Of a stretch of DNA of 64,000 nucleotides, positions 1 to 64,000 are shown one piece after another. The translations under genes and the position numbers were made by a program. The stretch covers positions 77,371-141,370 of the forward strand of contig NZ_JOAK01000015.1 of assembly GCF_000720455.1 (NCBI RefSeq), read 5' to 3'. The notes beneath the pieces are model-generated. The model ran no database searches and had not been told where the DNA came from. It saw nothing but the letters and a program-made list of their open reading frames with translations. Numbering within the stretch: position 1 is the first letter of the stretch; every line of letters starts with the position of its first letter. The stretch comes from Streptomyces virginiae (lineage in GTDB: Bacteria; Actinomycetota; Actinomycetes; Streptomycetales; Streptomycetaceae).

Positions 1-1238
1 TCCCCGCCCAGGACCTCGGCCACCCCGTGGTGGATCTCGTACCCGTCCACGGGCTCGCCGAGCGCCGTCCCGGACGGCCGGGCCAGGGTCTTCTCGGGCG
101 CGAAGCGCACCCGTACCGGCAGCAGCCCGAGGCCGTCGACCTCGCCCGCCTTCGACTCGACCTCGTCCGAGATCCGCTCGCCCAGCGCCTGGAAACCGCC
201 GCAGATGCCCAGGACCGGCCGGCCCTCGGCGGCCCGACGCGCCAGCGCGTCCGCCAGCCCGCGTTCGCGCAGCCACGCCAGTGCCTTCACCGTGCCGCGG
301 GTGCCCGGTACGACGACCAGGTCCGCGTCGGCCAGTTCCTCGGCGCGGTCCACGAAGCGCACCACGACGCCGGGCTCGGCCGCGAGCGCGTCGACGTCCG
401 TGAAGTTCGACATCAGCGGCACCGCGCACACCGCGACCCGCAGCACGTCCTCACCCACCGGCGGCGCCACCACGGACTCCCGTACGGCGCCCCGCAGGGA
501 GACCCGCAGGCCGTCCTCCTCGTCGATGCCCAGCCCGTGCTGGAACGGCAGCACCCCGTACGTCGCCCGGCCGGTCAGCCCGCGCAGCATCTCCATGCCG
601 GGCTCCAGCAGCGACACGTCGCCGCGGAACTTGTTGACCATGTAGCCGGCGATCAGCTCCTGGTCCTGCGGGGAGAGCAGCGCCGTCGTACCGAAGAAGG
701 ACGCGAAGACCCCGCCGCGGTCGATGTCGCCGACCACGACCACCGGGAAGCGCGCGGCCCGGGCGATGCCCATGTTCACGATGTCGGTCCGGCGCAGGTT
801 GATCTCGGCCGGACTCCCCGCCCCCTCGCAGATCACGGCGTCATACGTGCCCCGAAGCTGCTCCAGGCAGTCCGTGACGATGCCGAGCAGCTGCTCCTGG
901 CGCCCGCCATGGTAGCCGCGCGCGCTCATCTCGCCCACGGGCTTGCCCAGCAGCACCACCTGGCTGCTGCGGTCGCTTCCGGGCTTGAGCAGCACCGGGT
1001 TCATCAGCGCGGTCGGCTCCACGCGGGCCGCCTGGGCCTGCATCGCCTGGGCGCGCCCGATCTCGGCGCCCTCCCGGGTGACGAAGGAGTTCAGCGACAT
1101 GTTCTGCGCCTTGAAGGGCGCCACCTTCACGCCCTGGCGGGCCAGCCAGCGGCAGATGCCCGCGGTGACCACGCTCTTGCCCGCGTCCGACGTCGTTCCC
1201 GCGACCAGCAGTCCGCCGCCGCGCTTCGTGCCGCTCAT
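1..1238 (-). CDS. cobQ: cobyric acid synthase CobQ (partial, 3' end beyond the window edge)
   Basis: Glutamine-dependent amidation of adenosylcobyrinic acid a,c-diamide to cobyric acid, a late cytosolic step of cobalamin synthesis. The N-terminal dethiobiotin-synthetase-like ATPase domain opens with [16 protein letters not shown]. The class I glutamine amidotransferase domain follows, with the nucleophile elbow [10 protein letters not shown] and a late DGYEIHHG segment that supplies the catalytic His. About 412 codons are visible and the reading frame runs off position 1, so the C-terminus is missing. The ATG at 1238 overlaps the cobD stop codon (ATGA), so translation is probably coupled and both genes fall under the upstream B12 riboswitch. 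Confidence 0.95.
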
Positions 1239-2191
1239 GCGCGTCCCCTCCGTACTCGTTCCGCCAGCGTCCGGGCGGCCACGCAGGCGCCCAGGGCCAG
1301 CCACGTCACCTGTCGTGACAGCCGTACAGCCCGTTCGATGTCGGCGACCTCCACCGGCCGTCCGGCCCCGCCGTTCAGCACGGCACGGTGCTCGACCCGG
1401 CCGCCGTAGGCCAGGGTTCCGCCCAGTCTGACGCCGAGCGCCCCGGCGAAGGAGGCCTCGACGGGACCGGCGTTCGGGCTCGGGTGCGCGGCGGCGTCCG
1501 CGCGCCAGGCGCGAACGGCTCCGCGCCGGTCGGGGCCGGCCACCACGGCGGCCAGGGCCGTCAGCCGGGCCCCCGGCCAGCCCGCGAGGTCGTCGAGCCG
1601 GGCGGAGGCCCAGCCGTAGCGCAGGTGGCGGGGGGACTTGTGGCCGACCATCGCGTCCAGGGTGTTGACGGCGCGGAACGCCAGCAGTCCGGGGACCCCG
1701 GCGACGGCGCCCCACACCAGGGCCCCGACCACGGCGTCGGAGGTGTTCTCGGCGACGGACTCCACGACGGCCCGGGCCATCTGCTGCCCGTCCAGGGAGT
1801 GCGGGTCGCGGCCGCACAGGTGAGGCAGCCGCTCGCGGGCCACCTCGACGTCCCCGGCGGCGAGCGCGCCGCCGATGGCACGGGCCTCACGGCCCAGCGA
1901 GGTGCCGCCCACGACGGCCCACGTGGCGGCGGCGGTCAGGGCGACACGGGCGGCCGCGGGCCGGGAGCGCAACGCGCGGGCGCCCAGCGCGCCGACGGCG
2001 GCCGCGCCCCCGGCGCACACCAGGGTGTGCAGGACGCCCCGGGCGCGGTCGTCACGCCACAGGGAACGCTCGACGGCGGCGGCGGCTCGTCCGAAGGCGG
2101 CCACGGGGTGCCCTCGGCGGGGATCACCGAGGATCCGGTCGCCGATCAGGCCCGCCGTGGCGCCGTACGCGAAGACGCGATCGGCACGCAT
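1235..2191 (-). CDS. cobD: cobalamin biosynthesis protein CobD/CbiB (adenosylcobinamide-phosphate synthase)
   Basis: Integral membrane enzyme that attaches the aminopropanol arm to adenosylcobyric acid. The 318-residue product starts [20 protein letters not shown] and contains the family signature [14 protein letters not shown] near residue 20, then [13 protein letters not shown] and a late [20 protein letters not shown] block. Length fits CbiB (about 310-330). I chose ATG 2191 because homology begins there; longer in-frame starts would read through the riboswitch. It is the first gene of the cobD-cobQ operon. Confidence 0.94.
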
Positions 2192-2235
2192 GGTGGAAGG
2201 TATGTCCTCACTCAGGGTCCGCGCCCTGGTTCGAC

Positions 2236-2395
2236 GTGTCCGGCGGCGAGAGTTCCTGGCTCCCGGGGCGCACGCGCGGCGTGCGCTCCCCGGTGACAGT
2301 GGCGGGACCGCGCCGGAATCGCACCGGACTTCCTCTCCATGCCGCCGTATTGGCTCGGGCAGTCCACCACGCACCCGGAAGGCCCGTCAACTCGC
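2236..2395 (-). promoter_or_regulatory. cobalamin (B12) riboswitch upstream of cobD
   Basis: Read on the minus strand, the leader contains the conserved core GAAGTCCGGTGCGATTCCGG, then GCGGTCCCGCCACTGTCACC, and nearer the gene the B12-box segment GAGCCAGGAACTCTCGCC. These three blocks in this order are diagnostic of AdoCbl riboswitches. The element ends about 45 nt before the cobD ATG, so it can mask the cobD ribosome binding site when B12 is bound. Boundaries are approximate. Confidence 0.9.
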
Positions 2396-2428
2396 CGTTG
2401 ACCTGCGGCGCGGCAGGGTCGGGAGATG

Positions 2429-2467
2429 CGAAAGCTCCCTCCGGGACGAACCCGGAGGGAGCTTTCG
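2429..2467 (-). terminator. strong hairpin terminator after the pit operon
   Basis: A perfect 17-bp stem (2429-2445 with 2451-2467) closes a 5-nt loop. It lies just downstream of the 73-residue membrane protein gene on the minus strand and just upstream of the riboswitch. It has no clear T tract, as is common in Streptomyces. It separates the pit operon from cobD. Confidence 0.75.
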
Positions 2468-2503
2468 CGAGCTTTCACGCCATACCCGCGCCGTGGCGGG
2501 GGA

Positions 2504-2725
2504 TCAGGCGACGATCAGGTAGATCCCGTACGACACCGCCGCCGCGACGAGCGCGAAGCAGAGGTACGCGCCGCTGCGGGCCAGGGTGGCGCTGCCGCCC
2601 TGCTCGGTCGCGGCCTCGTGCTTGGACAGGCCCACCAGACCCAGGGTGAAGAGGGCCACGAGGGCGACGGTGGCGAAGAGGCTGACGCCGAAAACGGAGC
2701 CGAGCGCTTCCCAGTCGATCTTCAT
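2504..2725 (-). CDS. small two-helix membrane protein next to the Pit transporter
   Basis: A 73-residue protein starting MKIDWEALGSVFGVSLFATV. Two hydrophobic segments (about residues 10-33 and 52-72) flank a short polar loop rich in Glu, Gln and Gly, so it should be a membrane hairpin. It lies 31 nt downstream of the pit stop on the same strand and is probably cotranscribed; a small membrane protein at this place is typical of Streptomyces pit loci. A partner or accessory role for the phosphate transporter is inference only. ATG 2725 was chosen because the longer reading frame upstream translates to low-complexity Ser/Pro/Arg sequence antisense to coding DNA. Confidence 0.8.
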   Translation of the reverse strand: MKIDWEALGSVFGVSLFATVALVALFTLGLVGLSKHEAATEQGGSATLARSGAYLCFALVAAAVSYGIYLIVA

Positions 2726-2756
2726 ACTGCCGATTCCTCTTGTGTCTCTGTCTCGG

Positions 2757-4022
<1,266 letters not shown>

Positions 4023-4073
4023 TTACCCAGGCTTCTGTTTGGCGTCAGTGGCTCGGCGAACGTAGGCAACCTG

Positions 4074-4091
4074 GATGAACGGAAGGTGAAC
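4074..4091 (-). promoter_or_regulatory. candidate PHO box (PhoP direct repeat) upstream of pit
   Basis: On the minus strand GTTCACC (4091-4085) is followed after TTCC by GTTCATC (4080-4074), giving two units with the 11-nt period typical of Streptomyces PhoP direct repeat units. It lies about 52 nt upstream of the pit ATG. The wider gap 4023-4331 between pit and the divergent hydrolase gene holds this site and the promoter candidate at 4151-4180; I see nothing else in it. Confidence 0.6.
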
Positions 4092-4150
4092 TGGCTCCGG
4101 CGGAGCGGTGTACGGGCACGGCGCGCGATCGGGACATTCGTCCTGATTCT

Positions 4151-4180
4151 TACGTAGATTTCGGCATTAATGCACGTCAA
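4151..4180 (-). promoter_or_regulatory. candidate sigma-70-type promoter for pit
   Basis: On the minus strand TTGACG (4180-4175) and TACGTA (4156-4151) are separated by 18 nt. Transcription would start near 4144, which would place the PHO box downstream of the start, a position better suited to repression than to activation. Confidence 0.4.
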
Positions 4181-4331
4181 AGCCGGGTGAATGAACCCCT
4201 CCGCACGTCCCCGGATGCGCCCCCGGCCACCCCTGCCGCCCCCCGAAAGAGACCCAGATCACTCTCCCCGCGTAGACCCGGAACGGCCCCCTCCAGTGGC
4301 CCGCCCGACTCTGCGCGACGACACTGGAACG

Positions 4332-5462
4332 GTGCGTACCGTTACAGCGGCGGCAGCGGCCGTCACGACGACCCTCATCGGCGCGGGGGTGGCCGCCGTC
4401 GCGGCCGGCCGGTACGCCGCCGACGCCGCCCTGCGACCCCGCCCCGGCACGCCGCTACCCGGCGGCGCCCGGCTGAGCGTCCACTCCGCCGGGGACGGCC
4501 GGATCGCGCTGACCCGTTCCCTCGCCTCCCTGCGCCCCGGCACGTACGGCCTCGTCGCGCCCGGGGTGCACGCCGTCGTCGGGCCCGTGCTCCCGGACGC
4601 CGACCACGGCCCGGACACCGTCGTGCGCAGGCTCCTCTCCGTCACCCACGGCAGGCTCGACCCCGGCACCCGGGTCACCCTCACCTCCCAGGTGCACCTC
4701 GGGAACCCGCGCACCGCCCTCGGCCTCGACCACGCCGACGTGGACGTCCCCGGCGAGCTCGGCGCGCTCCCGGCGTGGTTCGTGCCCGCCGCCCGGGACA
4801 CCTGGGTGATCACCGTCCACGGCCTCGGCACCAGCCGCGAGCACCCGATGGTGGTCATGCCCTTCCTGCACCGCCACCGGCTGCCCGTCCTCGACCTCGG
4901 CTACCGCGGCGACCTCGGCGCCCCCGAACCCCTCGACGGCCTCGGCCACCTCGGCGAATCCGAGTGGCGGGACCTGGACGCCGCCGTCCGCTACGCCCTG
5001 CGCTACGGAGCCCGGCGCGTGATCCTGCACGGCTGGTCCACCGGCGCCACCATGGCCCTGCGCGCCGTCGAGCGCTCGGCGCTCGCCGACCGGATCGCCG
5101 GCCTCGTGCTGGACTCGCCCGTGCTCGACTGGCACACCACCCTGCGCGCGCTCGCCGCGGCGCGCGGCACCCCGGCCCCCGTGCTGCCGCTGGCGGTCCG
5201 GGCCGCCGAGGGTCGCGCGGGGCTGCGCGCCGACCGGCTGCCGCCGGGCGCCGACCCCGGGGCGCTGCGGGTCCCCGTACTGATCTTCCACGGGCCGGAC
5301 GACGTGCTCGCCCCCTGGGAGCCCTCCCGCAGGCTCGCCGCCGCCCGTCCCGACCTGATCACCCTGCACACGGTGCGGGGCGCCGGGCACGGGGCGATGT
5401 GGAACGCCGATCCCGCCGGCTACGAGGAAGTCCTGCGCCGCTTCCTCACCCCTCTGATGTGA
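4332..5462 (+). CDS. alpha/beta hydrolase, probably membrane-anchored
   Basis: A 376-residue serine hydrolase. An N-terminal hydrophobic stretch (about residues 3-30) suggests a signal anchor. The nucleophile elbow is GWSTG within VILHGWSTGATMALRAVE; VLIFHGPDDVLAPW carries the likely acid and GAGHGAMWN the catalytic His. An earlier HGLGT segment fits the oxyanion region. Substrate unknown. I chose GTG 4332, where the hydrophobic anchor starts, over an ATG at 4191 whose extra 47 residues are Pro/Arg-rich. It reads away from pit. Confidence 0.8.
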   Translation: MRTVTAAAAAVTTTLIGAGVAAVAAGRYAADAALRPRPGTPLPGGARLSVHSAGDGRIALTRSLASLRPGTYGLVAPGVHAVVGPVLPDADHGPDTVVRRLLSVTHGRLDPGTRVTLTSQVHLGNPRTALGLDHADVDVPGELGALPAWFVPAARDTWVITVHGLGTSREHPMVVMPFLHRHRLPVLDLGYRGDLGAPEPLDGLGHLGESEWRDLDAAVRYALRYGARRVILHGWSTGATMALRAVERSALADRIAGLVLDSPVLDWHTTLRALAAARGTPAPVLPLAVRAAEGRAGLRADRLPPGADPGALRVPVLIFHGPDDVLAPWEPSRRLAAARPDLITLHTVRGAGHGAMWNADPAGYEEVLRRFLTPLM

Positions 5463-5579
5463 AGGCCGTGTGACGGACCGGGCCCTGCGGGCGGGTTGTC
5501 CCGGTCTGCCCCTCGGGCGAGTGGTGGAAGGAGCCGATTCCGTTTGGGCTTTCGGCCAGTGACGGGCGAGACTGCTTCC

Positions 5580-7004
5580 GTGACGTCCCGAAAGCCTGAT
5601 GAGCAGTTGGCTCGCGACTCCAGACTCCGACTCGTCTCCCCGCGCTCCGTCGCCGCGGCGCGCAAGGCGGTGACCGACCGCCGGACCCGCCCCGCCCCGC
5701 GGCCCCCGGCGGGCACCCCGGCCACGGCCGACCTCGCGAACCGGGCCCGGGCCTCGCTGGCGGACGCCGTGCGCCTGACCCGCTGGGCCGAGCGCAACCT
5801 CGGTGCCGCGGACGGCGGCCGGCCGGCCCCGACGGGAGCCCTGCCCGCCCCCGACGTCGAACGCGCCGCCGACGAGCTGGGCCTGACGCACGGCCAGATC
5901 CGCGTCGGCTGGGACCGCGCCCGCCTCGCCGGCCTCGTCGAGGTGCACGGCGGCCACGCCCGCCCCGGCTGGCGGCTGCGCGCCTGGGACCGGGACGACA
6001 CCGCCGTACTGCGCGGCTGGGTCGCCCTCTTCGACGCCTGGTCGCTGGTCCACCCGGCCCCCGCCGACATCGCCCCCGCGGCCGTCGCCGAGGTCGTCGA
6101 GGCCATGCCCCAGCTCCTCTCCCTGCTCCAGCTGTCCGCGGGCCCCGTGAGCGTCCCCGACCTGCTGGACCTGCTCGGGCAGCGCGTCACCGAACTGCGC
6201 GACGAGCGCTGCGAGATCCCCTACGAGGCCGAGCCCGCGACGGCGCTGACCTCCGCGGCCGGCGCCGCCGAGGCCCGCCCCGTCCCGCTCGCCCGGCTGC
6301 TGCGCTGGGCGCTCGGCGGCCTCGCCGCCGTGGACGCCGTCACCCTCGGACCCGCCCGGGCCACCCTCACCCCGCTCGGCAGCTGGGCCGTCTGGGTCAA
6401 GCTGGAGCAGATCTGCGTCGCGGCGCAGAGCCCCGCCGGGAACATCGAGCAGTCCGCCGCCGCCATGCTGCACGGCTGCGCCCGGCTCACCCCCGGACCG
6501 GCCCGCGCCGAGTACCGGGCCTGGCTGGCCGCCCGGCCCGTCGGCCACGCCGTGGCCGAACTCATCCAGGCGGCCCGCGGCGAGGACGCCCTGCTGCGCG
6601 GCCTGGCCTTCGAGGCGCTGCGCGTGGTCGGGGCCCCCGCGGAGCCCGAGGTGCGCGCCACCGTGCGCGAGCCCGCCCTGCGCCCGTACGCGCTGCTCTG
6701 GCTCGCCGAGCACGACGGCATCGACCCCGACGAGGCCCAGGACGTGCTCACCGCCGAGGAGTCGACCTGGCTCTGGGTGGACACCGCCGCCGCCATCGCC
6801 GACCACGGCGAGGCCGAGCTGCTGGCCCGCCATCTGGACTCGGCCGTCCGCACCACCGTCCCCAGGCTGCTGGACGAGGTCCGCGCGGTCGGCCATCCGC
6901 GCACCGTGCAGGTGCTGGTCGCACTGGCCGCGGCCCACCCGGACCCGGCCCTGGCCAAAGCCGTCCGGCGGGCCGCCTTCCAGGTCCACACCGGCGGCGC
7001 TTGA
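5580..7004 (+). CDS. conserved hypothetical protein with a helix-turn-helix-like N-terminal half
   Basis: A product of about 474 residues, not recognised as a named family. The first 60 residues are basic and Pro-rich. A helical stretch around PAPDVERAADELGLTHGQIR looks winged-helix-like. The C-terminal half is a run of short Leu/Ala-rich helices (for example LLWLAEHDGIDPDEA) reminiscent of HEAT or armadillo repeats. There is no signal peptide or membrane segment. GTG 5580 (VTSRKPDEQLARD) is preferred over 5496 because residues before it are low-complexity. A regulatory or scaffold role is inference. Confidence 0.6.
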   Translation: MTSRKPDEQLARDSRLRLVSPRSVAAARKAVTDRRTRPAPRPPAGTPATADLANRARASLADAVRLTRWAERNLGAADGGRPAPTGALPAPDVERAADELGLTHGQIRVGWDRARLAGLVEVHGGHARPGWRLRAWDRDDTAVLRGWVALFDAWSLVHPAPADIAPAAVAEVVEAMPQLLSLLQLSAGPVSVPDLLDLLGQRVTELRDERCEIPYEAEPATALTSAAGAAEARPVPLARLLRWALGGLAAVDAVTLGPARATLTPLGSWAVWVKLEQICVAAQSPAGNIEQSAAAMLHGCARLTPGPARAEYRAWLAARPVGHAVAELIQAARGEDALLRGLAFEALRVVGAPAEPEVRATVREPALRPYALLWLAEHDGIDPDEAQDVLTAEESTWLWVDTAAAIADHGEAELLARHLDSAVRTTVPRLLDEVRAVGHPRTVQVLVALAAAHPDPALAKAVRRAAFQVHTGGA

Positions 7005-7079
7005 CGCGGCGCTACGCGCGTCCGCGCCGCGGGTCCGGCCGGGCCGGGCCGGGTCCGCGGCACGGGACGCGGGCCGGTC

Positions 7080-7475
7080 TCAGACCTGCGGCGCGTACGT
7101 GCCGAAGCTCCAGATGTTGCCCTCGCCGTCCCGGGCCATGTAGTCACGGGAGCCGTAGTCCTGGTCGGTGGGTCCCATGAGGATCTCCACCCCGTGCTCG
7201 ACGGCCCGCCCGTGGTGGGCGTCCACGTCGTCGACCACGACGTAGACCCCCGAAGGGCCGGCGCCCTCCATGGCCTTGTCGAAGGCCCCGCCCGTGCCCT
7301 TGCTGCCCAGCATCACCACGCCGTTGCCGTACGCCAGCTCCGCGTGCACCACCGAGCCGTCGTCCCCCTCGTACACCGCGACCTGGCTGAAGCCGAAGGC
7401 CTCGGTCAGCAGCTTGATCGCCGCCTTCGCGTCGCGGTAGACCAGCGTGGGACAGATGGACGGAACGCCTGCCAT
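7080..7475 (-). CDS. VOC superfamily (glyoxalase/bleomycin-resistance-like) protein
   Basis: A 131-residue protein with the paired beta-alpha-beta-beta-beta repeats of the vicinal oxygen chelate fold. The opening VPSICPTLVYRDAKAAIKLL and the closing GPTDQDYGSRDYMARDGEGN plus IWSFGTY match the subgroup related to PhnB and YycE. Candidate metal ligands are the His in VVHAELAYG and the Glu in DGEGNIW. ATG 7475 has a GGGAG ribosome site at suitable spacing; a GTG nine bases upstream is the alternative. It lies 62 nt downstream of the metallopeptidase on the same strand. Substrate unknown. Confidence 0.85.
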   Translation of the reverse strand: MAGVPSICPTLVYRDAKAAIKLLTEAFGFSQVAVYEGDDGSVVHAELAYGNGVVMLGSKGTGGAFDKAMEGAGPSGVYVVVDDVDAHHGRAVEHGVEILMGPTDQDYGSRDYMARDGEGNIWSFGTYAPQV

Positions 7476-7537
7476 GACGATCACTCCCTCTCGTGACGGT
7501 GACCCGCGTCACACAGCATGGCAGGCGCCGCCGACGG

Positions 7538-8428
7538 TCAGCGGAAGGTGTTGCACCGGGCCATGTCGCCGGTCCGGTAGCCCTGGTAGAACCACTGCCG
7601 GCGCTGCTCGGCCGAGCCGTGCGTCCAGGCCTCCGGCGTCACCCGGCCCTGGAACTTCTCCTGGATGCGGTCGTCGCCGACCGCGGCCGCCGCGTCCAGC
7701 CCGTCCTGGATGTCCTCGTCGGTCAGGTTCGTGATCAGGGGACGCCCGGTCGACTCGTCCGGGGTCCGCGTCGCGTTGTGCGCCCACACCCCCGCGTAGC
7801 AGTCGGCCTGCAGCTCGACCTTGACCGCGTTGCTGTTCGCGCCCTGCTGTCCGTCCTGGGCCCGCTGGAGGGTGCCCAGCTGGTTCTGGATGTGGTGCCC
7901 GTACTCGTGGGCGACGACGTACGCCTGGGCGAAGGGGCCGCCGCTCGCGCCGAACTTCGTCCGCAGCTCGTTGAAGAAGCCCAGGTCCAGATAGACCTGC
8001 CGGTCGGCGGGACAGTAGAAGGGGCCGACGGCCGCGGTGGCGGCCCCGCAGGCGGTGTTCACCCGCCCGGTGAAGAAGACCGTCGACGCCGGACCGTACT
8101 GGCCCTGGCGCCGCGCGAACTCCTGCCGCCAGAAGTCCTGCGTGCTGTTCACCACGGCGACCAGCCGGCAGTCCTCGCGCGCGTTCGCGTCCTGGCCCGT
8201 CCTGCACGCCTGCTGGACCTGGTTGACGGAGGACGCCGCCGGGGCGGGCTCCTCGTCCCCGGAGGACAGCCCCAGCTGCTCCGGCCCCACGCCGAAGAGC
8301 AGGCCCATGATGAGCGCGATGATGCCGACGAGGCCGCCGCCGATGGTGGCCCTGCCGCCCGGGATGCGACTGCCACGCACGTCCTTGACCTCGGACGTGT
8401 CCAGATCGGCGTTGTCGTCGAACTGCAT
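7538..8428 (-). CDS. neutral zinc metallopeptidase, YpfJ family
   Basis: A 296-residue membrane-anchored protein. A cytoplasmic N-terminus ([20 protein letters not shown]) is followed by a Gly-rich lead and one membrane helix (about residues 32-52). The outer domain carries the zincin motif HEYGHH with a downstream [12 protein letters not shown] segment supplying the third ligand, plus conserved Cys residues in [20 protein letters not shown]. This architecture defines the YpfJ/KPN_02809 family; the physiological substrate is not known. ATG 8428 was chosen for its match to the family N-terminus. Confidence 0.9.
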
Positions 8429-8617
8429 CCCGCACCGCCCTCCATCCGCCCGGCCGTGAAGCCGGTGCGGCCGCGTGACCGCCCCTGCGGTGAGTATCGA
8501 CCCATTCGTCACGACCCGCGCCCCGGGGTGACTGGGCCGGACGGGGGACACGGGGGAGCGGACCTCGGCGCCCGGGCGGCCCGGCCGCCGCCCCGGAAAC
8601 CAGTTGCACACCCCCGG

Positions 8618-8623
8618 TAGAAT
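8618..8623 (+). promoter_or_regulatory. candidate -10 element upstream of the ABC-F gene
   Basis: TAGAAT lies 7 nt before an ATG at 8631, the geometry expected for a leaderless transcript. No good TTGACA-type -35 is seen 17-18 nt upstream (the sequence there is GGAAAC). Apart from this and the next feature, the 288-nt gap 8429-8716 holds nothing I recognise. Confidence 0.45.
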
Positions 8624-8630
8624 GTCTCCC

Positions 8631-8654
8631 ATGGCAAATCTCCTCGCGGATTAG
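8631..8654 (+). CDS. candidate 7-residue leaderless leader peptide MANLLAD
   Basis: ATG at 8631, stop TAG at 8652-8654, encoding MANLLAD. The ATG is placed where transcription from the TAGAAT box would begin, so the message could start directly with the codon. It ends 62 nt before the ABC-F GTG start. Upstream peptides often attenuate antibiotic-resistance ABC-F genes, so a translation-sensing role is possible, but such a short frame can also arise by chance. Confidence 0.35.
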
Positions 8655-8716
8655 CGGCGTCGAAGCCTCGCGTTCCCGCCCCCTTCCGCCGTCCCCACCC
8701 GCCCTGGAGTATTTCC

Positions 8717-10313
8717 GTGATCACCGCCACCGGCGTAGAGCTGCGCGCCGGCGCCCGCGTCCTCATCGAGTCCGCCTCTTTCCGCATCGCCAAGGGCGAC
8801 CGCATCGGCCTGGTCGGCCGCAACGGCGCCGGCAAGACCACCCTCACCAAGTGCCTCGCGGGGGAGGGCCAGCCCGCCGGCGGCTCCATCACCCGTTCGG
8901 GCGAGGTCGGCTACCTGCCGCAGGACCCGCGCACCGGCGACCTCGACGTCCTGGCCCGCGACCGGATCCTCTCCGCCCGCGGCCTCGACGTCCTCATCAA
9001 GAAGATGCGGATGAACGAGGAGCGCATCGCCACCGGCTCCGGCGCCACCCGCGAGAAGGCGCTCAAGCAGTACGAGCGCCAGGAGACCGAGTTCCTCACC
9101 AAGGGCGGGTACGCCGCCGAGTCCGAGGCCGCGACGATCTCGGCCGCCCTCAGCCTGCCCGAGCGGGTCCTCGGCCAGCCGCTGCACACCCTCTCCGGCG
9201 GTCAGCGCCGCCGCGTCGAGCTGGCCCGGATCCTCTTCTCGGACGCCGACACCCTGCTCCTCGACGAGCCCACGAACCACCTCGACGCCGACTCGATCGT
9301 CTGGCTGCGGGACTACCTCAAGAACTACCGCGGCGGCTTCGTCGTCATCTCCCACGACGTCGACCTCGTCGAGACCGTCGTGAACAAGGTGTTCTACCTG
9401 GACGCCAACCGCGCCCAGATCGACGTCTACAACATGGGCTGGAAGCTCTACCAGCAGCAGCGCGAGGCCGACGAGAAGCGCCGCAAGCGCGAGCGCCAGA
9501 ACGCCGAGAAGAAGGCCGCGGCCCTGAACTCGCAGGCCGACAAGATGCGCGCCAAGGCCACCAAGACGGTCGCCGCGCAGAACATGGCCAAGCGGGCCGA
9601 GCGCCTGCTGTCCGGCCTGGAGGCCGTCCGCGTCTCCGACAAGGTCGCCAAGCTGCGCTTCCCGGACCCGGCGCCCTGCGGCAAGACCCCGCTGACCGCC
9701 GAGGGCCTGTCGAAGTCGTACGGCTCCCTGGAGATCTTCACCGACGTCGACCTGGCCATCGACAAGGGCTCCCGCGTCGTCATCCTCGGCCTCAACGGCG
9801 CCGGCAAGACCACCCTGCCGCCTGCTGTCGGGCACGGAGAAACCCGACACCGGCACGGTCGTCCCCGGCCACGGCCTCAAGCTCGGCTACTACGCCCAGG
9901 AGCACGAGACCCTGGACCCGGAGCGCACGGTCCTGGAGAACATGCGCTCCTCCGCGCCCGACCTGGACCTGGTCGCCGTGCGCAAGACGCTCGGCTCCTT
10001 CCTCTTCTCCGGCGACGACGTCGACAAGCCCGCGGGCGTGCTCTCCGGCGGCGAGAAGACCCGTCTGGCCCTGGCCACGCTGGTCGTCTCCTCGGCGAAC
10101 GTGCTGCTCCTCGACGAGCCCACGAACAACCTCGACCCGGCCAGCCGCGAGGAGATCCTGGGCGCGCTGCGCACGTACAAGGGCGCCGTCATCCTCGTCA
10201 CGCACGACGAGGGCGCCGTCGAGGCCCTCGAACCGGAGCGGATCATCCTGCTGCCCGACGGTGTCGAGGACCTGTGGGGACCGGACTACCGGGACCTGGT
10301 GGCCCTCGCCTGA
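8717..10313 (+). pseudogene. ABC-F family ATP-binding protein, frameshifted inside the second ATPase domain
   Basis: ABC-F proteins are soluble twin-ATPase factors that act on the ribosome, in translation control or antibiotic protection. Domain 1 is intact: Walker A GRNGAGKTTL, signature LSGGQRRRVELAR, Walker B LLLDEPTNHLD. The Lys/Arg-rich interdomain linker follows. Domain 2 begins with Walker A LGLNGAGKTTL at about 9788-9816; the frame then shifts, and the rest (signature LSGGEKTRLALA, Walker B LLLDEPTNNLD, ending WGPDYRDLVALA) continues one frame over to the stop at 10313. Loss of two bases near 9817-9822 restores the usual TTLLRLLSG sequence. GTG 8717 has a GGAG site. Read as it stands, the first frame ends in unrelated residues at 10399. 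Either a true mutation or an assembly error. Confidence 0.85.
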
Positions 10314-10362
10314 CCGTCGCCCCGGCCGTGCCGGGGCGGTGCCGGGATGGCGTCCCGGCACT

Positions 10363-10404
10363 GATCCAGTTCCTTATGGATCATTCGGCTCAGGGGTGAT
10401 CCAT
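10363..10404. promoter_or_regulatory. cluster of GATC sites including an 8-bp inverted repeat
   Basis: Three GATC tetramers occur at 10363, 10379 and 10398. The last two lie in a perfect inverted repeat, ATGGATCA (10376-10383) and TGATCCAT (10397-10404), spacer 13 nt. GATC is the core recognised by the Gbn protein encoded just downstream, and another GATC lies at 10667. The 386-nt gap 10314-10699 otherwise holds only the terminator at 10443-10494. Confidence 0.4.
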
Positions 10405-10442
10405 CATCTGAGTGAGACGGTCTCGTACCGTTGCGCGTCGTA

Positions 10443-10494
10443 CGACGGCCCCGGCCGCACCAGCGAAGGTGCGCGACCGGGGCCGTCGGTTTTT
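10443..10494 (+). terminator. rho-independent terminator with T tract
   Basis: A GC-rich stem pairs the ACGGCCCCGG arm near 10445 with the CCGGGGCCGT arm near 10478-10487, with an inner GCACC/GGTGC stem, followed by TTTTT at 10490-10494. It ends transcription on the plus strand between the ABC-F gene and gbn. Confidence 0.85.
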
Positions 10495-10699
10495 CCCGGT
10501 CCGGCCCCTGACCTGGAGATTTCTGGGGCAGTCGGCGAAGTGTGACGGAAGTCATGCGGCGGAAGGGGAGATTCCGTTCTGCTCGGGTGTCCACGGCTCG
10601 GGAAATGCCGCCGTACCGACCTTGCTGAATGGGTGGCCAGGAAGCCGGGGAGGGGTGATCATGAGAAGTCCAGAGCGCACTTCCCACGAGGAGGCACGG

Positions 10700-10921
10700 G
10701 TGGCCGAGACTCTGAAGAAGGGCAGCCGGGTTACCGGCGCCGCGCGCGACAAGCTCGCGGCAGACCTGAAGAAGAAGTACGACTCCGGTGCGAGTATCCG
10801 GGCGCTGGCCGAAGAGACCGGCCGGTCCTACGGATTCGTCCACCGGATGCTCAGTGAGTCCGGGGTTTCGCTGCGCGGCCGCGGTGGCGCGACGCGCGGC
10901 AAGAAGGCGGCTACGGCCTGA
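10700..10921 (+). CDS. gbn: GATC-binding nucleoid-associated protein Gbn (SCO1839 type)
   Basis: A 73-residue basic helix-turn-helix protein, length and sequence type of the Streptomyces nucleoid protein Gbn, which binds many GATC sites genome-wide and influences development. A Lys/Arg-rich N-terminus precedes the HTH (about residues 28-53, ASIRALAEETGRSYGFVHRM), and a Gly/Arg/Lys tail (RGRGGATRGKK) is suited to DNA backbone contact. GTG 10700 is set by a strong AGGAGG site about 6 nt upstream; no other start gives a plausible N-terminus. It is monocistronic, between a terminator and the enoyl-CoA hydratase gene. Confidence 0.9.
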   Translation: MAETLKKGSRVTGAARDKLAADLKKKYDSGASIRALAEETGRSYGFVHRMLSESGVSLRGRGGATRGKKAATA

Positions 10922-11078
10922 CCCCGGGTCCATCGGTTCCAACGCTCCAACGGCTCCAAGGCTCACATGATCCGACGTTCCCTCCGGTGACCCCCGGTCG
11001 GCCTCCCGGCCGACTGGGTGGTTACTGTGCAGTCACTTAGGCCGAGCTTGCGGCCGACTGCACACCGGAGGCATACAG

Positions 11079-11858
11079 ATGGCTCTGCTCGACAAGGACG
11101 GCGTACGACTCACCGTCGACGACACGGTCGCCACGGTGACACTGACCAATCCGGCCAAGCGAAATGCCCAATCCCCCGCGCTCTGGCGGGCTTTGGCCGA
11201 GGCGGGAAGGTCGTTGCCGGGCACCGTCCGGGTCGTCGTGCTGCGCGGCGAGGGCAAGTCCTTCTCCGCCGGGCTCGACCGGCAGGCGTTCACCCCCGAA
11301 GGCTTCGAGGGCGAGCCGTCCTTCCTCGATCTGGCGCGCGGTTCGGACGAACTGCTCGACGCCACGATCTCCGAGTACCAGGAGGCATTCACCTCGTGGA
11401 GGCGTAACGACATCATCTCCGTCGCCGCCGTGCAGGGGCACGCGATCGGCGCCGGTTTCCAGCTCGCACTCGCGTGCGACCTGCGCGTTGTCGCCGACGA
11501 CGTGCAGTTCGCCATGCGCGAGACGAGCCTGGGACTGGTCCCCGACCTGGCCGGCACCCAGCCGCTGGCCTCCCTGGTCGGCTACGCCCGCGCGCTGGAG
11601 ATCTGCGCGACGGGCCGCTTCGTGCACGCCGAGGAGGCGGAGCGGGTCGGCCTCGCCAACCTGGTCGTCCCGGCGGACGAGCTCGACGCCGCGGTCCAGG
11701 ACCTGACCACGGCCCTGCTGGCCCCGCCGCGGGACGCCGTGATCGAGACGAAGACCCTGCTTCGCTCCGCGCAGGCCCGCCCCTACGACGACCAGCGCGC
11801 CGCCGAGCGCGCGGCCCAGGCCCGTCGCCTGCGGGACCTGGCGGGCCTTTCGGACTGA
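11079..11858 (+). CDS. enoyl-CoA hydratase/isomerase family protein
   Basis: A 259-residue crotonase-fold protein, probably acting on acyl-CoA thioesters. The oxyanion-hole segments are visible: LRGEGKSFSAGLDRQAF near residues 52-68 and VQGHAIGAGFQLALACDLRV near 114-133, followed by FAMRETSLGLVPDLAGT. In classical hydratases two Glu residues act; here the second lies at the MRETSLG position, while the first is not obvious, so the exact reaction is open. ATG 11079 has a GGAGG site. It ends just before a strong terminator. Confidence 0.88.
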   Translation: MALLDKDGVRLTVDDTVATVTLTNPAKRNAQSPALWRALAEAGRSLPGTVRVVVLRGEGKSFSAGLDRQAFTPEGFEGEPSFLDLARGSDELLDATISEYQEAFTSWRRNDIISVAAVQGHAIGAGFQLALACDLRVVADDVQFAMRETSLGLVPDLAGTQPLASLVGYARALEICATGRFVHAEEAERVGLANLVVPADELDAAVQDLTTALLAPPRDAVIETKTLLRSAQARPYDDQRAAERAAQARRLRDLAGLSD

Positions 11859-11871
11859 CCCCCACTCCTAC

Positions 11872-11941
11872 CGCGGAGGCGAGAAGGCGCCCCGGGACCA
11901 CGCCGACCGGCGTAGCCCTGGGGCGCCTTCTCGCCTCCGCG
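11872..11941. terminator. very strong 22-bp hairpin terminator
   Basis: Perfect 22-bp arms at 11872-11893 and 11920-11941, with an inner ACGCC/GGCGT stem in the loop. It separates the enoyl-CoA hydratase gene from the alkaline-shock operon. Confidence 0.85.
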
Positions 11942-11988
11942 CGCCTAACGTGGTGCGGAGTGAGTCCGTATACGTGAAGGGACACGCG

Positions 11989-12414
11989 ATGACCGACACC
12001 GCATCAGGGGGCTCCCACAAGGCACCCGGCGACCGGGGGCGCACGACCATCGCGGACGGGGTGGTCGAGAAGATCGCCGGCCTCGCCGCCCGTGAAGTGG
12101 TCGGCGTGCACGCCCTGGGCAGTGGCCTCTCGCGTACGTTCGGCGCCGTCCGCGACCGGGTTCCCGGCGGCGGGAAAGCCGCGGTCAGCCGCGGGGTCAA
12201 GGCGGAGGTCGGCGAGGTCCAGACCGCCCTCGATCTGGAGATCGTCGTCGACTACGGCGTGTCGATCCGTGACGTGGCACGGGCGGTCCGTGAGAACGTC
12301 GTCTCCGCGGTCGAGCGCATGACCGGCCTGGAGGTCGTCGAGGTCAACATCGCCGTGAGTGACGTCAAGCTGCCCGACGAGCCCGACGAGGAGCCGGAGT
12401 CCCGACTCCAGTAG
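11989..12414 (+). CDS. Asp23/Gls24 family envelope stress protein (first copy)
   Basis: A 141-residue protein of the alkaline-shock Asp23/Gls24 family; in Firmicutes Asp23 is held at the membrane by AmaP and linked to envelope stress. The core runs from RTTIADGVVEKIAGLAAREV (about residues 20-39) through VKAEVGEVQTALDLEIVVDY to VRENVVSAVERMTGLEVVEV and closes with an acidic tail. The ATG at 11989 has a GAAGGGA site. It starts a five-gene operon with a small membrane protein, a second Asp23 protein, a DUF6286 protein and AmaP. Confidence 0.92.
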   Translation: MTDTASGGSHKAPGDRGRTTIADGVVEKIAGLAAREVVGVHALGSGLSRTFGAVRDRVPGGGKAAVSRGVKAEVGEVQTALDLEIVVDYGVSIRDVARAVRENVVSAVERMTGLEVVEVNIAVSDVKLPDEPDEEPESRLQ

Positions 12415-12431
12415 CCGAAAGGAGCCCGTAC

Positions 12432-12617
12432 ATGAGCATGGCGGTCGCCGGCATGTTGGCCGGCATGGCCCTGGGGTTCGCCGGCTATTTCGGCGGTTTC
12501 GGCGCCTTCCTGCTGGTCGCTGCCCTCGGAGCCGTCGGCTTCGTCGCCGGTCGCTTCCTCGACGGGGATCTGGATCCCGGGGACCTGTTCCGCCGCCGCG
12601 ACGACCGGCGGGGGTGA
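12432..12617 (+). CDS. small membrane protein of the alkaline-shock operon
   Basis: A 61-residue protein starting MSMAVAGMLAGMALGFAGYF with one long or two short hydrophobic Gly/Ala-rich helices (about residues 3-42) and a charged tail ending RRRDDRRG. It sits 17 nt after the first Asp23 gene and just before the second, the place taken by DUF2273-type small membrane proteins in related clusters. An anchoring role is inferred from context. Confidence 0.8.
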   Translation: MSMAVAGMLAGMALGFAGYFGGFGAFLLVAALGAVGFVAGRFLDGDLDPGDLFRRRDDRRG

Positions 12618-12623
12618 GCGGCT

Positions 12624-13031
12624 GTGAGCAGCCTGCCGCAGGCCACCCCGCCGGGCCCGGCCGCGCCGCACACCGGCGCACGCGCCACCCCGGCCGCGGT
12701 GGCCGCCGGCGATCGCGGGGCCACCCGGATCGCCGACCGGGTCGTCGCCAAGATCGCCGCACAGGCCGCCCGGGAGGCGCTCGCCGGCACCTCCGGCGCG
12801 CCCCCGCACGCCACCGTCACCGTGCACCACGACATCGCACGGGTCCGGGTGAGCCTGGAACTCGACTACCCGTCCGACCTCGCCGCCCAGTGCGCCGCCG
12901 TTCGCAGCAGCGTCGTACGCCGCGTCGAGGAGTGCGCGAACATGTCCGTCCCCGAGGTGGACGTCGACATCGAGCACCTGCACTCGATCCACACCCGGAC
13001 CGGCTCCGGGCGGGACCGGCGGCTGCGGTGA
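12624..13031 (+). CDS. Asp23/Gls24 family protein (second copy)
   Basis: A 135-residue Asp23-like protein. After a Pro/Ala-rich start the domain begins TRIADRVVAKIAAQAAREAL (about residues 34-53), then ATVTVHHDIARVRVSLELDY and VRRVEECANMSVPEVDVDIE. It resembles the first copy in layout but is more divergent, so the two may form a heteromer. GTG 12624 lies 6 nt after the previous stop. Its TGA overlaps the next gene's GTG. Confidence 0.87.
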   Translation: MSSLPQATPPGPAAPHTGARATPAAVAAGDRGATRIADRVVAKIAAQAAREALAGTSGAPPHATVTVHHDIARVRVSLELDYPSDLAAQCAAVRSSVVRRVEECANMSVPEVDVDIEHLHSIHTRTGSGRDRRLR

Positions 13032-13639
13032 CGGCACGGCGCTTCCGCTCCGCCCGCCGCATCCCCGCGGCCCTCGTCGCCCTGCTCGTGCTCGCCGTGG
13101 CCGGCCTGTTCCTCTACGACCTGGCCGCCGTGCGGGCCGACCGCCCCGCCATGGCCTGGCGCCGCGAACTCGCCCACCGGCTGGAGGTCCACACCCCGGC
13201 CGACCCGGGGGTGCAACTGGCCGGCGTGGCCCTGGCCCTGGCCGGGGTGGTGCTCCTGCTGCTGGCCTTCACCCCCGGGATCCGCAGCATCCTGATGATG
13301 AGGAGCCCCGGCCAGGACGCCGGCCAGGACACCGGCCAGGACAGCGGCCATGAGGCCGGCCAGGACGCCGTCGAGGCGTCCCGCCCCCCGCTGCGGGCCG
13401 GGATCGGCCGCAAGGACGCCGCCCAGGTGCTGCGAGACCGGGCCATGGAAGTGCCCGGGGTACGGTCCGCCCGGGTCCGGATGGGCCGCTCCCGCGTCCG
13501 GGTGCGGGCCACGTCCCACTTCCGCGAACTGGACGAGGTACGCGCCGACCTGGACGCGGTGATCGCCGTCGGCATCGAGGAACTGGGCCTCGTGCACCCG
13601 CCGCGGCCCCGCCTACGGGTCAGGAGGCGAGCGGATTGA
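13028..13639 (+). CDS. DUF6286 domain membrane protein of the alkaline-shock operon
   Basis: A 203-residue protein with two transmembrane helices (about residues 13-32 and 63-82), then a Gln/Asp/Gly-rich spacer made of tandem repeats, and a C-terminal soluble domain (RKDAAQVLRDRAMEVPGVRS onward) of the DUF6286 type found beside Asp23 genes in actinobacteria. The C-terminal domain resembles the Asp23 fold in its VPGVRSARVRMGRSRVRVRA pattern; that link is inference. GTG 13028 overlaps the preceding stop (GTGA). Confidence 0.82.
   Translation: MTARRFRSARRIPAALVALLVLAVAGLFLYDLAAVRADRPAMAWRRELAHRLEVHTPADPGVQLAGVALALAGVVLLLLAFTPGIRSILMMRSPGQDAGQDTGQDSGHEAGQDAVEASRPPLRAGIGRKDAAQVLRDRAMEVPGVRSARVRMGRSRVRVRATSHFRELDEVRADLDAVIAVGIEELGLVHPPRPRLRVRRRAD
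13310..13369 (+). repeat. five tandem 12-bp repeats inside the DUF6286 gene
   Basis: Five 12-nt units of the form GGCCAGGACNCC (13310, 13322, 13334, 13346, 13358), the fourth diverged. They encode a GQDA/GQDT/GQDS/GHEA/GQDA spacer between the second membrane helix and the C-terminal domain. The in-frame 12-nt unit means copy-number change would alter tether length without breaking the frame. Confidence 0.9.
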
Positions 13640-14193
13640 TCGGGACCGTGAACCGGATCCTGCTGGCGGTGGCCGGCGCGGTACTGCTGGCGGCCGGGGT
13701 CGTCCTGCTGACGGCCGTACGGCCGCTGGGCGGTCGGGCCGCGCCCCTGCTGAGCGCCGCCGACCGGCGCCGGTACCTGCACGCCGACGGCTGGTGGTGG
13801 TGGGTGCTGATCGCCGCGCTCGTCGTGTGCCTGCTGCTGGCCCTGTGGTGGCTGCTGTCCCAGCTGAAACGCGCACGGCTGCGGACGGTCGCCGTGGACA
13901 CCGGGGACGGAGCCTTCGCCGTGCTGCGCGGCCGCGCCCTGGCGGACGCCGTCGCCGCCGAGGCCGGCGCCCTGGACGGGGTCGCCGGCTGCCGGGTCGT
14001 CCTGCACGGCAGGCGCGGCTCTCCCGCCCTGCGGGTGGCGGTGGAGCTGGAGCCCCACGCCGTCCCGGCCGACACGCTGGCCGGTCTGGCGGGGCCGGTC
14101 CTGACCCACGCCCGGACCTCCGCGGGCCTTGCCCACCTGCCGGCGGAGGCCCGCTTCAAGGTCACCTCCCACCGGGCCCGCCGCGTCAGCTGA
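13636..14193 (+). CDS. amaP: alkaline shock response membrane anchor protein AmaP
   Basis: A 185-residue protein with two transmembrane helices (about residues 6-27 and 52-74) separated by a short outer loop containing Trp-rich HADGWWWWV, then a cytosolic domain. This is the AmaP layout, which in Staphylococcus tethers Asp23 to the membrane. TTG 13636 overlaps the previous TGA and has an AGGAGG site eight bases upstream; GTG 13648 is a fallback. It is the last gene of the operon. Confidence 0.82.
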   Translation: MIGTVNRILLAVAGAVLLAAGVVLLTAVRPLGGRAAPLLSAADRRRYLHADGWWWWVLIAALVVCLLLALWWLLSQLKRARLRTVAVDTGDGAFAVLRGRALADAVAAEAGALDGVAGCRVVLHGRRGSPALRVAVELEPHAVPADTLAGLAGPVLTHARTSAGLAHLPAEARFKVTSHRARRVS

Positions 14194-14200
14194 CGGCCGC

Positions 14201-14231
14201 CGCGGCAGCCGCCCGGCGGACGGCTGCCGCG
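14201..14231. terminator. hairpin between amaP and the convergent SDR gene
   Basis: Perfect 11-bp arms at 14201-14211 and 14221-14231 around a 9-nt loop, placed where two convergent genes end, so it can serve both. Confidence 0.7.
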
Positions 14232-14239
14232 ACGTGGGG

Positions 14240-14995
14240 TCAGAAGCCGTGCCGGGAGCCGCCGTCGACCGGGAGCATCACGCCCGTCAGGTACGAGGCG
14301 GCAGGCGAGAGCAGGAACGCCGCCGCGCGGCCGAACTCCTCCGGAGAGCCGTACCGGCGCAGCGGGATGCGGGACTCGTTGCCCGCGCGGGCCGTCCCGG
14401 CGTCCCCGGACAGGGCGTCCAGCTCCCGTACCCGGTCGGTGTCGATACGGGCCGGAAGCAGGCCGACGACGCGGATCCCGCGCGGACCGAGCTCCACCGA
14501 GAGGGACTTCGCGAAGCCGGCCAGGCCCGGACGCAGGCCGTTGGAGATGGTGAGGCCCGGGATCGGCTCGTGGACCGAGCCGGACAGGACGAAGCCGATG
14601 ACGCCGCCCTCGCCCAGCACCGCGGCGGCCGCCCGGGCCAGGCGCACCGCGCCGAGGAAGACCGACTCGAAGGCGGCCGACCACTGCTCGTCGGTGCTGT
14701 CGACGGCGAAGCCGGGGACGGGGCCGCCGACGCTGATGAGGATGCCGTCGAAGCGGCCGAAGCGCTCGCGCGCGGTGGCGATGAGCCGGCCGGCCGCCGC
14801 CGGGTCGGCGTTGTCCGCTGCCGCACCCACGGCGTTGGGGCCCAGTGCGGCCGCCGCTTCGGCCGTCCGCTTCTCGTCGCGGCCCGTCACGACGACCTTC
14901 GCGCCGTCGGCGATCAGTTCCCGGGCGGAGGCGAAACCGAGGCCGCGGCTGGCCCCGGTGACGATGTAGACACGGTCCTTCAGTCCAAGATCCAT
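14240..14995 (-). CDS. short-chain dehydrogenase/reductase (SDR)
   Basis: A 251-residue classical-fold SDR. The cofactor motif is TGASRGLGFASA near the N-terminus. The usual NNAG appears as a divergent SVGGP, and the catalytic Tyr-x3-Lys as a variant segment near TISNGLRPGLAGFAKSLSVE, where Tyr is replaced by Asn. This variant set is seen in many actinobacterial SDRs; whether it is active cannot be decided here. ATG 14995 (MDLGLKDRVYIVTG) is preferred to GTG 15004. It follows the SURF1 gene closely on the same strand. Confidence 0.85.
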   Translation of the reverse strand: MDLGLKDRVYIVTGASRGLGFASARELIADGAKVVVTGRDEKRTAEAAAALGPNAVGAAADNADPAAAGRLIATARERFGRFDGILISVGGPVPGFAVDSTDEQWSAAFESVFLGAVRLARAAAAVLGEGGVIGFVLSGSVHEPIPGLTISNGLRPGLAGFAKSLSVELGPRGIRVVGLLPARIDTDRVRELDALSGDAGTARAGNESRIPLRRYGSPEEFGRAAAFLLSPAASYLTGVMLPVDGGSRHGF

Positions 14996-15005
14996 GCCCG
15001 ACACG

Positions 15006-15803
15006 CTACGCCGTCGCGGGCTCCTGTTCGATGGCTTCGGCCCGGGCCGCCGCCTCCTCGCGGTCGCGCTTCTCGCGCCGGACGAGGACCAGCCAGCCCA
15101 CCGGCACCGCCGAGGCGAACAGCCACCACTGGACCGCGTAGGCCATGTGGGCGCCGATCGAGTCGTGGTCGGGGTCGGTGACGGTCTCGGGACCGCCGTC
15201 GCCCGGATCCGGATCGGTCAGCTCCAGGTAGCCGCCGAGGACCGGCCGGCCCAGGTACTCCGCCTGCTGACCGCTGTTGATCAGCATCACCTGACGGTCG
15301 GGCAGGCCCTTGCGGTCCTTGATGCCGCTGCCGCCGCTCGTCTCGTCGGCCTTCAGCCGCCCGGTGACGGTGACCTCGCCCGCGGGCGCGGCCGGCACCG
15401 GCGGATAGGCGCGCGGGTCGTCGCCGCCCGGCACCCAGCCGCGGTCGACCAGGACCACCCGGCCGTCGCCGAGGACGAGCGGGGTCAGGACGTGGAAGCC
15501 GACCTTGTCGTCGTTCGAGGTGCGCATCCGTACGACGACCTCGTGCGCGGAGTCGTACGTGCCCGTCGCGGTGACCGCGCGCCAGAAGTCGGCGCGGGGG
15601 ACCTTGTGGCCGGGGGAGGTGACCTCGGTCATGGGGACGGGCTTCGCCCGCAGGTTCGCCTCGATCAGCTGGTTCTGCGCGACCCGGTGCACATGGCGGT
15701 GGTACTGCCAGAACCCCAGCTTGATCATCACGGGGATGAGGACGAGGGCGACGAGGGTGAGGCACACCCACTGCCGGGTCAGCACAAAGCGGTACACGCC
15801 CAC
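15006..15803 (-). CDS. SURF1 family cytochrome oxidase biogenesis protein
   Basis: SURF1 helps insert heme A into cytochrome c oxidase at the membrane. The 265-residue protein has the family's two flanking transmembrane helices (about residues 13-30 and 216-236) around an outer domain containing GFHVLTPL, VLVDRGWVPGG and TVTGRLKADE blocks. The GTG start at 15803 gives MGVYRFVLTRQWVCLTLVAL, the usual actinobacterial N-terminus. The C-terminus is a charged cytosolic tail. It lies upstream of the SDR gene, probably in one transcript. Confidence 0.93.
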   Translation of the reverse strand: MGVYRFVLTRQWVCLTLVALVLIPVMIKLGFWQYHRHVHRVAQNQLIEANLRAKPVPMTEVTSPGHKVPRADFWRAVTATGTYDSAHEVVVRMRTSNDDKVGFHVLTPLVLGDGRVVLVDRGWVPGGDDPRAYPPVPAAPAGEVTVTGRLKADETSGGSGIKDRKGLPDRQVMLINSGQQAEYLGRPVLGGYLELTDPDPGDGGPETVTDPDHDSIGAHMAYAVQWWLFASAVPVGWLVLVRREKRDREEAAARAEAIEQEPATA

Positions 15804-15878
15804 GACGGTACCCCGGCCGACGAGGACCCCGGCGGCCGGGTGGCCCTCCGGGGTCGCGGGAAGGAGAAGGAGCGGCGG

Positions 15879-16112
15879 TCAGACGTGGTCGACGATGCCC
15901 ACCTTCCCTTCCGCGCGGGCGCAGTGCCCGCCGCAGAACCACTGGCCCTCGACCTCGACGCCCTGTCCGATGATCTGGACCCGGCAGTGCTCGCAGATGG
16001 GCGCCATGCGGTGGATGGCGCACGAGAAGCAGTCGAAGACGTGCACCGCGCCCTGCGCGTGCACCTCGAAGGACATGCCGTAGTCGTTTCCGCAGACCTC
16101 ACAACGTGCCAT
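15879..16112 (-). CDS. small cysteine-rich probable zinc-binding protein
   Basis: A 77-residue protein starting MARCEVCGNDYGMSFEV with four Cys-containing clusters: CEVC, CFSC with a nearby His, CEHC and CGGHC. The spacing suggests two zinc-ribbon or LIM-like sites. It resembles the family sometimes labelled prokaryotic metallothionein, but metal storage is not shown. ATG 16112 gives the first CxxC at residue 4; the longer frame to 16148 adds only Arg/Ser-rich residues. Confidence 0.75.
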   Translation of the reverse strand: MARCEVCGNDYGMSFEVHAQGAVHVFDCFSCAIHRMAPICEHCRVQIIGQGVEVEGQWFCGGHCARAEGKVGIVDHV

Positions 16113-16211
16113 GCGCCGCATGCTGCGCACGGCGGAGCGACGGAACAAGATCCACCCTGGTGAGTCGTCGCGCGGACACCCGCCCGGCTCAACGGGCGGC
16201 GGCCGGGCCGC

Positions 16212-17183
16212 TCACTCCCCGGCCGGGGCCACGTCCCGCAGCAGCTGCGTGAAGGCCGCCTCGTCGACGACGGGGGTGCCGAAGGACTTCGCCTTGACCG
16301 TCTTGGAGGTCGCCGAGTCGGGGTCGTTCGTCACCAGGAGGCTGGTGAGCCGCGACACGCTCGTCGCGACGTGCAGGCCCGCCTCGACCGCCCGGTCCTC
16401 CAGCAGCTCCCGCTCCACCGAGGTGTCGCCGGAGAACGCGATCCGCATGCCCTGCTTCAGCGGCTTGCCGTCCTCGAACCGCCCCGGGTTGGGGTGCGGG
16501 CACGGCGGCCGCTTGCGCGAGGGCCGCCAGCTGCCGCCCCGGTACGACGCCTGGTGGCCCACGCGCGGGGTGGCGGCGGAGTCCGACCACTCCGTCAGCG
16601 GCCGGCATTCCAGCAGCGGCAGCCGTACGCCGCCCTGCGCCGCCGCGTGCAGCGACGGACGGAAGGCCTCCGCGAGCACGCGGGCGTCGTCGAGGGCGTG
16701 GTGGGCGCGCTGCTGGACCACACCGAAGTGCGCGGCGAGCGACTCCAGCTTGTGATTGGGCAGCGGGAGGTTCAGCTCCTTCGACAGGGCGATGGTGCAC
16801 AGCCGCTGACGGACCGGCGCGGTCGTCTCGGCGCGCGCGTACTCCCGGGCGATCATCTGCCAGTCGAAGATGGCGTTGTGTGCGACCAGCACGCGGTCCG
16901 CGAGCCTGCCGGCGAACTCCTCGGCGATGTCCTTGAAGAGCGGCGCACCGGCGAGCACGTCACTGGTCAGGCCGTGGATCCACACCGGCCCCGGGTCCCG
17001 CTGCGGGTTGACCAGCGTGTACCAGTGGTCCTCCACGTTGCCCTGTGCGTCGAGCCGGTAGACGGCGGCGGAGACTATCCGGTCGTCGCGAGCGAGCCCG
17101 GTGGTCTCCACGTCGACGACCGCGTACCCCTGTGGGTACGCGGTCGGCCATGTCGTCTCTGCGGTCGTACGGTCGTCGAGCAT
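16212..17183 (-). CDS. DEDDh 3'-5' exonuclease with C-terminal BRCT domain
   Basis: A 323-residue protein. The N-terminal exonuclease of the DnaQ/epsilon superfamily shows Exo I as AVVDVETTGL (D and E ligands), Exo II as LVAHNAIFDWQMI and Exo III as HHALDDARVLAEAF (the His-Asp pair of DEDDh). The C-terminal part (GMRIAFSGDTSVERELLEDR to VVDEAAFTQLL) is a BRCT domain as in NAD-dependent ligases. The fusion suggests DNA repair or nick-associated trimming. ATG 17183 was chosen; GTG 17189 is close and cannot be excluded. Confidence 0.9.
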   Translation of the reverse strand: MLDDRTTAETTWPTAYPQGYAVVDVETTGLARDDRIVSAAVYRLDAQGNVEDHWYTLVNPQRDPGPVWIHGLTSDVLAGAPLFKDIAEEFAGRLADRVLVAHNAIFDWQMIAREYARAETTAPVRQRLCTIALSKELNLPLPNHKLESLAAHFGVVQQRAHHALDDARVLAEAFRPSLHAAAQGGVRLPLLECRPLTEWSDSAATPRVGHQASYRGGSWRPSRKRPPCPHPNPGRFEDGKPLKQGMRIAFSGDTSVERELLEDRAVEAGLHVATSVSRLTSLLVTNDPDSATSKTVKAKSFGTPVVDEAAFTQLLRDVAPAGE

Positions 17184-17231
17184 GGTCACAGAGGATATCG
17201 GCACGCACTGACACCGCCGCCCCACCCTGGG

Positions 17232-17867
17232 TCAGCCCGGGGCCCGCGGCGCCGTCGCCAGCAGGGCCGTCACCAGGGCGCGTACGGACAGCAGGAAGAG
17301 CCGCTCCGGGTCGGCGGGCCGGGCCAGCGCGCGGGCGAGCGCCGGGTCGTGGGGGGCCGCGGCCGGGTCCCACAGCTCGCTCTCGGCCGGGGACTGGGCG
17401 GGGGAGCGCTCGCGGTTGCGCTCGACGAGCAGGAACCCGACGATCTGGAACTGCACCGCCCGCACCGCGTCGGCCGCCCGGGCACCGCGCAGGCCCGCGG
17501 CGTGCACCTCGTGGACGAGCGCCTGCTGCGCCGGAAGGAACATCCGCTCCGTGAGACCGCGTTCGTGGACCATCGCGATCAGGTGCGGGCGCTCGCGCAG
17601 CTCGCGGCGCAGGATCCGGGCGACCGACAGGATCCGCTCGGCCGGGGAACGTCCGGCGGGCCGGATCGCGCCCATCTCCTGCACGGTCCGCTCCACGAGG
17701 GCGTCCAGCAGCGACTCGCGGTTGCCGACGTGCCAGTAGATCGACGTCACCGCGGTGCCCAGCTCGGCGGCGAGCCCCCGCATCGTCAGGGCGGCCGGGC
17801 CGCGCTGCTTGACCAGGGACGCGGCGGCGTCCAGGACCTCGTCGCGGGTCAGCGAGGATCTGGCCAT
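17232..17867 (-). CDS. TetR/AcrR family transcriptional regulator
   Basis: A 211-residue repressor. The N-terminal HTH spans about residues 8-50 (SLTRDEVLDAAASLVKQRGP then LTMRGLAAELGTAVTSIYWH), typical TetR. The helical C-terminal ligand domain contains a short segment rich in Glu, Arg and Ser (LLVERNRERSPAQSPAESEL). It is transcribed away from the decarboxylase-SDR-amidohydrolase operon, with a 15-bp palindrome in the shared 115-nt gap, so it is the likely local repressor. Its ligand is probably a substrate of that pathway. Confidence 0.92.
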   Translation of the reverse strand: MARSSLTRDEVLDAAASLVKQRGPAALTMRGLAAELGTAVTSIYWHVGNRESLLDALVERTVQEMGAIRPAGRSPAERILSVARILRRELRERPHLIAMVHERGLTERMFLPAQQALVHEVHAAGLRGARAADAVRAVQFQIVGFLLVERNRERSPAQSPAESELWDPAAAPHDPALARALARPADPERLFLLSVRALVTALLATAPRAPG

Positions 17868-17940
17868 GTCAGCGGTCCACCGATCTGTTGATGCGTCAGT
17901 TCTGGTGCCTGCAGGGGTCTTTACCCTTCATCGGCGGCGG

Positions 17941-17955
17941 TGTAACTGTGTTACA
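17941..17955. promoter_or_regulatory. candidate operator for the divergent TetR regulator
   Basis: Perfect palindrome TGTAAC-TGT-GTTACA, 15 bp, AT-rich in a GC-rich setting. It lies 28 nt before the ATG of the decarboxylase-like gene and 74 nt before the tetR start. Confidence 0.6.
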
Positions 17956-17982
17956 GACCCGAACCGAGAGGTGGTGCGAGAC

Positions 17983-18780
17983 ATGGCACGCGTACGGTAC
18001 GGAGCGCGGACCGAGGCCGAGATCGCCGCGTCGCGCGAGAAGAGCTCCAAGCTCCCCGACATCTGGTCCACCGGTGTGGTGGCCGTCTGGGAGACCGATC
18101 CGGACGTGGTCGCCGCGGTCCTCCCGCCCCCGCTCAAGCCGGCCGACCGGCCCCTCGTACGGGCGAACATCAGCAAGGTCGACCTGCCCGGCTACCCGCT
18201 CGGCGCCGGCTCGGTGGCCGTCGCCGCCCAGCACGACGGCGTGGCGGGCTGGTACCCGCTGGTCATGCCGATGACCCACGAACGCGCCCTGACCGGCGGC
18301 CGCGAGGTCTTCGGCGAACCGAAGAAGCTGGGCGAGGTCACCGTCGAGCGCGACGGCCTCGTCGTCCGGGCCGTCCTCGCCCGCCACGGCATCGCCTTCG
18401 TCGAGGTGCGCGGCGCCGTGGACCGCCCGCTCCCGCTGCCCGAGCCCACCCAGAAGACCGACTTCTACTTCAAGTTCCTGCCCGCCGTAGGCGGTTCGGG
18501 CTTCGACGCGGACCCGGTCCTCGTGCACTGCGTCCGCAACGAGAAGGTCCGCAAGCTGGATCACGTCACCGGCGACGTCGTCCTGCGCGAGTCCATGTTC
18601 GATCCCGTGGCCGACCTCCCCGTCCGCCGGATCGTGGAGATCACCATCGGCGAGAAGACCACCGACCAGAAGGGCCGCGTCGTCGAACGGGTCAGTGCCC
18701 GGGCCCTCCTCCCGTACATCCACCAGCGCTACGACGACCCGATGCAGATCCTCGACGGACCCCCCGAAGGGAGCCTGTGA
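17983..18780 (+). CDS. acetoacetate decarboxylase family protein
   Basis: A 265-residue protein of the acetoacetate decarboxylase (ADC) superfamily. The motif GREVFGEPKKLGEV near residues 105-118 keeps the Lys-Lys pair that in true ADC includes the Schiff-base lysine. Later blocks FYFKFLPAVGGSG and ARALLPYIHQRYDD are also family-typical. Many ADC-like enzymes act as hydratases, aldolases or dehydratases, so decarboxylation of acetoacetate itself is not assured. ATG 17983 has a GAGAGGTGG site. It is first in an operon with an SDR (1-nt gap) and two amidohydrolases. Confidence 0.85.
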   Translation: MARVRYGARTEAEIAASREKSSKLPDIWSTGVVAVWETDPDVVAAVLPPPLKPADRPLVRANISKVDLPGYPLGAGSVAVAAQHDGVAGWYPLVMPMTHERALTGGREVFGEPKKLGEVTVERDGLVVRAVLARHGIAFVEVRGAVDRPLPLPEPTQKTDFYFKFLPAVGGSGFDADPVLVHCVRNEKVRKLDHVTGDVVLRESMFDPVADLPVRRIVEITIGEKTTDQKGRVVERVSARALLPYIHQRYDDPMQILDGPPEGSL

Positions 18781-18781
18781 G

Positions 18782-19666
18782 ATGCGGCTCGAATCCGGAC
18801 AGGTGGCCGTCGTCACCGGAGCCGCCGGCGGCATCGGCCTCGCCATGGCCCGCCGCTTCGCCGCCGAGGGGCTGAGCGTCGTCCTCGCCGACGTCGAGGA
18901 GGCCGCCCTGCGCAAGGCCGCCGACGAACTCGCCGCGGACGGGGCCCGGGTCCTCGCCCGGACCGTCGACGTCAGCGACCGCGCATCCGTGCTCGCCCTC
19001 GCCGACGCGGCGTACGACGCCTTCGGCGCCGTCCACGTGCTCTGCAACAACGCGGGCGTCGGCTCCGGCGCCGAGGGCCGGATGTGGGAACACGAGCCCA
19101 ACGACTGGAAGTGGGCCTTCTCGGTCAACGTGTGGGGCGTCTTCCACGGCATCCAGGCCTTCGTCCCCCGCATGATCGCCGGCGGCGCCCCCGGCCACGT
19201 CGTCAACACCTCCTCCGGCGACGGCGGCATCGCCCCGCTGCCCACCGCCTCCGTGTACGCCGTCACCAAGGCCGCCGTGGTCACCATGACCGAGTCCCTC
19301 TACGCCCACCTCAAGGCGGAGGGCGCCGCCGTCGGAGCCTCCGTGCTCTTCCCCGGCCCGCACATGCTGCGCACCGGATTGTGGGAGTCCCACCGCAACC
19401 GGCCCGAGCGGTACGCCAAGCAGCGCCCGCGCAGGACCCCGTACCGCAGCCTCGACCAGTACGAGGCCGCCATGAAGCAGGCCGGCCACGAGGTGCACTT
19501 CACCCCGGTCGAGGAGGTCGCCGAGCACGTCGTCGACGGCATCCGCGCCGGCCGTTTCTGGATGCTGCCCCCGAGCGAGCACAGCGACCGGCAGATCCGC
19601 GCCCGGTCGCAGTCGATGCTCGACCGCGCCAACCCCGCCTACCTGGAGAGCTTCATCCTCGACTGA
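18782..19666 (+). CDS. short-chain dehydrogenase/reductase of the decarboxylase operon
   Basis: A 294-residue classical SDR. NAD(P) motif TGAAGGIGLAMA at about residues 12-23, an Asp in LADVEEAA suggesting NAD preference, NNAG at about 86-89, and the active site Tyr-x3-Lys as YAVTKAA. An extended C-terminus after the core (HSDRQIRARSQSMLDRANPA) is longer than the 250-residue norm. It starts 1 nt after the decarboxylase-like stop. It probably oxidises or reduces a ring or side-chain alcohol in the same pathway. Confidence 0.9.
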   Translation: MRLESGQVAVVTGAAGGIGLAMARRFAAEGLSVVLADVEEAALRKAADELAADGARVLARTVDVSDRASVLALADAAYDAFGAVHVLCNNAGVGSGAEGRMWEHEPNDWKWAFSVNVWGVFHGIQAFVPRMIAGGAPGHVVNTSSGDGGIAPLPTASVYAVTKAAVVTMTESLYAHLKAEGAAVGASVLFPGPHMLRTGLWESHRNRPERYAKQRPRRTPYRSLDQYEAAMKQAGHEVHFTPVEEVAEHVVDGIRAGRFWMLPPSEHSDRQIRARSQSMLDRANPAYLESFILD

Positions 19667-19678
19667 GGAGCGTCCGCA

Positions 19679-20971
19679 ATGAGCGACACACCGTACGAAG
19701 ACCCGTACCTGATCATTTCCTCCGACTGCCACGCGGGCCTGCCCACCGAGCTGTACCGCCCCTACCTCGACTCCCGCTTCCACCCGCAGTTCGACGAGTT
19801 CCTCGGCCAGCGCGACGCCCGCCGCGCGGAGGCCACCCGCCTGGGCGTGCGCAACGAGGCCTTCGCCGAGAAGTGGTTCCACGATCACGAGGAGGGCCTG
19901 CGGGGAGGCTGGGACGCGGGCCAGCGGCTGAAGGAGCTCGACGGCGACGGCGTCGCCGCCGAGGTCGTCTTCCCCGACGCGGACGCCGTCGACAGCCAGA
20001 CCGCGGCCCCCTTCGGGGTGGGGCTCGGGCTCTCCGGCGACCAGGACCCCGAGCTCGGCATGGCGGGCGCGCAGGCGCACAACCGCTGGCTGGCCGAGTT
20101 CGTCTCGCAGAACCCCGAACGCCACTGCGGCGTCGCCCTCCTGCCCATCACTGGCGAGCCGTCGAAGGTCGTCGCCGAGATCCACCGGGCCAAGGAGTCC
20201 GGGCTGGGCGCGCTGATGATCCCCGCCATGTGGGTGGACAAGGCGCCCTACCACGACCGACGCTACGACCCCGTCTGGGCGGCGGCCGCCGAGACGCGGA
20301 TGCCGATCGTCACCCACTCCGGGTCCTCACCGCGCCACGAGTACGGCGACCACCTGGGCATCTTCGTCTCCGAGGTCACCTGGTGGCCGGCCCGTCCGCT
20401 GTGGTTCCTGCTCTGGTCGGGGGTGTTCGAGCGGCACCCGGGCCTGAGGTTCGGGGTCGCCGAGTCGGGCTGCTGGTGGCTGCCGAACCAGCTGTGGTTC
20501 ATGGACCGGCTCTACCTCGGCGCGCACGGCGGCAAGAAGCTCTCGCCGTTCGAGGAGCTGAAGCGGCCGCCCAGCGAGTACCTGGACCGCCAGGTCTTCG
20601 TCTGCGCGACGAACACCAAGCGGCGCGAACTGGCCCAGCGCTACGAGATCGGCGTGGACAACATCCTGTGGGGCTCGGACTTCCCGCACCCCGAGGGCAC
20701 CTGGCCGGACACCCGCAACTGGCTGCGCAAGACCTTCCACGACATCCCGGTCGACGAGACCCGGCGGATGCTCGGGCTCGCCGCGGCGGAGGTCTTCGGC
20801 TTCGACACGGAGGAACTGGCCCCGGTCGCCCGCCGGATCGGCCCCACCCCGGCCGAACTGGGCCAGTCCCCGGACCAGGCGGCGGTGGCGGCCTCCTGGG
20901 CACGCTCGCGCGAGGTGGGCCGCCACTGGCTGACCGACCACGACTTCCCCGTCCTGGGGGTGTCGCGGTGA
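19679..20971 (+). CDS. amidohydrolase family protein (first copy)
   Basis: A 430-residue TIM-barrel metallohydrolase of the amidohydrolase-2 group, relatives of ACMSD-type decarboxylases. The first metal site reads ISSDCHAG (Asp-x-His where ACMSD has His-x-His). Later ligands fit IVTHSGSSP with its His and a C-terminal WGSDFPHPEGTWPDTR Asp. ATG 19679 is 12 nt after the SDR stop. It probably removes a carboxyl group or hydrolyses a product made by the neighbouring enzymes. Confidence 0.88.
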   Translation: MSDTPYEDPYLIISSDCHAGLPTELYRPYLDSRFHPQFDEFLGQRDARRAEATRLGVRNEAFAEKWFHDHEEGLRGGWDAGQRLKELDGDGVAAEVVFPDADAVDSQTAAPFGVGLGLSGDQDPELGMAGAQAHNRWLAEFVSQNPERHCGVALLPITGEPSKVVAEIHRAKESGLGALMIPAMWVDKAPYHDRRYDPVWAAAAETRMPIVTHSGSSPRHEYGDHLGIFVSEVTWWPARPLWFLLWSGVFERHPGLRFGVAESGCWWLPNQLWFMDRLYLGAHGGKKLSPFEELKRPPSEYLDRQVFVCATNTKRRELAQRYEIGVDNILWGSDFPHPEGTWPDTRNWLRKTFHDIPVDETRRMLGLAAAEVFGFDTEELAPVARRIGPTPAELGQSPDQAAVAASWARSREVGRHWLTDHDFPVLGVSR

Positions 20972-22191
20972 CCGGCGACGACCGCTACACGGTGATCTCG
21001 GCGGACTGCCACGCGGGCGCCGACCTCCTGGACTACAAGCCGTACCTGGAGAGGCGGTACCACGACGAGTTCGACGCCTGGGCCGCCACGTACGTGAACC
21101 CGTACGAGGACCTCCTCGCGGACACCGCGGACCGCAACTGGAACTCGGCGCGGCGCCTGGCGGAACTGGAGGCGGACGGCATCGTCGCCGAGGTCGTCTT
21201 CCCCAACACCATCCCGCCGTTCTTCCCCAAGGCCTCCCTGATGGCGCAGCCGCCGACGGCCGCCGAGTACGAGATGCGGTGGGCCGGCCTCCAGGCCCAC
21301 AACCGCTGGCTGGCGGACTTCTGCGCGGACGCCCCCGGCCGGCGGGCGGGCGTCGCGCAGATCCTGCTGAACGACGTGGACGCGGCGGTGCGGGAGATCC
21401 GCCGCGTCAGGGAGGCCGGCCTGACGGGCGGGATCCTGCTGCCCGGCGTACCGCCCGGCTCGACGGTCCCCGAGCTGTACTCGGCCGCCTACGACCCCGT
21501 CTGGGCGGTGTGCGACGAGCTCGACGTCCCGGTCAACCACCACGGCGGCTCGGCGTCGCCGCCGCTCGGCGACGAGCCGGCAGCCCGGGCCGTCTTCATG
21601 GTGGAGACCACCTGGTTCTCGCACCGCGCCCTGTGGCACCTCGTGTTCGGCGGGGCGTTCCGCCGCCATCCCGGCCTCAAGCTGGTCCTCACGGAGCAGG
21701 GCTCCGGCTGGATCCCGGGCGTGTTGGAGATGCTGGACTACTACCACGGCCGTCTGGTCGCGGCGTCGGCCACGGCCGAGTCCAAGTTCGGGGCGGGCCT
21801 CGCCGAGGCGATGGGCAAGGGCCCCAGCGAGGTCTGGCGGGACAACTGCTTCGTGGGAGCGAGCTTCATGCGCCCCCACGAGGTCCCGCTGCGGGACCGG
21901 ATCGGCCTCGACAAGATCATGTGGGGCAGCGACTACCCCCACGACGAGGGCACCACCCCGTACTCCCGCGAAGGCCTGCGCATCGCCTACGCGGGCCTGG
22001 CGCGGGACGAGATCGCGGCGATGGTCGGCGGCAACGCGGCCCGCGTCTACGGCTTCGACCTCCCCCTCCTGGACGCCCTGGCGGCCAAGCACGGCCCGCT
22101 GGTGTCGGAGATCGCCGAACCCCTGACCCAGATCCCGCCCGAGGCCACCAGCCCGGCCTTCGCCAAGGGCGGCTCGGTCCGGGTCTGGTAG
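20968..22191 (+). CDS. amidohydrolase family protein (second copy)
   Basis: A 407-residue paralogue of the preceding gene. Both open with an I-S-(A/S)-D-C-H-A-G metal motif and share the late WGSDYPHDEGT block and a mid-protein VNHHGGSAS segment. GTG 20968 overlaps the previous stop (GTGA), so the two are translationally coupled and may form a hetero-oligomer or act on successive intermediates. A tandem pair of this class beside an SDR and an ADC-like protein suggests a degradation route; no substrate can be named. Confidence 0.87.
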   Translation: MTGDDRYTVISADCHAGADLLDYKPYLERRYHDEFDAWAATYVNPYEDLLADTADRNWNSARRLAELEADGIVAEVVFPNTIPPFFPKASLMAQPPTAAEYEMRWAGLQAHNRWLADFCADAPGRRAGVAQILLNDVDAAVREIRRVREAGLTGGILLPGVPPGSTVPELYSAAYDPVWAVCDELDVPVNHHGGSASPPLGDEPAARAVFMVETTWFSHRALWHLVFGGAFRRHPGLKLVLTEQGSGWIPGVLEMLDYYHGRLVAASATAESKFGAGLAEAMGKGPSEVWRDNCFVGASFMRPHEVPLRDRIGLDKIMWGSDYPHDEGTTPYSREGLRIAYAGLARDEIAAMVGGNAARVYGFDLPLLDALAAKHGPLVSEIAEPLTQIPPEATSPAFAKGGSVRVW

Positions 22192-22214
22192 CCGTGCACC
22201 TCCGCCGGGGCGGC

Positions 22215-25200
22215 TCAGTTCCACCGAGTCAGCCGCTCCGGCGGGATGGCTTCGATCCCGTTGAGCACCACGTCGCCGTACACCTCGATCGAGATCTGCT
22301 CCGCCCTCGCCAGCGGGGTGAGGTCCACGCAACCGCTGCGTTGGTTGAATACGAGGCGGCGGAGGTGCGGCAGGGAGCTGAGCGGCGCCAGGGAGTCCAC
22401 GACAGCACACTGGTTCAGCGACAGGTCGGTGACGTGGTCGAATCGGGTCAGCAGAGCCGGTTCGATCGCTGCCTCGGTGATGTCAAGGTTGGTCACCGGC
22501 AAGTGGGGATGGTGCGCGGCAAGTTCCTGTACCCGCTCGTCGCCGCTGATTGCGAGGGAACGGAGTTCCTGCCAGCGTTCCAAACCGACGAGGGGAATGT
22601 CGCGGGCGGTCAGGCCCAAGGACAGCGACTGCAAACCGTCGCTGACCGGCAGAGTGCCGACCCGGTCCACCGGGGCCCGGTAGCCCAAGTGCAGTGAATC
22701 GAGGGGGAGCATTTGCAGCGAACCCAGAGGCAGCCCGTCCTGGAGGCCGAAAAGGCTCAGATTGTGCAGCGGAAGGTCTGCGAGCGGACCCAAGTCGCCG
22801 ATGGCCGGGCACATGGACAGGCCGAGGAACTGAAGTCGGTCGAGCCGGCGCAGAGGGGCGAGATCCGTCAGTGTTTCGTTGCGGAAGACGAAAAGCCACT
22901 CCAGGTCGCTGCGGCTCGCGAGTATGTCGGCGAGGCCCGGCGCCCAGTGGAGGTTGACCCGCTTGAGGTGAGTGAGCCGGGCGAGCCATGCGGCCTGCTC
23001 GGCCGTGTTCACCAGCAGGCTCGCATTGCCCAGGTCGGCGCTGCTGAGCACGACCTCGGCGTATTCCGCAGTATCGAAGCGCCCCCAGCTTTCGCCTAGG
23101 GCGTGGGACACACGGAGCCGTGTGTCCGACCGGAACCTGGTGATGACCTTCATGGCCGCGGAACCACCGATCCCGGCTGCGGTGAGGATAACCGCCTCGG
23201 CCGCATGGGCGTCCAAATCGCCGCTGCCGGGCAGCAGTTCCAGGACGATTTCCCCCGCCTTGGCCAGTGACTCGGCCTGGCGGCGGTTGCGCGGCGGCAG
23301 CAATTCCGCAGTACGGGACTGAATGTCGGCGCGGATCACAGGGTCCAGCTCCGGGGCGTGTTCCAGACAGGCAGCGGCCAGCAGGATCAGACGGCTGCGG
23401 GTGCCCTTGACCTTGTCCGCGCGTTTCAGCAGGCCGCGCAGGATGCGGGTACGTTCGTCCGGGCGGGCATGACCCACGGCCATTCGGACGACATCGTCCC
23501 ACGTGTCGTCGTGCGCGTTCTTCACCAGGACACCGAAGTCGCGGGCTTCCACTGCGGCCTTCGCAGCCAGGTAGTCCTGAAAGGTGCGGTGGACGAAGAC
23601 GACCGTGCCCGGAGCCGGCTCCAGGAGCAGGCCGCTGCGGATCAGGAGATGGGTGAAGACCGGGTCGGCGCCTCCCTGAGCCCGTACCTGGGGCATCGAG
23701 TCCAGCCACCCGCCCACCAACTCGACGGCTTCGTCCCGGCCCGCCTCCAACTGCCCGTTGCGGATCAGCCAGTACGCGAGCCGCTGGAGCAGCGCGATCT
23801 GCTCCTCCCGGGTGAGGTAGACCCCCTCGACCCCGCAGATCTCCCGCTCCGTGTCCCGCCGGACCAGCAGCATGTCCAGTGCCGCGTCGTACAGTTCCTT
23901 GCGCGCCCGGGGGAGCTGCATGCGCCGGTCCTGGTTGAGGGCGCAGAGCAGGGCGCACATCAGTGGGTTCGTCGCCAGTCGGGCCAGGTCCCGTCGGGAG
24001 GCGACCGCCTCCAGCAGTGAGGCCTCGTACGCGTCCACCTCCTGCCCCTGCGCCCGCGCGGCCGCGTGCCAATGCTCCACGAAGGCCCGGATGTCGCGCT
24101 GTTCCATCGGCAGCATCGAGTGGGTGGCGAACCCGAGGCCCGCGAGCCAGTCCTCCGGGACGGCAGAGGGGCGGGTCGTCACCACGTAACGGGCCTTCGG
24201 GAAGGCGGAGACGAGCGAGCGCAGCCAGGTCTCCGTGCGGGCGCGCAGCCGCTGCGGGACCTCGTCCACGCCGTCCACCAGGACCAGCGCCCGGCCGCTC
24301 AGCATGAGGTCGTCGACCCAGCCCGGCGGGGCGGACAGCGGTACGCCGCCCGCGCGCAGGAAGTCCTCCGGCAGGGGCAGGTCGCCCGATGCGGTGAAGG
24401 AGCGCAGGCGCAGCACGAACGGCACGCACGTGCTCCACGGTCCGTCGCTCTGCCGGGCCGCATTGAGGGCCAGCCATTGCACCAGGGTGGATTTCCCCGA
24501 GCCCGCCGGACCGCGCAGCAGGACCCGATCGGCGGAGGCGAGGGCCTGCTCGGCCCGGACCTGGGTCCGGTGCACCGCCGGTTCGCCCGGCAGGAGCTGC
24601 TCCGTGCCGCTGACCGACAGGCTGATGTACGCCACGTCCAGCGGCCAGTCCTGGCGGGAGCGGCTGAGGGTGAGGCCGAAGAGCTGGAGGCGGCCGTGGG
24701 TCGCGGCGATGTACTGCGCGTAACGCTCCTCGAAGGCGTACGACGTCCCGTCCCCGGCGGCACCGAGCCGGTCCACCGCACGGGCCAGCTCCCCCGTCCG
24801 CCGGACCAGTTCCACGTCCGTCCGGGCGGCGAAGCCCGGCAGGGTCGTCAGGTACTCCACCGTGTGCTCGCAGCACAGCCGGACCAGCCGCCCGTACAGG
24901 GCCTCGGCCGCACCGCCCAGGCCGGGTGGGGCCGGCGGCAGTGTCGCCGCCAGGGCCGTCGGGTCCAGGTCCGCCGCGAAGAGGGCCTCCGCGTCCAGTG
25001 GGCCCAGCGCGGCGAAGGCGTCGCCGACCGCGGCAACCGCCGCCAGCCGTTCGTGTTCGGGGAGGCGGGCAGTGGCCTCGGTCATGCGGGCCGCGAGGGC
25101 CTCGGCCAGGCGGCGGACCTCCGGCTCGGCCAGTTCCGTCGGCGGCCGGCGCCAGCGCGGGACCGGGCGGGCGGGGTCCGCCGTCAGGCCCGCCCCCGGG

Positions 25201-25280
25201 GCCCGGGACAGCAGGGACCTGACCAGGGCGCTCGCCGCCGTGCCCGCCACGCGTAACAGAACCGTCTCGAATCCCGTCAT
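22215..25280 (-). CDS. NACHT-domain STAND NTPase with C-terminal leucine-rich repeats
   Basis: A 1,021-residue NLR-like protein. An N-terminal helical domain of about 220 residues resembles those preceding many bacterial NACHTs. The NACHT core follows: Walker A RGPAGSGKSTLVQWL at about 256-270, Walker B RALVLVDGVDEVPQRL at about 330-345, and a sensor-like YVVTTRPSAV at about 365. A helical middle region follows. From about residue 790 to the end lie degenerate leucine-rich repeats (LTDLAPLRRLDRLQFLGLS, LPLHNLSLFGLQDGLPLGSL). ATG 25280 fits the start of homology. Bacterial NACHT proteins include anti-phage sensors and regulators; which applies here is unknown. It is transcribed alone, divergent from the ether-lipid pair. 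Confidence 0.9.
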   Translation of the reverse strand: MTGFETVLLRVAGTAASALVRSLLSRAPGAGLTADPARPVPRWRRPPTELAEPEVRRLAEALAARMTEATARLPEHERLAAVAAVGDAFAALGPLDAEALFAADLDPTALAATLPPAPPGLGGAAEALYGRLVRLCCEHTVEYLTTLPGFAARTDVELVRRTGELARAVDRLGAAGDGTSYAFEERYAQYIAATHGRLQLFGLTLSRSRQDWPLDVAYISLSVSGTEQLLPGEPAVHRTQVRAEQALASADRVLLRGPAGSGKSTLVQWLALNAARQSDGPWSTCVPFVLRLRSFTASGDLPLPEDFLRAGGVPLSAPPGWVDDLMLSGRALVLVDGVDEVPQRLRARTETWLRSLVSAFPKARYVVTTRPSAVPEDWLAGLGFATHSMLPMEQRDIRAFVEHWHAAARAQGQEVDAYEASLLEAVASRRDLARLATNPLMCALLCALNQDRRMQLPRARKELYDAALDMLLVRRDTEREICGVEGVYLTREEQIALLQRLAYWLIRNGQLEAGRDEAVELVGGWLDSMPQVRAQGGADPVFTHLLIRSGLLLEPAPGTVVFVHRTFQDYLAAKAAVEARDFGVLVKNAHDDTWDDVVRMAVGHARPDERTRILRGLLKRADKVKGTRSRLILLAAACLEHAPELDPVIRADIQSRTAELLPPRNRRQAESLAKAGEIVLELLPGSGDLDAHAAEAVILTAAGIGGSAAMKVITRFRSDTRLRVSHALGESWGRFDTAEYAEVVLSSADLGNASLLVNTAEQAAWLARLTHLKRVNLHWAPGLADILASRSDLEWLFVFRNETLTDLAPLRRLDRLQFLGLSMCPAIGDLGPLADLPLHNLSLFGLQDGLPLGSLQMLPLDSLHLGYRAPVDRVGTLPVSDGLQSLSLGLTARDIPLVGLERWQELRSLAISGDERVQELAAHHPHLPVTNLDITEAAIEPALLTRFDHVTDLSLNQCAVVDSLAPLSSLPHLRRLVFNQRSGCVDLTPLARAEQISIEVYGDVVLNGIEAIPPERLTRWN

Positions 25281-25300
25281 TCCCCGCCCTCCCCGAACCG

Positions 25301-25331
25301 TCGGTAACCTCGATGGATACCGATCGGTAAC
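25301..25331. promoter_or_regulatory. palindromic operator candidate between the NACHT gene and the hydroxylase gene
   Basis: TACCGATCGGTA (25318-25329) is a perfect 12-bp palindrome. A further TCGGTA half-site lies at 25301-25306, and CGGTAAC occurs directly repeated at 25302 and 25325. It sits in the 93-nt gap of a divergent pair, so it could control both. Confidence 0.4.
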
Positions 25332-25373
25332 AACCTCTAGCGGCACCCCCGAAGGCGCCTCTATGGTGCGGAC

Positions 25374-26312
25374 ATGCCGAACCTGCCCGATGTCGTGCTG
25401 TGGTCCATACCCGCCTTCGTGCTGCTCACCGTCATCGAGCTGGTGAGCTACCGCCTCCATCCCGACGAGGACGCGGAGGGCTACGACTCCAAGGACGCCG
25501 TCACCAGCATCAGCATGGGGCTCGGCAGCATCGGCTTCGACCTGCTCTGGAAGATCCCGGTGGTCGCGGTCTTCACCGCCGTCTACGAACTCACCCCGCT
25601 GCGGGTGCCGTTGCTGTGGTGGACCATCCCGCTGATGCTGCTCGCCCAGGACTTCCTCTATTACTGGCAGCACCGCGGCCACCACGTCATCCGCATCCTG
25701 TGGGCCTGCCACGTGGTCCACCACAGCAGCCGGAAGTTCAACCTCACCACCGCCCTGCGCCAGCCCTGGACCAGTGCCACGACCTACTGGTTCTACCTGC
25801 CGATGGTGGCCGTCGGGGTGCACCCGGCCGTGATCCCGTTCTGCTACGGCATCAACCTGCTCTACCAGTTCTGGGTCCACACCGAGCGCATCGGGAAGCT
25901 TCCCCGCGCCTACGAGTACGTCTTCAACACCCCGTCCCACCACCGCGTGCACCACGCGTCCCAGGGCGGCTACCTCGACCGCAACTACGGCGGCATCCTG
26001 ATCATCTGGGACCGGATGTTCGGCTCCTGGGTGGGGGAGACCGACAAGCCCGTGTACGGGCTCACCAAGAACATCAACACCTACAACCCGCTGCGCGTCG
26101 CCACCCACGAGTACGCCGCCATCGCCCGGGACGTCCGCGCCGCCCGGAGCTGGAGCGAGCGGGCCGGCCGGGTCTTCCGCGGCCCGGGCTGGCAGCCCGC
26201 CCCCACTGCGGAGGCCGCGCCCGCCACCGCCACCGCAGCAGCCGTCCCCGCGCCCGCCACCGCGCCCGTCACCCCCGCCGCCGACCCGGCCGTACAGGAG
26301 ACCCACGCGTGA
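25374..26312 (+). CDS. sterol desaturase/fatty acid hydroxylase superfamily protein resembling alkylglycerol monooxygenase
   Basis: A 312-residue di-iron membrane oxygenase. The N-terminal two thirds hold several transmembrane helices. The His boxes are HRGHH, HVVHHSS and, later, HHRVHHAS. Around them are blocks typical of alkylglycerol monooxygenase (AGMO/TMEM195): HHSSRKFNLTTALRQ, NLLYQFWVHTE, NTPSHHRVHHA, a GGILIIWDRMFGSW stretch and FRGPGW. AGMO cleaves the O-alkyl bond of ether lipids using tetrahydrobiopterin; the bacterial reaction is inferred. The C-terminal 35 residues are an Ala/Pro/Thr-rich tail. Its stop overlaps the next gene's GTG. Confidence 0.85.
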   Translation: MPNLPDVVLWSIPAFVLLTVIELVSYRLHPDEDAEGYDSKDAVTSISMGLGSIGFDLLWKIPVVAVFTAVYELTPLRVPLLWWTIPLMLLAQDFLYYWQHRGHHVIRILWACHVVHHSSRKFNLTTALRQPWTSATTYWFYLPMVAVGVHPAVIPFCYGINLLYQFWVHTERIGKLPRAYEYVFNTPSHHRVHHASQGGYLDRNYGGILIIWDRMFGSWVGETDKPVYGLTKNINTYNPLRVATHEYAAIARDVRAARSWSERAGRVFRGPGWQPAPTAEAAPATATAAAVPAPATAPVTPAADPAVQETHA

Positions 26313-26992
26313 GCACCGAGTCCCCCGGCCGCCCCGCACCCTCCTGGGCCGCCCCGCGGGCGGCGGCCGGGCGGGCGCGCCTCGGCCGCCTCGCCCTCTA
26401 CGGCTTCGCCGCCGCCACCGCCGTCGACCTCGGGTCGCTGCTGGCCGGCTGGCACCTCGGGCACGTCATCGCCAAGCCGCTGCTGATGCCGCTGCTCGTC
26501 GCCTACGCGATCACGCGCGGCGCGCCCCGCCTGCTGGTCGCCGCCCTGCTGTTCGGCTGGGGCGGGGACCTGGCCCTGCTCTTCGACGCCGAGGCCGCCT
26601 TCCTGGTCGGCATGGGCTCCTTCGCCGTCGGACACGTCTGCTACCTCGTCCTCTTCGGCAAGCGGCCCGCGAACCCCCTGCTCGGGGGCGCCTACGCCCT
26701 GGCCCTCCTCGGGACCGTCGCCCTGCTGTGGGCCGATCTGCCCGCGGACCTGCGGATCCCCGTGGCCGGCTACAGCCTGCTGCTCACCGCCATGGCCTTC
26801 CGCTCCAGCGCCCTCGGCCTGCGGGCCGGCATCGGCGGCGCGCTGTTCCTGCTGTCCGACACCCTCATCGCCACCGGCGTCGCCGAGTGGCCGCAGCTGC
26901 CCCGCCCGGACTTCTGGATCATGGCCACCTACCTGGCCGCCCAGTACCTGCTGGCCACTGGCGCGACCTCCCGGGAAGCAGGCGTACGGTAG
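26309..26992 (+). CDS. lysoplasmalogenase, YhhN/TMEM86 family
   Basis: A 227-residue polytopic membrane protein with about eight hydrophobic segments. The conserved acidic sites of the YhhN family are seen in WGGDLALLF and LLSDTLIA, with KPLLMPLL early in the chain. Relatives hydrolyse the vinyl-ether bond of lysoplasmalogens. GTG 26309 overlaps the stop of the AGMO-like gene (GTGA), giving translational coupling. The pairing of two ether-lipid-cleaving families is discussed among the findings. Confidence 0.87.
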   Translation: MSTESPGRPAPSWAAPRAAAGRARLGRLALYGFAAATAVDLGSLLAGWHLGHVIAKPLLMPLLVAYAITRGAPRLLVAALLFGWGGDLALLFDAEAAFLVGMGSFAVGHVCYLVLFGKRPANPLLGGAYALALLGTVALLWADLPADLRIPVAGYSLLLTAMAFRSSALGLRAGIGGALFLLSDTLIATGVAEWPQLPRPDFWIMATYLAAQYLLATGATSREAGVR

Positions 26993-27048
26993 GACGGTTC
27001 CACAGTCGTACAAGACTGAACGATCTCGAACCGGAGGACTGCACCACC

Positions 27049-28092
27049 ATGCGCGCCACCGTCATCCACGCCCCGCACGACATACGCGTGGAGGAGGTGC
27101 CCGACGCTGCGATCCAGCGCCCCGAGGACGCCGTCGTCCGCGTCCTGCGTGCCTGCATCTGCGGCAGCGACCTGTGGGCCTACCGCGGCGAGGCCGCGCG
27201 CCAGCCCGGCCAGCGCATCGGCCACGAGTTCCTGGGCGTCGTCGAGGAGACCGGCTCCGCCGTCTCCGGGCTGCGCGCGGGCGACCTCGTGGTCGCGCCC
27301 TTCATGTGGTCGGACGGCACCTGCGAGTACTGCACCGAGGGCCTGTACACCTCCTGCGACCACGGCGGCTTCTGGGGCTCGGTCGGCCACGACGGCGGCC
27401 AGGGCGAGGCCGTGCGCGTCCCGCACGCCGACGGGACGCTGGTGAAGCTGCCCGCCGAGGCCGTCTCCGACGACCACCTGCTGACCGGCCTGCTCGCCCT
27501 CTCCGACGTCATGGGCACCGGGCACCACGCCGCGCTGGGCGCGGGCGTGCGCGAGGGCTCCACGGTCGCCGTGGTCGGCGACGGCGCGGTCGGCCTGTGC
27601 GGAGTGCTCGCCGCCAAGCGCCTCGGCGCCGAGCGGATCATCGCGCTGGGCCGCCACACCGTCCGTACGGACATCGCCAGGCTCTTCGGGGCCACCGACG
27701 TCGTCGCCGAGCGCGGCGAGGCCGCCGAGGCGGCCGTGCGCGAGCTCACCGGCGGCCGCGGCGCGCACTGCGTCATCGAGGCGGTCGGCACCGAGCAGTC
27801 CATGCGCACGGCGGTCGGCATCACCCGTGACGGCGGGGCCATCGGCTACGTCGGCGTCCCGCACGGCAGCGGCACCGGCCTCGACCTCGGCGTCATGTTC
27901 GACCGCAACATCACCCTGCGCGGCGGTGTGGCACCGGTCCGCGCCTACATCCCGGAGCTGCTGCAGGACGTCCTCGGCGGCGTGATCGACCCGGCGCCCG
28001 TCTTCGACCGCGCCGTGTCCCTGGACGAGGTCCCGGACGGCTACCGCGCGATGGACGACCGCAGTGCGCTCAAGGTGCTGATCAAGCCCTGA
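27049..28092 (+). CDS. zinc-dependent medium-chain alcohol dehydrogenase
   Basis: A 347-residue MDR enzyme. The catalytic zinc ligands are Cys in CICGSD (about residue 37) and His-Glu in GHEFLG; a structural lobe has the reduced Cys set CEYCTEGLYTSC. The Rossmann fold motif is VAVVGDGAVGLCGV, followed by ALGRHTVRT, where no acidic residue follows the second strand, suggesting NADP. ATG 27049 has a GGAGG site. Substrate unknown; many close relatives are annotated as threonine or S-formylglutathione-like dehydrogenases on weak grounds. Confidence 0.9.
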   Translation: MRATVIHAPHDIRVEEVPDAAIQRPEDAVVRVLRACICGSDLWAYRGEAARQPGQRIGHEFLGVVEETGSAVSGLRAGDLVVAPFMWSDGTCEYCTEGLYTSCDHGGFWGSVGHDGGQGEAVRVPHADGTLVKLPAEAVSDDHLLTGLLALSDVMGTGHHAALGAGVREGSTVAVVGDGAVGLCGVLAAKRLGAERIIALGRHTVRTDIARLFGATDVVAERGEAAEAAVRELTGGRGAHCVIEAVGTEQSMRTAVGITRDGGAIGYVGVPHGSGTGLDLGVMFDRNITLRGGVAPVRAYIPELLQDVLGGVIDPAPVFDRAVSLDEVPDGYRAMDDRSALKVLIKP

Positions 28093-28107
28093 CCCGGCCG
28101 CGGTGAC

Positions 28108-28146
28108 GGACGGGCCGGGCGGGGGTGCTCCCCGCCCGGCCCGTCC
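28108..28146. terminator. bidirectional hairpin terminator
   Basis: Perfect 17-bp GC arms at 28108-28124 and 28130-28146 around a 5-nt loop, between the convergent alcohol dehydrogenase and subtilase genes. Confidence 0.85.
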
Positions 28147-28161
28147 GCACGCGGTTCGGTC

Positions 28162-29706
28162 CTACTTCACGGCCTTGAGGGCGTCCACGACGCCGTAGCC
28201 GTAGTAGCCCGTCTGCCCCCACTTGGCCTGGCAGGTGGTGGCGTCGACCAGGGTGCCCGCGGCGTCGTAGATCTGCGTCGGGCAGGCCGCCTTGGTGGAC
28301 TGCGCCTTCAGCATCGCCTGGAGCTGCGAGGGCGTGGCCCCCGGGTGGGCGCTCTTGAGCAGCGCCGCGACGCCCGCGACGTGCGGGGCGGCCATCGAGG
28401 TGCCCTGCTTGTACCCGTAGCCCCCGCCCGGGACGGTCGACAGCACGCGCCCGTTGGCGTCCGGCGTGGCCGGGACCTGCCACTTGTCGCCGCCGGGGGC
28501 CGCGACGTCCACGACCCCGAGGCCGTAGCTGGAGTAGTACGAGCGCAGGCCCTTGTCGCCGGTCGCGGAGACGGTGACCACGCCCGGCAGCTGCGTGGGC
28601 AGGTCCAGGCAGACCTTCGGGTCGATGGTGCGCGTCACCGGGGTGGTGTCGTTCGGGCTGGTGGTGTCCTCCAGGGAGTCGGCCGCCAGGTCCTGGTTGG
28701 AGTTGCCGGCGGACGCCACGTGCAGGGTGCCCTTGCGCTCCGCGTACTTGGTGGCCCGGCCGATGGCCTCCACCAGCGCCTTCTGGTCGTCGTCGGTCTT
28801 GCAGTTGAAGAGCCACGGGTCGACGTAGTAGCTGTTGTTGGTCACCTCGATCCCCTTCTCGGCGGCGAACATGAAGCCGCAGACGACCGCCTCGGTGTAG
28901 AAGAGGCTGGTCCCGGGCTCGCTCACCTTGATCGCGGCGATCTTCACGCCGGGCGCCACACCGCTGATGCCGACGCCGTTGCGCGGGGCGCCGATGGTGC
29001 CGGCGACGTGCGTGCCGTGGTCGCTGCCGTCGGGGTACGGGCGCCAGGCGCCGTCGGTGGTGTCGGCGACCCCGCCGACGCAGTTGGCCGACTGGCCCTT
29101 GGAGAAGTTCGGGGCGAGATCGGGGTGGGTGTCGTCCACACCCGTGTCGATGATGCCCACCGTGACGTCCTGGCTGCCATCGTTGATCTTGTGAGCCTCG
29201 TCGGCCCTGATCGTCCGCAGGTCCCACTGGTTGGGTTCGAGCGGCTCCTGACCCTCCTGGGCACGCGCCGCCGCCTTGGCCGCGTCCGCCTCGCTCAGCA
29301 GCTGGGTCGCGCCCTCGTCGGTGGTCTGCACCGCCTGCATCGGGGCCGTCCGGGTGGCGCCGACGGACACGAACAGCCCACGCTGGGCGCGCAGCTGCTT
29401 GGCGAAGTCCGGGTTCTGGGAGTGTGCGACGACGACCCCGATCTGCTCATAGGCCGTCACCACCGTTCCGCCGGCCCGCTCGACGGCCTTCTTCGCCGCC
29501 TTCATCGTGGCGTAGGCGTTCAGGTTCGCCACGTACGACAGCTTGGGGCCGGTGGTCGCCGCCTTCGGCGCCGTCGCCGCGTCCGCGGTGGTGCCCAGCG
29601 GGGCGGCGGAGGCCGACACCGAGGGCAGCAGGGCGAGCGAGGCGGTGAGCGCCAGGCCGACCGGTACGGCCAGGGCGCGCCGGCGGACGGATCCCAGATG
29701 AGCCAT
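28162..29706 (-). CDS. secreted S8 family serine peptidase (subtilase)
   Basis: A 514-residue exported protease. The signal peptide runs from MAHLGSVRRRALAVPVG to the SASAAP region near residue 36. A prodomain follows to about 150. The catalytic triad is Asp187 (VGIIDTGVDD), His230 (SDHGTHVAG) and Ser437 (GTSMAAPHVAG), with the oxyanion Asn in SAGNSN near 335. Four or more Cys in the mature part may form disulfides. ATG 29706 fits the signal peptide. It is probably an extracellular nutrient or developmental protease. Confidence 0.95.
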   Translation of the reverse strand: MAHLGSVRRRALAVPVGLALTASLALLPSVSASAAPLGTTADAATAPKAATTGPKLSYVANLNAYATMKAAKKAVERAGGTVVTAYEQIGVVVAHSQNPDFAKQLRAQRGLFVSVGATRTAPMQAVQTTDEGATQLLSEADAAKAAARAQEGQEPLEPNQWDLRTIRADEAHKINDGSQDVTVGIIDTGVDDTHPDLAPNFSKGQSANCVGGVADTTDGAWRPYPDGSDHGTHVAGTIGAPRNGVGISGVAPGVKIAAIKVSEPGTSLFYTEAVVCGFMFAAEKGIEVTNNSYYVDPWLFNCKTDDDQKALVEAIGRATKYAERKGTLHVASAGNSNQDLAADSLEDTTSPNDTTPVTRTIDPKVCLDLPTQLPGVVTVSATGDKGLRSYYSSYGLGVVDVAAPGGDKWQVPATPDANGRVLSTVPGGGYGYKQGTSMAAPHVAGVAALLKSAHPGATPSQLQAMLKAQSTKAACPTQIYDAAGTLVDATTCQAKWGQTGYYGYGVVDALKAVK

Positions 29707-29964
29707 GGGTTCTCCAGATCATCGTGAAAAAGCCGTCCGCACGCGGTCGCGTCGGACGGGTCCATGACAAGTGAACCTAGTGCCGCCGTTCCCTTCTCCG
29801 CCATCAGTTCGAGAAATCAGTTTCCGAAGAATCCACGGGTGTTGAACCGTCCCGACACGCCGGCCGTGCCGTTGACAGAGGGGGGTCAGCGCCATCGACC
29901 CCGCCACACGGAGGTTGTTTTGTCCGTCGTCCCCACCGCACCTGCGTCACAAGGAGATTCCCCC

Positions 29965-30330
29965 GTGACCACCGAAGCAGCGCCGCCTCCGGGCAGCACG
30001 GGAACGCCCCTGGCGGGCCCCACGGCCGAAGAGTTCGTGAGCGTCCAGCAGAGCCCCGAGTTCGCCGAACTCCGCCGCTCCTACCGCTCCTTCGCCTTCC
30101 CGCTCACCGTGGCCTTCATCGCCTGGTACCTGCTCTACGTCCTGCTGTCCAACTACGCGGGCGGCTTCATGGGGACCAAGGTCTTCGGCAACATCAACGT
30201 CGCCCTCGTGCTCGGCCTCGCCCAGTTCGCGACGACCTTCCTCATCGCCTGGCTGTACGCGCGCCACGCCGCGGCCAAGCTCGACCCCAGGGCGGCGGCC
30301 ATCAAGGCGCGGATGGAGGCCTCCGAATGA
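29965..30330 (+). CDS. DUF485 domain membrane protein paired with the acetate symporter
   Basis: A 121-residue protein with two transmembrane helices (about residues 48-70 and 84-105). The core SPEFAELRRSYRSFAFPLTV is the DUF485 signature, also known from YjcH, the small partner encoded with ActP. GTG 29965 has an AAGGAG site; the upstream reading frame lacks homology. The stop overlaps the actP ATG (ATGA). The divergent 258-nt gap 29707-29964 contains TTGACA at 29872 without a clear -10 partner. Confidence 0.9.
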   Translation: MTTEAAPPPGSTGTPLAGPTAEEFVSVQQSPEFAELRRSYRSFAFPLTVAFIAWYLLYVLLSNYAGGFMGTKVFGNINVALVLGLAQFATTFLIAWLYARHAAAKLDPRAAAIKARMEASE

Positions 30331-31955
30331 GCCGCACGCACCACCTGACGACGCTCGCCTCCGGCGCCTCCGAGCACCGCCCGCTCATCATCACGCTCTT
30401 CGGGCTGTTCGTCGTCGCCACCCTGATCATCACGGTCTGGGCCGGTCGCCAGACCAAGGACGCCGCGGACTTCTACGCGGGCGGCCGCCAGTTCACCGGC
30501 TTCCAGAACGGCCTCGCCATCTCCGGCGACTACATGTCCGCCGCGTCCTTCCTCGGCATCGCCGGAGCCATCGCCCTCTTCGGCTACGACGGCTTCCTCT
30601 ACTCCATCGGCTTCCTCGTGGCCTGGCTGGTGGCCCTGCTGCTCGTCGCCGAGCCGCTGCGCAACTCCGGCCGCTACACGATGGGCGACGTCCTCGCGTA
30701 CCGGATGCGCCAGCGGCCCGTCCGCACCGCCGCCGGAACCTCCACCATCGTGGTCTCGATCTTCTACCTCCTCGCCCAGATGGCCGGGGCCGGCGTCCTG
30801 GTCTCGCTGCTCCTGGGCATCACCAGCGACGGCGGCAAGGTGGCGGTCGTCGCCCTCGTCGGCGTCCTGATGATCGTCTACGTGACCATCGGCGGCATGA
30901 AGGGCACCACCTGGGTCCAGATGATCAAGGCGGTCCTGCTGATCGCGGGCGCCCTGCTGATCACCTTCCTGGTGCTGGTGAAGTTCGACTTCAACGTCTC
31001 CGACCTGCTGGGCAAGGCCGCCGAGAACAGCGGACAGGGAGCCAAGTTCCTCGAACCGGGCCTCAAGTACGGCAAGGACTCCACCTCGAAGCTGGACTTC
31101 CTCTCCCTCGGCCTCGCCCTGGTCCTCGGCACCGCCGGCCTCCCGCACATCCTGATCCGCTTCTACACCGTGCCCACCGCGAAGGCCGCCCGTAAGTCCG
31201 TGAACTGGGCCATCGGCATCATCGGCGCCTTCTACCTCATGACCATCGCCCTCGGCTTCGGGGCCGCGGCCCTGCTGGAGCGCGCGGACATCCTGGCCTC
31301 CAACAAGGCAGGCAACACCGCCGCGCCCCTGCTCGCCCAGGCGGTCGGCGGCGGCGCGGACTCCACCGGCGGCGCCGTCCTGCTCGCCGTGATCTCCGCG
31401 GTCGCCTTCGCCACCATCCTCGCCGTCGTCGCCGGCCTCACCCTCGCCTCCTCCTCGTCCTTCGCCCACGACCTGTACGTGAACGTGATCCGCAAGGGCA
31501 AGGCCACCGAGCAGGAGGAGGTGCGGGCCGCCCGCTGGTCCACGGTCGTCATCGGCGCCGTCGCCATCGGCCTGGGCGCGCTGGCCCGCGACCTGAACGT
31601 CGCCGGACTCGTCGCGCTGGCCTTCGCGGTCGCCGCCTCCGCCAACCTGCCGACGATCCTCTACAGCCTCTTCTGGAAGCGCTTCAACACCCAGGGGGCG
31701 CTCTGGTCCATCTACGGCGGACTGATCTCGGCGGTCGGCCTGGTGCTGTTCTCCCCGGTCGTGTCCGGCAAGCCGACCTCGATGTTCAAGGACGCGGACT
31801 TCTTCTGGTTCCCGCTGGAGAACCCGGGCATCATCTCGATCCCCCTCGGCTTCCTCCTGGGATGGCTGGGAACCGTCCTCACCAAGGAGAAGGCCGACCC
31901 GCAGAAGTTCGCCGAGCTGGAGGTGCGCTCCCTCACCGGAACAGGGGCGCACTGA
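30327..31955 (+). CDS. actP: cation/acetate symporter ActP-like (solute:sodium symporter family)
   Basis: A 542-residue transporter with about thirteen membrane helices. The SSS signature appears early (DFYAGGRQFTGFQNGLAISG then DYMSAASFLG), followed by GYDGFLYSIGFLVAWLVALL. A late segment, NLPTILYSLFWKRFN, is also typical. Probable monocarboxylate (acetate, propionate) uptake driven by sodium or protons. ATG 30327 overlaps the DUF485 gene, giving coupled synthesis of the pair. A hairpin terminator follows. Confidence 0.92.
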   Translation: MSRTHHLTTLASGASEHRPLIITLFGLFVVATLIITVWAGRQTKDAADFYAGGRQFTGFQNGLAISGDYMSAASFLGIAGAIALFGYDGFLYSIGFLVAWLVALLLVAEPLRNSGRYTMGDVLAYRMRQRPVRTAAGTSTIVVSIFYLLAQMAGAGVLVSLLLGITSDGGKVAVVALVGVLMIVYVTIGGMKGTTWVQMIKAVLLIAGALLITFLVLVKFDFNVSDLLGKAAENSGQGAKFLEPGLKYGKDSTSKLDFLSLGLALVLGTAGLPHILIRFYTVPTAKAARKSVNWAIGIIGAFYLMTIALGFGAAALLERADILASNKAGNTAAPLLAQAVGGGADSTGGAVLLAVISAVAFATILAVVAGLTLASSSSFAHDLYVNVIRKGKATEQEEVRAARWSTVVIGAVAIGLGALARDLNVAGLVALAFAVAASANLPTILYSLFWKRFNTQGALWSIYGGLISAVGLVLFSPVVSGKPTSMFKDADFFWFPLENPGIISIPLGFLLGWLGTVLTKEKADPQKFAELEVRSLTGTGAH

Positions 31956-31973
31956 CATCGTCCGAACACCCAG

Positions 31974-32009
31974 CGTGGCCGTGTCGTAGGGACCTACGAC
32001 ACGGCCACG
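31974..32009 (+). terminator. hairpin terminator after actP
   Basis: Perfect 17-bp arms, 31974-31990 and 31993-32009, with a 2-nt nominal loop. It lies 19 nt after the actP stop. Confidence 0.8.
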
Positions 32010-32132
32010 TCACGTCTCGTTCATTCGGGCATCACAGAACGACACACGCGTCCCGTAGTCTCGAAATAGAACGCGTGAAGTAGCTCCAATGTCGCGCGTA
32101 TGTCTACTTCCGGACAGGGGAGGGGGCCCACA

Positions 32133-33122
32133 GTGCTTCTCGACACCTATGGCCGCGTGGCCACTGACCTGCGCGTCTCGCTCACCGACCGGTGCAACCT
32201 GCGCTGCACCTACTGCATGCCCGAAGAGGGCCTGCAATGGCTCGGCAAGTCCGATCTGCTGACCGACGAGGAGATCGTCCGGCTGATCCGCATCGCCGTC
32301 ACGCAGCTCGGCATCACCGAGGTCCGCTTCACCGGCGGAGAACCACTGCTCCGGCCCGGCCTGGTCGGGATCGTCGAGGAGTGCGCGGCGCTGGAACCCC
32401 GCCCCAAGATGTCGCTCACCACCAACGGCATCGGCCTCAAGCGCACCGCCCAGGCCCTGAAGGCCGCCGGCCTGGACCGGGTGAACGTCTCCCTGGACAC
32501 CCTGCGCCCCGAGGTCTTCAAGACCCTCACCCGCCGCGACCGGCACAAGGACGTCATCGACGGCATGGCCGCGGCCCGCGAGGCCGGCCTGACCCCCGTC
32601 AAGGTCAACGCCGTCCTCATGCCCGGACTCAACGATGACGAGGCCCCCGACCTGCTGGCCTGGGCCGTCGAGAACGAGTACGAGCTGCGCTTCATCGAGC
32701 AGATGCCCCTCGACGCCCAGCACGGCTGGAAGCGCGACGGCATGATCACCGCGGGCGACATCCTGGAATCGCTGCGCACGCGCTTCATGCTCACCGAGGA
32801 GGGCGCCGACGAGCGCGGCTCCGCCCCGGCCGAGCGCTGGGTCGTCGACGGCGGCCCCGCCACCGTCGGCGTCATCGCCTCCGTCACCCGCCCGTTCTGC
32901 GGCGCCTGCGACCGCACCCGGCTCACGGCCGACGGCCAGATCCGTACGTGCCTGTTCGCCACCGAGGAGTCGGACCTGCGCTCCGCCCTGCGCTCGGGCG
33001 CCCCGGACGAGGAGATCGCCCGCCTGTGGAAGGTGGCGATGTGGGGCAAGAAGGCCGGCTCCGGCCTCGACGACCCGTCGTTCCTGCAGCCCGAGCGCCC
33101 CATGTCCGCGATCGGCGGCTGA
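32133..33122 (+). CDS. moaA: GTP 3',8-cyclase MoaA (molybdenum cofactor biosynthesis)
   Basis: Radical SAM enzyme catalysing the first step from GTP toward cyclic pyranopterin monophosphate. The N-terminal cluster is CNLRCTYC (CxxxCxxC) near residue 23; FTGGEPLLRPGLV follows. The C-terminal iron-sulfur site is FCGACDRTRL plus the later Cys in RTCLF, and the chain ends in Gly-Gly, which MoaA requires for activity. GTG 32133 gives the usual 329 residues and follows a GGGGAGGGG site; ATG 32100 would add 11 residues. Confidence 0.96.
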   Translation: MLLDTYGRVATDLRVSLTDRCNLRCTYCMPEEGLQWLGKSDLLTDEEIVRLIRIAVTQLGITEVRFTGGEPLLRPGLVGIVEECAALEPRPKMSLTTNGIGLKRTAQALKAAGLDRVNVSLDTLRPEVFKTLTRRDRHKDVIDGMAAAREAGLTPVKVNAVLMPGLNDDEAPDLLAWAVENEYELRFIEQMPLDAQHGWKRDGMITAGDILESLRTRFMLTEEGADERGSAPAERWVVDGGPATVGVIASVTRPFCGACDRTRLTADGQIRTCLFATEESDLRSALRSGAPDEEIARLWKVAMWGKKAGSGLDDPSFLQPERPMSAIGG

Positions 33123-33169
33123 CCCGCACCGGCTGACCCGCCGGCTGGTCCGTGGCGGCCGGTCCGTGC

Positions 33170-33197
33170 CGGCCGGTCCGCACCCGCGGACCGGCCG
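33170..33197. terminator. hairpin between moaA and the convergent small gene
   Basis: Perfect 11-bp arms at 33170-33180 and 33187-33197 with a 6-nt loop, in a stretch of repeated GGCCGGTCCG-like words. Confidence 0.65.
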
Positions 33198-33207
33198 CCG
33201 CGCCGGA

Positions 33208-33459
33208 TCAGCGCCGGCGCTCCGAGCCCTCGGGCTGCACCCACTCCTCCAGCTTCACGACGTCCTTGAGGAAACCGCGGACGCCCAGGAACTGGGAGAG
33301 GTGCTCGCGGTGCTCCTCGCACGCCAGCCACGTCTTGCGCCGCTCCGGCGTGTGCAGCGTCGGGTTGTTCCACGCGAGGACCCAGACGGCCGCGTCACGG
33401 CAGCCCTTGGCCGAGCAGGTGGGGATTTCGTCGGGAGTGGGGGAGTCGGAGGAAGTCAC
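33208..33459 (-). CDS. small hypothetical protein with Cys and His residues
   Basis: An 83-residue protein from GTG 33459 (MTSSDSPTPDEIPTCSAKGC). Cys residues in CSAKGC and WLACEEHREH, with two nearby His, suggest a single zinc site. A short hydrophobic segment VRGFLKDVVKLEEW follows. No function recognised. It is monocistronic and convergent with moaA. Confidence 0.7.
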   Translation of the reverse strand: MTSSDSPTPDEIPTCSAKGCRDAAVWVLAWNNPTLHTPERRKTWLACEEHREHLSQFLGVRGFLKDVVKLEEWVQPEGSERRR

Positions 33460-33605
33460 GATCTCACCCTAGGGGTCTCTCGAACGGAAAGGCGACGCCG
33501 AGCAGCCACGGGGGGAGCTGCCCGGCGTCGGTCCGTCGCTCCGACGGGGGATGCGGAGCGCGTGAGCAGTATGTCACGCAGGACCCGGTGCAGTGCACCG
33601 GAACT

Positions 33606-33947
33606 TCATGATTGATCTGAGCTTTTCTTGAGGTTTCCCGCGTCCAGGGCCGGCCGGACCGGAGCCGGGATGAAATGCGAGGGCAGCGACGGAGTCGACT
33701 CGCGCCCCGCGTTGGCGATGACCACGGCCACGTAGGGCAGCAGGGCGCCCGCGACGAGCGTCACGACGGCCACGGGGCGGGACACGTTCCACAACAGCAC
33801 GGTCGCGATGACCGACAGGGTCCTGACCGTCATCGAGATCACGTAGCGGCGCTGGCGGCCCCGCACGTCCTCGGCGAGTCCCATCCGGGCGCCGGTGATC
33901 CGGAAGACCTCGGCCCCGTTCCGCTTCTGTCGGTTCACCCGTTCCAC
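33606..33947 (-). CDS. DUF3099 domain membrane protein
   Basis: A 113-residue protein with a cytosolic N-terminus (FRITGARMGLAEDVRGRQRR, the DUF3099 signature) and two membrane helices (about residues 36-53 and 59-79), then a Ser/Pro-rich tail. Start is GTG 33947. Function unknown; the family is common in actinobacteria. It is divergent from the GlsB-like gene. Confidence 0.83.
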   Translation of the reverse strand: MERVNRQKRNGAEVFRITGARMGLAEDVRGRQRRYVISMTVRTLSVIATVLLWNVSRPVAVVTLVAGALLPYVAVVIANAGRESTPSLPSHFIPAPVRPALDAGNLKKSSDQS

Positions 33948-34122
33948 GTCCTACCACCCGATCGCCGGCCGGGCGTTCCCCGGCCCGGACCCCTCCACGG
34001 TACGCGGCCCCCTCCGCCACGGGTACAGGGGGACCCCGGACGGCGCCGCCCGAAATGCGCGCTGTGCCGGACGGGCCGACACTGGGCCCACGTGCGCACA
34101 CCGCGCCAGGAGGAGGCTGGAC

Positions 34123-34401
34123 ATGAGCTGGTTGTGGGCGATCGTCGTCGGTTTCGTGCTGGGGCTGATAGCCAAGGCCATCCTGCCGGGCAAACAGCAC
34201 CAGCCCCTGTGGCTGACCACGCTGATGGGCATCATCGGCAGCGTCCTCGGCAACGCCGTCGCCGCCTGGATCGGGGTCGCCGACACCCGCGGCATCGACT
34301 GGACCCGCCACCTGCTGCAGCTCGCGGGAGCGGTCCTCTTCGTCTTCCTCGGCGAGATGGCCTACAAGGCGATGCGCGGAGGCAGCCGCCAGATGACCTA
34401 G
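34123..34401 (+). CDS. small membrane protein of the GlsB/YeaQ/YmgE (transglycosylase-associated) type
   Basis: A 92-residue protein with three hydrophobic helices, starting MSWLWAIVVGFVLGLIAKAI and containing GIIGSVLGNAVAAWIG. Gly-rich helices and size match the YeaQ/GlsB stress-associated family. ATG 34123 has an AGGAGGAGG site. The 175-nt gap to the DUF3099 gene should contain its promoter. Role unknown. Confidence 0.8.
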   Translation: MSWLWAIVVGFVLGLIAKAILPGKQHQPLWLTTLMGIIGSVLGNAVAAWIGVADTRGIDWTRHLLQLAGAVLFVFLGEMAYKAMRGGSRQMT

Positions 34402-34426
34402 GTGCGTGTCACCCCCCGGCGCATGA

Positions 34427-34469
34427 CGGAGGGGCCGGCCGGACCGTGAAGTCCGAACCGGCCCCTCCG
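34427..34469. terminator. hairpin between the GlsB-like gene and tyrS
   Basis: 12-bp arms, 34427-34438 and 34458-34469, between convergent genes; on the minus strand it follows tyrS by 38 nt. Confidence 0.75.
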
Positions 34470-34506
34470 CCGTGTGCCGTACGGGTCCGACGCGCCCCGG
34501 GACGCG

Positions 34507-35775
34507 TCAGGCGCCGGTGACCTCGACCGCCGCCAGGTTCTTCTTGCCCCGGCGCAGGACGAGCCAGCGCCCGTGCAGCAGGTCCTCCGCGGCGGGGACC
34601 GCGTCCTCGGCGGTGACCTTCGCGTTGTTCACGTAGGCACCGCCCTCCTTCACGGTCCGGCGCCCGGCCGACTTGCTCGCGACCAGACCCGTCTCCGCGA
34701 AGAGGTCCACCACCAGGGCAAGCTCCGACACCTTGGCGTGCGGCAGCTCCGACAGGGCCGCGGCCAGCGTGGCCGCGTCCAGCTCCGCCAGGTCGCCCTG
34801 GCCGAAGAGCGCCCGCGACGCGGCGATCACGGCGGCGCACTGGTCGGCGCCGTGCACCAGCGTGGTCAGCTCCTCCGCCAGCGCCCGCTGGGCGGCACGC
34901 GCCTGCGGCCGCTCGGCGGTCTGCGCCTCCAGCTCCTCCAGCTCCTCACGGGACTTGAAGGAGAGGATCCGCATGTAGGTGGAGATGTCCCGGTCGTCCA
35001 CGTTCAGCCAGAACTGGTAGAACGCGTACGGGGTGGTCATCTCCGGGTCCAGCCAGACGGCCCCGCCCTCGGTCTTGCCGAACTTGGTGCCGTCCGCCTT
35101 GACCATCAGCGGGGTCGCCATCGCGTGGACGTGCGCGTCCGGCTCGACGCGGTGGATCAGGTCCAGGCCGGCCGTCAGGTTGCCCCACTGGTCCGAGCCG
35201 CCCTGCTGGAGGGTGCAGCCGTGGCGCCGGTACAGCTCCAGGAAGTCCATGCCCTGGAGCAGCTGGTAGCTGAACTCCGTGTAGCTGATGCCCTGGTCCG
35301 ACTCCAGCCGCTTGGCGACCGAGTCCTTCGTCAGCATCTTGTTGACGCGGAAGTGCTTGCCGATGTCCCGCAGGAACTCGATGGCGGACATGCCCGCCGT
35401 CCAGTCCAGGTTGTTGACCAGGACCGCGGCGTTCTCGCCCTCGAAGGACAGGAACGGCTCGATCTGCGAGCGCAGCCGGTTCACCCACTCCGCGATGACC
35501 GCGGGGTCGTTCAGGGTGCGCTCGGCGGTCGGACGGGGGTCACCGATCTGACCGGTGGCCCCGCCGACCAGCGCGAGCGGCCGGTTGCCCGCCAGCTGCA
35601 GCCGCCGCATCGTGAGCACCTGCACCAGGTGGCCGACGTGCAGCGAGGCGGCGGTCGGGTCGTAGCCGCAATAGAACGTGACCGGACCGTCCGCGAAGGC
35701 CTTGCGCAGCGCTTCTTCGTCGGTGGACTGGGCGAAGAGCCCGCGCCACTTCAGTTCGTCGACGATGTCCGTCAC
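34507..35775 (-). CDS. tyrS: tyrosyl-tRNA synthetase
   Basis: Charges tRNA-Tyr. The 422-residue class I enzyme has the HIGH motif as HVGHL near residue 42, a tyrosine-binding region at [19 protein letters not shown] sequence ([20 protein letters not shown]), KMSKS as KFGKT near 225, and a C-terminal S4 RNA-binding domain ([14 protein letters not shown] to [13 protein letters not shown]). Length matches bacterial TyrS. It reads alone from ATG 35775; I see no T-box leader. Confidence 0.97.
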
Positions 35776-35827
35776 GGTCTCTCGACTCCTTACGTTTTGT
35801 GGAAATGCCGCGCTCAGTCTAGGTGGG

Positions 35828-37219
35828 TCAGACGCCCTTGCTCACCGAACTCATGTTGAAGTCCGGGATGCGGACAGCCGGCATCGCCGCCCGCGTGAAC
35901 CAGTCGCTCCACTCGCGCGGCAGGGTCTTCTCCGTGCGGCCCGCCTCGGAGGCCCGCGACAGCAGGTCCACGGGGGACTCGTTGAAGCGGAAGTTGTTCA
36001 CCTCGCCCACGACCTGCCCGTTCTCCACCAGGTAGACCCCGTCCCGGGTCAGGCCCGTCAGCAGCAGCGTGGCCGGGTCCACCTCGCGGATGTACCACAG
36101 GCAGGTCAGCAGCAGGCCCCGCTCGGTGTCCGCGACCATCTCGTCGAGGGACTTCTCGCCGCCGCCGTCCAGGATCAGGTTCCCGAAGCCGGGGGAGACC
36201 GGCAGGCCGGTCAGGCCGGCCGTGTGCCGGGTCGTCGAGAGCCGGGCCAGCTCGCCGTCCCGGATCCACTCGGTCGCCGGGACCGGCAGGCCGTTGTCGA
36301 AGGCCGAGACGTCGTCGCCGGAGCTGTGGGCGATGACGAACGGCGCGGACTCCAGGCCCGGCGCGTTCGGGTCGCTGCGCAGCGTCAGCGGCAGGTCGGT
36401 CAGCCTCTCGCCGAGCCGGGTGCCGCCGCCGGGCTTGGAGAAGACCGTACGGCCCTCCACCGCGTCCCGGGCCGACGCCGACCACATCTGGTAGATCAGC
36501 AGGTCGGCCACGGCCGTCGGCGGCAGCAGCGTCTCGTAGCGCCCGGCGGGCAGGTCGATCTTCCGCTCCGCCCAGCCCAGCCGTACGGCGAGCTCCGCGT
36601 CGAGCACGGTCGGGTCCACGTCCTTGAAGTCCCGGGTGGAGCGGCCGGCCCAGGCCGAACGCTGGCGGTCCGGGGACTTCGCGTTGAGCTCCAGGGTGCC
36701 GTTGGGCTGGTCGTGGCGCAGCCGAAGCCCCGTCGAGGTGCCGACGTACGTGGAGACCAGCTCGTGGTTGGCGAAGCCGTACAGCTCCCGCCCGCCCGCG
36801 CGGGCCCGGGCGAAGGCCTCGCCGAGGGCCGGGGCGAAGTCCGCGAACACGGCGGAGGTGGTCTCGGCCGGGGCGTCGGTGAAGTCCGGCGACACCGGGG
36901 TCCCGGTGACCAGCGGCTGGGCGTCCTCGGCGGGGCCGGCGCCCCGGGCGGCCGCCTCGGCAGCGCGTACGAGGGGCTCCAGGTCCTCGGCGGTGACGGC
37001 GGAACGCGACACGACCCCCGAGGCCGTGCCCTCCTTGCCGTCGACCGTGGCGATGACGGTCAGGGTCCGGCCACGGGTGACGCCGTTGGTCGTCAGGGCG
37101 TTGCCGGCCCAGCGCAGGTTGGCGCTCGACTCCTCGTCCGCGATGACGACGCATCCGTCGGCGGTGGACAGCTCCAGGGCCCGCTCGACGATCTCGTGCG
37201 GCTTGGTCGATCGGCTCAT
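35828..37219 (-). CDS. pmbA: TldD/PmbA family protein, PmbA (TldE)-like subunit
   Basis: A 463-residue partner of TldD in a heteromeric peptidase that trims peptides in bacteria. The chain starts [20 protein letters not shown] and lacks the HExxxH zinc motif, as expected for the PmbA/TldE subunit. ATG 37219 overlaps the TldD stop (ATGA), so the two are made together. Downstream, 52 nt away, lies tyrS on the same strand. Confidence 0.9.
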
Positions 37220-38739
37220 CGGCCGGCCTCCTGCGTGGTGTTCAAGATGTTCACGTCGCGGAACAGCGCGGACGGGCAGCCGTGCGAGACCGCCGCGACC
37301 TGGCCCGGCTGGGCCTTGCCACAGTTGAAGGCGCCACCGAGGACGTAGGTCTGCGGACCGCCGACCTTCTCCATCGAGCCCCAGAAGTCCGTGGTGGTGG
37401 CCTGGTAGGCGACGTCGCGCAACTGCCCGGCCAGCCGGCCGTTCTCGATCCGGAAGAACCGCTGCCCGGTGAACTGGAAGTTGTAGCGCTGCATGTCGAT
37501 CGACCACGAGCGGTCGCCGACCACGAAGATGCCGCGCTCCACGCCGCCGATCAGGTCCTCGGTCGACAGCCCGCCGGGATCCGGCTGGAGGGACACGTTC
37601 GCCATCCGCTGGACCGGCACGTGCCCGGGGGAGTCGGCGAAGGCGCAGCCGTTGGACCGGCCGAGGCCGGTCAGCTTCGCGATCCGCCGGTCCAGCTGGT
37701 AGCCGACCAGGGTGCCGTCCTTGACCAGGTCCCAGCTCTGCGCCTGGACGCCCTCGTCGTCGAAGCCCACGGTGGCCAGCCCGTGCTCGGCGGTCCGGTC
37801 GCCCGTCACGTTCATGATCGGGGAGCCGTACCTGAGCTTGCCCAGCTGGTCGAAGGTGGCGAAGGAGGTCCCCGCGTACGCCGCCTCGTAGCCCAGCGCC
37901 CGGTCGAGCTCGGTGGCGTGGCCGATGGACTCGTGGATGGTGAGCCACAGGTTGGACGGGTCCACCACCAGGTCGTAGCGCCCGGCCTGCACGCTCGGCG
38001 CCCGCATCTTCTCGGCGAGCAGGCCCGGGATCTCCTCCAGCTCGGCGTTCCAGTCCCAGCCGGTGCCCGTCAGGTACTCCCAGCCGCGGCCCGCGGGCGG
38101 GGCGATGGTGCGCATCGAGTCGAACTCGCCGGTGGTGCCGTTGACGGCGACCGCCGTGAGCTGCGGGTGGATCCGGACCCGCTGCTGCGTGGTCGTGGTG
38201 CCCGCGGTGTCGGCGTAGAACTTGTTCTCGTGCACGGCGAGCAGCGATGCGTCCACGTGCGCGACGCCGTCGGCCGCCAGCAGCCGGGAGCTCCAGTCGG
38301 CGAGCAGCGCCGCCTTCTCGGTGTCCGGCACCTCGAAGGGGTTCACCTCGTAGGAGGAGATCCACGTCCTGTCCGCGTGCACCGGCTCGTCGGCGAGCTC
38401 CACGCGCTCGTCCGAACCGGCGGCCTTGATCACCTGGGCGGACAGCTTCGCCATGGCCACGGCCTGCGAGGCCACCTTGGCGGCGCCGTCCATGGTCAGG
38501 TCCACGCCGGAGGCGAACCCCCAGCTGCCCCCGTGCACGACCCGGACCGCGTAGCCGAGGTCGGTGGTGTCGGACCCGCCGGAGGGCTTGGCGTCGCGCA
38601 GCCGCCACGAGGCGCTGCGGATCCGCTCCAGCCGGAAGTCGGCATGGTCGGCGCCCAGCGCGCGGGCCCGGGCGAGCGCCGCGTCGGCGAGCGCCCGCAG
38701 GGGCAGCGCGGTGAAGGCCGCGTCGATGGAATGGGGCAC
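37216..38739 (-). CDS. tldD: TldD family zinc metallopeptidase subunit
   Basis: A 507-residue catalytic subunit. The zinc motif is HESIGH (HExxxH) within NLWLTIHESIGHATELDRAL, the TldD pattern, with the third ligand Cys expected in the NGCAFADSPGHV region. Other family blocks are YDLVVDPSNLWLT and GGVERGIFVVGDRSWSID. GTG 38739 is preferred to 38778 because GGAGG lies just before it. First gene of the tldD-pmbA pair, divergent from fabG. Confidence 0.92.
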   Translation of the reverse strand: MPHSIDAAFTALPLRALADAALARARALGADHADFRLERIRSASWRLRDAKPSGGSDTTDLGYAVRVVHGGSWGFASGVDLTMDGAAKVASQAVAMAKLSAQVIKAAGSDERVELADEPVHADRTWISSYEVNPFEVPDTEKAALLADWSSRLLAADGVAHVDASLLAVHENKFYADTAGTTTTQQRVRIHPQLTAVAVNGTTGEFDSMRTIAPPAGRGWEYLTGTGWDWNAELEEIPGLLAEKMRAPSVQAGRYDLVVDPSNLWLTIHESIGHATELDRALGYEAAYAGTSFATFDQLGKLRYGSPIMNVTGDRTAEHGLATVGFDDEGVQAQSWDLVKDGTLVGYQLDRRIAKLTGLGRSNGCAFADSPGHVPVQRMANVSLQPDPGGLSTEDLIGGVERGIFVVGDRSWSIDMQRYNFQFTGQRFFRIENGRLAGQLRDVAYQATTTDFWGSMEKVGGPQTYVLGGAFNCGKAQPGQVAAVSHGCPSALFRDVNILNTTQEAGR

Positions 38740-38799
38740 GGAAGTCCTCCCGGGGTCGGGGACGGTCGCCCCGATCATGTCGCGATCGGGGCCCTTGTG

Positions 38800-38817
38800 C
38801 CTACATCTTTCTGTAGG
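38800..38817. promoter_or_regulatory. inverted repeat in the tldD-fabG intergenic region
   Basis: CCTACA (38800-38805) and TGTAGG (38812-38817) form a 6-bp inverted repeat with a 6-nt AT-rich spacer, about 107 nt before the fabG start. A second imperfect pair (CGACAG/CTGTCG) lies near 38822-38852. Candidate regulator site for fatty acid synthesis genes. Confidence 0.4.
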
Positions 38818-38923
38818 GACTCGACAGAGCCCGCTGCGAGGCCCTGTCGGGGCTCGATTCTCCGTACGAGCGATGCGACCTATAGGTTTTCGGTATTCAG
38901 ACCGCTAGCGAAAGGGTGATCCG

Positions 38924-39643
38924 TTGAGCCGCTCGGTTCTCGTCACCGGAGGAAACCGGGGCATCGGCCTCGCCATCGCCCGAGCCTTCGCGGAGGCCGG
39001 CGACAAGGTCGCGATCACGTACCGGTCGGGTGAGCCGCCGCAGGCCCTCACCGAGCTCGGTGTCCTGGCGGTGCGGTGCGACATCACCGACTCCGAGCAG
39101 GTGGAGCAGGCCTACAAGCAGATCGAGGACGCGCACGGCGCCGTCGAGGTGCTCGTGGCCAACGCCGGCATCACCAAGGACACCCTGCTGATGCGCATGT
39201 CCGAGGAGGACTTCTCCTCGGTGCTCGACACCAACCTCACGGGCACCTTCCGGGTGGTCAAGCGCGCGAACCGCGGCATGCTCCGTGCCAAGAAGGGCCG
39301 CGTCGTCCTGATCTCCTCGGTCGTCGGCCTCATGGGGTCGGCGGGGCAGGCCAACTACGCCGCCTCCAAGGCCGCGCTGGTCGGCTTCGCCCGCTCGCTC
39401 GCCCGCGAGCTGGGCTCCCGCAACATCACCTTCAACGTCGTCGCGCCCGGATTCGTGGACACCGACATGACGAAGGTCCTCACCGACGAGCAGCGCGCGG
39501 GCATCGTGGCGCAGGTGCCGCTGGCCCGCTACGCGCAGCCCGAGGAGATCGCGGCAGCCGTCCGCTTCCTGGCGTCCGACGACGCCGCGTACATCACCGG
39601 AGCCGTCATTCCCGTTGACGGCGGATTGGGCATGGGTCACTGA
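38924..39643 (+). CDS. fabG: 3-oxoacyl-[acyl-carrier-protein] reductase FabG
   Basis: NADPH-dependent beta-ketoacyl-ACP reduction in type II fatty acid synthesis. The 239-residue SDR has TGGNRGIGLAIA at residues 7-18, NAG near 82, and the catalytic Tyr-x3-Lys as NYAASKAALVGF. TTG 38924 has a GAAAGGG site and gives MSRSVLVTGGNRG. It lies 5 nt before fabI, the same order as the mabA-inhA operon of mycobacteria. Confidence 0.93.
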   Translation: MSRSVLVTGGNRGIGLAIARAFAEAGDKVAITYRSGEPPQALTELGVLAVRCDITDSEQVEQAYKQIEDAHGAVEVLVANAGITKDTLLMRMSEEDFSSVLDTNLTGTFRVVKRANRGMLRAKKGRVVLISSVVGLMGSAGQANYAASKAALVGFARSLARELGSRNITFNVVAPGFVDTDMTKVLTDEQRAGIVAQVPLARYAQPEEIAAAVRFLASDDAAYITGAVIPVDGGLGMGH

Positions 39644-39648
39644 TCACC

Positions 39649-40419
39649 ATGAGCGGAATTCTCGAGGGCAAGCGCATCCTCATCACGGGTGTGCTGATGG
39701 AGTCCTCCATCGCCTTCCACACGGCCAGGCTGGCCCAGGAGCAGGGCGCCGAGGTCATCCTCACCGCGTGGCCGCGTCCGTCGCTGACGGAGCGCATCGC
39801 GAAGAAGCTGCCCAAGCCGGTCAAGGTGATCGAGCTCGACGTCAGCAACGACGAGCACCTGGCCCGCCTGGAGGGCCTCGTCCGTGAGGAGCTCGGCGGC
39901 CTCGACGGCGTCGTGCACTCCATCGGCTTCGCGCCGCAGGACGCCCTCGGCGGCAACTTCCTGAACACGCCGTTCGAGTCGGTCGCCACCGCCATGCACG
40001 TCTCGGCGTTCTCGCTGAAGTCGCTGACCATGGCCTGCAAGCCGCTCTTCCCGGCGGAGGGCGCGGCCGTCGTCGGCCTCACCTTCGACGCGCAGTTCGC
40101 CTGGCCGCAGTACGACTGGATGGGCCCGGCCAAGGCCGCGCTGGAGGCCACCAGCCGCTACCTCGCCCGCGACCTGGGCAAGGAGAAGATCCGCTGCAAC
40201 CTGGTCTCGGCCGGTCCGATCGGCTCCATGGCCGCGAAGTCCATCCCGGGCTTCGGCGAGCTGGCCGAGGTCTGGAACACCCGCTCCATGCTGGAGTGGG
40301 ACATGAGCGACCCGGAGCCGGCGGGCAAGGGCGTCGTCGCCCTGCTGTCGGACTGGTTCCCGAAGACCACCGGCGAGATCGTCCACGTGGACGGCGGCGT
40401 GCACGCGATGGGCGCCTGA
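39649..40419 (+). CDS. fabI: enoyl-[acyl-carrier-protein] reductase FabI
   Basis: NADH-dependent last reduction of the elongation cycle, target of triclosan and isoniazid-type inhibitors. The 256-residue protein starts MSGILEGKRILITGVLMESS; the divergent cofactor loop, the VHSIGFAPQDALGG segment and the Tyr-x6-Lys site YDWMGPAKAAL are FabI/InhA marks. ATG 39649 lies 5 nt after fabG. Operon with fabG. Confidence 0.95.
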   Translation: MSGILEGKRILITGVLMESSIAFHTARLAQEQGAEVILTAWPRPSLTERIAKKLPKPVKVIELDVSNDEHLARLEGLVREELGGLDGVVHSIGFAPQDALGGNFLNTPFESVATAMHVSAFSLKSLTMACKPLFPAEGAAVVGLTFDAQFAWPQYDWMGPAKAALEATSRYLARDLGKEKIRCNLVSAGPIGSMAAKSIPGFGELAEVWNTRSMLEWDMSDPEPAGKGVVALLSDWFPKTTGEIVHVDGGVHAMGA

Positions 40420-40606
40420 CCCCCGGTCAGGACCCCGTGTCCGTACGGCGGCGGGGCCGGGGCGGCGCGGGAGCAGGGGGTCCGCGGGGGCGGCTTCGCT
40501 CGCATGTTCACCGGCTGACCGGATCTTCCCGAGTCGAAAACCGGGACGGATGCCTGCAAACTGGCCAGGTCGGGATCTTCCCGGCTCCGGCGGGGAGGAG
40601 GCAGGA

Positions 40607-41038
40607 GTGCGCACCAGGCCGAGCCGAGCGGTATCGATACTGGTCACATCGGTGATCGTGACCGGACTCCTGATCCCGGCCGTCGCCGCGCAGCCCTCCG
40701 GAGAAGAGGCCGCCCCCGGCCCCGAGGTGGCGGCCCCGGCCGTAGTGGAGTTCTCCGACATCCCCGCCGAACCCCCCGTGCAGCCCTCGCCGCCCGCCAC
40801 CCGTGACCTCTTCGGCGCCGACTGCGCCACCTCGATCGAGGGCTCCCAGGTGACCGCGCACTGCCACAACGCCTACCCGGAGACCGACCTGGTGAGCCTG
40901 CACGTGGAGTGCGACCGCTGGTGGGACCTGGACGGCGACGGCGCGGCCGTGGCCGTGGGCCCGGCCGGCCGGACCGAGCTCACAGGCCGCTGCTGGAAGG
41001 AAGTCCGCGCGGCCTGGGTCAGCCACCGACGGGCGTGA
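40607..41038 (+). CDS. small secreted protein of unknown function
   Basis: A 143-residue protein from GTG 40607 with a GGGGAGGAGG site. Basic N-terminus and hydrophobic core (VSILVTSVIVTGLLIPAVAA) form a signal peptide cleaved near AVAAQP. A Pro/Ala/Glu-rich spacer leads to a compact C-terminal domain (about 70-143) with four Cys (DCATS, AHCHN, VECDRWW, GRCWKE), likely two disulfides. Unrecognised. Its last 20 nt overlap the convergent GntR gene. Confidence 0.72.
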   Translation: MRTRPSRAVSILVTSVIVTGLLIPAVAAQPSGEEAAPGPEVAAPAVVEFSDIPAEPPVQPSPPATRDLFGADCATSIEGSQVTAHCHNAYPETDLVSLHVECDRWWDLDGDGAAVAVGPAGRTELTGRCWKEVRAAWVSHRRA

Positions 41039-41804
41039 CCGGGGCCCCCTGCGCGTCCTTGCCGCCCCTGCCGTCCTTGCCCTCCCCGCATTTCCCGCCG
41101 CCCTTGCCGCCCTTGCCGTCCTTGCCGTGCTCGTCGTCCCTGCCGAGACAGACGAAGGGGTAGCCCGAGGCCTCCGAGGCCGCCGCGTCCCCGTCCCCGC
41201 GCCGGATCGCCTCGATCAGCCGGGCGTGGTCGACATGGGCGGCGGGATCCAGCACGGTGCCCACGTCGGCCCGCAGCCAGTCGGCCACCAGTTCGCCGAG
41301 GTCCGCGTACAGCTCGATCAGCACGTCGTTGTGCGAGGCCGTCACCACCGCCATGTGCAGGCTCACGTCCGCCGCGACGAAGACCTCGGCGTCCCCGCCC
41401 GCCCAGGCCTCCTCGCGGCGCGCCAGCAGGGCGTCCAGCTGGACCAGGTCCCGCTCCGTGCGCCGCTCGGCCGCCAGCCGGGCCGCCGAGGACTCCAGCG
41501 TGGAGCGCAGCTCGGCGATGTGCCTCGGCTCGGCCCCGGCGAAGCGCCGGTGCATGACCCCGGCCAGCTCGCTGGTCGCGATGACGTACGTGCCCGAGCC
41601 CTGCCGGATGTCGAGGAGGCCGTTGTGCGCCAGGGCCCGCACCGCCTCGCGCACGGTGTTGCGGGCGACGCCCATCAGCTCCACCAGCTCCGGCTCGGTG
41701 GGGATGCGCGAGCCGACCGGCCACTCGCCGGAGGTGATCTGGTTGCGCAGCTGGGCGATCACCTGATCGACGAGCGCGGAGCGCCGGGGCGAGGTCAGCG
41801 GCAT
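41019..41804 (-). CDS. GntR/FadR family transcriptional regulator with Gly/Lys-rich tail
   Basis: A 261-residue regulator. The winged HTH spans about residues 10-75 (ITSGEWPVGSRIPTEPELVE then ARNTVREAVRALAHNGLLDI). The FCD ligand-binding domain follows (LRSTLESSAARLAAERRTER to DHARLIEAIRRGDGDAAASE). The last 40 residues are a low-complexity Gly/Lys/Asp tail (GKDGKGGKGGGKCGEGKDGR) outside the family norm. Divergent from the MFS gene, with a palindrome between them, so it probably controls that transporter. Confidence 0.9.
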   Translation of the reverse strand: MPLTSPRRSALVDQVIAQLRNQITSGEWPVGSRIPTEPELVELMGVARNTVREAVRALAHNGLLDIRQGSGTYVIATSELAGVMHRRFAGAEPRHIAELRSTLESSAARLAAERRTERDLVQLDALLARREEAWAGGDAEVFVAADVSLHMAVVTASHNDVLIELYADLGELVADWLRADVGTVLDPAAHVDHARLIEAIRRGDGDAAASEASGYPFVCLGRDDEHGKDGKGGKGGGKCGEGKDGRGGKDAQGAPVTPVGG

Positions 41805-41840
41805 GGGTTCCTCTCACGTGCGGAATGCGACTGGACAACC

Positions 41841-41855
41841 AATCATCCCATGATT
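41841..41855. promoter_or_regulatory. candidate GntR operator
   Basis: AATCAT-CCC-ATGATT, a perfect 6-3-6 inverted repeat, AT-rich, 14 nt before the MFS start and 37 nt before the gntR start. Confidence 0.5.
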
Positions 41856-41868
41856 CTATGATGGTTCA

Positions 41869-43161
41869 ATGTCCGACGAAGAAACCAAGACGCTCGACCG
41901 GCCCGCCGCAGACCGCGCCACGCTGACCACCCCGCACGCGACGGCACGGCCGACCTGGCTCGGCCCGGTGCTCATCGTCGGAATCGTGCTGGCCGCCCTC
42001 AACCTCCGCCCCGCCATCACCAGCCTCGGCGCCCTCTTCGAGGAGACCCGCACCGGCCTGGGCATGAGCGGCACGGTCGCCGGACTGATCACCTCCGTCC
42101 CGGCCCTGTGCTTCGCCGTCTTCGGCGTCACCGCACCCCGGCTCTCCCGCCGCTTCGGCCCGGTCGCCGTCGTCTGCGCCGGCATGGCCGCCGTCGCCGC
42201 CGGACTGCTGATCCGCCCCTTCGCCGACGGCGCCGCGGGCTTCCTCGCCGCCAGCGCCCTGTCCCTGGCCGGCATAGCGCTCACCAACGTCCTGCTCCCG
42301 GTGATCGTCAAGCGCTACTTCCCGGACCGGGTCGGCACCATGACCGGCCTCTACTCCATGGCCCTGGCCGCCGGCACCTCGCTCGCCGCCGCCGCGACCG
42401 TCCCGCTGACCGACGCCCTCGGCGGCAGCTGGCGCACCGGCCTGCTGATGTGGGCCTCCCTCGCCGTCGTCGCCGTCCTGCTGTGGCTGCCCATCGCCCG
42501 CGCCGCCCGGCGCGCCGACCGGGCCGCCGCCGGGCCGGGCGCGAGCGCCGCCGTACGGACCGACGCGGGCCCGCGGGTCGCCCGTAGCCGTACCGCCTGG
42601 GCCCTGGCCTGCTACTTCGGCCTCCAGGCCACGGGCGCGTACATCACCATGGGCTGGCTCCCGCAGATCTTCCGCGACGCCGGCGTCTCCGCCTCCACCG
42701 CCGGTGTGCTCCTCGCCGTCACCATGGTCATGGGCGTCCCGCTCGCCTTCGTCATCCCGGGCCTGGCCGGCCGCATGCGGAACCAGGGGGCCATCGCCGT
42801 CACCCTCGGCGTCTTCGGCCTCACCGGCTACCTCGGGCTCTACTTCGCCCCCGCCGCCGGAGCCTGGGCCTGGGCACTCCTGCTCGGCGTCTCCAACTGC
42901 GCCTTCCCCCTCGTCATCACCATGATCGGGCTGCGCGCCAAGTCCCCGGCCGGCGTGGTCAAGCTCTCCGCCTTCGCCCAGAGCACCGGCTACCTCATCT
43001 CCATCCCCGGCCCGCTCGTCATCGGCACCCTCTACCAGCACAGCGGCGGCTGGGACCTGCCGCTCGCCCTGATGGCGGGCCTGCTCGTGCCGCAGATCGC
43101 CCTCGGCGTCCTGGCGGGACGGGACCGCACGATCGAGGACGAATGCGGCGTGCGAGACTGA
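41869..43161 (+). CDS. MFS transporter of the CynX/NimT type
   Basis: A 430-residue permease with about twelve membrane helices. The first helix is followed by NLRPAITSLGALFEETRTGL, typical of CynX/NimT (cyanate/nitroimidazole) carriers, and GVTAPRLSRRFGPVAVV carries the MFS loop motif. A Pro/Ala-rich central loop divides the halves. ATG 41869. It is next to a divergent GntR regulator and followed by a 39-residue partner, 4 nt away. Substrate unknown. Confidence 0.9.
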   Translation: MSDEETKTLDRPAADRATLTTPHATARPTWLGPVLIVGIVLAALNLRPAITSLGALFEETRTGLGMSGTVAGLITSVPALCFAVFGVTAPRLSRRFGPVAVVCAGMAAVAAGLLIRPFADGAAGFLAASALSLAGIALTNVLLPVIVKRYFPDRVGTMTGLYSMALAAGTSLAAAATVPLTDALGGSWRTGLLMWASLAVVAVLLWLPIARAARRADRAAAGPGASAAVRTDAGPRVARSRTAWALACYFGLQATGAYITMGWLPQIFRDAGVSASTAGVLLAVTMVMGVPLAFVIPGLAGRMRNQGAIAVTLGVFGLTGYLGLYFAPAAGAWAWALLLGVSNCAFPLVITMIGLRAKSPAGVVKLSAFAQSTGYLISIPGPLVIGTLYQHSGGWDLPLALMAGLLVPQIALGVLAGRDRTIEDECGVRD

Positions 43162-43165
43162 CCGC

Positions 43166-43285
43166 ATGTCGCCCGTACTCGAACCGAACCCCCAGGACGG
43201 CCGCAAGAAGCTCGGCCTCGTCCTCGGCGCCTTCCTCGGCATCACCGTGATCATCTCCGTCATCGCGACGATCGCCTCGCCCTGA
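43166..43285 (+). CDS. 39-residue SGM_5486-type transporter-associated membrane protein
   Basis: ATG 43166 to TGA 43285 encodes MSPVLEPNPQDGRKKLGLVL followed by a second hydrophobic half ending IATIASP. One transmembrane helix (about residues 16-37) with a short charged N-terminus. It matches the pattern of the SGM_5486 family of very short proteins found just behind an MFS gene in Streptomyces. The gap to the MFS stop is 4 nt. A subunit or stabiliser role is inferred from location. Confidence 0.85.
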   Translation: MSPVLEPNPQDGRKKLGLVLGAFLGITVIISVIATIASP

Positions 43286-43293
43286 CGCCGGCC

Positions 43294-43333
43294 GCCTCCC
43301 CGGTGACCGCCTCCCCGGTGACCGCCTCCCCGG
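43294..43333 (+). repeat. 15-bp tandem repeat, 2.7 copies
   Basis: GCCTCCCCGGTGACC occurs at 43294-43308 and 43309-43323, and 10 bases again at 43324-43333, directly after the 39-residue gene. Confidence 0.85.
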
Positions 43334-43334
43334 G

Positions 43335-43352
43335 GGTGGGGATATCCCCACC
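43335..43352. repeat. 18-bp perfect palindrome
   Basis: GGTGGGGATATCCCCACC is self-complementary over all 18 bp with no spacer, so it is more likely a protein site than a hairpin. It lies 121 nt before the start of the next small gene. Confidence 0.55.
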
Positions 43353-43472
43353 GACCCCTAGGGGGTCAGGCTCAGGGTGAAGTGGGGTGTGCCCCGGATG
43401 GGAACCGCCGTCCCGGATCCATAGATTCGTAGGCAGCGAGCCAGTCCGGTCCACACACCCACGGAGGCGGCC

Positions 43473-43694
43473 ATGTCGGCCCCCACGCACACACGGTCCC
43501 TCCCGTCCGCCCGCCGGGCGAGCGCCACCACCGCGGCGAGCACCCGGCTGCACTGGTGGGCCCTGGCCCTGCCCGCACTCGCCTTCGGCCTGCTCCTGCT
43601 GCTCCTCGCCGGCTCCGGCGAGGCCCACGCGGCCACCGGCGAGGTCTCCGGTCTCGTCCAGGTCGCCGAACAACTCCTGCGCGCCGTCGGCTGA
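43473..43694 (+). CDS. small membrane protein, hypothetical
   Basis: A 73-residue frame from ATG 43473 with a GGAGG site nearby. Basic Ser/Thr-rich N-terminus, one hydrophobic helix (about residues 29-53, LALPALAFGLLLLLLAGSGE), then a short amphipathic tail. No homology recognised; supported by ribosome site and membrane segment only. Confidence 0.5.
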   Translation: MSAPTHTRSLPSARRASATTAASTRLHWWALALPALAFGLLLLLLAGSGEAHAATGEVSGLVQVAEQLLRAVG

Positions 43695-43776
43695 CCCCCG
43701 AGCGCCCCTCACCACCTGGGACGAGCCCCCTCAACACCCTGCGCCCCATGGCCCGTTTCATGCGAAGCTGGGAGCC

Positions 43777-44298
43777 ATGAGCGCAGACACACCCCGCAGG
43801 ATCGCCCTCCTCCGGCACGCCAAGGCCGACTGGCCCGAGGTGTCCGACCACGACCGTCCGCTGGCGGAGCGGGGCCGCAAGGACGCGCCGGCCGTCGGTC
43901 TGAAGCTCGCCGAGACCGGCATCGCCTTCGACCTGGCCCTCTGCTCCACCGCGGCCCGCACCCGCGAGACCTGGAAGCTCGCCGTCCAGGAGATGCCGCA
44001 CCGGCCGAAGACCCACTACGAGGAGCGGATCTACGACGCTTCGCCGGGCGAGCTCATCGCCCTGCTGAACGAGACCTCCGACGAGGTCCGCGACCTCCTC
44101 GTCATCGGCCACAACCCCGGCATGCACGCCCTCGCCGACGCCCTCTCCGGGCGCGCGGAGGGCGACACCCTGGCGCGGATGACCCGCACGGGTTTCCCGA
44201 CCGCCGCGCTCGCCGTCGTCTCCTTTACCGGCTCGTGGAAGTCCCTGGAGCACGGGGTGGGCACCCTGCTGGACTACTGGACCCCCAAGGGCCACTGA
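43777..44298 (+). CDS. SixA-like histidine phosphatase family protein
   Basis: A 173-residue histidine phosphatase of the SixA clade. The catalytic RHG is RHAKAD near residue 12, and the second His lies in LLVIGHNPGMHAL. LCSTAARTRETW is the conserved Arg segment. In E. coli SixA dephosphorylates phosphohistidine on signalling proteins; target here unknown. ATG 43777. It converges with serB. Confidence 0.88.
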   Translation: MSADTPRRIALLRHAKADWPEVSDHDRPLAERGRKDAPAVGLKLAETGIAFDLALCSTAARTRETWKLAVQEMPHRPKTHYEERIYDASPGELIALLNETSDEVRDLLVIGHNPGMHALADALSGRAEGDTLARMTRTGFPTAALAVVSFTGSWKSLEHGVGTLLDYWTPKGH

Positions 44299-44316
44299 CC
44301 GGCGCCGCACGCGAAG

Positions 44317-44349
44317 GGGCCCCGGCGGCCGCACCGGCCGCCGGGGCCC
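44317..44349. terminator. bidirectional hairpin between the SixA-like gene and serB
   Basis: Perfect 14-bp arms at 44317-44330 and 44336-44349 around a 5-nt loop. Confidence 0.85.
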
Positions 44350-44389
44350 ACTCATGTCCGGGACCGGGTGCCCCGGGCACCGACGGGGG

Positions 44390-45589
44390 TCAGGCCAGGT
44401 CGGCGGCCTCGACCTCCTCGCGGGTGATCCCCAGCAGGTACAGCACCGCGTCCAGGAAGGGCACGTTCACCGCCGTGTGCGCCGCCTCGCGGACCACCGG
44501 CTTGGCGTTGAAGGCCACGCCCAGCCCGGCCGCGTTCAGCATGTCCAGGTCGTTGGCGCCGTCACCGATGGCCACCGTCTGGGCCAGCGGCACACCGGCC
44601 TCCGCGGCGAAGCGGCGCAGCAGCCGGGCCTTGCCCGCCCGGTCCACGATCTCCCCGGTGACCTTGCCCGTCAGCTTCCCGTCGACGATCTCCAGGGTGT
44701 TGGCGGAGGCGAAGTCCAGCCCCAGCCGCTCCCGCAGGTCGTCCGTCACCTGGGTGAAGCCGCCGGAGACCACGCCCACCTGGTAGCCGAGCCGCTTCAG
44801 GGTACGGATCAGGGTCCGCGCACCCGGGGTCAGCTGCACCTCGGCGCGCACCTTGTCCACGACGGAGGCGTCCAGGCCCGCCAGCAGCGCCACCCGGGCG
44901 TGCAGCGACTGCTCGAAGTCCAGCTCGCCGCGCATGGCCCGTTCGGTGACCTCGGCGACCTCGGCCTCGCACCCGGCGTGGGCGGCGAAGAGCTCGATGA
45001 CCTCGTCCTGGATGAGGGTCGAGTCCACGTCCATGACGACCAGGCGCTGCGCCCGGCGGTGCAGCCCGGCCGAGACGACGGCGATGTCCACGCCGATGTG
45101 CGCGGCGGCCGTGGCCAGCGCGGTGCGCAGCGGCTCGGTCTCCACACCGGAGACGGCGAACTCCACCGCGGTCACCGGATACTTGGCGAGCCGGAAGATA
45201 CGGTCGATGTTGCCGCCGGCCCCGGTGATCTCCGCGGCGATGGCGGCCGTGGACTCGGCGGTGAGCGGGTGGCCGAGCACGGTGACGTGGGACCGGCCGC
45301 TGCCGCGCGGCCGGTTGTCACCGGTACCGGAGAGGATCTCGGCCTGCAGCTTGAGCGATTCGGCCCAGCTGTGGACGGTGGCCCGCAGGTCGCCCTCGGT
45401 GCTGCCGACGGGCTTGGTGACGAGGGCGCACAGGACGATGCGGCCACGGGTGACGACCTGCTCGATGTCGACGACGTCGACGGAGTAGGCGGCGAGGGTG
45501 TCGAACAGCCCGGCGGTGATCCCGGGACGGTCCTTGCCGAAGATCTTGACGAGGAGGGTGGGGACGTCGGAGGTCTGCGATGCGCTCAT
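44390..45589 (-). CDS. serB: phosphoserine phosphatase SerB with ACT domains
   Basis: Last step of serine synthesis. The 399-residue protein has two N-terminal ACT-like regions (PTLLVKIFGKDRPGITAGLF at the start, and a second around residues 85-160), then a HAD phosphatase: DxDST as VMDVDSTLIQDEVIEL, GGF in GVVSGGFTQV, and GDGANDLDML. ATG 45589. Length agrees with actinobacterial SerB. ACT domains suggest amino acid feedback. Confidence 0.95.
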   Translation of the reverse strand: MSASQTSDVPTLLVKIFGKDRPGITAGLFDTLAAYSVDVVDIEQVVTRGRIVLCALVTKPVGSTEGDLRATVHSWAESLKLQAEILSGTGDNRPRGSGRSHVTVLGHPLTAESTAAIAAEITGAGGNIDRIFRLAKYPVTAVEFAVSGVETEPLRTALATAAAHIGVDIAVVSAGLHRRAQRLVVMDVDSTLIQDEVIELFAAHAGCEAEVAEVTERAMRGELDFEQSLHARVALLAGLDASVVDKVRAEVQLTPGARTLIRTLKRLGYQVGVVSGGFTQVTDDLRERLGLDFASANTLEIVDGKLTGKVTGEIVDRAGKARLLRRFAAEAGVPLAQTVAIGDGANDLDMLNAAGLGVAFNAKPVVREAAHTAVNVPFLDAVLYLLGITREEVEAADLA

Positions 45590-45691
45590 GGTGCCCTCAC
45601 CGTATCTTCCCGGCCCCCGGGACAGGACCCCCGTCCCATTTCCTGAACGCGCCGCGTCCCGCTCGTGAACGTGCCGCGTCCTGCCCGGCCG

Positions 45692-47296
45692 TCACCGCGG
45701 CGGAACCGGTGGCTCCGGCGGGTTCGGCGGGTTCGGCGGTTTCGGCGGGGGCGGGGCGCCCGGCGGGGGCGGCGGGGTGAAGGGTGGCCGCTGCGGGGGC
45801 CGGGTACGCCGCGGCGGGTGCGGCGGCACGCCGGTGACCGTCACGTCCCAGGAGACGTCCGGATCCAGGTACGGCACGGCCCACTCGGGCGGCGGACCCT
45901 GCCCGCCACGGCCCCCGCGCCCGCCCCGGCCGCCGGGGCCCGCCGCGTACGGGCCCGCCGGGTACGGGGCCGTGGGCGCGCCGGGATCCACCGGGCCCGG
46001 CCCGCCGGGCCCGCCCGCGGCCGGGCGACCCGCCGCGACGGCAGCCGCCCGGCCGCGGCCCGCCAGCAGCGCACCGGCCGCGCCGGCCACCGCACCCCAC
46101 ACCGAGCCCAGCAGCAGGGCGTAGGGGACGTCACCGCGCAGCTCCACCCCGGCGTCCACCATGTCCACGCCCAGCACCGCCAGCGAGGCGTCCGCCGACA
46201 GCCGCGTCAGCCGCACCAGCACCGCCAGCGCCACCCCGGTCACCGCTCCCAGCCGCACCGCGCATCCCGCGACGCCGAGCCCGGGAGACCGTACGGCCGC
46301 CAGCACGCCCGCGGCGAGCAGCAGCAGGAACACCCCCACCACCAGCAGCCAGACCCGCCCGTCGTACTCCGCGAGCCGGGCCACCGTCACCGGCTCCCGC
46401 GGGGACGCCGACAGCAGGTCGTCCAGCGGATCCGGCAGCAGCCGCGCCGGCTCGCCCGTGGCCCCGCCGCGCACCGGCACGAACAGCCCCAGCAGCACCC
46501 CCAGCCAGCTCCCGTTCGGAGCGCCCAGCAGCGCGGCGCCCAGCACCCGCCCGGGACGTTCGTCGCCCAGCGCCGCCCACACCGCCGCGGCCAGCCCCGC
46601 CGCCACCGCGACCAGCCCCGCCGTCACCACCGCGGAGGCGGCGGGCCGCACCCGGGCGAGCCCGGCCGGCCCGCGCCGCGAGACCAGCAGCGCCACCGCC
46701 AGCACCGCGAGCGCCCACAGGCCCGCGCCCAGCAGGGTCGGCCCCGGTTCCACGGAGAAGCCCACCCGGGTCCGCGCCTCGACCAGGTCCCCCACCCGGT
46801 CCGGGAGCAGCCCGCCGATGTCCCCGATCCCCGGCACCTCGACCTTCACCGGGGTCCTCGGCAGCGCCGTGCCGTCGAGGGTGACCACGTCGTGCCCGGC
46901 CCACGCCAGGCCTCCCGCCGTCGCGACGAGCAGCGCGGTGAAGGCCACGACCCTGGCGGCCGTCTCGCCCCCGCCCGCTCCGGCTCGCAGCGAGCGCAGG
47001 AACAGCCCGGCCAGCACCAGGGCCCCGGCCAGCGACACCCCCAAGGGCATGACGTCCAGGGAGGTTTCGGCCCCCGCTCCGGCAACTCCGAAGACCGAGA
47101 CGTCACCCGAAGGGTCCACGGTTCCACCGACCGCGAGGACCACCACGGCAGCCGTCATCGGCCCGAGCGAACCCCCGGCGGCGTCCGCGCCCAGCAGGTG
47201 CAGCCCCAGACCGGCCACCCCCGCCATCACGATCAGGGACCAGCCCACGGCGGCCACGGCGGACAGGAACACGTCTCCCCAGCGGATGCGGCGCAC
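45692..47296 (-). CDS. streptophobe family multi-pass membrane protein
   Basis: A polytopic protein of about 534 residues (579 if GTG 47431 is used). More than ten hydrophobic segments, starting near RWGDVFLSAVAAVGWSLIVM, alternate with Ala/Gly loops. The C-terminal 90 residues are Pro/Gly-rich (GPGGRGGRGGRGGQGPPPEW) and end in a polyproline tail. The composition and length match the Streptomyces-specific streptophobe family of unknown function. GTG 47296, with a GGGGG site, is my choice; the start is uncertain. Upstream of serB on the same strand, 102 nt apart. Confidence 0.78.
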   Translation of the reverse strand: MRRIRWGDVFLSAVAAVGWSLIVMAGVAGLGLHLLGADAAGGSLGPMTAAVVVLAVGGTVDPSGDVSVFGVAGAGAETSLDVMPLGVSLAGALVLAGLFLRSLRAGAGGGETAARVVAFTALLVATAGGLAWAGHDVVTLDGTALPRTPVKVEVPGIGDIGGLLPDRVGDLVEARTRVGFSVEPGPTLLGAGLWALAVLAVALLVSRRGPAGLARVRPAASAVVTAGLVAVAAGLAAAVWAALGDERPGRVLGAALLGAPNGSWLGVLLGLFVPVRGGATGEPARLLPDPLDDLLSASPREPVTVARLAEYDGRVWLLVVGVFLLLLAAGVLAAVRSPGLGVAGCAVRLGAVTGVALAVLVRLTRLSADASLAVLGVDMVDAGVELRGDVPYALLLGSVWGAVAGAAGALLAGRGRAAAVAAGRPAAGGPGGPGPVDPGAPTAPYPAGPYAAGPGGRGGRGGRGGQGPPPEWAVPYLDPDVSWDVTVTGVPPHPPRRTRPPQRPPFTPPPPPGAPPPPKPPNPPNPPEPPVPPR

Positions 47297-47528
47297 GCGG
47301 TGGACCCCCGATGCCTGCCGAGCGGTACGCGACGGAACCCCCGGGCGAGAAGTCCCGTATCTCACTCTCCGGGTGACTTTCGCCCCCGTCAACGGGCGGA
47401 CGTAGACGCCCCGGCAAGGCCCGGATTCCACATACGGCTGCAGGCCTGAAATAGTTCCCCCGGATGTTCGCCATCCCTAGACTCCCTGACGTCATGGGGG
47501 ATTCTCGGGGGACTTAAGTGGGGCTGGA

Positions 47529-50057
47529 GTGCCGGAACTCGTACTGGAATTGAATGGCAGGACCTGGACGCTCGATCCGTCCAGGTCGTACTCGCTGGGG
47601 CGCGATCCCCAGGGAGACGTGGTGATCGACGATGCGCGGGTGTCGTGGCGGCACGCCACCATCGCCTGGAACGGCCAGGGTTGGGGGCTCGAGGACCACG
47701 GCAGCACCAACGGCACCTACGTGCAGGGGGCGAGGGTCCAGCAGACCGCGCTCGTGCCCGGCACGCCGGTCCACCTGGGCAACGCCACCGACGGCCCGCG
47801 ACTGAACCTGAGCGCCGCCGCCGCGCCGCAGCCCGCCGTGGCGCAGCAGCAGGCGCAGCAGACCCCGGCCCAGGCGTACGCCCAGCCTCAGGCCGCGGCC
47901 TACCAGGCTGCGCAGCAGCCCCAGCAGGCCTGGAACCAGCAGCAGCACCAGCCGCAGCAGCCGCAGGTCCACGTCCCGCAGCAGCAGGGCGGCGGCGCCG
48001 CGCCCCGCCAGCCGCAGGCCGCGGCTGCGGGCTACGGCGGCGACCGCAGCCCGACGACGTTCCACCAGCTCTCGCTGGGCCACGTCATGCGGATCGGCCG
48101 TGCGCTGGAGAACGAGCTGGTGGTCTCCGACCTCCAGGTCTCGCGCCACCACGCCGAGTTCCACTCGATGCCCGGCGGCCGCTTCGAGATCCGCGACCTC
48201 GGCAGCCACAACGGCACCTACGTCAACGGCCAGCCGCTGGCGAAGTCCGGCACCCAGCTCCTCGGCCCGAACGACATCGTCGGCGTCGGCCACTCGACGT
48301 TCCGCATCGTCGGGGACCGGCTCGAGGAGTTCGTCGACACCGGCGAGGTCTCCTTCTCGGCCCGCCACCTCACCGTCACGGTCGACGGCGGCAAGCAGAT
48401 CCTCAAGGACGTCACCTTCGGCGTCCCGGAGAAGTCGCTGATCGGCGTCATCGGCCCGTCCGGCTCCGGCAAGTCCACCCTGCTCAAGGCGCTGACCGGC
48501 TACCGGCCCGCCGACCAGGGCGACGTCCTCTACGACAACCGCAACCTGTACAAGCAGTTCGCGGAGCTCCGCCAGCGCATCGGCCTGGTCCCGCAGGACG
48601 ACATCCTGCACAAGGAGCTGCGGGTCAACACCGCGCTCAAGTACGCGGCCAAGCTCCGCTTCCCCGGCGACACCGCCGAGTCCGAGCGCGCCGCCCGCAT
48701 CGACGAGGTGCTGCGCGAGCTGAAGCTCGACATCCACAAGGACAAGAAGATCACCGCGCTCTCCGGTGGTCAGCGCAAGCGCGTGTCCGTGGCCCTGGAG
48801 CTGCTCACCAAGCCGTCGCTGATCTTCCTGGACGAGCCGACCTCCGGCCTCGACCCGGGCATGGACCGCGACGTCATGCAGCTGCTGCGCGGCCTCGCCG
48901 ACGACGGCCGCACGGTCCTCGTCGTCACGCACTCCGTCGCCGAGCTGTCGCTCTGCGACAAGCTGCTGGTCATGGCCCCGGGCGGGTCGGTCGCCTACTT
49001 CGGGCCGCCGGACGAGGCGCTGAACTTCTTCGGCTACAGCACGTGGGCGGACGTCTTCTCGGCCTTCGAGAACTACCGCGACTACGACTGGGCGGGCCGC
49101 TGGAAGGGCTCCCAGCACTACCAGCTCTACGCCGCCGAGCTCGACGCGGTCGCCCCGCAGCCGGTGGTCATGCCGCCGGCGCAGCAGATGCGCCCGACCA
49201 AGCCGCAGGGCTGGGGCTCGCAGCTGTGGACGCTGATCCGCCGCTACGTCTCGGTGATCGCGTCGGACAAGGGCTTCATGGGCCTGATGCTGATCCTGCC
49301 GGCGGTCCTGGGCGTGGTCTCCACGGTCATCCCGGCGACCTTCGGCCTGGCGCCGCCGACCCCGCCGTCGCGCTTCAACGGCGACGCGGGCACGATCATG
49401 CTGATCCTCGCGGTCGGCATGTGCTTCTCCGGCGCCGCCAACTCGGTCCGTGAGCTGATCAAGGAACGCGTCATCTACGAGCGTGAGCGCGCGACCGGCC
49501 TGTCCCGGTCGGCGTACCTCATGTCGAAGGTGATCGTCCTCGGCATCATCACGGCCATCCAGGGCGTGATCATCTGCGCGATCGGCTTCGCCCCGCGCGA
49601 CCTGCCCGCCGAGGGGCTGCTGATGCCGCCGGCCGTCGAGCTGTGCGTGTCGGTCATCGCGCTCGGCTTCACCTCGATGATGTTCGGCCTGGTGATCTCC
49701 TCGCTGGTGAAGACCGCCGAGAAGACCATGCCGCTGCTGGTCATGTTCGCGATCGTCCAGGTCGTCTTCACCGGCATCCTCTTCCAGGTCTACGACTCCC
49801 CGGGCCTGGAGCAGTTCGCCTGGCTGATGCCGTCCCGCTGGGCCGTCGCCGCCGCCGGCACCACGCTGAACCTCGGCAAGCTCATGCCGCCGTGGGACCA
49901 GGACAACCCGACCAACACCGACCCGCTCTGGGACGCCACGGTCGGCCAGTGGAGCCTGAACATCATCATCCTGCTGGCCATCGGCATCGCGTGCGGGTTC
50001 CTCGTGCAGCGCCTGCTGCGCCGCCACGAGCCCGAGGTCATGCGCGCGGGCAAGTAG
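47529..50057 (+). CDS. FHA-FHA-ABC transporter (ATPase and permease in one chain)
   Basis: An 842-residue protein. Two phosphothreonine-binding FHA domains: the first at about residues 20-90 (SLGRDPQGDVVIDDARVSWR, NGTYVQG) and the second at about 180-260 (RIGRALENELVVSDLQVSRH, NGTYVNG), joined by a Gln/Pro/Ala-rich linker. The ABC ATPase follows: Walker A GPSGSGKSTLLKAL, signature ALSGGQRKRVSVALELL, Walker B LIFLDEPTSGLD. The C-terminal part holds about six membrane helices of the ABC-2 type. Architecture matches mycobacterial Rv1747, a Ser/Thr-kinase-regulated exporter. GTG 47529. Confidence 0.93.
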   Translation: MPELVLELNGRTWTLDPSRSYSLGRDPQGDVVIDDARVSWRHATIAWNGQGWGLEDHGSTNGTYVQGARVQQTALVPGTPVHLGNATDGPRLNLSAAAAPQPAVAQQQAQQTPAQAYAQPQAAAYQAAQQPQQAWNQQQHQPQQPQVHVPQQQGGGAAPRQPQAAAAGYGGDRSPTTFHQLSLGHVMRIGRALENELVVSDLQVSRHHAEFHSMPGGRFEIRDLGSHNGTYVNGQPLAKSGTQLLGPNDIVGVGHSTFRIVGDRLEEFVDTGEVSFSARHLTVTVDGGKQILKDVTFGVPEKSLIGVIGPSGSGKSTLLKALTGYRPADQGDVLYDNRNLYKQFAELRQRIGLVPQDDILHKELRVNTALKYAAKLRFPGDTAESERAARIDEVLRELKLDIHKDKKITALSGGQRKRVSVALELLTKPSLIFLDEPTSGLDPGMDRDVMQLLRGLADDGRTVLVVTHSVAELSLCDKLLVMAPGGSVAYFGPPDEALNFFGYSTWADVFSAFENYRDYDWAGRWKGSQHYQLYAAELDAVAPQPVVMPPAQQMRPTKPQGWGSQLWTLIRRYVSVIASDKGFMGLMLILPAVLGVVSTVIPATFGLAPPTPPSRFNGDAGTIMLILAVGMCFSGAANSVRELIKERVIYERERATGLSRSAYLMSKVIVLGIITAIQGVIICAIGFAPRDLPAEGLLMPPAVELCVSVIALGFTSMMFGLVISSLVKTAEKTMPLLVMFAIVQVVFTGILFQVYDSPGLEQFAWLMPSRWAVAAAGTTLNLGKLMPPWDQDNPTNTDPLWDATVGQWSLNIIILLAIGIACGFLVQRLLRRHEPEVMRAGK

Positions 50058-50078
50058 TCGACGGCGCGTCGTCCGCAC

Positions 50079-50125
50079 AACGCCGAAGGGCGGCACCCGG
50101 GATCCGGGTGCCGCCCTTCGGCGTT
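50079..50125. terminator. 22-bp bidirectional hairpin terminator
   Basis: Perfect arms at 50079-50100 and 50104-50125 with a 3-nt loop, between the convergent ABC transporter and transglycosylase genes. Confidence 0.88.
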
Positions 50126-50157
50126 GCGTGCGGGGTGGGGCGAGGACCGCCGGAGGC

Positions 50158-50850
50158 CTAGTAGGCGCTGTTGACGTTGTCCATCGAGCCGTACCGGTCG
50201 GCCGCGTAGTTGCAGGCGGCGACGATGTTGGCGACCGGGTCGTACTGGTCGAACTTGGTGCCCTTGACGTGGTACGCCTTGAACGTCGGGAGGATGACCT
50301 GGAGCAGACCCTTGCTGGGGATGCCGTTCTGGGCGTTGATGTCCCAGTTGTTGATCGCCATCGGGTTGCCGCTGGACTCACGCATGATGTTGCGGTGAAT
50401 GCCGGCGTAGGTGCCCGGAATGCCCTCCTTCTTCATGATGAAGAGGGCTTCCTTGATCCAGCCGTCCAGGTTGTTCGCGAACACCGGGGTGCGGGCGGCG
50501 GAGCGGCTCGCGGCGGCCTTCTGCTCGCGGGCCTTCTTCGCGGCGGCCTCGGCCTTGGCCTTGGCGTCGGCGTCGGCCTTCGCCTTGGCGGCGACGGCGG
50601 CGGCCTTGGCGTTGGCGTCGGCGATGACCTGCTGCGTGGAGAGGTGGCCGTACAGCGCCTTCGTCTGCGTGCCGTTCACGGCCTGGGCCCAGGCGACGGG
50701 GGCGGCGGAGATGGTGGTCTCGGCCTCGGCGACGTCGGCGGGGACGAGGGAGAAGGCGACGGCGGCGGCGCTCAGGGTGGCGACACCGGCGATGGACAGC
50801 TTGTGTGCCTTCGTCAGACGACTGTGACCAGGGGTGCGGGAAGCAGACAT
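50158..50850 (-). CDS. secreted lytic transglycosylase (SLT-like) domain protein
   Basis: A 230-residue exported protein. Signal peptide KLSIAGVATLSAAAVAFSLV, cleaved near AEAE (about residue 45). An Ala/Lys coiled-coil stretch (about 80-120) precedes the C-terminal SLT-type domain, with catalytic Glu in MRESSGNP, the SKGLLQVILPTF block, and DPVANIVAACNYAADRYGSM. It should cleave peptidoglycan at the cell surface. ATG 50850. The 296-nt leader 50851-51146 contains GC hairpins but no riboswitch I could verify. Confidence 0.88.
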   Translation of the reverse strand: MSASRTPGHSRLTKAHKLSIAGVATLSAAAVAFSLVPADVAEAETTISAAPVAWAQAVNGTQTKALYGHLSTQQVIADANAKAAAVAAKAKADADAKAKAEAAAKKAREQKAAASRSAARTPVFANNLDGWIKEALFIMKKEGIPGTYAGIHRNIMRESSGNPMAINNWDINAQNGIPSKGLLQVILPTFKAYHVKGTKFDQYDPVANIVAACNYAADRYGSMDNVNSAY

Positions 50851-51002
50851 GGCGGGGCAACCTCTTCGAATAGCGGGGGCCGCAGGAAGGCGCCGAGCGG
50901 ATCCGGGATCCGCGGCGCCTGGCGACGGGAGCAATTCTTAGCGGCGGCAAAATCCTGTGGCAAAGGTGTGACGTACGATCCCGCTTAGTGGATCAGGGGC
51001 GG

Positions 51003-51032
51003 GCGCCGGGGCCCGCGGTGCGGCCCCGGCGC
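51003..51032 (-). terminator. hairpin downstream of the QueA-like gene
   Basis: 11-bp GC arms at 51003-51013 and 51022-51032 around an 8-nt loop, 115 nt after the minus-strand QueA-like stop. It may also be part of the transglycosylase leader. Confidence 0.45.
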
Positions 51033-51146
51033 TGCGCCTGCCCGCTCTGGCGGGACCTGCGCTCTTCCACTAGGGAGCTTCGTAAGTGATGTGGGTCCTA
51101 TGCCGGGGCTCACACCGCCCTTACGCCGTTCTCACCATGCGTTGCT

Positions 51147-52319
51147 TCAGCAATGCGATCCGTGACGGTTGTCATCCTTGAGTAGCAGATGGACGTCACC
51201 GAACTCGTGCCAGAGGCAGAGCCGGGCGAGCGCCTGCGCATACCCCAGCCGTACGGCGGCACGCCCCGCCACCGCCTCCAGCATCAGCAGATGGGACGCC
51301 TCGGGCTCGTGCAGCCCGGTCAGCAGACCGTCCACCGCCCGTACCCCGCGCTCCGGCGTCACCACCAGGTCGGTCCACCCGCCCGCCGCGTGGACCACCC
51401 CGCGCTCGTCCGCCGCCGACTCCAGCGCCCGCACGGCCGTGGTCCCCACCGCGATCACCCGCCCGCCGCCCGCCCGCGCCGCGTTCACCAGCGCCGCCGT
51501 CGTGGCCGGCACCGCGTACCGCTCCGGGTAAGGCGGCTCGTGCGCCTCCTGCGAGGCCACCCCCGTGTGCAGGGTCAGCGGCGCGAACTGCACCCCCCGG
51601 CTCACCAGCCGCGCCACCAGCTCCGCCGTGAAGGGGCGGCCCGCGCTCGGCATCTCGGCCGACCCCGACCCGTCGGCCGCCGGCACCGCGAACACCGTCT
51701 GGTACGCCGACAGCGGCTGGTCCCGCTCCGTGTAGGCGTACCGGATCGGCCGCCCGTGCTCCCGCAGCAGCTCCGGGACCCCGTACGGCGCGGGGGAGGG
51801 CCGCGCCCACCACAGCCGGTCCGCGTCCGCCGCCAGGGGCTGCTCCAGCACCAGGCGGCGCCCGCCCGGCAGCTCCACCACCGCCCCCGCCGGCCCGCCC
51901 GGGCGCGGCCGGGTCGTCCCCCGGCCCGCCGGGGCGCGCAGCTCCACCGCCCAGCGGCCGTCGTCCCCCCGGGTCGAGAAGTGCACCACCACGTCCTCGC
52001 CGCCCAGCCGTGCGTCCACGGCGGCCGCGAGGGTGGCCGAGGTGTTCACCACCAGCACGTCACCGGCCCGCAGCAGGTGCGGCAGCTCGCGGAAGGCGTG
52101 CAGCGACGGCTGTGCACCGCCCGGGGACACCAGTAGCCGCACCGAGTCCCGCCCCCGCCCCGGCCCCCGCTGCTCGGCCGGAACCCGGGCCAAGAGTTCG
52201 CGAGGAATGTCCGTTATATACAGTCCCGAAATCGACCCCCCGCTGCCGTCCGCCACCCAACCCGCACGCCCGCCCACCACACTGGCCGGCCCGCCACCGG
52301 CCGCCCCGATCCCGCTCAT
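51147..52319 (-). CDS. queA: QueA-like S-adenosylmethionine:tRNA ribosyltransferase-isomerase
   Basis: A 390-residue protein with the QueA fold and motifs: DIPRELLARVP near the N-terminus, LRAGDVLVVNTSATLAAAVD, a YAYTERDQPLSAYQTVFA block, FTAELVARLVSRGVQFAPLTLHTG, and a C-terminal LLMLEAVAG plus LWHEFGDVHLLL. Canonical QueA makes epoxyqueuosine. The N-terminal 30 residues are Gly/Ala-rich. ATG 52319 overlaps the SDR stop (TGATG), so the two are coupled. No other queuosine gene is in the window. Confidence 0.88.
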   Translation of the reverse strand: MSGIGAAGGGPASVVGGRAGWVADGSGGSISGLYITDIPRELLARVPAEQRGPGRGRDSVRLLVSPGGAQPSLHAFRELPHLLRAGDVLVVNTSATLAAAVDARLGGEDVVVHFSTRGDDGRWAVELRAPAGRGTTRPRPGGPAGAVVELPGGRRLVLEQPLAADADRLWWARPSPAPYGVPELLREHGRPIRYAYTERDQPLSAYQTVFAVPAADGSGSAEMPSAGRPFTAELVARLVSRGVQFAPLTLHTGVASQEAHEPPYPERYAVPATTAALVNAARAGGGRVIAVGTTAVRALESAADERGVVHAAGGWTDLVVTPERGVRAVDGLLTGLHEPEASHLLMLEAVAGRAAVRLGYAQALARLCLWHEFGDVHLLLKDDNRHGSHC

Positions 52320-53038
52320 CACCGCGTCCCGCCTCCCGCCGGGGACCCGGCCAGCCCCTCCGCCGTGTACCGCCCGCTCGGCAGGTCCTGCGTCCGCAGC
52401 CGCAGCAGCACCGGAGCCACCTCCTCCGGCGCCGGCAGCCCCGCCAGGTCCTCTCCCGGCTCGGCCGCCGCCATCATCCGCGTCCGCATCGAGCCCGGAT
52501 CCGCCCACCACACCCGCAGCTCCGGCTCCTCCACCGCCAGCACGGCCGACATCAGGTCCACCGCCGCCTTGGTCGCCCCGTACGCACCCCACGTGGCGTA
52601 CGGAACGACCGCGGCGTCCGAGCTGATGTTCAGCACCGCCCCCGCCGCCGAGGCCCGCAGCAGCGGCAGACCCTCCTGCACCAGCCCCAGCGGCCCCAGC
52701 ACGTTGACCTCGAACGCCTCGCGCAGCCCGGCCACCGGCTGGACCGCCAGCGGCACCAGCGGCTCCGCACCGAGCACCCCCGCGTTGTTCACCAGCAGGT
52801 CCAGCCCGCCCAGCCCCCGCGCGGCCGCCACCAGCGCCGCCCGGTGCGCCGCCGAGGACACGTCCCCGGCCACCGCCACGACCCGCACCCCCTCGGCCCG
52901 CTCCAGCCCGGCCGCCGCCTCCTCCAGTGCGGTCGCGCCGCGGGCGCTCAGCACCAGGTCCCAGCCCTCCGCCGCCAGCTCCCCGGCCAGCGCCCGGCCG
53001 AGCCCCCTGGACGCCCCCGTCACGATCGCCACCGACAT
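52319..53038 (-). CDS. short-chain dehydrogenase/reductase coupled to the QueA-like gene
   Basis: A 239-residue SDR. TGASRGLGRALA near residues 7-18, NNAG at about 82-85, and the active Tyr-x3-Lys as YGATKAAVDL. ATG 53038 (MSVAIVTGASRG) is preferred; the longer frame from 53080 has no homology. It lies upstream of queA in one transcript and is divergent from the histidine kinase gene. Substrate unknown. Confidence 0.9.
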   Translation of the reverse strand: MSVAIVTGASRGLGRALAGELAAEGWDLVLSARGATALEEAAAGLERAEGVRVVAVAGDVSSAAHRAALVAAARGLGGLDLLVNNAGVLGAEPLVPLAVQPVAGLREAFEVNVLGPLGLVQEGLPLLRASAAGAVLNISSDAAVVPYATWGAYGATKAAVDLMSAVLAVEEPELRVWWADPGSMRTRMMAAAEPGEDLAGLPAPEEVAPVLLRLRTQDLPSGRYTAEGLAGSPAGGGTR

Positions 53039-53217
53039 GACAGCACCTTCGCCTTCGTTCCGATCAGCAGATGCCCTCAACCTAGGAACGGGCGGGCCGC
53101 CGCCGCGTCGGCCGCCGGCCCCACCCGTACAGGTCCCTTGGACCTACGCCCTCAGGGGTGCCCCGGATCCACCCACCGCCCGATCCGGCAGGTCACGGCC
53201 GCCGGTACGGTGAGGCC

Positions 53218-54381
53218 ATGACCGCAAGCCCCCTGCCGGGCGGACCCCGCAGCGGCCTGGCCGCCGTGAGCACCGCGCTGCTCGCCATGAGCCGCCGCCT
53301 GGAGGTCCGCGACGTGCTCCGCACGATCGTGGTGTCGGCCCGCGAGCTGCTGGACGCCGAGTACGCGGCCCTGGGCGTCCCCGACGACCACGGCGGTTTC
53401 GCCCAGTTCGTCGTCGACGGCATCAGCGCGGAACAGTGGCGGCGGATCGGCCCGCTGCCCCGGCAGCACGGCATCCTCGCCGCGATGCTCCACGAGAACG
53501 GCCCCGAGCGGCTGGCCGACGTACGCCAGGACCCCCGCTTCGAGGGCTGGCCCGCCGCCCACCCCGAGATGTCCGACTTCCTGGGCATGCCCGTCCGCGA
53601 CGGCGAGGAGATCCTCGGAGCGATCTTCCTGGCGAACAAGCGGAGCGCGCCCGACGGCAGCGGGCGCGTCTTCACCGACGAGGACCAGGAGCTCCTCTCC
53701 CTCCTCGCTCAGCACGCGGCGATCGCCCTCACCAACGCCCGGCTCTACGAACGCAGCCGCGAGCTGACCATCGCCGAGGAGCGCTCCCGCCTCGCCCACG
53801 AGCTGCACGACGCCGTCAGCCAGAAGCTCTTCTCCCTGCGCCTCACCGCCCAGGCCGCCGCGACCCTCGTCGACCGCGACCCGGCCCGCGCCAAGGACGA
53901 GCTCCAGCAGGTCGCCGCCCTCGCGGCGGAGGCCGCGGACGAACTGCGCGCCGCCGTGACCGAGCTGCGCCCGGCCGCCCTCGACGAGGACGGCCTGGTG
54001 GCCACCCTGCGCACGCACGTCCACGTACTCGACCGCGCGCACGCCGCGCACGTCACCTTCACCTGTGACGGCGTACGGGCCCTTCCCGCGACCCAGGAGG
54101 AAGCGGTGCTCCGCGTCGCCCAGGAGGCCCTCCACAACGCCCTGCGCCACTCGGACGGCGACCGCGTCGAGGTCACCCTCGCCCGGACGCCCTCCGGCGG
54201 CGCGGTCCTCAAGGTCGTCGACTCCGGCAGGGGCTTCGATCCCGGGGCCGTCCGCCGGGCGGGCCGCCACCTGGGCCTGGTCTCCATGCGGGACCGCGCG
54301 AGCGGCGTCGGAGGCCGCCTCGCCGTGCACTCGGAGCCCGGTCGGGGCACCACGATCGAGATGGAGGTCCCCGGTGGCTGA
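53218..54381 (+). CDS. GAF-domain sensor histidine kinase (NarL-system type)
   Basis: A 387-residue soluble kinase. A GAF domain (about residues 25-180) is followed by the HisKA_3 dimerisation helix with the phosphorylated His in RLAHELHDAVSQKLFSLRL, and by the HATPase domain: N box AQEALHNALRHS, G1 DSGRGFDP, G2 GLVSMRDRASGVGGRL. No membrane segment, so it senses a cytosolic signal through GAF. ATG 53218. It overlaps the response regulator by 8 nt. Confidence 0.95.
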   Translation: MTASPLPGGPRSGLAAVSTALLAMSRRLEVRDVLRTIVVSARELLDAEYAALGVPDDHGGFAQFVVDGISAEQWRRIGPLPRQHGILAAMLHENGPERLADVRQDPRFEGWPAAHPEMSDFLGMPVRDGEEILGAIFLANKRSAPDGSGRVFTDEDQELLSLLAQHAAIALTNARLYERSRELTIAEERSRLAHELHDAVSQKLFSLRLTAQAAATLVDRDPARAKDELQQVAALAAEAADELRAAVTELRPAALDEDGLVATLRTHVHVLDRAHAAHVTFTCDGVRALPATQEEAVLRVAQEALHNALRHSDGDRVEVTLARTPSGGAVLKVVDSGRGFDPGAVRRAGRHLGLVSMRDRASGVGGRLAVHSEPGRGTTIEMEVPGG

Positions 54382-55036
54382 CAGCACCGGCCTAAGCGGC
54401 AGCCGCATCCGGGTCCTGCTCGTGGACGACCACCAGGTGGTCCGGCGGGGCCTGCGCACCTTCCTGGAGGTCCAGGAGGACATCGAGGTGGTCGGGGAGG
54501 CCTCCGACGGCGAGGAGGGCATCGCCCGCGCCGAGGAGCTGCGGCCCGACGTGATCCTCATGGACGTGAAGATGCCGGGCACCGACGGCATCGAGGCGCT
54601 GCGCCGGCTGCGCGAGCGGGCGAACCCGGCGCGGGTGCTGATCGTCACCAGCTTCACGGAGCAGCGGACCGTGGTCCCCGCGCTGCGCGCCGGTGCGGCG
54701 GGATACGTCTACAAGGACATCGACCCCGACGCCCTGGCCGGAGCCATCCGCTCCGTCCACGCCGGCCACGTCCTGCTCCAGCCGGAGGTGGCGCAGGCCC
54801 TGCTCTCCCAGGACGAGCAGGGTTCCCCGGCGGGCCGGCCCGGCTCGCTGACCGACCGGGAGCGCGAGGTCCTCGGCCTGATCGCGGACGGCCGCTCCAA
54901 CCGGGAGATCGCCCGCGCCCTGGTGCTGTCCGAGAAGACGGTCAAGACCCACGTCTCGAACATCCTGATGAAATTGGACCTTTCCGACCGGACCCAGGCC
55001 GCATTGTGGGCGGTCAGGCACGGAATCGCCGACTGA
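54374..55036 (+). CDS. LuxR/NarL family response regulator
   Basis: A 220-residue regulator. Receiver domain with acidic pocket VLLVDDHQVV, phospho-acceptor Asp in DVILMDVKMPG and Lys in YVYKDIDPD; C-terminal LuxR HTH (LTDREREVLGLIADGRSNRE, then SEKTVKTHVSNILMKLDL). GTG 54374 overlaps the kinase stop, so the pair is coupled. chpE lies 150 nt downstream, but control of it by this pair is not shown. Confidence 0.95.
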   Translation: MADSTGLSGSRIRVLLVDDHQVVRRGLRTFLEVQEDIEVVGEASDGEEGIARAEELRPDVILMDVKMPGTDGIEALRRLRERANPARVLIVTSFTEQRTVVPALRAGAAGYVYKDIDPDALAGAIRSVHAGHVLLQPEVAQALLSQDEQGSPAGRPGSLTDREREVLGLIADGRSNREIARALVLSEKTVKTHVSNILMKLDLSDRTQAALWAVRHGIAD

Positions 55037-55186
55037 GGAGCCCGAATCGGACCGTCTCCTTCCGGTCTGAGATTCATACGGTCGGGTGTATGTAGCCCAC
55101 ATGGCGTACCCGAGGGGGCGGGGCGTCCGTTCTCCATGGCGTGCCGCGACGGCTGGTCGCGGCCGACGCAACGGAGGAACGAGAAC

Positions 55187-55432
55187 GTGAAGAACTTCAA
55201 GAAGGCCGCAGCCGTCACCATGATCGCGGGCGGCCTCGTCGCCGCCGGCGCCGGTGTCTCCTCGGCGCACGGCGGTGCGTCGGCGGAGGGCGAGGCCCTG
55301 AACTCGCCCGGCGTGGCCTCGGGGAACCTGCTCCAGGCACCGGTGCACGTCCCCGTGAACGTCGTGGGCAACACGGTCAGCGTGATCGGCCTGCTCAACG
55401 GCGCCTGGGGCAACACCGGCGTGAACGCCTGA
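55187..55432 (+). CDS. chpE: short chaplin, cysteine-less (ChpE type)
   Basis: Chaplins are small secreted amphipathic proteins that coat aerial hyphae. The 81-residue chain has a Sec signal (KNFKKAAAVTMIAGGLVAAG, cleaved near SSAHG) and one chaplin domain (SPGVASGNLLQAPVHVPVNV, then GNTVSVIGLLNGAWGNTGVN). The two Cys of ordinary chaplins are absent, replaced by Val and Gly, as in ChpE. GTG 55187 has a GGAGG site. Position beside a kinase/regulator pair matches the S. coelicolor chpE region. Followed by a hairpin. Confidence 0.92.
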   Translation: MKNFKKAAAVTMIAGGLVAAGAGVSSAHGGASAEGEALNSPGVASGNLLQAPVHVPVNVVGNTVSVIGLLNGAWGNTGVNA

Positions 55433-55446
55433 CCCCACCCCGACCT

Positions 55447-55485
55447 GCGGCCCCGCTTCCCCCTCTCCCCTGGAAGCGGGGCCGC
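55447..55485 (+). terminator. hairpin terminator after chpE
   Basis: Perfect 14-bp arms at 55447-55460 and 55472-55485 with an 11-nt C/T-rich loop, 15 nt after the chpE stop. Confidence 0.8.
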
Positions 55486-55545
55486 ACCGGTATGTCGGCC
55501 GGGCGCCCCGGGGTGATCGACAGGACGCCCCCTATCGTGACCCGC

Positions 55546-56526
55546 ATGACGAGGAACCGGGACATCACCGGACGAAACGCCGCCTTGCTCTGTGCGGTGG
55601 CGGCCCTGACGGGACTGACGGGACTGGCGGCCGCACCGCCCGAGCGGCCCGGTCGCTTCGTCTACGTCGCGAACCTCCACTCCGACACCGTCTCGGTCGT
55701 CGACACCCGCTCCGGCACCGTCCTGGCCGGAGTTCCCGTGGGGGACGGGCCCGACAGCGCGGCCCTCGACCCCGACGGGTCCCGCCTCTACGTCACCGAC
55801 TCCGCGGCGGACACCGTGTCCGTGGTCGACACCCGCACCAGAACGGTCGTCGAAACCGTCGGGGTCGGGAACGAACCGAGCAGAGTGACGGTCTCCCCGG
55901 ACAACAGGAGCGTCTACGTGGCCAACGTCGGCGCGGGCACCGTGTCGGTGATCAGCACCCGCACCCTCGCCGTCACGGACACCATCGCCGTGGGCGACGC
56001 ACCCCTGGGCCTGGCGGTGACACCCGACGGCCGCACGCTGTACGTCGCCGACGCCGGCTCCGACAGCGTCGCGGTGATCCGCACCGACACCGGCACGGTC
56101 ACCGGCGCCGTCCCCGTCGGCGGCGGACCGACCGCCCTCGCCCTCACGCCCGACGGCCGCCACCTCTACGTCTCCAACCTGACCTCGGACGACGTCTCGG
56201 TGGTCGACACCCGGGCCCGCGAGGAGACGGACCGCATCCCGGTCGGGGACCAGCCCGCAGGCATCGGAGTCCTACCGGACGGCCGCCGCGTCTACGTCGC
56301 CGACCTCGGGTCGGACGAGGTGTCGGTGATCAGCACCCGCGGCCGCACCGTCACGGACACCATCGCCGTGGGCGACGGCCCCAACGGCCTCGCCGTCGCC
56401 CCGGACGGCCGCAGCGTCCACGTCAGCAACTTCGAGTCGGACACCCTGTCGGTGATCGACACCGCAACGGACCGGACCGTCGCCACCGTCCCGGTGGGCG
56501 ACGGCCCGACCGGCGTCGCACATTGA
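55546..56526 (+). CDS. secreted seven-bladed YVTN beta-propeller protein
   Basis: A 326-residue protein from ATG 55546. N-terminal signal (AALLCAVAALTGLTGLAAAP), then seven consecutive repeats of about 42 residues, each of the form (V/L)YV(A/T/S)(N/D)..S.(T/D)VSV(V/I)DT, with PVGDGP and a DG.R turn. Seven blades make one closed propeller. Role unknown; such surface propellers often bind partners or matrix. Downstream of chpE but after a terminator. Confidence 0.88.
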   Translation: MTRNRDITGRNAALLCAVAALTGLTGLAAAPPERPGRFVYVANLHSDTVSVVDTRSGTVLAGVPVGDGPDSAALDPDGSRLYVTDSAADTVSVVDTRTRTVVETVGVGNEPSRVTVSPDNRSVYVANVGAGTVSVISTRTLAVTDTIAVGDAPLGLAVTPDGRTLYVADAGSDSVAVIRTDTGTVTGAVPVGGGPTALALTPDGRHLYVSNLTSDDVSVVDTRAREETDRIPVGDQPAGIGVLPDGRRVYVADLGSDEVSVISTRGRTVTDTIAVGDGPNGLAVAPDGRSVHVSNFESDTLSVIDTATDRTVATVPVGDGPTGVAH

Positions 56527-56623
56527 GCCCCGACGGCATTCGAGGCGCGGCGTGCGGGACGGAGCCCCGCGAAGCCCGGGCGCAGCCCGGTCCCGACACC
56601 CCGCGCCGCCGCCCGGCGAACCG

Positions 56624-57406
56624 TCAGCCCCGCTCGCGCGCCTCGACGGCCGAGTTGTACGCCGCCACCAGCGCCCGCCGCGCGACCCGCTCCACCGGCC
56701 GCAGCGCCTCCGCCCGCGCCGCCATCTCCGACGCGGCCACCGCACCCCCGTGCCCGCTCTCGTACGCCAGCGACACCATCAGGTCCACCCGCTGCGCCAG
56801 CGCCAGCACCCGTACCGCCCGCGCCGGATAGCCCGGCGCCAGCGCGTCCTGCCCCGCCTCGGCCCGCGCCCGGTACGCCGACAGGGCCGCCTCCGCCACC
56901 GGCCCCGACCCCGCCACGTCCAGCCGGGTCAGCACCACGGTCGCCTCGCGCAGCGCCTCCGCAAGCTCCCGCTCCGCCTCGCTCAGCGACGGCACATCGG
57001 CCGGCGGGGCCTCCCGCACCGGCAGCACGTGCCAGGTCACCGACACGTGCACGTCCCCGGCCGGACCGGCCTCGGCCACCTCAGGCACCAGCCCCACCGC
57101 CGCACCCACCGCGAGGACCGCCTCCTCGGCCTCCAGCGCCCGCGCGTTGAACTCCGGCGGTCCGCTCAGCCCCAGCGGGTGCCCCGGCGCCGGCAGCGCG
57201 ACCCGCAGACCCGTCACCCCCAGCGCGCGCAGCCGGCCGAGCGCCAGCGTGAGCCCCACCGGACCCGCCTCGTCCGGCAGCCCCTCCACCCGGTGCACGG
57301 CGTCCTCGCCCACGATCGACATCGCGGCCTCGTCGGGCGAGACCAGACCGGCCAGCAGCGCGTTCCCCCAGGCGGCCAGCCGCCCTGAACGTGGTTCGAA
57401 AAGCAT
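56624..57406 (-). CDS. conserved hypothetical actinobacterial protein
   Basis: A 260-residue protein starting MLFEPRSGRLAAWGNALLAG. No signal or membrane segment. The N-terminal half is mixed alpha/beta with a Gly/Pro turn PAPGHPLGLSGPPEFN; the C-terminal 100 residues are helical and Ala/Glu/Arg-rich (PVERVARRALVAAYNSAVEA). No function recognised. It is divergent from the ABC ATPase and converges with the propeller gene. Confidence 0.75.
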   Translation of the reverse strand: MLFEPRSGRLAAWGNALLAGLVSPDEAAMSIVGEDAVHRVEGLPDEAGPVGLTLALGRLRALGVTGLRVALPAPGHPLGLSGPPEFNARALEAEEAVLAVGAAVGLVPEVAEAGPAGDVHVSVTWHVLPVREAPPADVPSLSEAERELAEALREATVVLTRLDVAGSGPVAEAALSAYRARAEAGQDALAPGYPARAVRVLALAQRVDLMVSLAYESGHGGAVAASEMAARAEALRPVERVARRALVAAYNSAVEARERG

Positions 57407-57539
57407 CCCCCCACTTTACGGATCGCCACCCGCACCGGGCCCCGGCCCCGGACCCCACCCCGAGTGGCGTAGGTTTTCCCCTGGGGCTGCGTCTACCGGC
57501 GCACAGAGAACCGTGACTGCAAGGGGTGACAACACGCTC

Positions 57540-58334
<795 letters not shown>

Positions 58335-58443
58335 GCAGGAGCCCCGGCCGGGCCCCCCGGCCGGAGAAACCCGCACGGTTACGCTCCGGGTACGGTCCCC
58401 CGCACCCTGTCCCGACCGCGCCCCATCGACCTACCATGACCAC

Positions 58444-58872
58444 GTGGACATCGACGCGTGGGTGTGGTGGCTCATCGGCGCGGTCGGACTGGGCATCCCC
58501 CTGGTCCTGACCGCCATGCCGGAGTTCGGCATGTTCGCCGTCGGGGCGGTGGCGGCAGCCGTCACGGCGGCCCTGGGCGGCGGAGTGGTGGCCCAAGTCC
58601 TGGTGTTCGTGGTCGTGTCGGTCGCGCTCATCGCCGTCGTCCGGCCCATCGCCAACCGCCACCGCGACCAGCGCCCCCAACACCGCAGCGGCATCGACGC
58701 CTTGAAGGGCAGGAGCGCCGTCGTCCTCGAACGCGTCGACGGCGGCGGCGGCCGGATCAAGCTCGCCGGCGAGGTCTGGTCCGCCCGCACCCTCGACGCG
58801 GACACCAGCTTCGAACCCGGCCAGTCCGTCGACGTGGTGGAGATCGACGGGGCGACCGCCGTCGTGATGTGA
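58444..58872 (+). CDS. NfeD family membrane protein
   Basis: A 142-residue protein with two or three N-terminal membrane helices (to about residue 62) and a C-terminal OB-fold (GRSAVVLERVDGGGGRIKLA, GEVWSARTLDAD), the NfeD layout. NfeD proteins are encoded with SPFH/stomatin proteins, and that gene follows 83 nt downstream, supporting a shared membrane-microdomain role. GTG 58444. Confidence 0.92.
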   Translation: MDIDAWVWWLIGAVGLGIPLVLTAMPEFGMFAVGAVAAAVTAALGGGVVAQVLVFVVVSVALIAVVRPIANRHRDQRPQHRSGIDALKGRSAVVLERVDGGGGRIKLAGEVWSARTLDADTSFEPGQSVDVVEIDGATAVVM

Positions 58873-58955
58873 AAGCAGCCTGCTCGCGGCCCCCAGGTCT
58901 GCGAGACTCCGATCAACGGGGCAGCACAGACAGCCGGAAGGGCACGGGGAACCGC

Positions 58956-59942
58956 ATGCAACCGATCATCATCGTCCTGATCATTCTGGTGGTTCTGGTC
59001 TTCATCGCACTGGTCAAGACGATCCAGGTGATCCCGCAGGCCAGCGCCGCCATCGTCGAGCGGTTCGGCCGCTACACCCGCACCCTCAACGCGGGCCTCA
59101 ACATCGTCGTCCCGTTCATCGACTCGATCCGCAACCGGATCGACCTGCGCGAACAGGTCGTCCCCTTCCCGCCGCAGCCCGTCATCACCCAGGACAACCT
59201 GGTCGTCAACATCGACACCGTCATCTACTACCAGGTGACCGACGCCCGCGCGGCCACGTACGAAGTGGCCAGCTACATCCAGGCCATCGAGCAGCTCACC
59301 GTCACCACGCTGCGCAACATCATCGGCGGCATGGACCTGGAGCGCACCCTCACCTCCCGCGAGGAGATCAACGCCGCCCTGCGCGGGGTCCTCGACGAGG
59401 CCACCGGCAAGTGGGGCATCCGCGTCAACCGCGTCGAGCTCAAGGCCATCGAGCCGCCGACCTCCATCCAGGACTCGATGGAGAAGCAGATGCGCGCCGA
59501 CCGCGACAAGCGCGCCGCGATCCTCCAGGCCGAGGGCGTCCGGCAGTCCGAGATCCTGCGCGCCGAGGGTGAGAAGCAGTCCTCCATCCTGCGCGCCGAG
59601 GGTGAGGCCAAGGCCGCCGCGCTCAAGGCCGAGGGTGAAGCACAGGCCATTCGTACGGTGTTCGAGTCCATCCACGCCGGAGACGCCGACCAGAAGCTCC
59701 TCGCCTACCAGTACCTGCAGATGCTCCCGAAGATCGCCGAAGGCGACGCCAACAAGCTCTGGATCGTGCCCAGCGAGATCGGCGACGCCCTGAAGGGCCT
59801 CTCCGGCGCCATGGGCAACTTCGGCCCCCTGGGTGGCGGTTCGGGCTTCAACCCGCAGAACTCCGGCAAGGACGGCGGCGGCATCCCGGCCGCCCGCGAC
59901 AAGGACGCCGCCGACCGCCGCGAACAGCCCCCGATCGACTGA
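58956..59942 (+). CDS. SPFH domain/stomatin-like membrane protein (QmcA type)
   Basis: A 328-residue protein. One N-terminal helix (IIIVLIILVVLVFIALVKTI), the SPFH domain (about residues 25-190, ASAAIVERFGRYTRTLNAGL onward), then a Glu/Ala coiled coil with repeats (QSEILRAEGEKQSSILRAEG) and a Gly-rich tail. ATG 58956 gives a helix at once. Probably oligomerises on the membrane and works with the NfeD protein. Confidence 0.94.
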   Translation: MQPIIIVLIILVVLVFIALVKTIQVIPQASAAIVERFGRYTRTLNAGLNIVVPFIDSIRNRIDLREQVVPFPPQPVITQDNLVVNIDTVIYYQVTDARAATYEVASYIQAIEQLTVTTLRNIIGGMDLERTLTSREEINAALRGVLDEATGKWGIRVNRVELKAIEPPTSIQDSMEKQMRADRDKRAAILQAEGVRQSEILRAEGEKQSSILRAEGEAKAAALKAEGEAQAIRTVFESIHAGDADQKLLAYQYLQMLPKIAEGDANKLWIVPSEIGDALKGLSGAMGNFGPLGGGSGFNPQNSGKDGGGIPAARDKDAADRREQPPID

Positions 59943-60029
59943 CCCCACCCCTTCCTGCATGATCAGTGAGGCCCCTCGACCTTCATGGCGGGGAGGCGAC
60001 TCACTCATGCAAAGGGGATGGCACAGTCC

Positions 60030-60800
60030 ATGTCCATCTGGGAATCACTCGCGGTCTTCGCCGCCGGCATCGGCGCCGGCACGATCAACACCATCGTCGG
60101 CTCCGGCACCCTCATCACCTTCCCGGTGCTGCTCGCCACCGGCCTGCCGCCGGTCACCGCCAACGTGTCCAACACCCTCGGCCTGGTGCCCGGTTCCATC
60201 AGCGGAGCCATCGGCTACCGCAAGGAACTCCAGGGGCAGCGCGCCCGCATCCTGCGACTCGGCTCGGTCTCCGCCGTCGGAGGACTCGCGGGCGCCGCCC
60301 TGCTCCTGGCCCTGCCGTCCGACTCCTTCGACACGATCGTGCCCGTCCTGATCGGGCTCGCACTCGTCCTCGTCATCCTGCAGCCCCGGCTCGCCGCCGC
60401 CCTGCGCCGACGTCAGGAAGCCGCCGGCGGCGACACCGGCCACCCCGACGGCGGCCCGCTCCTGCTCGGCGGCATGCTGTTCTCCAGCGCCTACGGCGGC
60501 TACTTCGGCGCGGCCCAGGGCGTGCTCTACCTCGGCCTGATGGGCCTGTTGCTCCGCGACGACCTGCAACGGATCAACGCGGTCAAGAACGTCATCGCCG
60601 CCCTCGTGAACGGCATCGCGGCCGTCTTCTTCCTCTTCGTCGCCGAGTTCGACTGGACGGCCGTCCTGCTCATCGCCGTCGGCTCGACGATCGGCGGCCA
60701 GATCGGGGCCAAGGTCGGCCGCCGGCTGTCGCCGACGGTCCTGCGCGCAGTCATCGTGACGGTCGGAATCCTCGCGATCGTCCAGTTGCTGGTCCGCTGA
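60030..60800 (+). CDS. TSUP/TauE-SafE family membrane transporter
   Basis: A 256-residue permease with about eight helices. The family motif is GAGTINTIVGSGTLITFPVL at about residues 15-34, repeated in diverged form in the second half (SSAYGGYFGAAQGVLYLGLM). TSUP proteins export sulfite, sulfoacetate or related anions. ATG 60030 (MSIWESLAVF) or ATG 60018 are both possible; the AGGGG site lies closer to 60018. Confidence 0.9.
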   Translation: MSIWESLAVFAAGIGAGTINTIVGSGTLITFPVLLATGLPPVTANVSNTLGLVPGSISGAIGYRKELQGQRARILRLGSVSAVGGLAGAALLLALPSDSFDTIVPVLIGLALVLVILQPRLAAALRRRQEAAGGDTGHPDGGPLLLGGMLFSSAYGGYFGAAQGVLYLGLMGLLLRDDLQRINAVKNVIAALVNGIAAVFFLFVAEFDWTAVLLIAVGSTIGGQIGAKVGRRLSPTVLRAVIVTVGILAIVQLLVR

Positions 60801-60829
60801 GCGACGTAGATCCGCTACGTCGCTCAGCG
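60795..60829 (+). terminator. hairpin terminator overlapping the transporter stop
   Basis: Perfect 15-bp arms, 60795-60809 and 60815-60829, with a 5-nt loop. The TGA stop at 60798-60800 lies inside the left arm. Confidence 0.85.
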
Positions 60830-60837
60830 CAGGCGTC

Positions 60838-61341
60838 CTAGGCGGAACGCTCCAGCCACTCCGGGAGGCCCTCCTGCCCGGCCACCCCCAGCGCGAGGAG
60901 CATGGCGTCCGCCGGAGACGGTACGAAGGGCTTCCGGAGGAGCGGCATTCCCGCCTCCTCCGGAGTCCGGGCCGCTTTGCGGTGGTTGTCCTCGGCGCAG
61001 GACGCCACCGTGTTCAGCCACGTGTCCCCACCGCCCTGGGCCCTGGGCAGCACGTGGTCCACCGTGGTCGCGCGCCTGCCGCAGTAGGCGCACCGGTGCT
61101 GGTCCCGGACCAGCACCCCCCTCCGCGACCAGGGAGCATGTCTTCGGAAGGGCACCCTGACGTACCGGCAGAGCCGGATCACCCGCGGCATCGGAAGATC
61201 CATGGTGGCGGCGCGGACACGGAGATCGGGGTGCGACTGTTCGACGACGGCCTTGTCCTGGAGCACCAGGACAACAGCCCGGTTCAGGGTCACCGTCGAC
61301 AGCGGCTCGAAGCTCGCATTCAGCACCAGCGTGTCCCGCAT
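60838..61341 (-). CDS. HNH endonuclease family protein
   Basis: A 167-residue protein. The N-terminus TLVLNASFEPLSTVTLNRAV is the usual start of a widespread actinobacterial HNH group. The ββα-metal core contains CAYCGRRATTVDHVLPRAQG (zinc Cys pair, then the catalytic His) and NTVASCAEDNHRKAA. ATG 61341 has GGGAGG at good spacing. Host role unknown; it is not accompanied by toxin or restriction genes. Confidence 0.9.
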   Translation of the reverse strand: MRDTLVLNASFEPLSTVTLNRAVVLVLQDKAVVEQSHPDLRVRAATMDLPMPRVIRLCRYVRVPFRRHAPWSRRGVLVRDQHRCAYCGRRATTVDHVLPRAQGGGDTWLNTVASCAEDNHRKAARTPEEAGMPLLRKPFVPSPADAMLLALGVAGQEGLPEWLERSA

Positions 61342-61437
61342 CTCGCCCACCTCCCGTGTGCAGGCCCGCGACCACGACGGCGGCAGGGCCCGCAACCACT
61401 CTGGCCGCGCGCGCCACGCGGGACAACGCAATAAAAA

Positions 61438-61474
61438 TGCCCGGTCCTGGCCTTCTTTAGACCAGGACCGGGCA
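61438..61474 (-). terminator. rho-independent terminator with T tract after the PEBP gene
   Basis: 13-bp arms at 61438-61450 and 61462-61474; read on the minus strand the stem is followed by TTTTT (from 61437). One of the few classic U-tract terminators in the window. Confidence 0.88.
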
Positions 61475-61490
61475 AACGCCGGGCGAACGA

Positions 61491-62027
61491 TCAGCGCGCG
61501 GCGGGCGCCTCGTACTCGGCGACGAGCTGCGCACGCCCCAAGGCGTGGAACCGCAGATGGAATCCGACGACCGCCGGCGAGGAGTCCTCGTCCGGGCCGA
61601 GCTGCTCGCGGTCCACCGCGTACACGGTGAAGACGTAGCGGTGCCGCTCCCCGCGCGGCGGGGCCGCGCCGCCGAAGTCCCGCGTGCCGTAGTCGTTCCG
61701 CGCGTGCACAGCCCCCTCCGGCAGGCCCGCGAAGTCCCCGGAGCCCGCCCCGGCCGGCAGTTCCGTCACCGAAGCGGGCAGGTCGAAGAGGACCCAGTGC
61801 CAGAACCCGCTGCCCGTGGGCGCGTCCGGGTCGAAGCAGGTCACGGCGAAGCTCTTGGTCCCCTCGGGGAAGCCCTCCCAGCGCAGGTGCGGCGAGACGT
61901 TCTTCCCCGTGAGGACCTGCGCGGCGTTCAGGTCGGCTCCGTGGGAGACGTCCTCGCTCGTCAAGGTGAAGGACGCGACCTCGGGATGGAAGTCGTGCGG
62001 AAGGGGCGCCCTGCTCTGCTCTGACAC
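61491..62027 (-). CDS. YbhB/YbcL family (PEBP, Raf-kinase-inhibitor-like) protein
   Basis: A 178-residue PEBP-fold protein. Marks are [55 protein letters not shown] and [20 protein letters not shown]. The DPDAP and GxHRY segments line the ligand pocket. Biochemical role in bacteria is unclear. GTG 62027 is supported by a GGAGG site; the frame further upstream has no homology. Confidence 0.93.
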
Positions 62028-62104
62028 TGCTGAACCTCCGGAAGGGGGGACACATCGGACCGCGCCCGCCGTGTGCGGACGCGGTTCCGAGCCTAGGGCG
62101 TGCC

Positions 62105-62887
62105 CTAGAACCAGTTGCGCTGCGAACCGACGCTGGCGATCCACTGGTTCAGGTACGCCGCCCAGTCGGTGCCCTGGTACGACTGCAGACCCACCTGGAA
62201 GCAGCGGTAGGTGTCGCTGCCCTCGCTGAACAGCCCCGGCTTCTTGTCCATCTCCAGGACGACGTCCATCTCCCGGCCGTCCGAGACGAAGGTCAGCTCG
62301 ACCTGATTCAGACCCCGGTACTGCGACGGCGGCAGGAACTCGATCTCCTGGTAGAAGGGCAGCGTCTGCCGCGTCCCGCGGATGTGCCCCCGCTCCATGT
62401 CCGCGCTGCGGAAGGTGAAGCCGAGCTGACGGAAGGCGTCCAGGATCGCCTGCTGCGCCGGCACCGGGTGCACGTTGATCGCGTCGAGGTCACCCGCGTC
62501 CACCGCACGCGCGATCTCCAGCTCGGTGCTCACCCCGATGTTCATGCCGTGCAGGTGCTGACCCGCGAAGTGGGTGATCGGCGTCTCCCAGGGGATCTCC
62601 AGCGCGAAGGGCACCACGTGCAGCGCGCCGGCCTGCACCTGGAAGGCACCGCCGAGGCGCTGCTTGGTGAAGACGACGTCCTGCTTGTACTCCTGGTCAC
62701 CGCCCTCGACCTCGACCCGCGCCTGCAGCCCGACGGACAGCCCCTCGATCTGCTGCTCCACGGATCCGCCCTGGATCCGGACCTCGCCCTGGACGATCCC
62801 GCCCGGTACGACGTTCGGCTCGGTGATGATCGTGTCCACCGAAGCACCACCGGCACCCAGGCTCGCGAACAGCTTCTTGAAGCCCAT
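62105..62887 (-). CDS. Spo0M family sporulation-control protein
   Basis: A 260-residue protein with an arrestin-like N-terminal half ([40 protein letters not shown]) and a C-terminal half ending [20 protein letters not shown]. In Bacillus Spo0M affects sporulation and cell shape; its role in Streptomyces is not established. ATG 62887 ([14 protein letters not shown]) is preferred to TTG 62893, because GGGGAG sits at the right distance. Confidence 0.9.
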
Positions 62888-62995
62888 GCTCAAACTCCCC
62901 TTGAACGATCTGGCGACTACGCCGCGACTACCCCTTACAAACGCGGAACCTTAGGTCCCGGTTGCAGGTGAGCGCGTTCCACTACGCTCGACCGG

Positions 62996-63637
62996 ATGAG
63001 CGCGCGTCTCGACCGTACGCCCCTGCCCCGGTCCTTCTTCGACCGCCCGGTCCTCACCGTGGCCCCGGACCTCCTCGGCCGCACCCTGGTCCGCCGTACC
63101 GAGGAGGGCCTCCTCGAACTGCGCATCACGGAGGTCGAGGCGTATGAGGGGGAGTCCGATCCGGGCTCACACGCCTACCGCGGACGCACGGCACGGAACG
63201 CATCGATGTTCGGTCCACCCGGACACGCGTACGTCTACTTCATCTACGGCATGTGGTTCAGCCTCAACCTGGTGTGCGGCCCGCCGGGCCACGCGAGCGG
63301 TGTCCTGGTGCGCGCGGGCGAGATCACGGTCGGCGCCGACCTGGCCGCCAAACGGCGAGTTTCAGCCAGAAACCCGCGAGAACTCGCCAAGGGCCCGGCT
63401 CGTCTGGCCACGGCTCTGGACGTGGACCGCTCGCTGGACGGGACCGACCTCTGCGGGGGCCCCGATTCCCCCTTGTCCCTCCTCGCGGGTACCCCCACCT
63501 CGCCCGACCTGGTGAGCAGCGGTCCGCGCACGGGAGTCGGCGGAGCCGGCGCGGACCACCCGTACCGCTTCTGGATCACCCACGACCCGACGGTGAGCCC
63601 GTACCGCGCCCACGCGCCACGCCGCCGCTCAACTTGA
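62996..63637 (+). CDS. DNA-3-methyladenine glycosylase (AAG/MPG family)
   Basis: A base-excision repair enzyme of 213 residues that removes alkylated purines. The sequence shows [29 protein letters not shown] (catalytic Glu region), [20 protein letters not shown] and [15 protein letters not shown] 62996 at the family start. The last codons overlap the -35 box of an rRNA promoter at 63634-63639. Confidence 0.95.
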
Positions 63638-63662
63638 CTCGCCCTTGCCGGACGCCTAACGT
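63634..63662 (+). promoter_or_regulatory. rRNA operon promoter candidate 1
   Basis: TTGACT (63634-63639) and TAACGT (63657-63662) with a 17-nt spacer, a strong sigma-HrdB-type promoter. It overlaps the glycosylase stop codon. Confidence 0.7.
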
Positions 63663-63809
63663 AGCTCGAGCCGCTTTTACGGGGCACTGCCATCGGCAGA
63701 CCCCCGGAGCGGCCAACCCACTACCTACGACTTACCCCTGGCGGGGTCCTATTCGGCATGCCCGAATTCCCGGCCGGCGACTCGATTATGAGTCGCAAGG
63801 GAAAAGCGC

Positions 63810-63815
63810 TAACGT
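63810..63815 (+). promoter_or_regulatory. possible rRNA promoter -10 (candidate 2)
   Basis: TAACGT at 63810-63815 repeats the -10 of the first promoter, followed by a G-rich initially transcribed region; no good -35 is seen at 17-18 nt. Confidence 0.4.
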
Positions 63816-63894
63816 GGTGGGAGCCGAAAGGCAAAGACCCCCAACGGTCACCGAATTCAAATCCGAAGCCGGAAACGGCGTGGAAATGATCTGG

Positions 63895-63900
63895 TAGAGT
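63895..63900 (+). promoter_or_regulatory. possible rRNA promoter -10 (candidate 3)
   Basis: TAGAGT at 63895-63900, typical -10 of Streptomyces rrn promoters, upstream of the conserved leader; its -35 is weak. Confidence 0.5.
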
Positions 63901-64000
63901 TGGAAACGCAAGACAGCAGAACGAAAGCCCGGAGGAAAGCCCCAGCCGATGTTGCTGAGGGTGAGTACAAAGGAAGCGTCCGTTCCTTGAGAACTCAACA
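63901..64000 (+). other. leader of a ribosomal RNA operon (16S gene begins outside the window)
   Basis: The block AAAGCCCGGAGGAAAGCCC, then GAGGGTGAGTACAAAGG and finally TTGAGAACTCAACA is the known layout of the Streptomyces pre-16S leader; the last motif normally lies less than 100 nt before 16S. A short AAGGAA/TTCCTT stem near 63969-63987 may be part of the processing stem. The 363-nt stretch 63638-64000 has no protein gene; it holds the promoters above and this leader. Confidence 0.88.

Follow-up and report, generated by a model that had tools for sequence, protein, structure and literature searches.

Two overlapping genes in the 64,000-nucleotide stretch of Streptomyces virginiae DNA analysed here (the window) encode, in this order, a di-iron membrane oxygenase resembling animal alkylglycerol monooxygenase (AGMO) and a protein of the YhhN/TMEM86 family. 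In animals, AGMO cleaves the ether bond of alkyl lipids, and TMEM86 acts on the vinyl ether bond of lysoplasmalogens. Reading the two sequences together, we propose that the pair, whose translation is probably coupled, forms a membrane unit that would break the ether bonds of (lyso)ether lipids; in our judgment, this proposal has about an even chance of being right.

A Gene Pair with a Four-Base Overlap

The pair lies on the forward strand and is organized as follows:

25374..26312, + strand: coding sequence with an ATG start, AGMO-like (short form) di-iron membrane monooxygenase, 312 aa, PF04116
26309..26992, + strand: coding sequence with a GTG start, YhhN/TMEM86-family protein, 227 aa, eight predicted helices, PF07947
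26309..26312, + strand: GTGA overlap, combining the stop TGA of the hydroxylase gene and the start GTG of the YhhN gene

The original prediction had pointed to this overlap, and the hydroxylase ORF does end in GTGA; the hydroxylase motifs that it quoted are likewise all found in the translation of 25374-26312(+). A four-base overlap (GTGA or ATGA) is retained in the six main-clade Streptomyces pairs inspected (L004-L008 and L122), while the seventh pair inspected (L123), which belongs to another paralog lineage, has the junction TGAcATG. Judging from this arrangement, translational coupling of the hydroxylase and YhhN genes through the GTGA overlap is probable. The nearest database relatives are named Streptomyces and are up to 95-98% identical. 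A second FA_hydroxylase of the same genome (L020) is also AGMO-like (205 bits against the AGMO profile described below; 43% identity to the first) and has no adjacent YhhN gene, the whole genome containing a single YhhN.

The surroundings of the pair were inspected as well. The zinc alcohol dehydrogenase gene located downstream (27049-28092) was considered as a third member and rejected: tblastn at 1e-10 gave nothing for it in 13 Streptomyces stretches, several of these including little flanking sequence; the NACHT gene located upstream gave one partial match among the 13. Domain matches in the five flanking proteins scanned indicate no biosynthetic cluster.

The Oxygenase Is AGMO-like and Lacks the C-Terminal Domain of AGMO

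The 312-aa hydroxylase matches the Pfam family FA_hydroxylase (PF04116) at 1.2e-28 and 100.6 bits. It shares 37.5% identity with gibbon AGMO over 304 aa, 40% with coelacanth AGMO over 283 aa, and 34% with centipede AGMO over the catalytic domain, whereas four fungal ERG3 sequences give only short local matches of 37-89 aa. Scored against a profile of nine vertebrate AGMOs and another of ten fungal ERG3 homologues, it obtains 222.4 and 9.3 bits, respectively. The likeness to animal AGMO blocks holds in alignment for the quoted blocks, and, on the choice between AGMO and sterol desaturase that had been raised with it, the protein is by profile AGMO-like, not a C5-desaturase. OlsE-type hydroxylases act on ornithine lipids; an OlsE assignment was also tried and rejected, the model NF052566 scoring 39 bits for a cut-off of 475.

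Nine histidines and six other residues are listed as essential in AGMO in the excerpted text of PMC7911779. All fifteen are found by alignment in the hydroxylase (9/9 histidines and 6/6 others, the latter being Q162, D233, N235, Y236, W243, and D244 of AGMO), within or near the following blocks:

25671..25685, + strand: first His block HRGHH, residues 100-104, where H100 = AGMO H132 and H104 = AGMO H136 (alignment; PMC7911779, in excerpt)
25710..25763, + strand: second His block and AGMO signature HVVHHSSRKFNLTTALRQ, residues 113-130, with H113, H116, H117, and the discriminating Q130 = AGMO Q162
25878..25880, + strand: H169 within NLLYQFWVHTE, = AGMO H201
25926..26012, + strand: NTPSHHRVHH...YLDRNYGGILIIWD, residues 185-213, with H190, H193, H194, D202, N204, Y205, W212, and D213
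26175..26192, + strand: FRGPGW block closing the catalytic domain; beyond it, an Ala/Pro tail replaces the AGMO C-terminal domain

The discriminating value of these residues was compared across 101 aligned rows. With two exceptions, the His positions are common to the other FA_hydroxylases compared, and Y236 does not discriminate: a tyrosine in this hydroxylase, it is absent in 10 of the 13 other Streptomyces rows and in many bacterial rows. Q162 and D233 (D202 in the hydroxylase) are the discriminating residues. Both are present in the 14 paired or unpaired Streptomyces rows, in the 6 animal rows, and in all 57 bacterial AGMO rows taken from a scan of genomes with an alignment of animal AGMOs (best 80 of 570 loci), and both are missing from the ERG3 rows (0/5) and the other FA_hydroxylase rows (0/9); the picture is mixed for Streptomyces paralogs (1/2) and other actinobacterial rows (6/8).

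The C-terminal domain of AGMO, AGMP_C (PF24858), gave no match in the hydroxylase at E values up to 1; we have, therefore, filed the protein as an AGMO-like short form and not as AGMO. Its AlphaFold2 model, built from 24 sequences, has a mean pLDDT of 68.9, and a fold search with this model returned a single match at E 7.2; the model was, therefore, set aside. Sequence searches against solved structures found no convincing relative for either protein of the pair, with weak unrelated matches at E 0.2 or worse, or none.

In a phylogenetic tree restricted to AGMO-like proteins (49 of the 101 rows), one branch sets apart the animals (100/96.6), another the actinobacterial rows (100/100), and a third animals plus actinobacteria (99/94.6). 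When outgroups are added, a quick tree leaves ERG3 and the other FA_hydroxylases outside the AGMO-like rows. A more careful tree, also of 49 of the 101 rows, rejects neither a single group of all AGMO-like rows (p 0.284) nor a placement of ERG3 together with six Streptomyces rows (AU p 0.534), and the branches leading to ERG3 and the other FA_hydroxylases amount to 7-9 changes per column in it. As this careful tree leaves the root unplaced, the family assignment rests on the profile scores and the residues.

The YhhN Partner

The 227-aa partner matches YhhN (PF07947) at 3.1e-36 and 125.2 bits. Eight residues have been mutated in TMEM86A/B, all of which mattered except the first glycine, according to the excerpted text of PMC11994398; the partner has all eight, as assigned by motif and spacing and not by an alignment to TMEM86:

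26474..26932, + strand: span of the residues tested in TMEM86A/B, K56, G86, D87, H109, G176, S183, D184, and Y208 (PMC11994398, in excerpt)

Together, the Pfam match and these eight residues bear out the TMEM86/YhhN family call made for the second gene. Across 52 aligned YhhN rows, no variation is seen at K56, G86, D87, S183, or D184, and 8 rows have Q in place of H109. The structural model shows eight helices with a mean pLDDT of 91.7, and a fold search with it gave no match at E ≤ 0.001. In the excerpts of PMC9052158 and PMC11994398, the tested members of the family, bacterial ones included, are lysoplasmalogenases; the former also raises as a question the presence of YhhN in microbes without plasmalogen synthesis.

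Pairing in Streptomyces and Other Actinobacteria

In a sample of 150 Streptomyces genomes, including that of the window, YhhN is found in 100 and FA_hydroxylase in 107. Both are present in 95 genomes, YhhN only in 5, FA_hydroxylase only in 12, and neither in 38 (Fisher p 1.2e-19, not corrected for relatedness). The original prediction had made its case depend on the pair being conserved in related genomes, and the two genes do stand in tandem in 84 of the 95 genomes with both (83 of 94 without the window's own genome) and, as described below, in Bacteroidota too. In all these Streptomyces tandems, the genes share a single strand, FA_hydroxylase comes first, and 266-573 bases separate the domain ends. 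The genes are not adjacent in the other 11 genomes: four of them (G253, G289, G363, and G384) are uninformative, their YhhN gene being the first thing on its contig, and the contig start is no explanation for the remaining seven.

Sampled across the actinobacterial phylum, YhhN is present in 43 of 246 genomes. FA_hydroxylase, which was searched in these 43 genomes plus one Streptomyces without YhhN, is found in 25 of the 44. Six of the seven Streptomyces with both families have them adjacent; outside Streptomyces, adjacency was found in 0 of the 18 other actinobacterial genomes with both, one of which (G129) is counted on a sub-threshold match coinciding with its hit to CarF, a family considered below.

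A subtilase (S8 peptidase) gene recurs beside the locus in 7 of the 13 Streptomyces stretches, including some without YhhN (L010, L114, L118, and L120). As this neighbour is present even where YhhN is not, the Streptomyces locus may itself be stable, with YhhN either gained by insertion or lost.

Pairing in Bacteroidota

The genome scan with the animal AGMO alignment led mostly to Bacteroidota. Among its best 80 of 570 loci, 36 have a YhhN gene on the same strand within 0.5 kb downstream of the AGMO gene, one (L043) has it 3.4 kb downstream, and 43 have none in the stretch examined, partly due to contig ends. YhhN is also the commonest downstream neighbour, with 33 of the 74 loci having a called AGMO gene in these best 80 of 570; the two loci tested with Pfam, L026 and L049, were both confirmed as YhhN.

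Because such a scan is biased towards animal-like AGMO, we also sampled 198 Bacteroidia genomes; this sample is centred on G388, a genome picked for having the pair, and also contains G401 from the AGMO scan. YhhN is present in 57 of the 198, and 28 of these 57 have an AGMO-like gene within 3 kb upstream of it (26 of 55 when G388 and G401 are removed). Twenty-four of the pairs were recognized by a same-strand FA_hydroxylase; in the remaining 33 genomes, the stretch around the best YhhN of each was scanned with an AGMO-like profile built from vertebrate and Streptomyces sequences, which added four (L125, L140, L142, and L146). This profile matches the upstream gene in all 28 pairs; 17 of them score 287-321 bits, and none of these 17 matches the ERG3 profile at 1e-5. 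The genes are about 0.5 kb apart in G442 and G472 and 1.9 kb apart in G486. In the other 29 of the 57 genomes, none turned up in the neighbourhood of the YhhN gene inspected, so that the pairing is by no means universal.

Origin of the Pairing

The hypothesis that the paired AGMO-like rows form a single clade is rejected (AU p 1.06e-6), and at least nine changes of state are needed; this test covers 82 of the 101 rows, after the outgroups (ERG3 and the remaining FA_hydroxylases) and five rows that were long or divergent had been removed. The YhhN partners of Streptomyces do not group with those of Bacteroidia in a quick tree that has many weak forks, and the second Streptomyces paralog lineage (L123) is paired with its own, divergent YhhN. 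This history fits a repeated assembly of the pair, or else an old pair followed by many losses and partner swaps.

A protein with both Pfam domains (P0031) was considered as a possible fusion and discarded: the YhhN portion is truncated and finishes with an unusual tail, a structure that more likely reflects a frameshift. A kinship between the AGMO C-terminal domain and YhhN, which would have suggested a split or fused protein, was also tried and rejected at an hhalign probability of 1.6%.

Proposed Function and Alternatives

The catalytic claim made for the pair in the original prediction is plausible, and could be pictured as follows. The AGMO-like enzyme would use O2 to hydroxylate the carbon beside the ether oxygen in saturated O-alkyl lipids, and the resulting hemiacetal would collapse into a fatty aldehyde and a glycerol derivative; YhhN would hydrolyse the vinyl ether of lysoplasmalogens into the same kind of products. 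Both reactions would take place at the membrane, each releasing a fatty aldehyde, and the pair could jointly clear alkyl and alkenyl lyso-ether lipids, either as a nutrient or as membrane-damaging lysolipids.

CarF/PEDS1 (PF10520) is the aerobic plasmalogen desaturase. No match to it was obtained in 40 selected genomes, a set in which no control matched either. It is found in 18 of 396 actinobacterial genomes, all from other families than that of Streptomyces, but not in any of the 12 Streptomyces included in this set; these 18 matches indicate that the model is able to detect the family. The absence from the sampled Streptomyces fits the earlier remark that Streptomyces are not known as plasmalogen makers and, for this reason, any lipids cleared by the pair would probably be of foreign origin.

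Caution comes from PRUB680 of Pseudoalteromonas rubra, an AGMO-like enzyme of bacterial origin for which cyclisation of prodigiosin is reported in excerpts of PMC7911779, PMC6667630, and PMC7484904: since a protein can be AGMO-like and yet cyclise a pigment, ether cleavage by the hydroxylase is something we infer. The oxygenase could act on another lipid or on a specialised metabolite, in the manner of PRUB680 or OlsE, with YhhN acting on a related non-plasmalogen lipid. We regard this reading as unlikely, though worth keeping in mind: besides PRUB680, it draws on the missing AGMO C-terminal domain and on the YhhN bearers without plasmalogen synthesis, an open question in the excerpted PMC9052158, but it has to face the retention of all 15 AGMO residues, an OlsE score of 39 bits for a cut-off of 475, flanking domains that name no biosynthetic cluster in the five proteins scanned, and a partner whose family members are lysoplasmalogenases when tested (PMC9052158 and PMC11994398, in excerpt).

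The two enzymes might also work one after the other on a single substrate, the AGMO-like enzyme oxidising or desaturating an alkyl chain into a vinyl ether or a hemiacetal at the ether carbon and YhhN hydrolysing this product, so that the pair would form a single route in place of two parallel ones. Such a route would suit the fixed gene order and overlap, the recurrence of the pair across two phyla, and the fact that the sampled Streptomyces keep YhhN though they have no CarF/PEDS1 to make vinyl ethers; we nevertheless hold it to be improbable, as the hemiacetal of AGMO rearranges to products (PMC7911779, in excerpt), which leaves no need for a second enzyme, and as YhhN stands without FA_hydroxylase in 5 of the 100 YhhN-bearing Streptomyces and has no AGMO-like gene close by in 29 of the 57 Bacteroidia. 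That the two genes are mere neighbours, kept together in Streptomyces by descent and elsewhere by chance, seems very improbable to us. The same pair in the same order in another phylum, the paired rows not forming one clade, the four-base overlap in 6/6 main-clade pairs inspected, and the pairing of L123 in a second paralog lineage all speak against it, even if the S8 peptidase, also recurrent at 7/13 Streptomyces loci and found at loci without YhhN, shows that synteny alone is common in this genus.

Going back to a joint clearance of ether lipids, a broader version can be put forward, tentatively, as a possibility that we would not rank as probable: in two phyla or more, aerobic bacteria living in soil would possess an operon dedicated to the catabolism of ether lipids, put together on more than one occasion from an AGMO-like gene and a YhhN gene. 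YhhN and the oxygenase would both draw on alkyl and alkenyl lyso-ether lipids, whose supply would be common and so far unrecognised. If true, this operon would answer why YhhN occurs in bacteria making no plasmalogens.

Comparison with Known Systems

Neither enzyme family is new, and assays of YhhN enzymes from bacteria exist in the excerpted literature; a description of the AGMO-YhhN gene pair was not found in the titles and abstract openings of open-licence literature. Animal AGMO (TMEM195, EC 1.14.16.5) shares with the Streptomyces protein the nine histidines, the six further essential residues, the GPGW block, and 34-40% identity, but the Streptomyces form stops after the catalytic domain, carrying an Ala/Pro tail and no AGMP_C (PF24858). 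The AGMO-like proteins of Bacteroidota (Daejeonella oryzae L026 and Pedobacter spp.) belong to the same family and have YhhN within 0.5 kb downstream in 36 of the best 80 scan loci; they differ in forming a separate tree branch and in having a C-terminal region, which, in D. oryzae L026, matches AGMP_C weakly (18 bits for a cut-off of 28.3).

On the partner's side, the lysoplasmalogenases TMEM86A/B, Legionella Lpg1991, and mycobacterial Rv1401 resemble our protein in PF07947, in the eight helices, and in the eight residues tested in TMEM86A/B, a comparison made from published descriptions, in excerpt, and not from sequence; these proteins have been assayed singly, whereas here the YhhN gene overlaps an AGMO-like gene. 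PRUB680, compared by its excerpted description alone, is alike in being an AGMO-like bacterial enzyme and differs in its substrate, a pigment.

The natural pairing of AGMO-like and YhhN genes in bacteria is a functional hint for both families. Attempts to reproduce the purification of AGMO have failed, as reported in the excerpted text of PMC7911779, and the S. virginiae pair offers a short (312 aa) AGMO-like catalytic domain for expression.

Genes flanking the AGMO-like and YhhN genes

Three further genes of the window, listed below by position, lie around the AGMO-like gene and its YhhN (TMEM86/YhhN lysoplasmalogenase family) neighbour.

22215-25280 (-), divergent STAND NTPase (NNH1 and NACHT matches; leucine-rich repeat matches weak)
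27049-28092 (+), zinc alcohol dehydrogenase (domain match)
28162-29706 (-), subtilase (PF00082)

The zinc alcohol dehydrogenase gene starts 56 bases 3' of YhhN on the same strand, and its product could act on any aldehydes released; none of 13 other Streptomyces stretches searched showed a counterpart. A subtilase (PF00082) lies near the AGMO-like gene in 7 of these 13 stretches, YhhN-less loci among them. The STAND NTPase gene, separated from the AGMO-like gene by 93 bases, has a single, partial match among the same stretches, and no PADLOC model matched it.

AGMO-like genes without YhhN

AGMO-like genes were also found without an adjacent YhhN, as in the same genome (locus L020) and in two Roseivirga records (L069 and L073).

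L020 (contig C12), 2573-3568 (-), second AGMO-like FA_hydroxylase
L069, 3977-6464 (+), tandem AGMO-like gene pair
L073, 2630-5209 (+), tandem AGMO-like gene pair

The L020 protein shares 43% identity with the first AGMO-like protein of its genome, and YhhN is absent next to its gene; nor does either Roseivirga stretch examined around the tandem genes contain YhhN.

At 11 YhhN-less AGMO loci (L044, L103 and nine more), the AGMO-like gene is directly followed by one for a small protein, from a single family at all 11 and judged by eye to be a lipoprotein; this family is a recurrent partner other than YhhN.

Candidate plasmalogen desaturases in Actinomycetota

CarF/PEDS1-type desaturases occur in 18 of the 396 actinobacterial genomes sampled, in organisms with the family codes f18 and f47; those at the three loci below are candidates for aerobic plasmalogen synthesis in Actinomycetota.

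L164-L166 (genomes G026, G649 and G130), CarF/PEDS1-type desaturase loci
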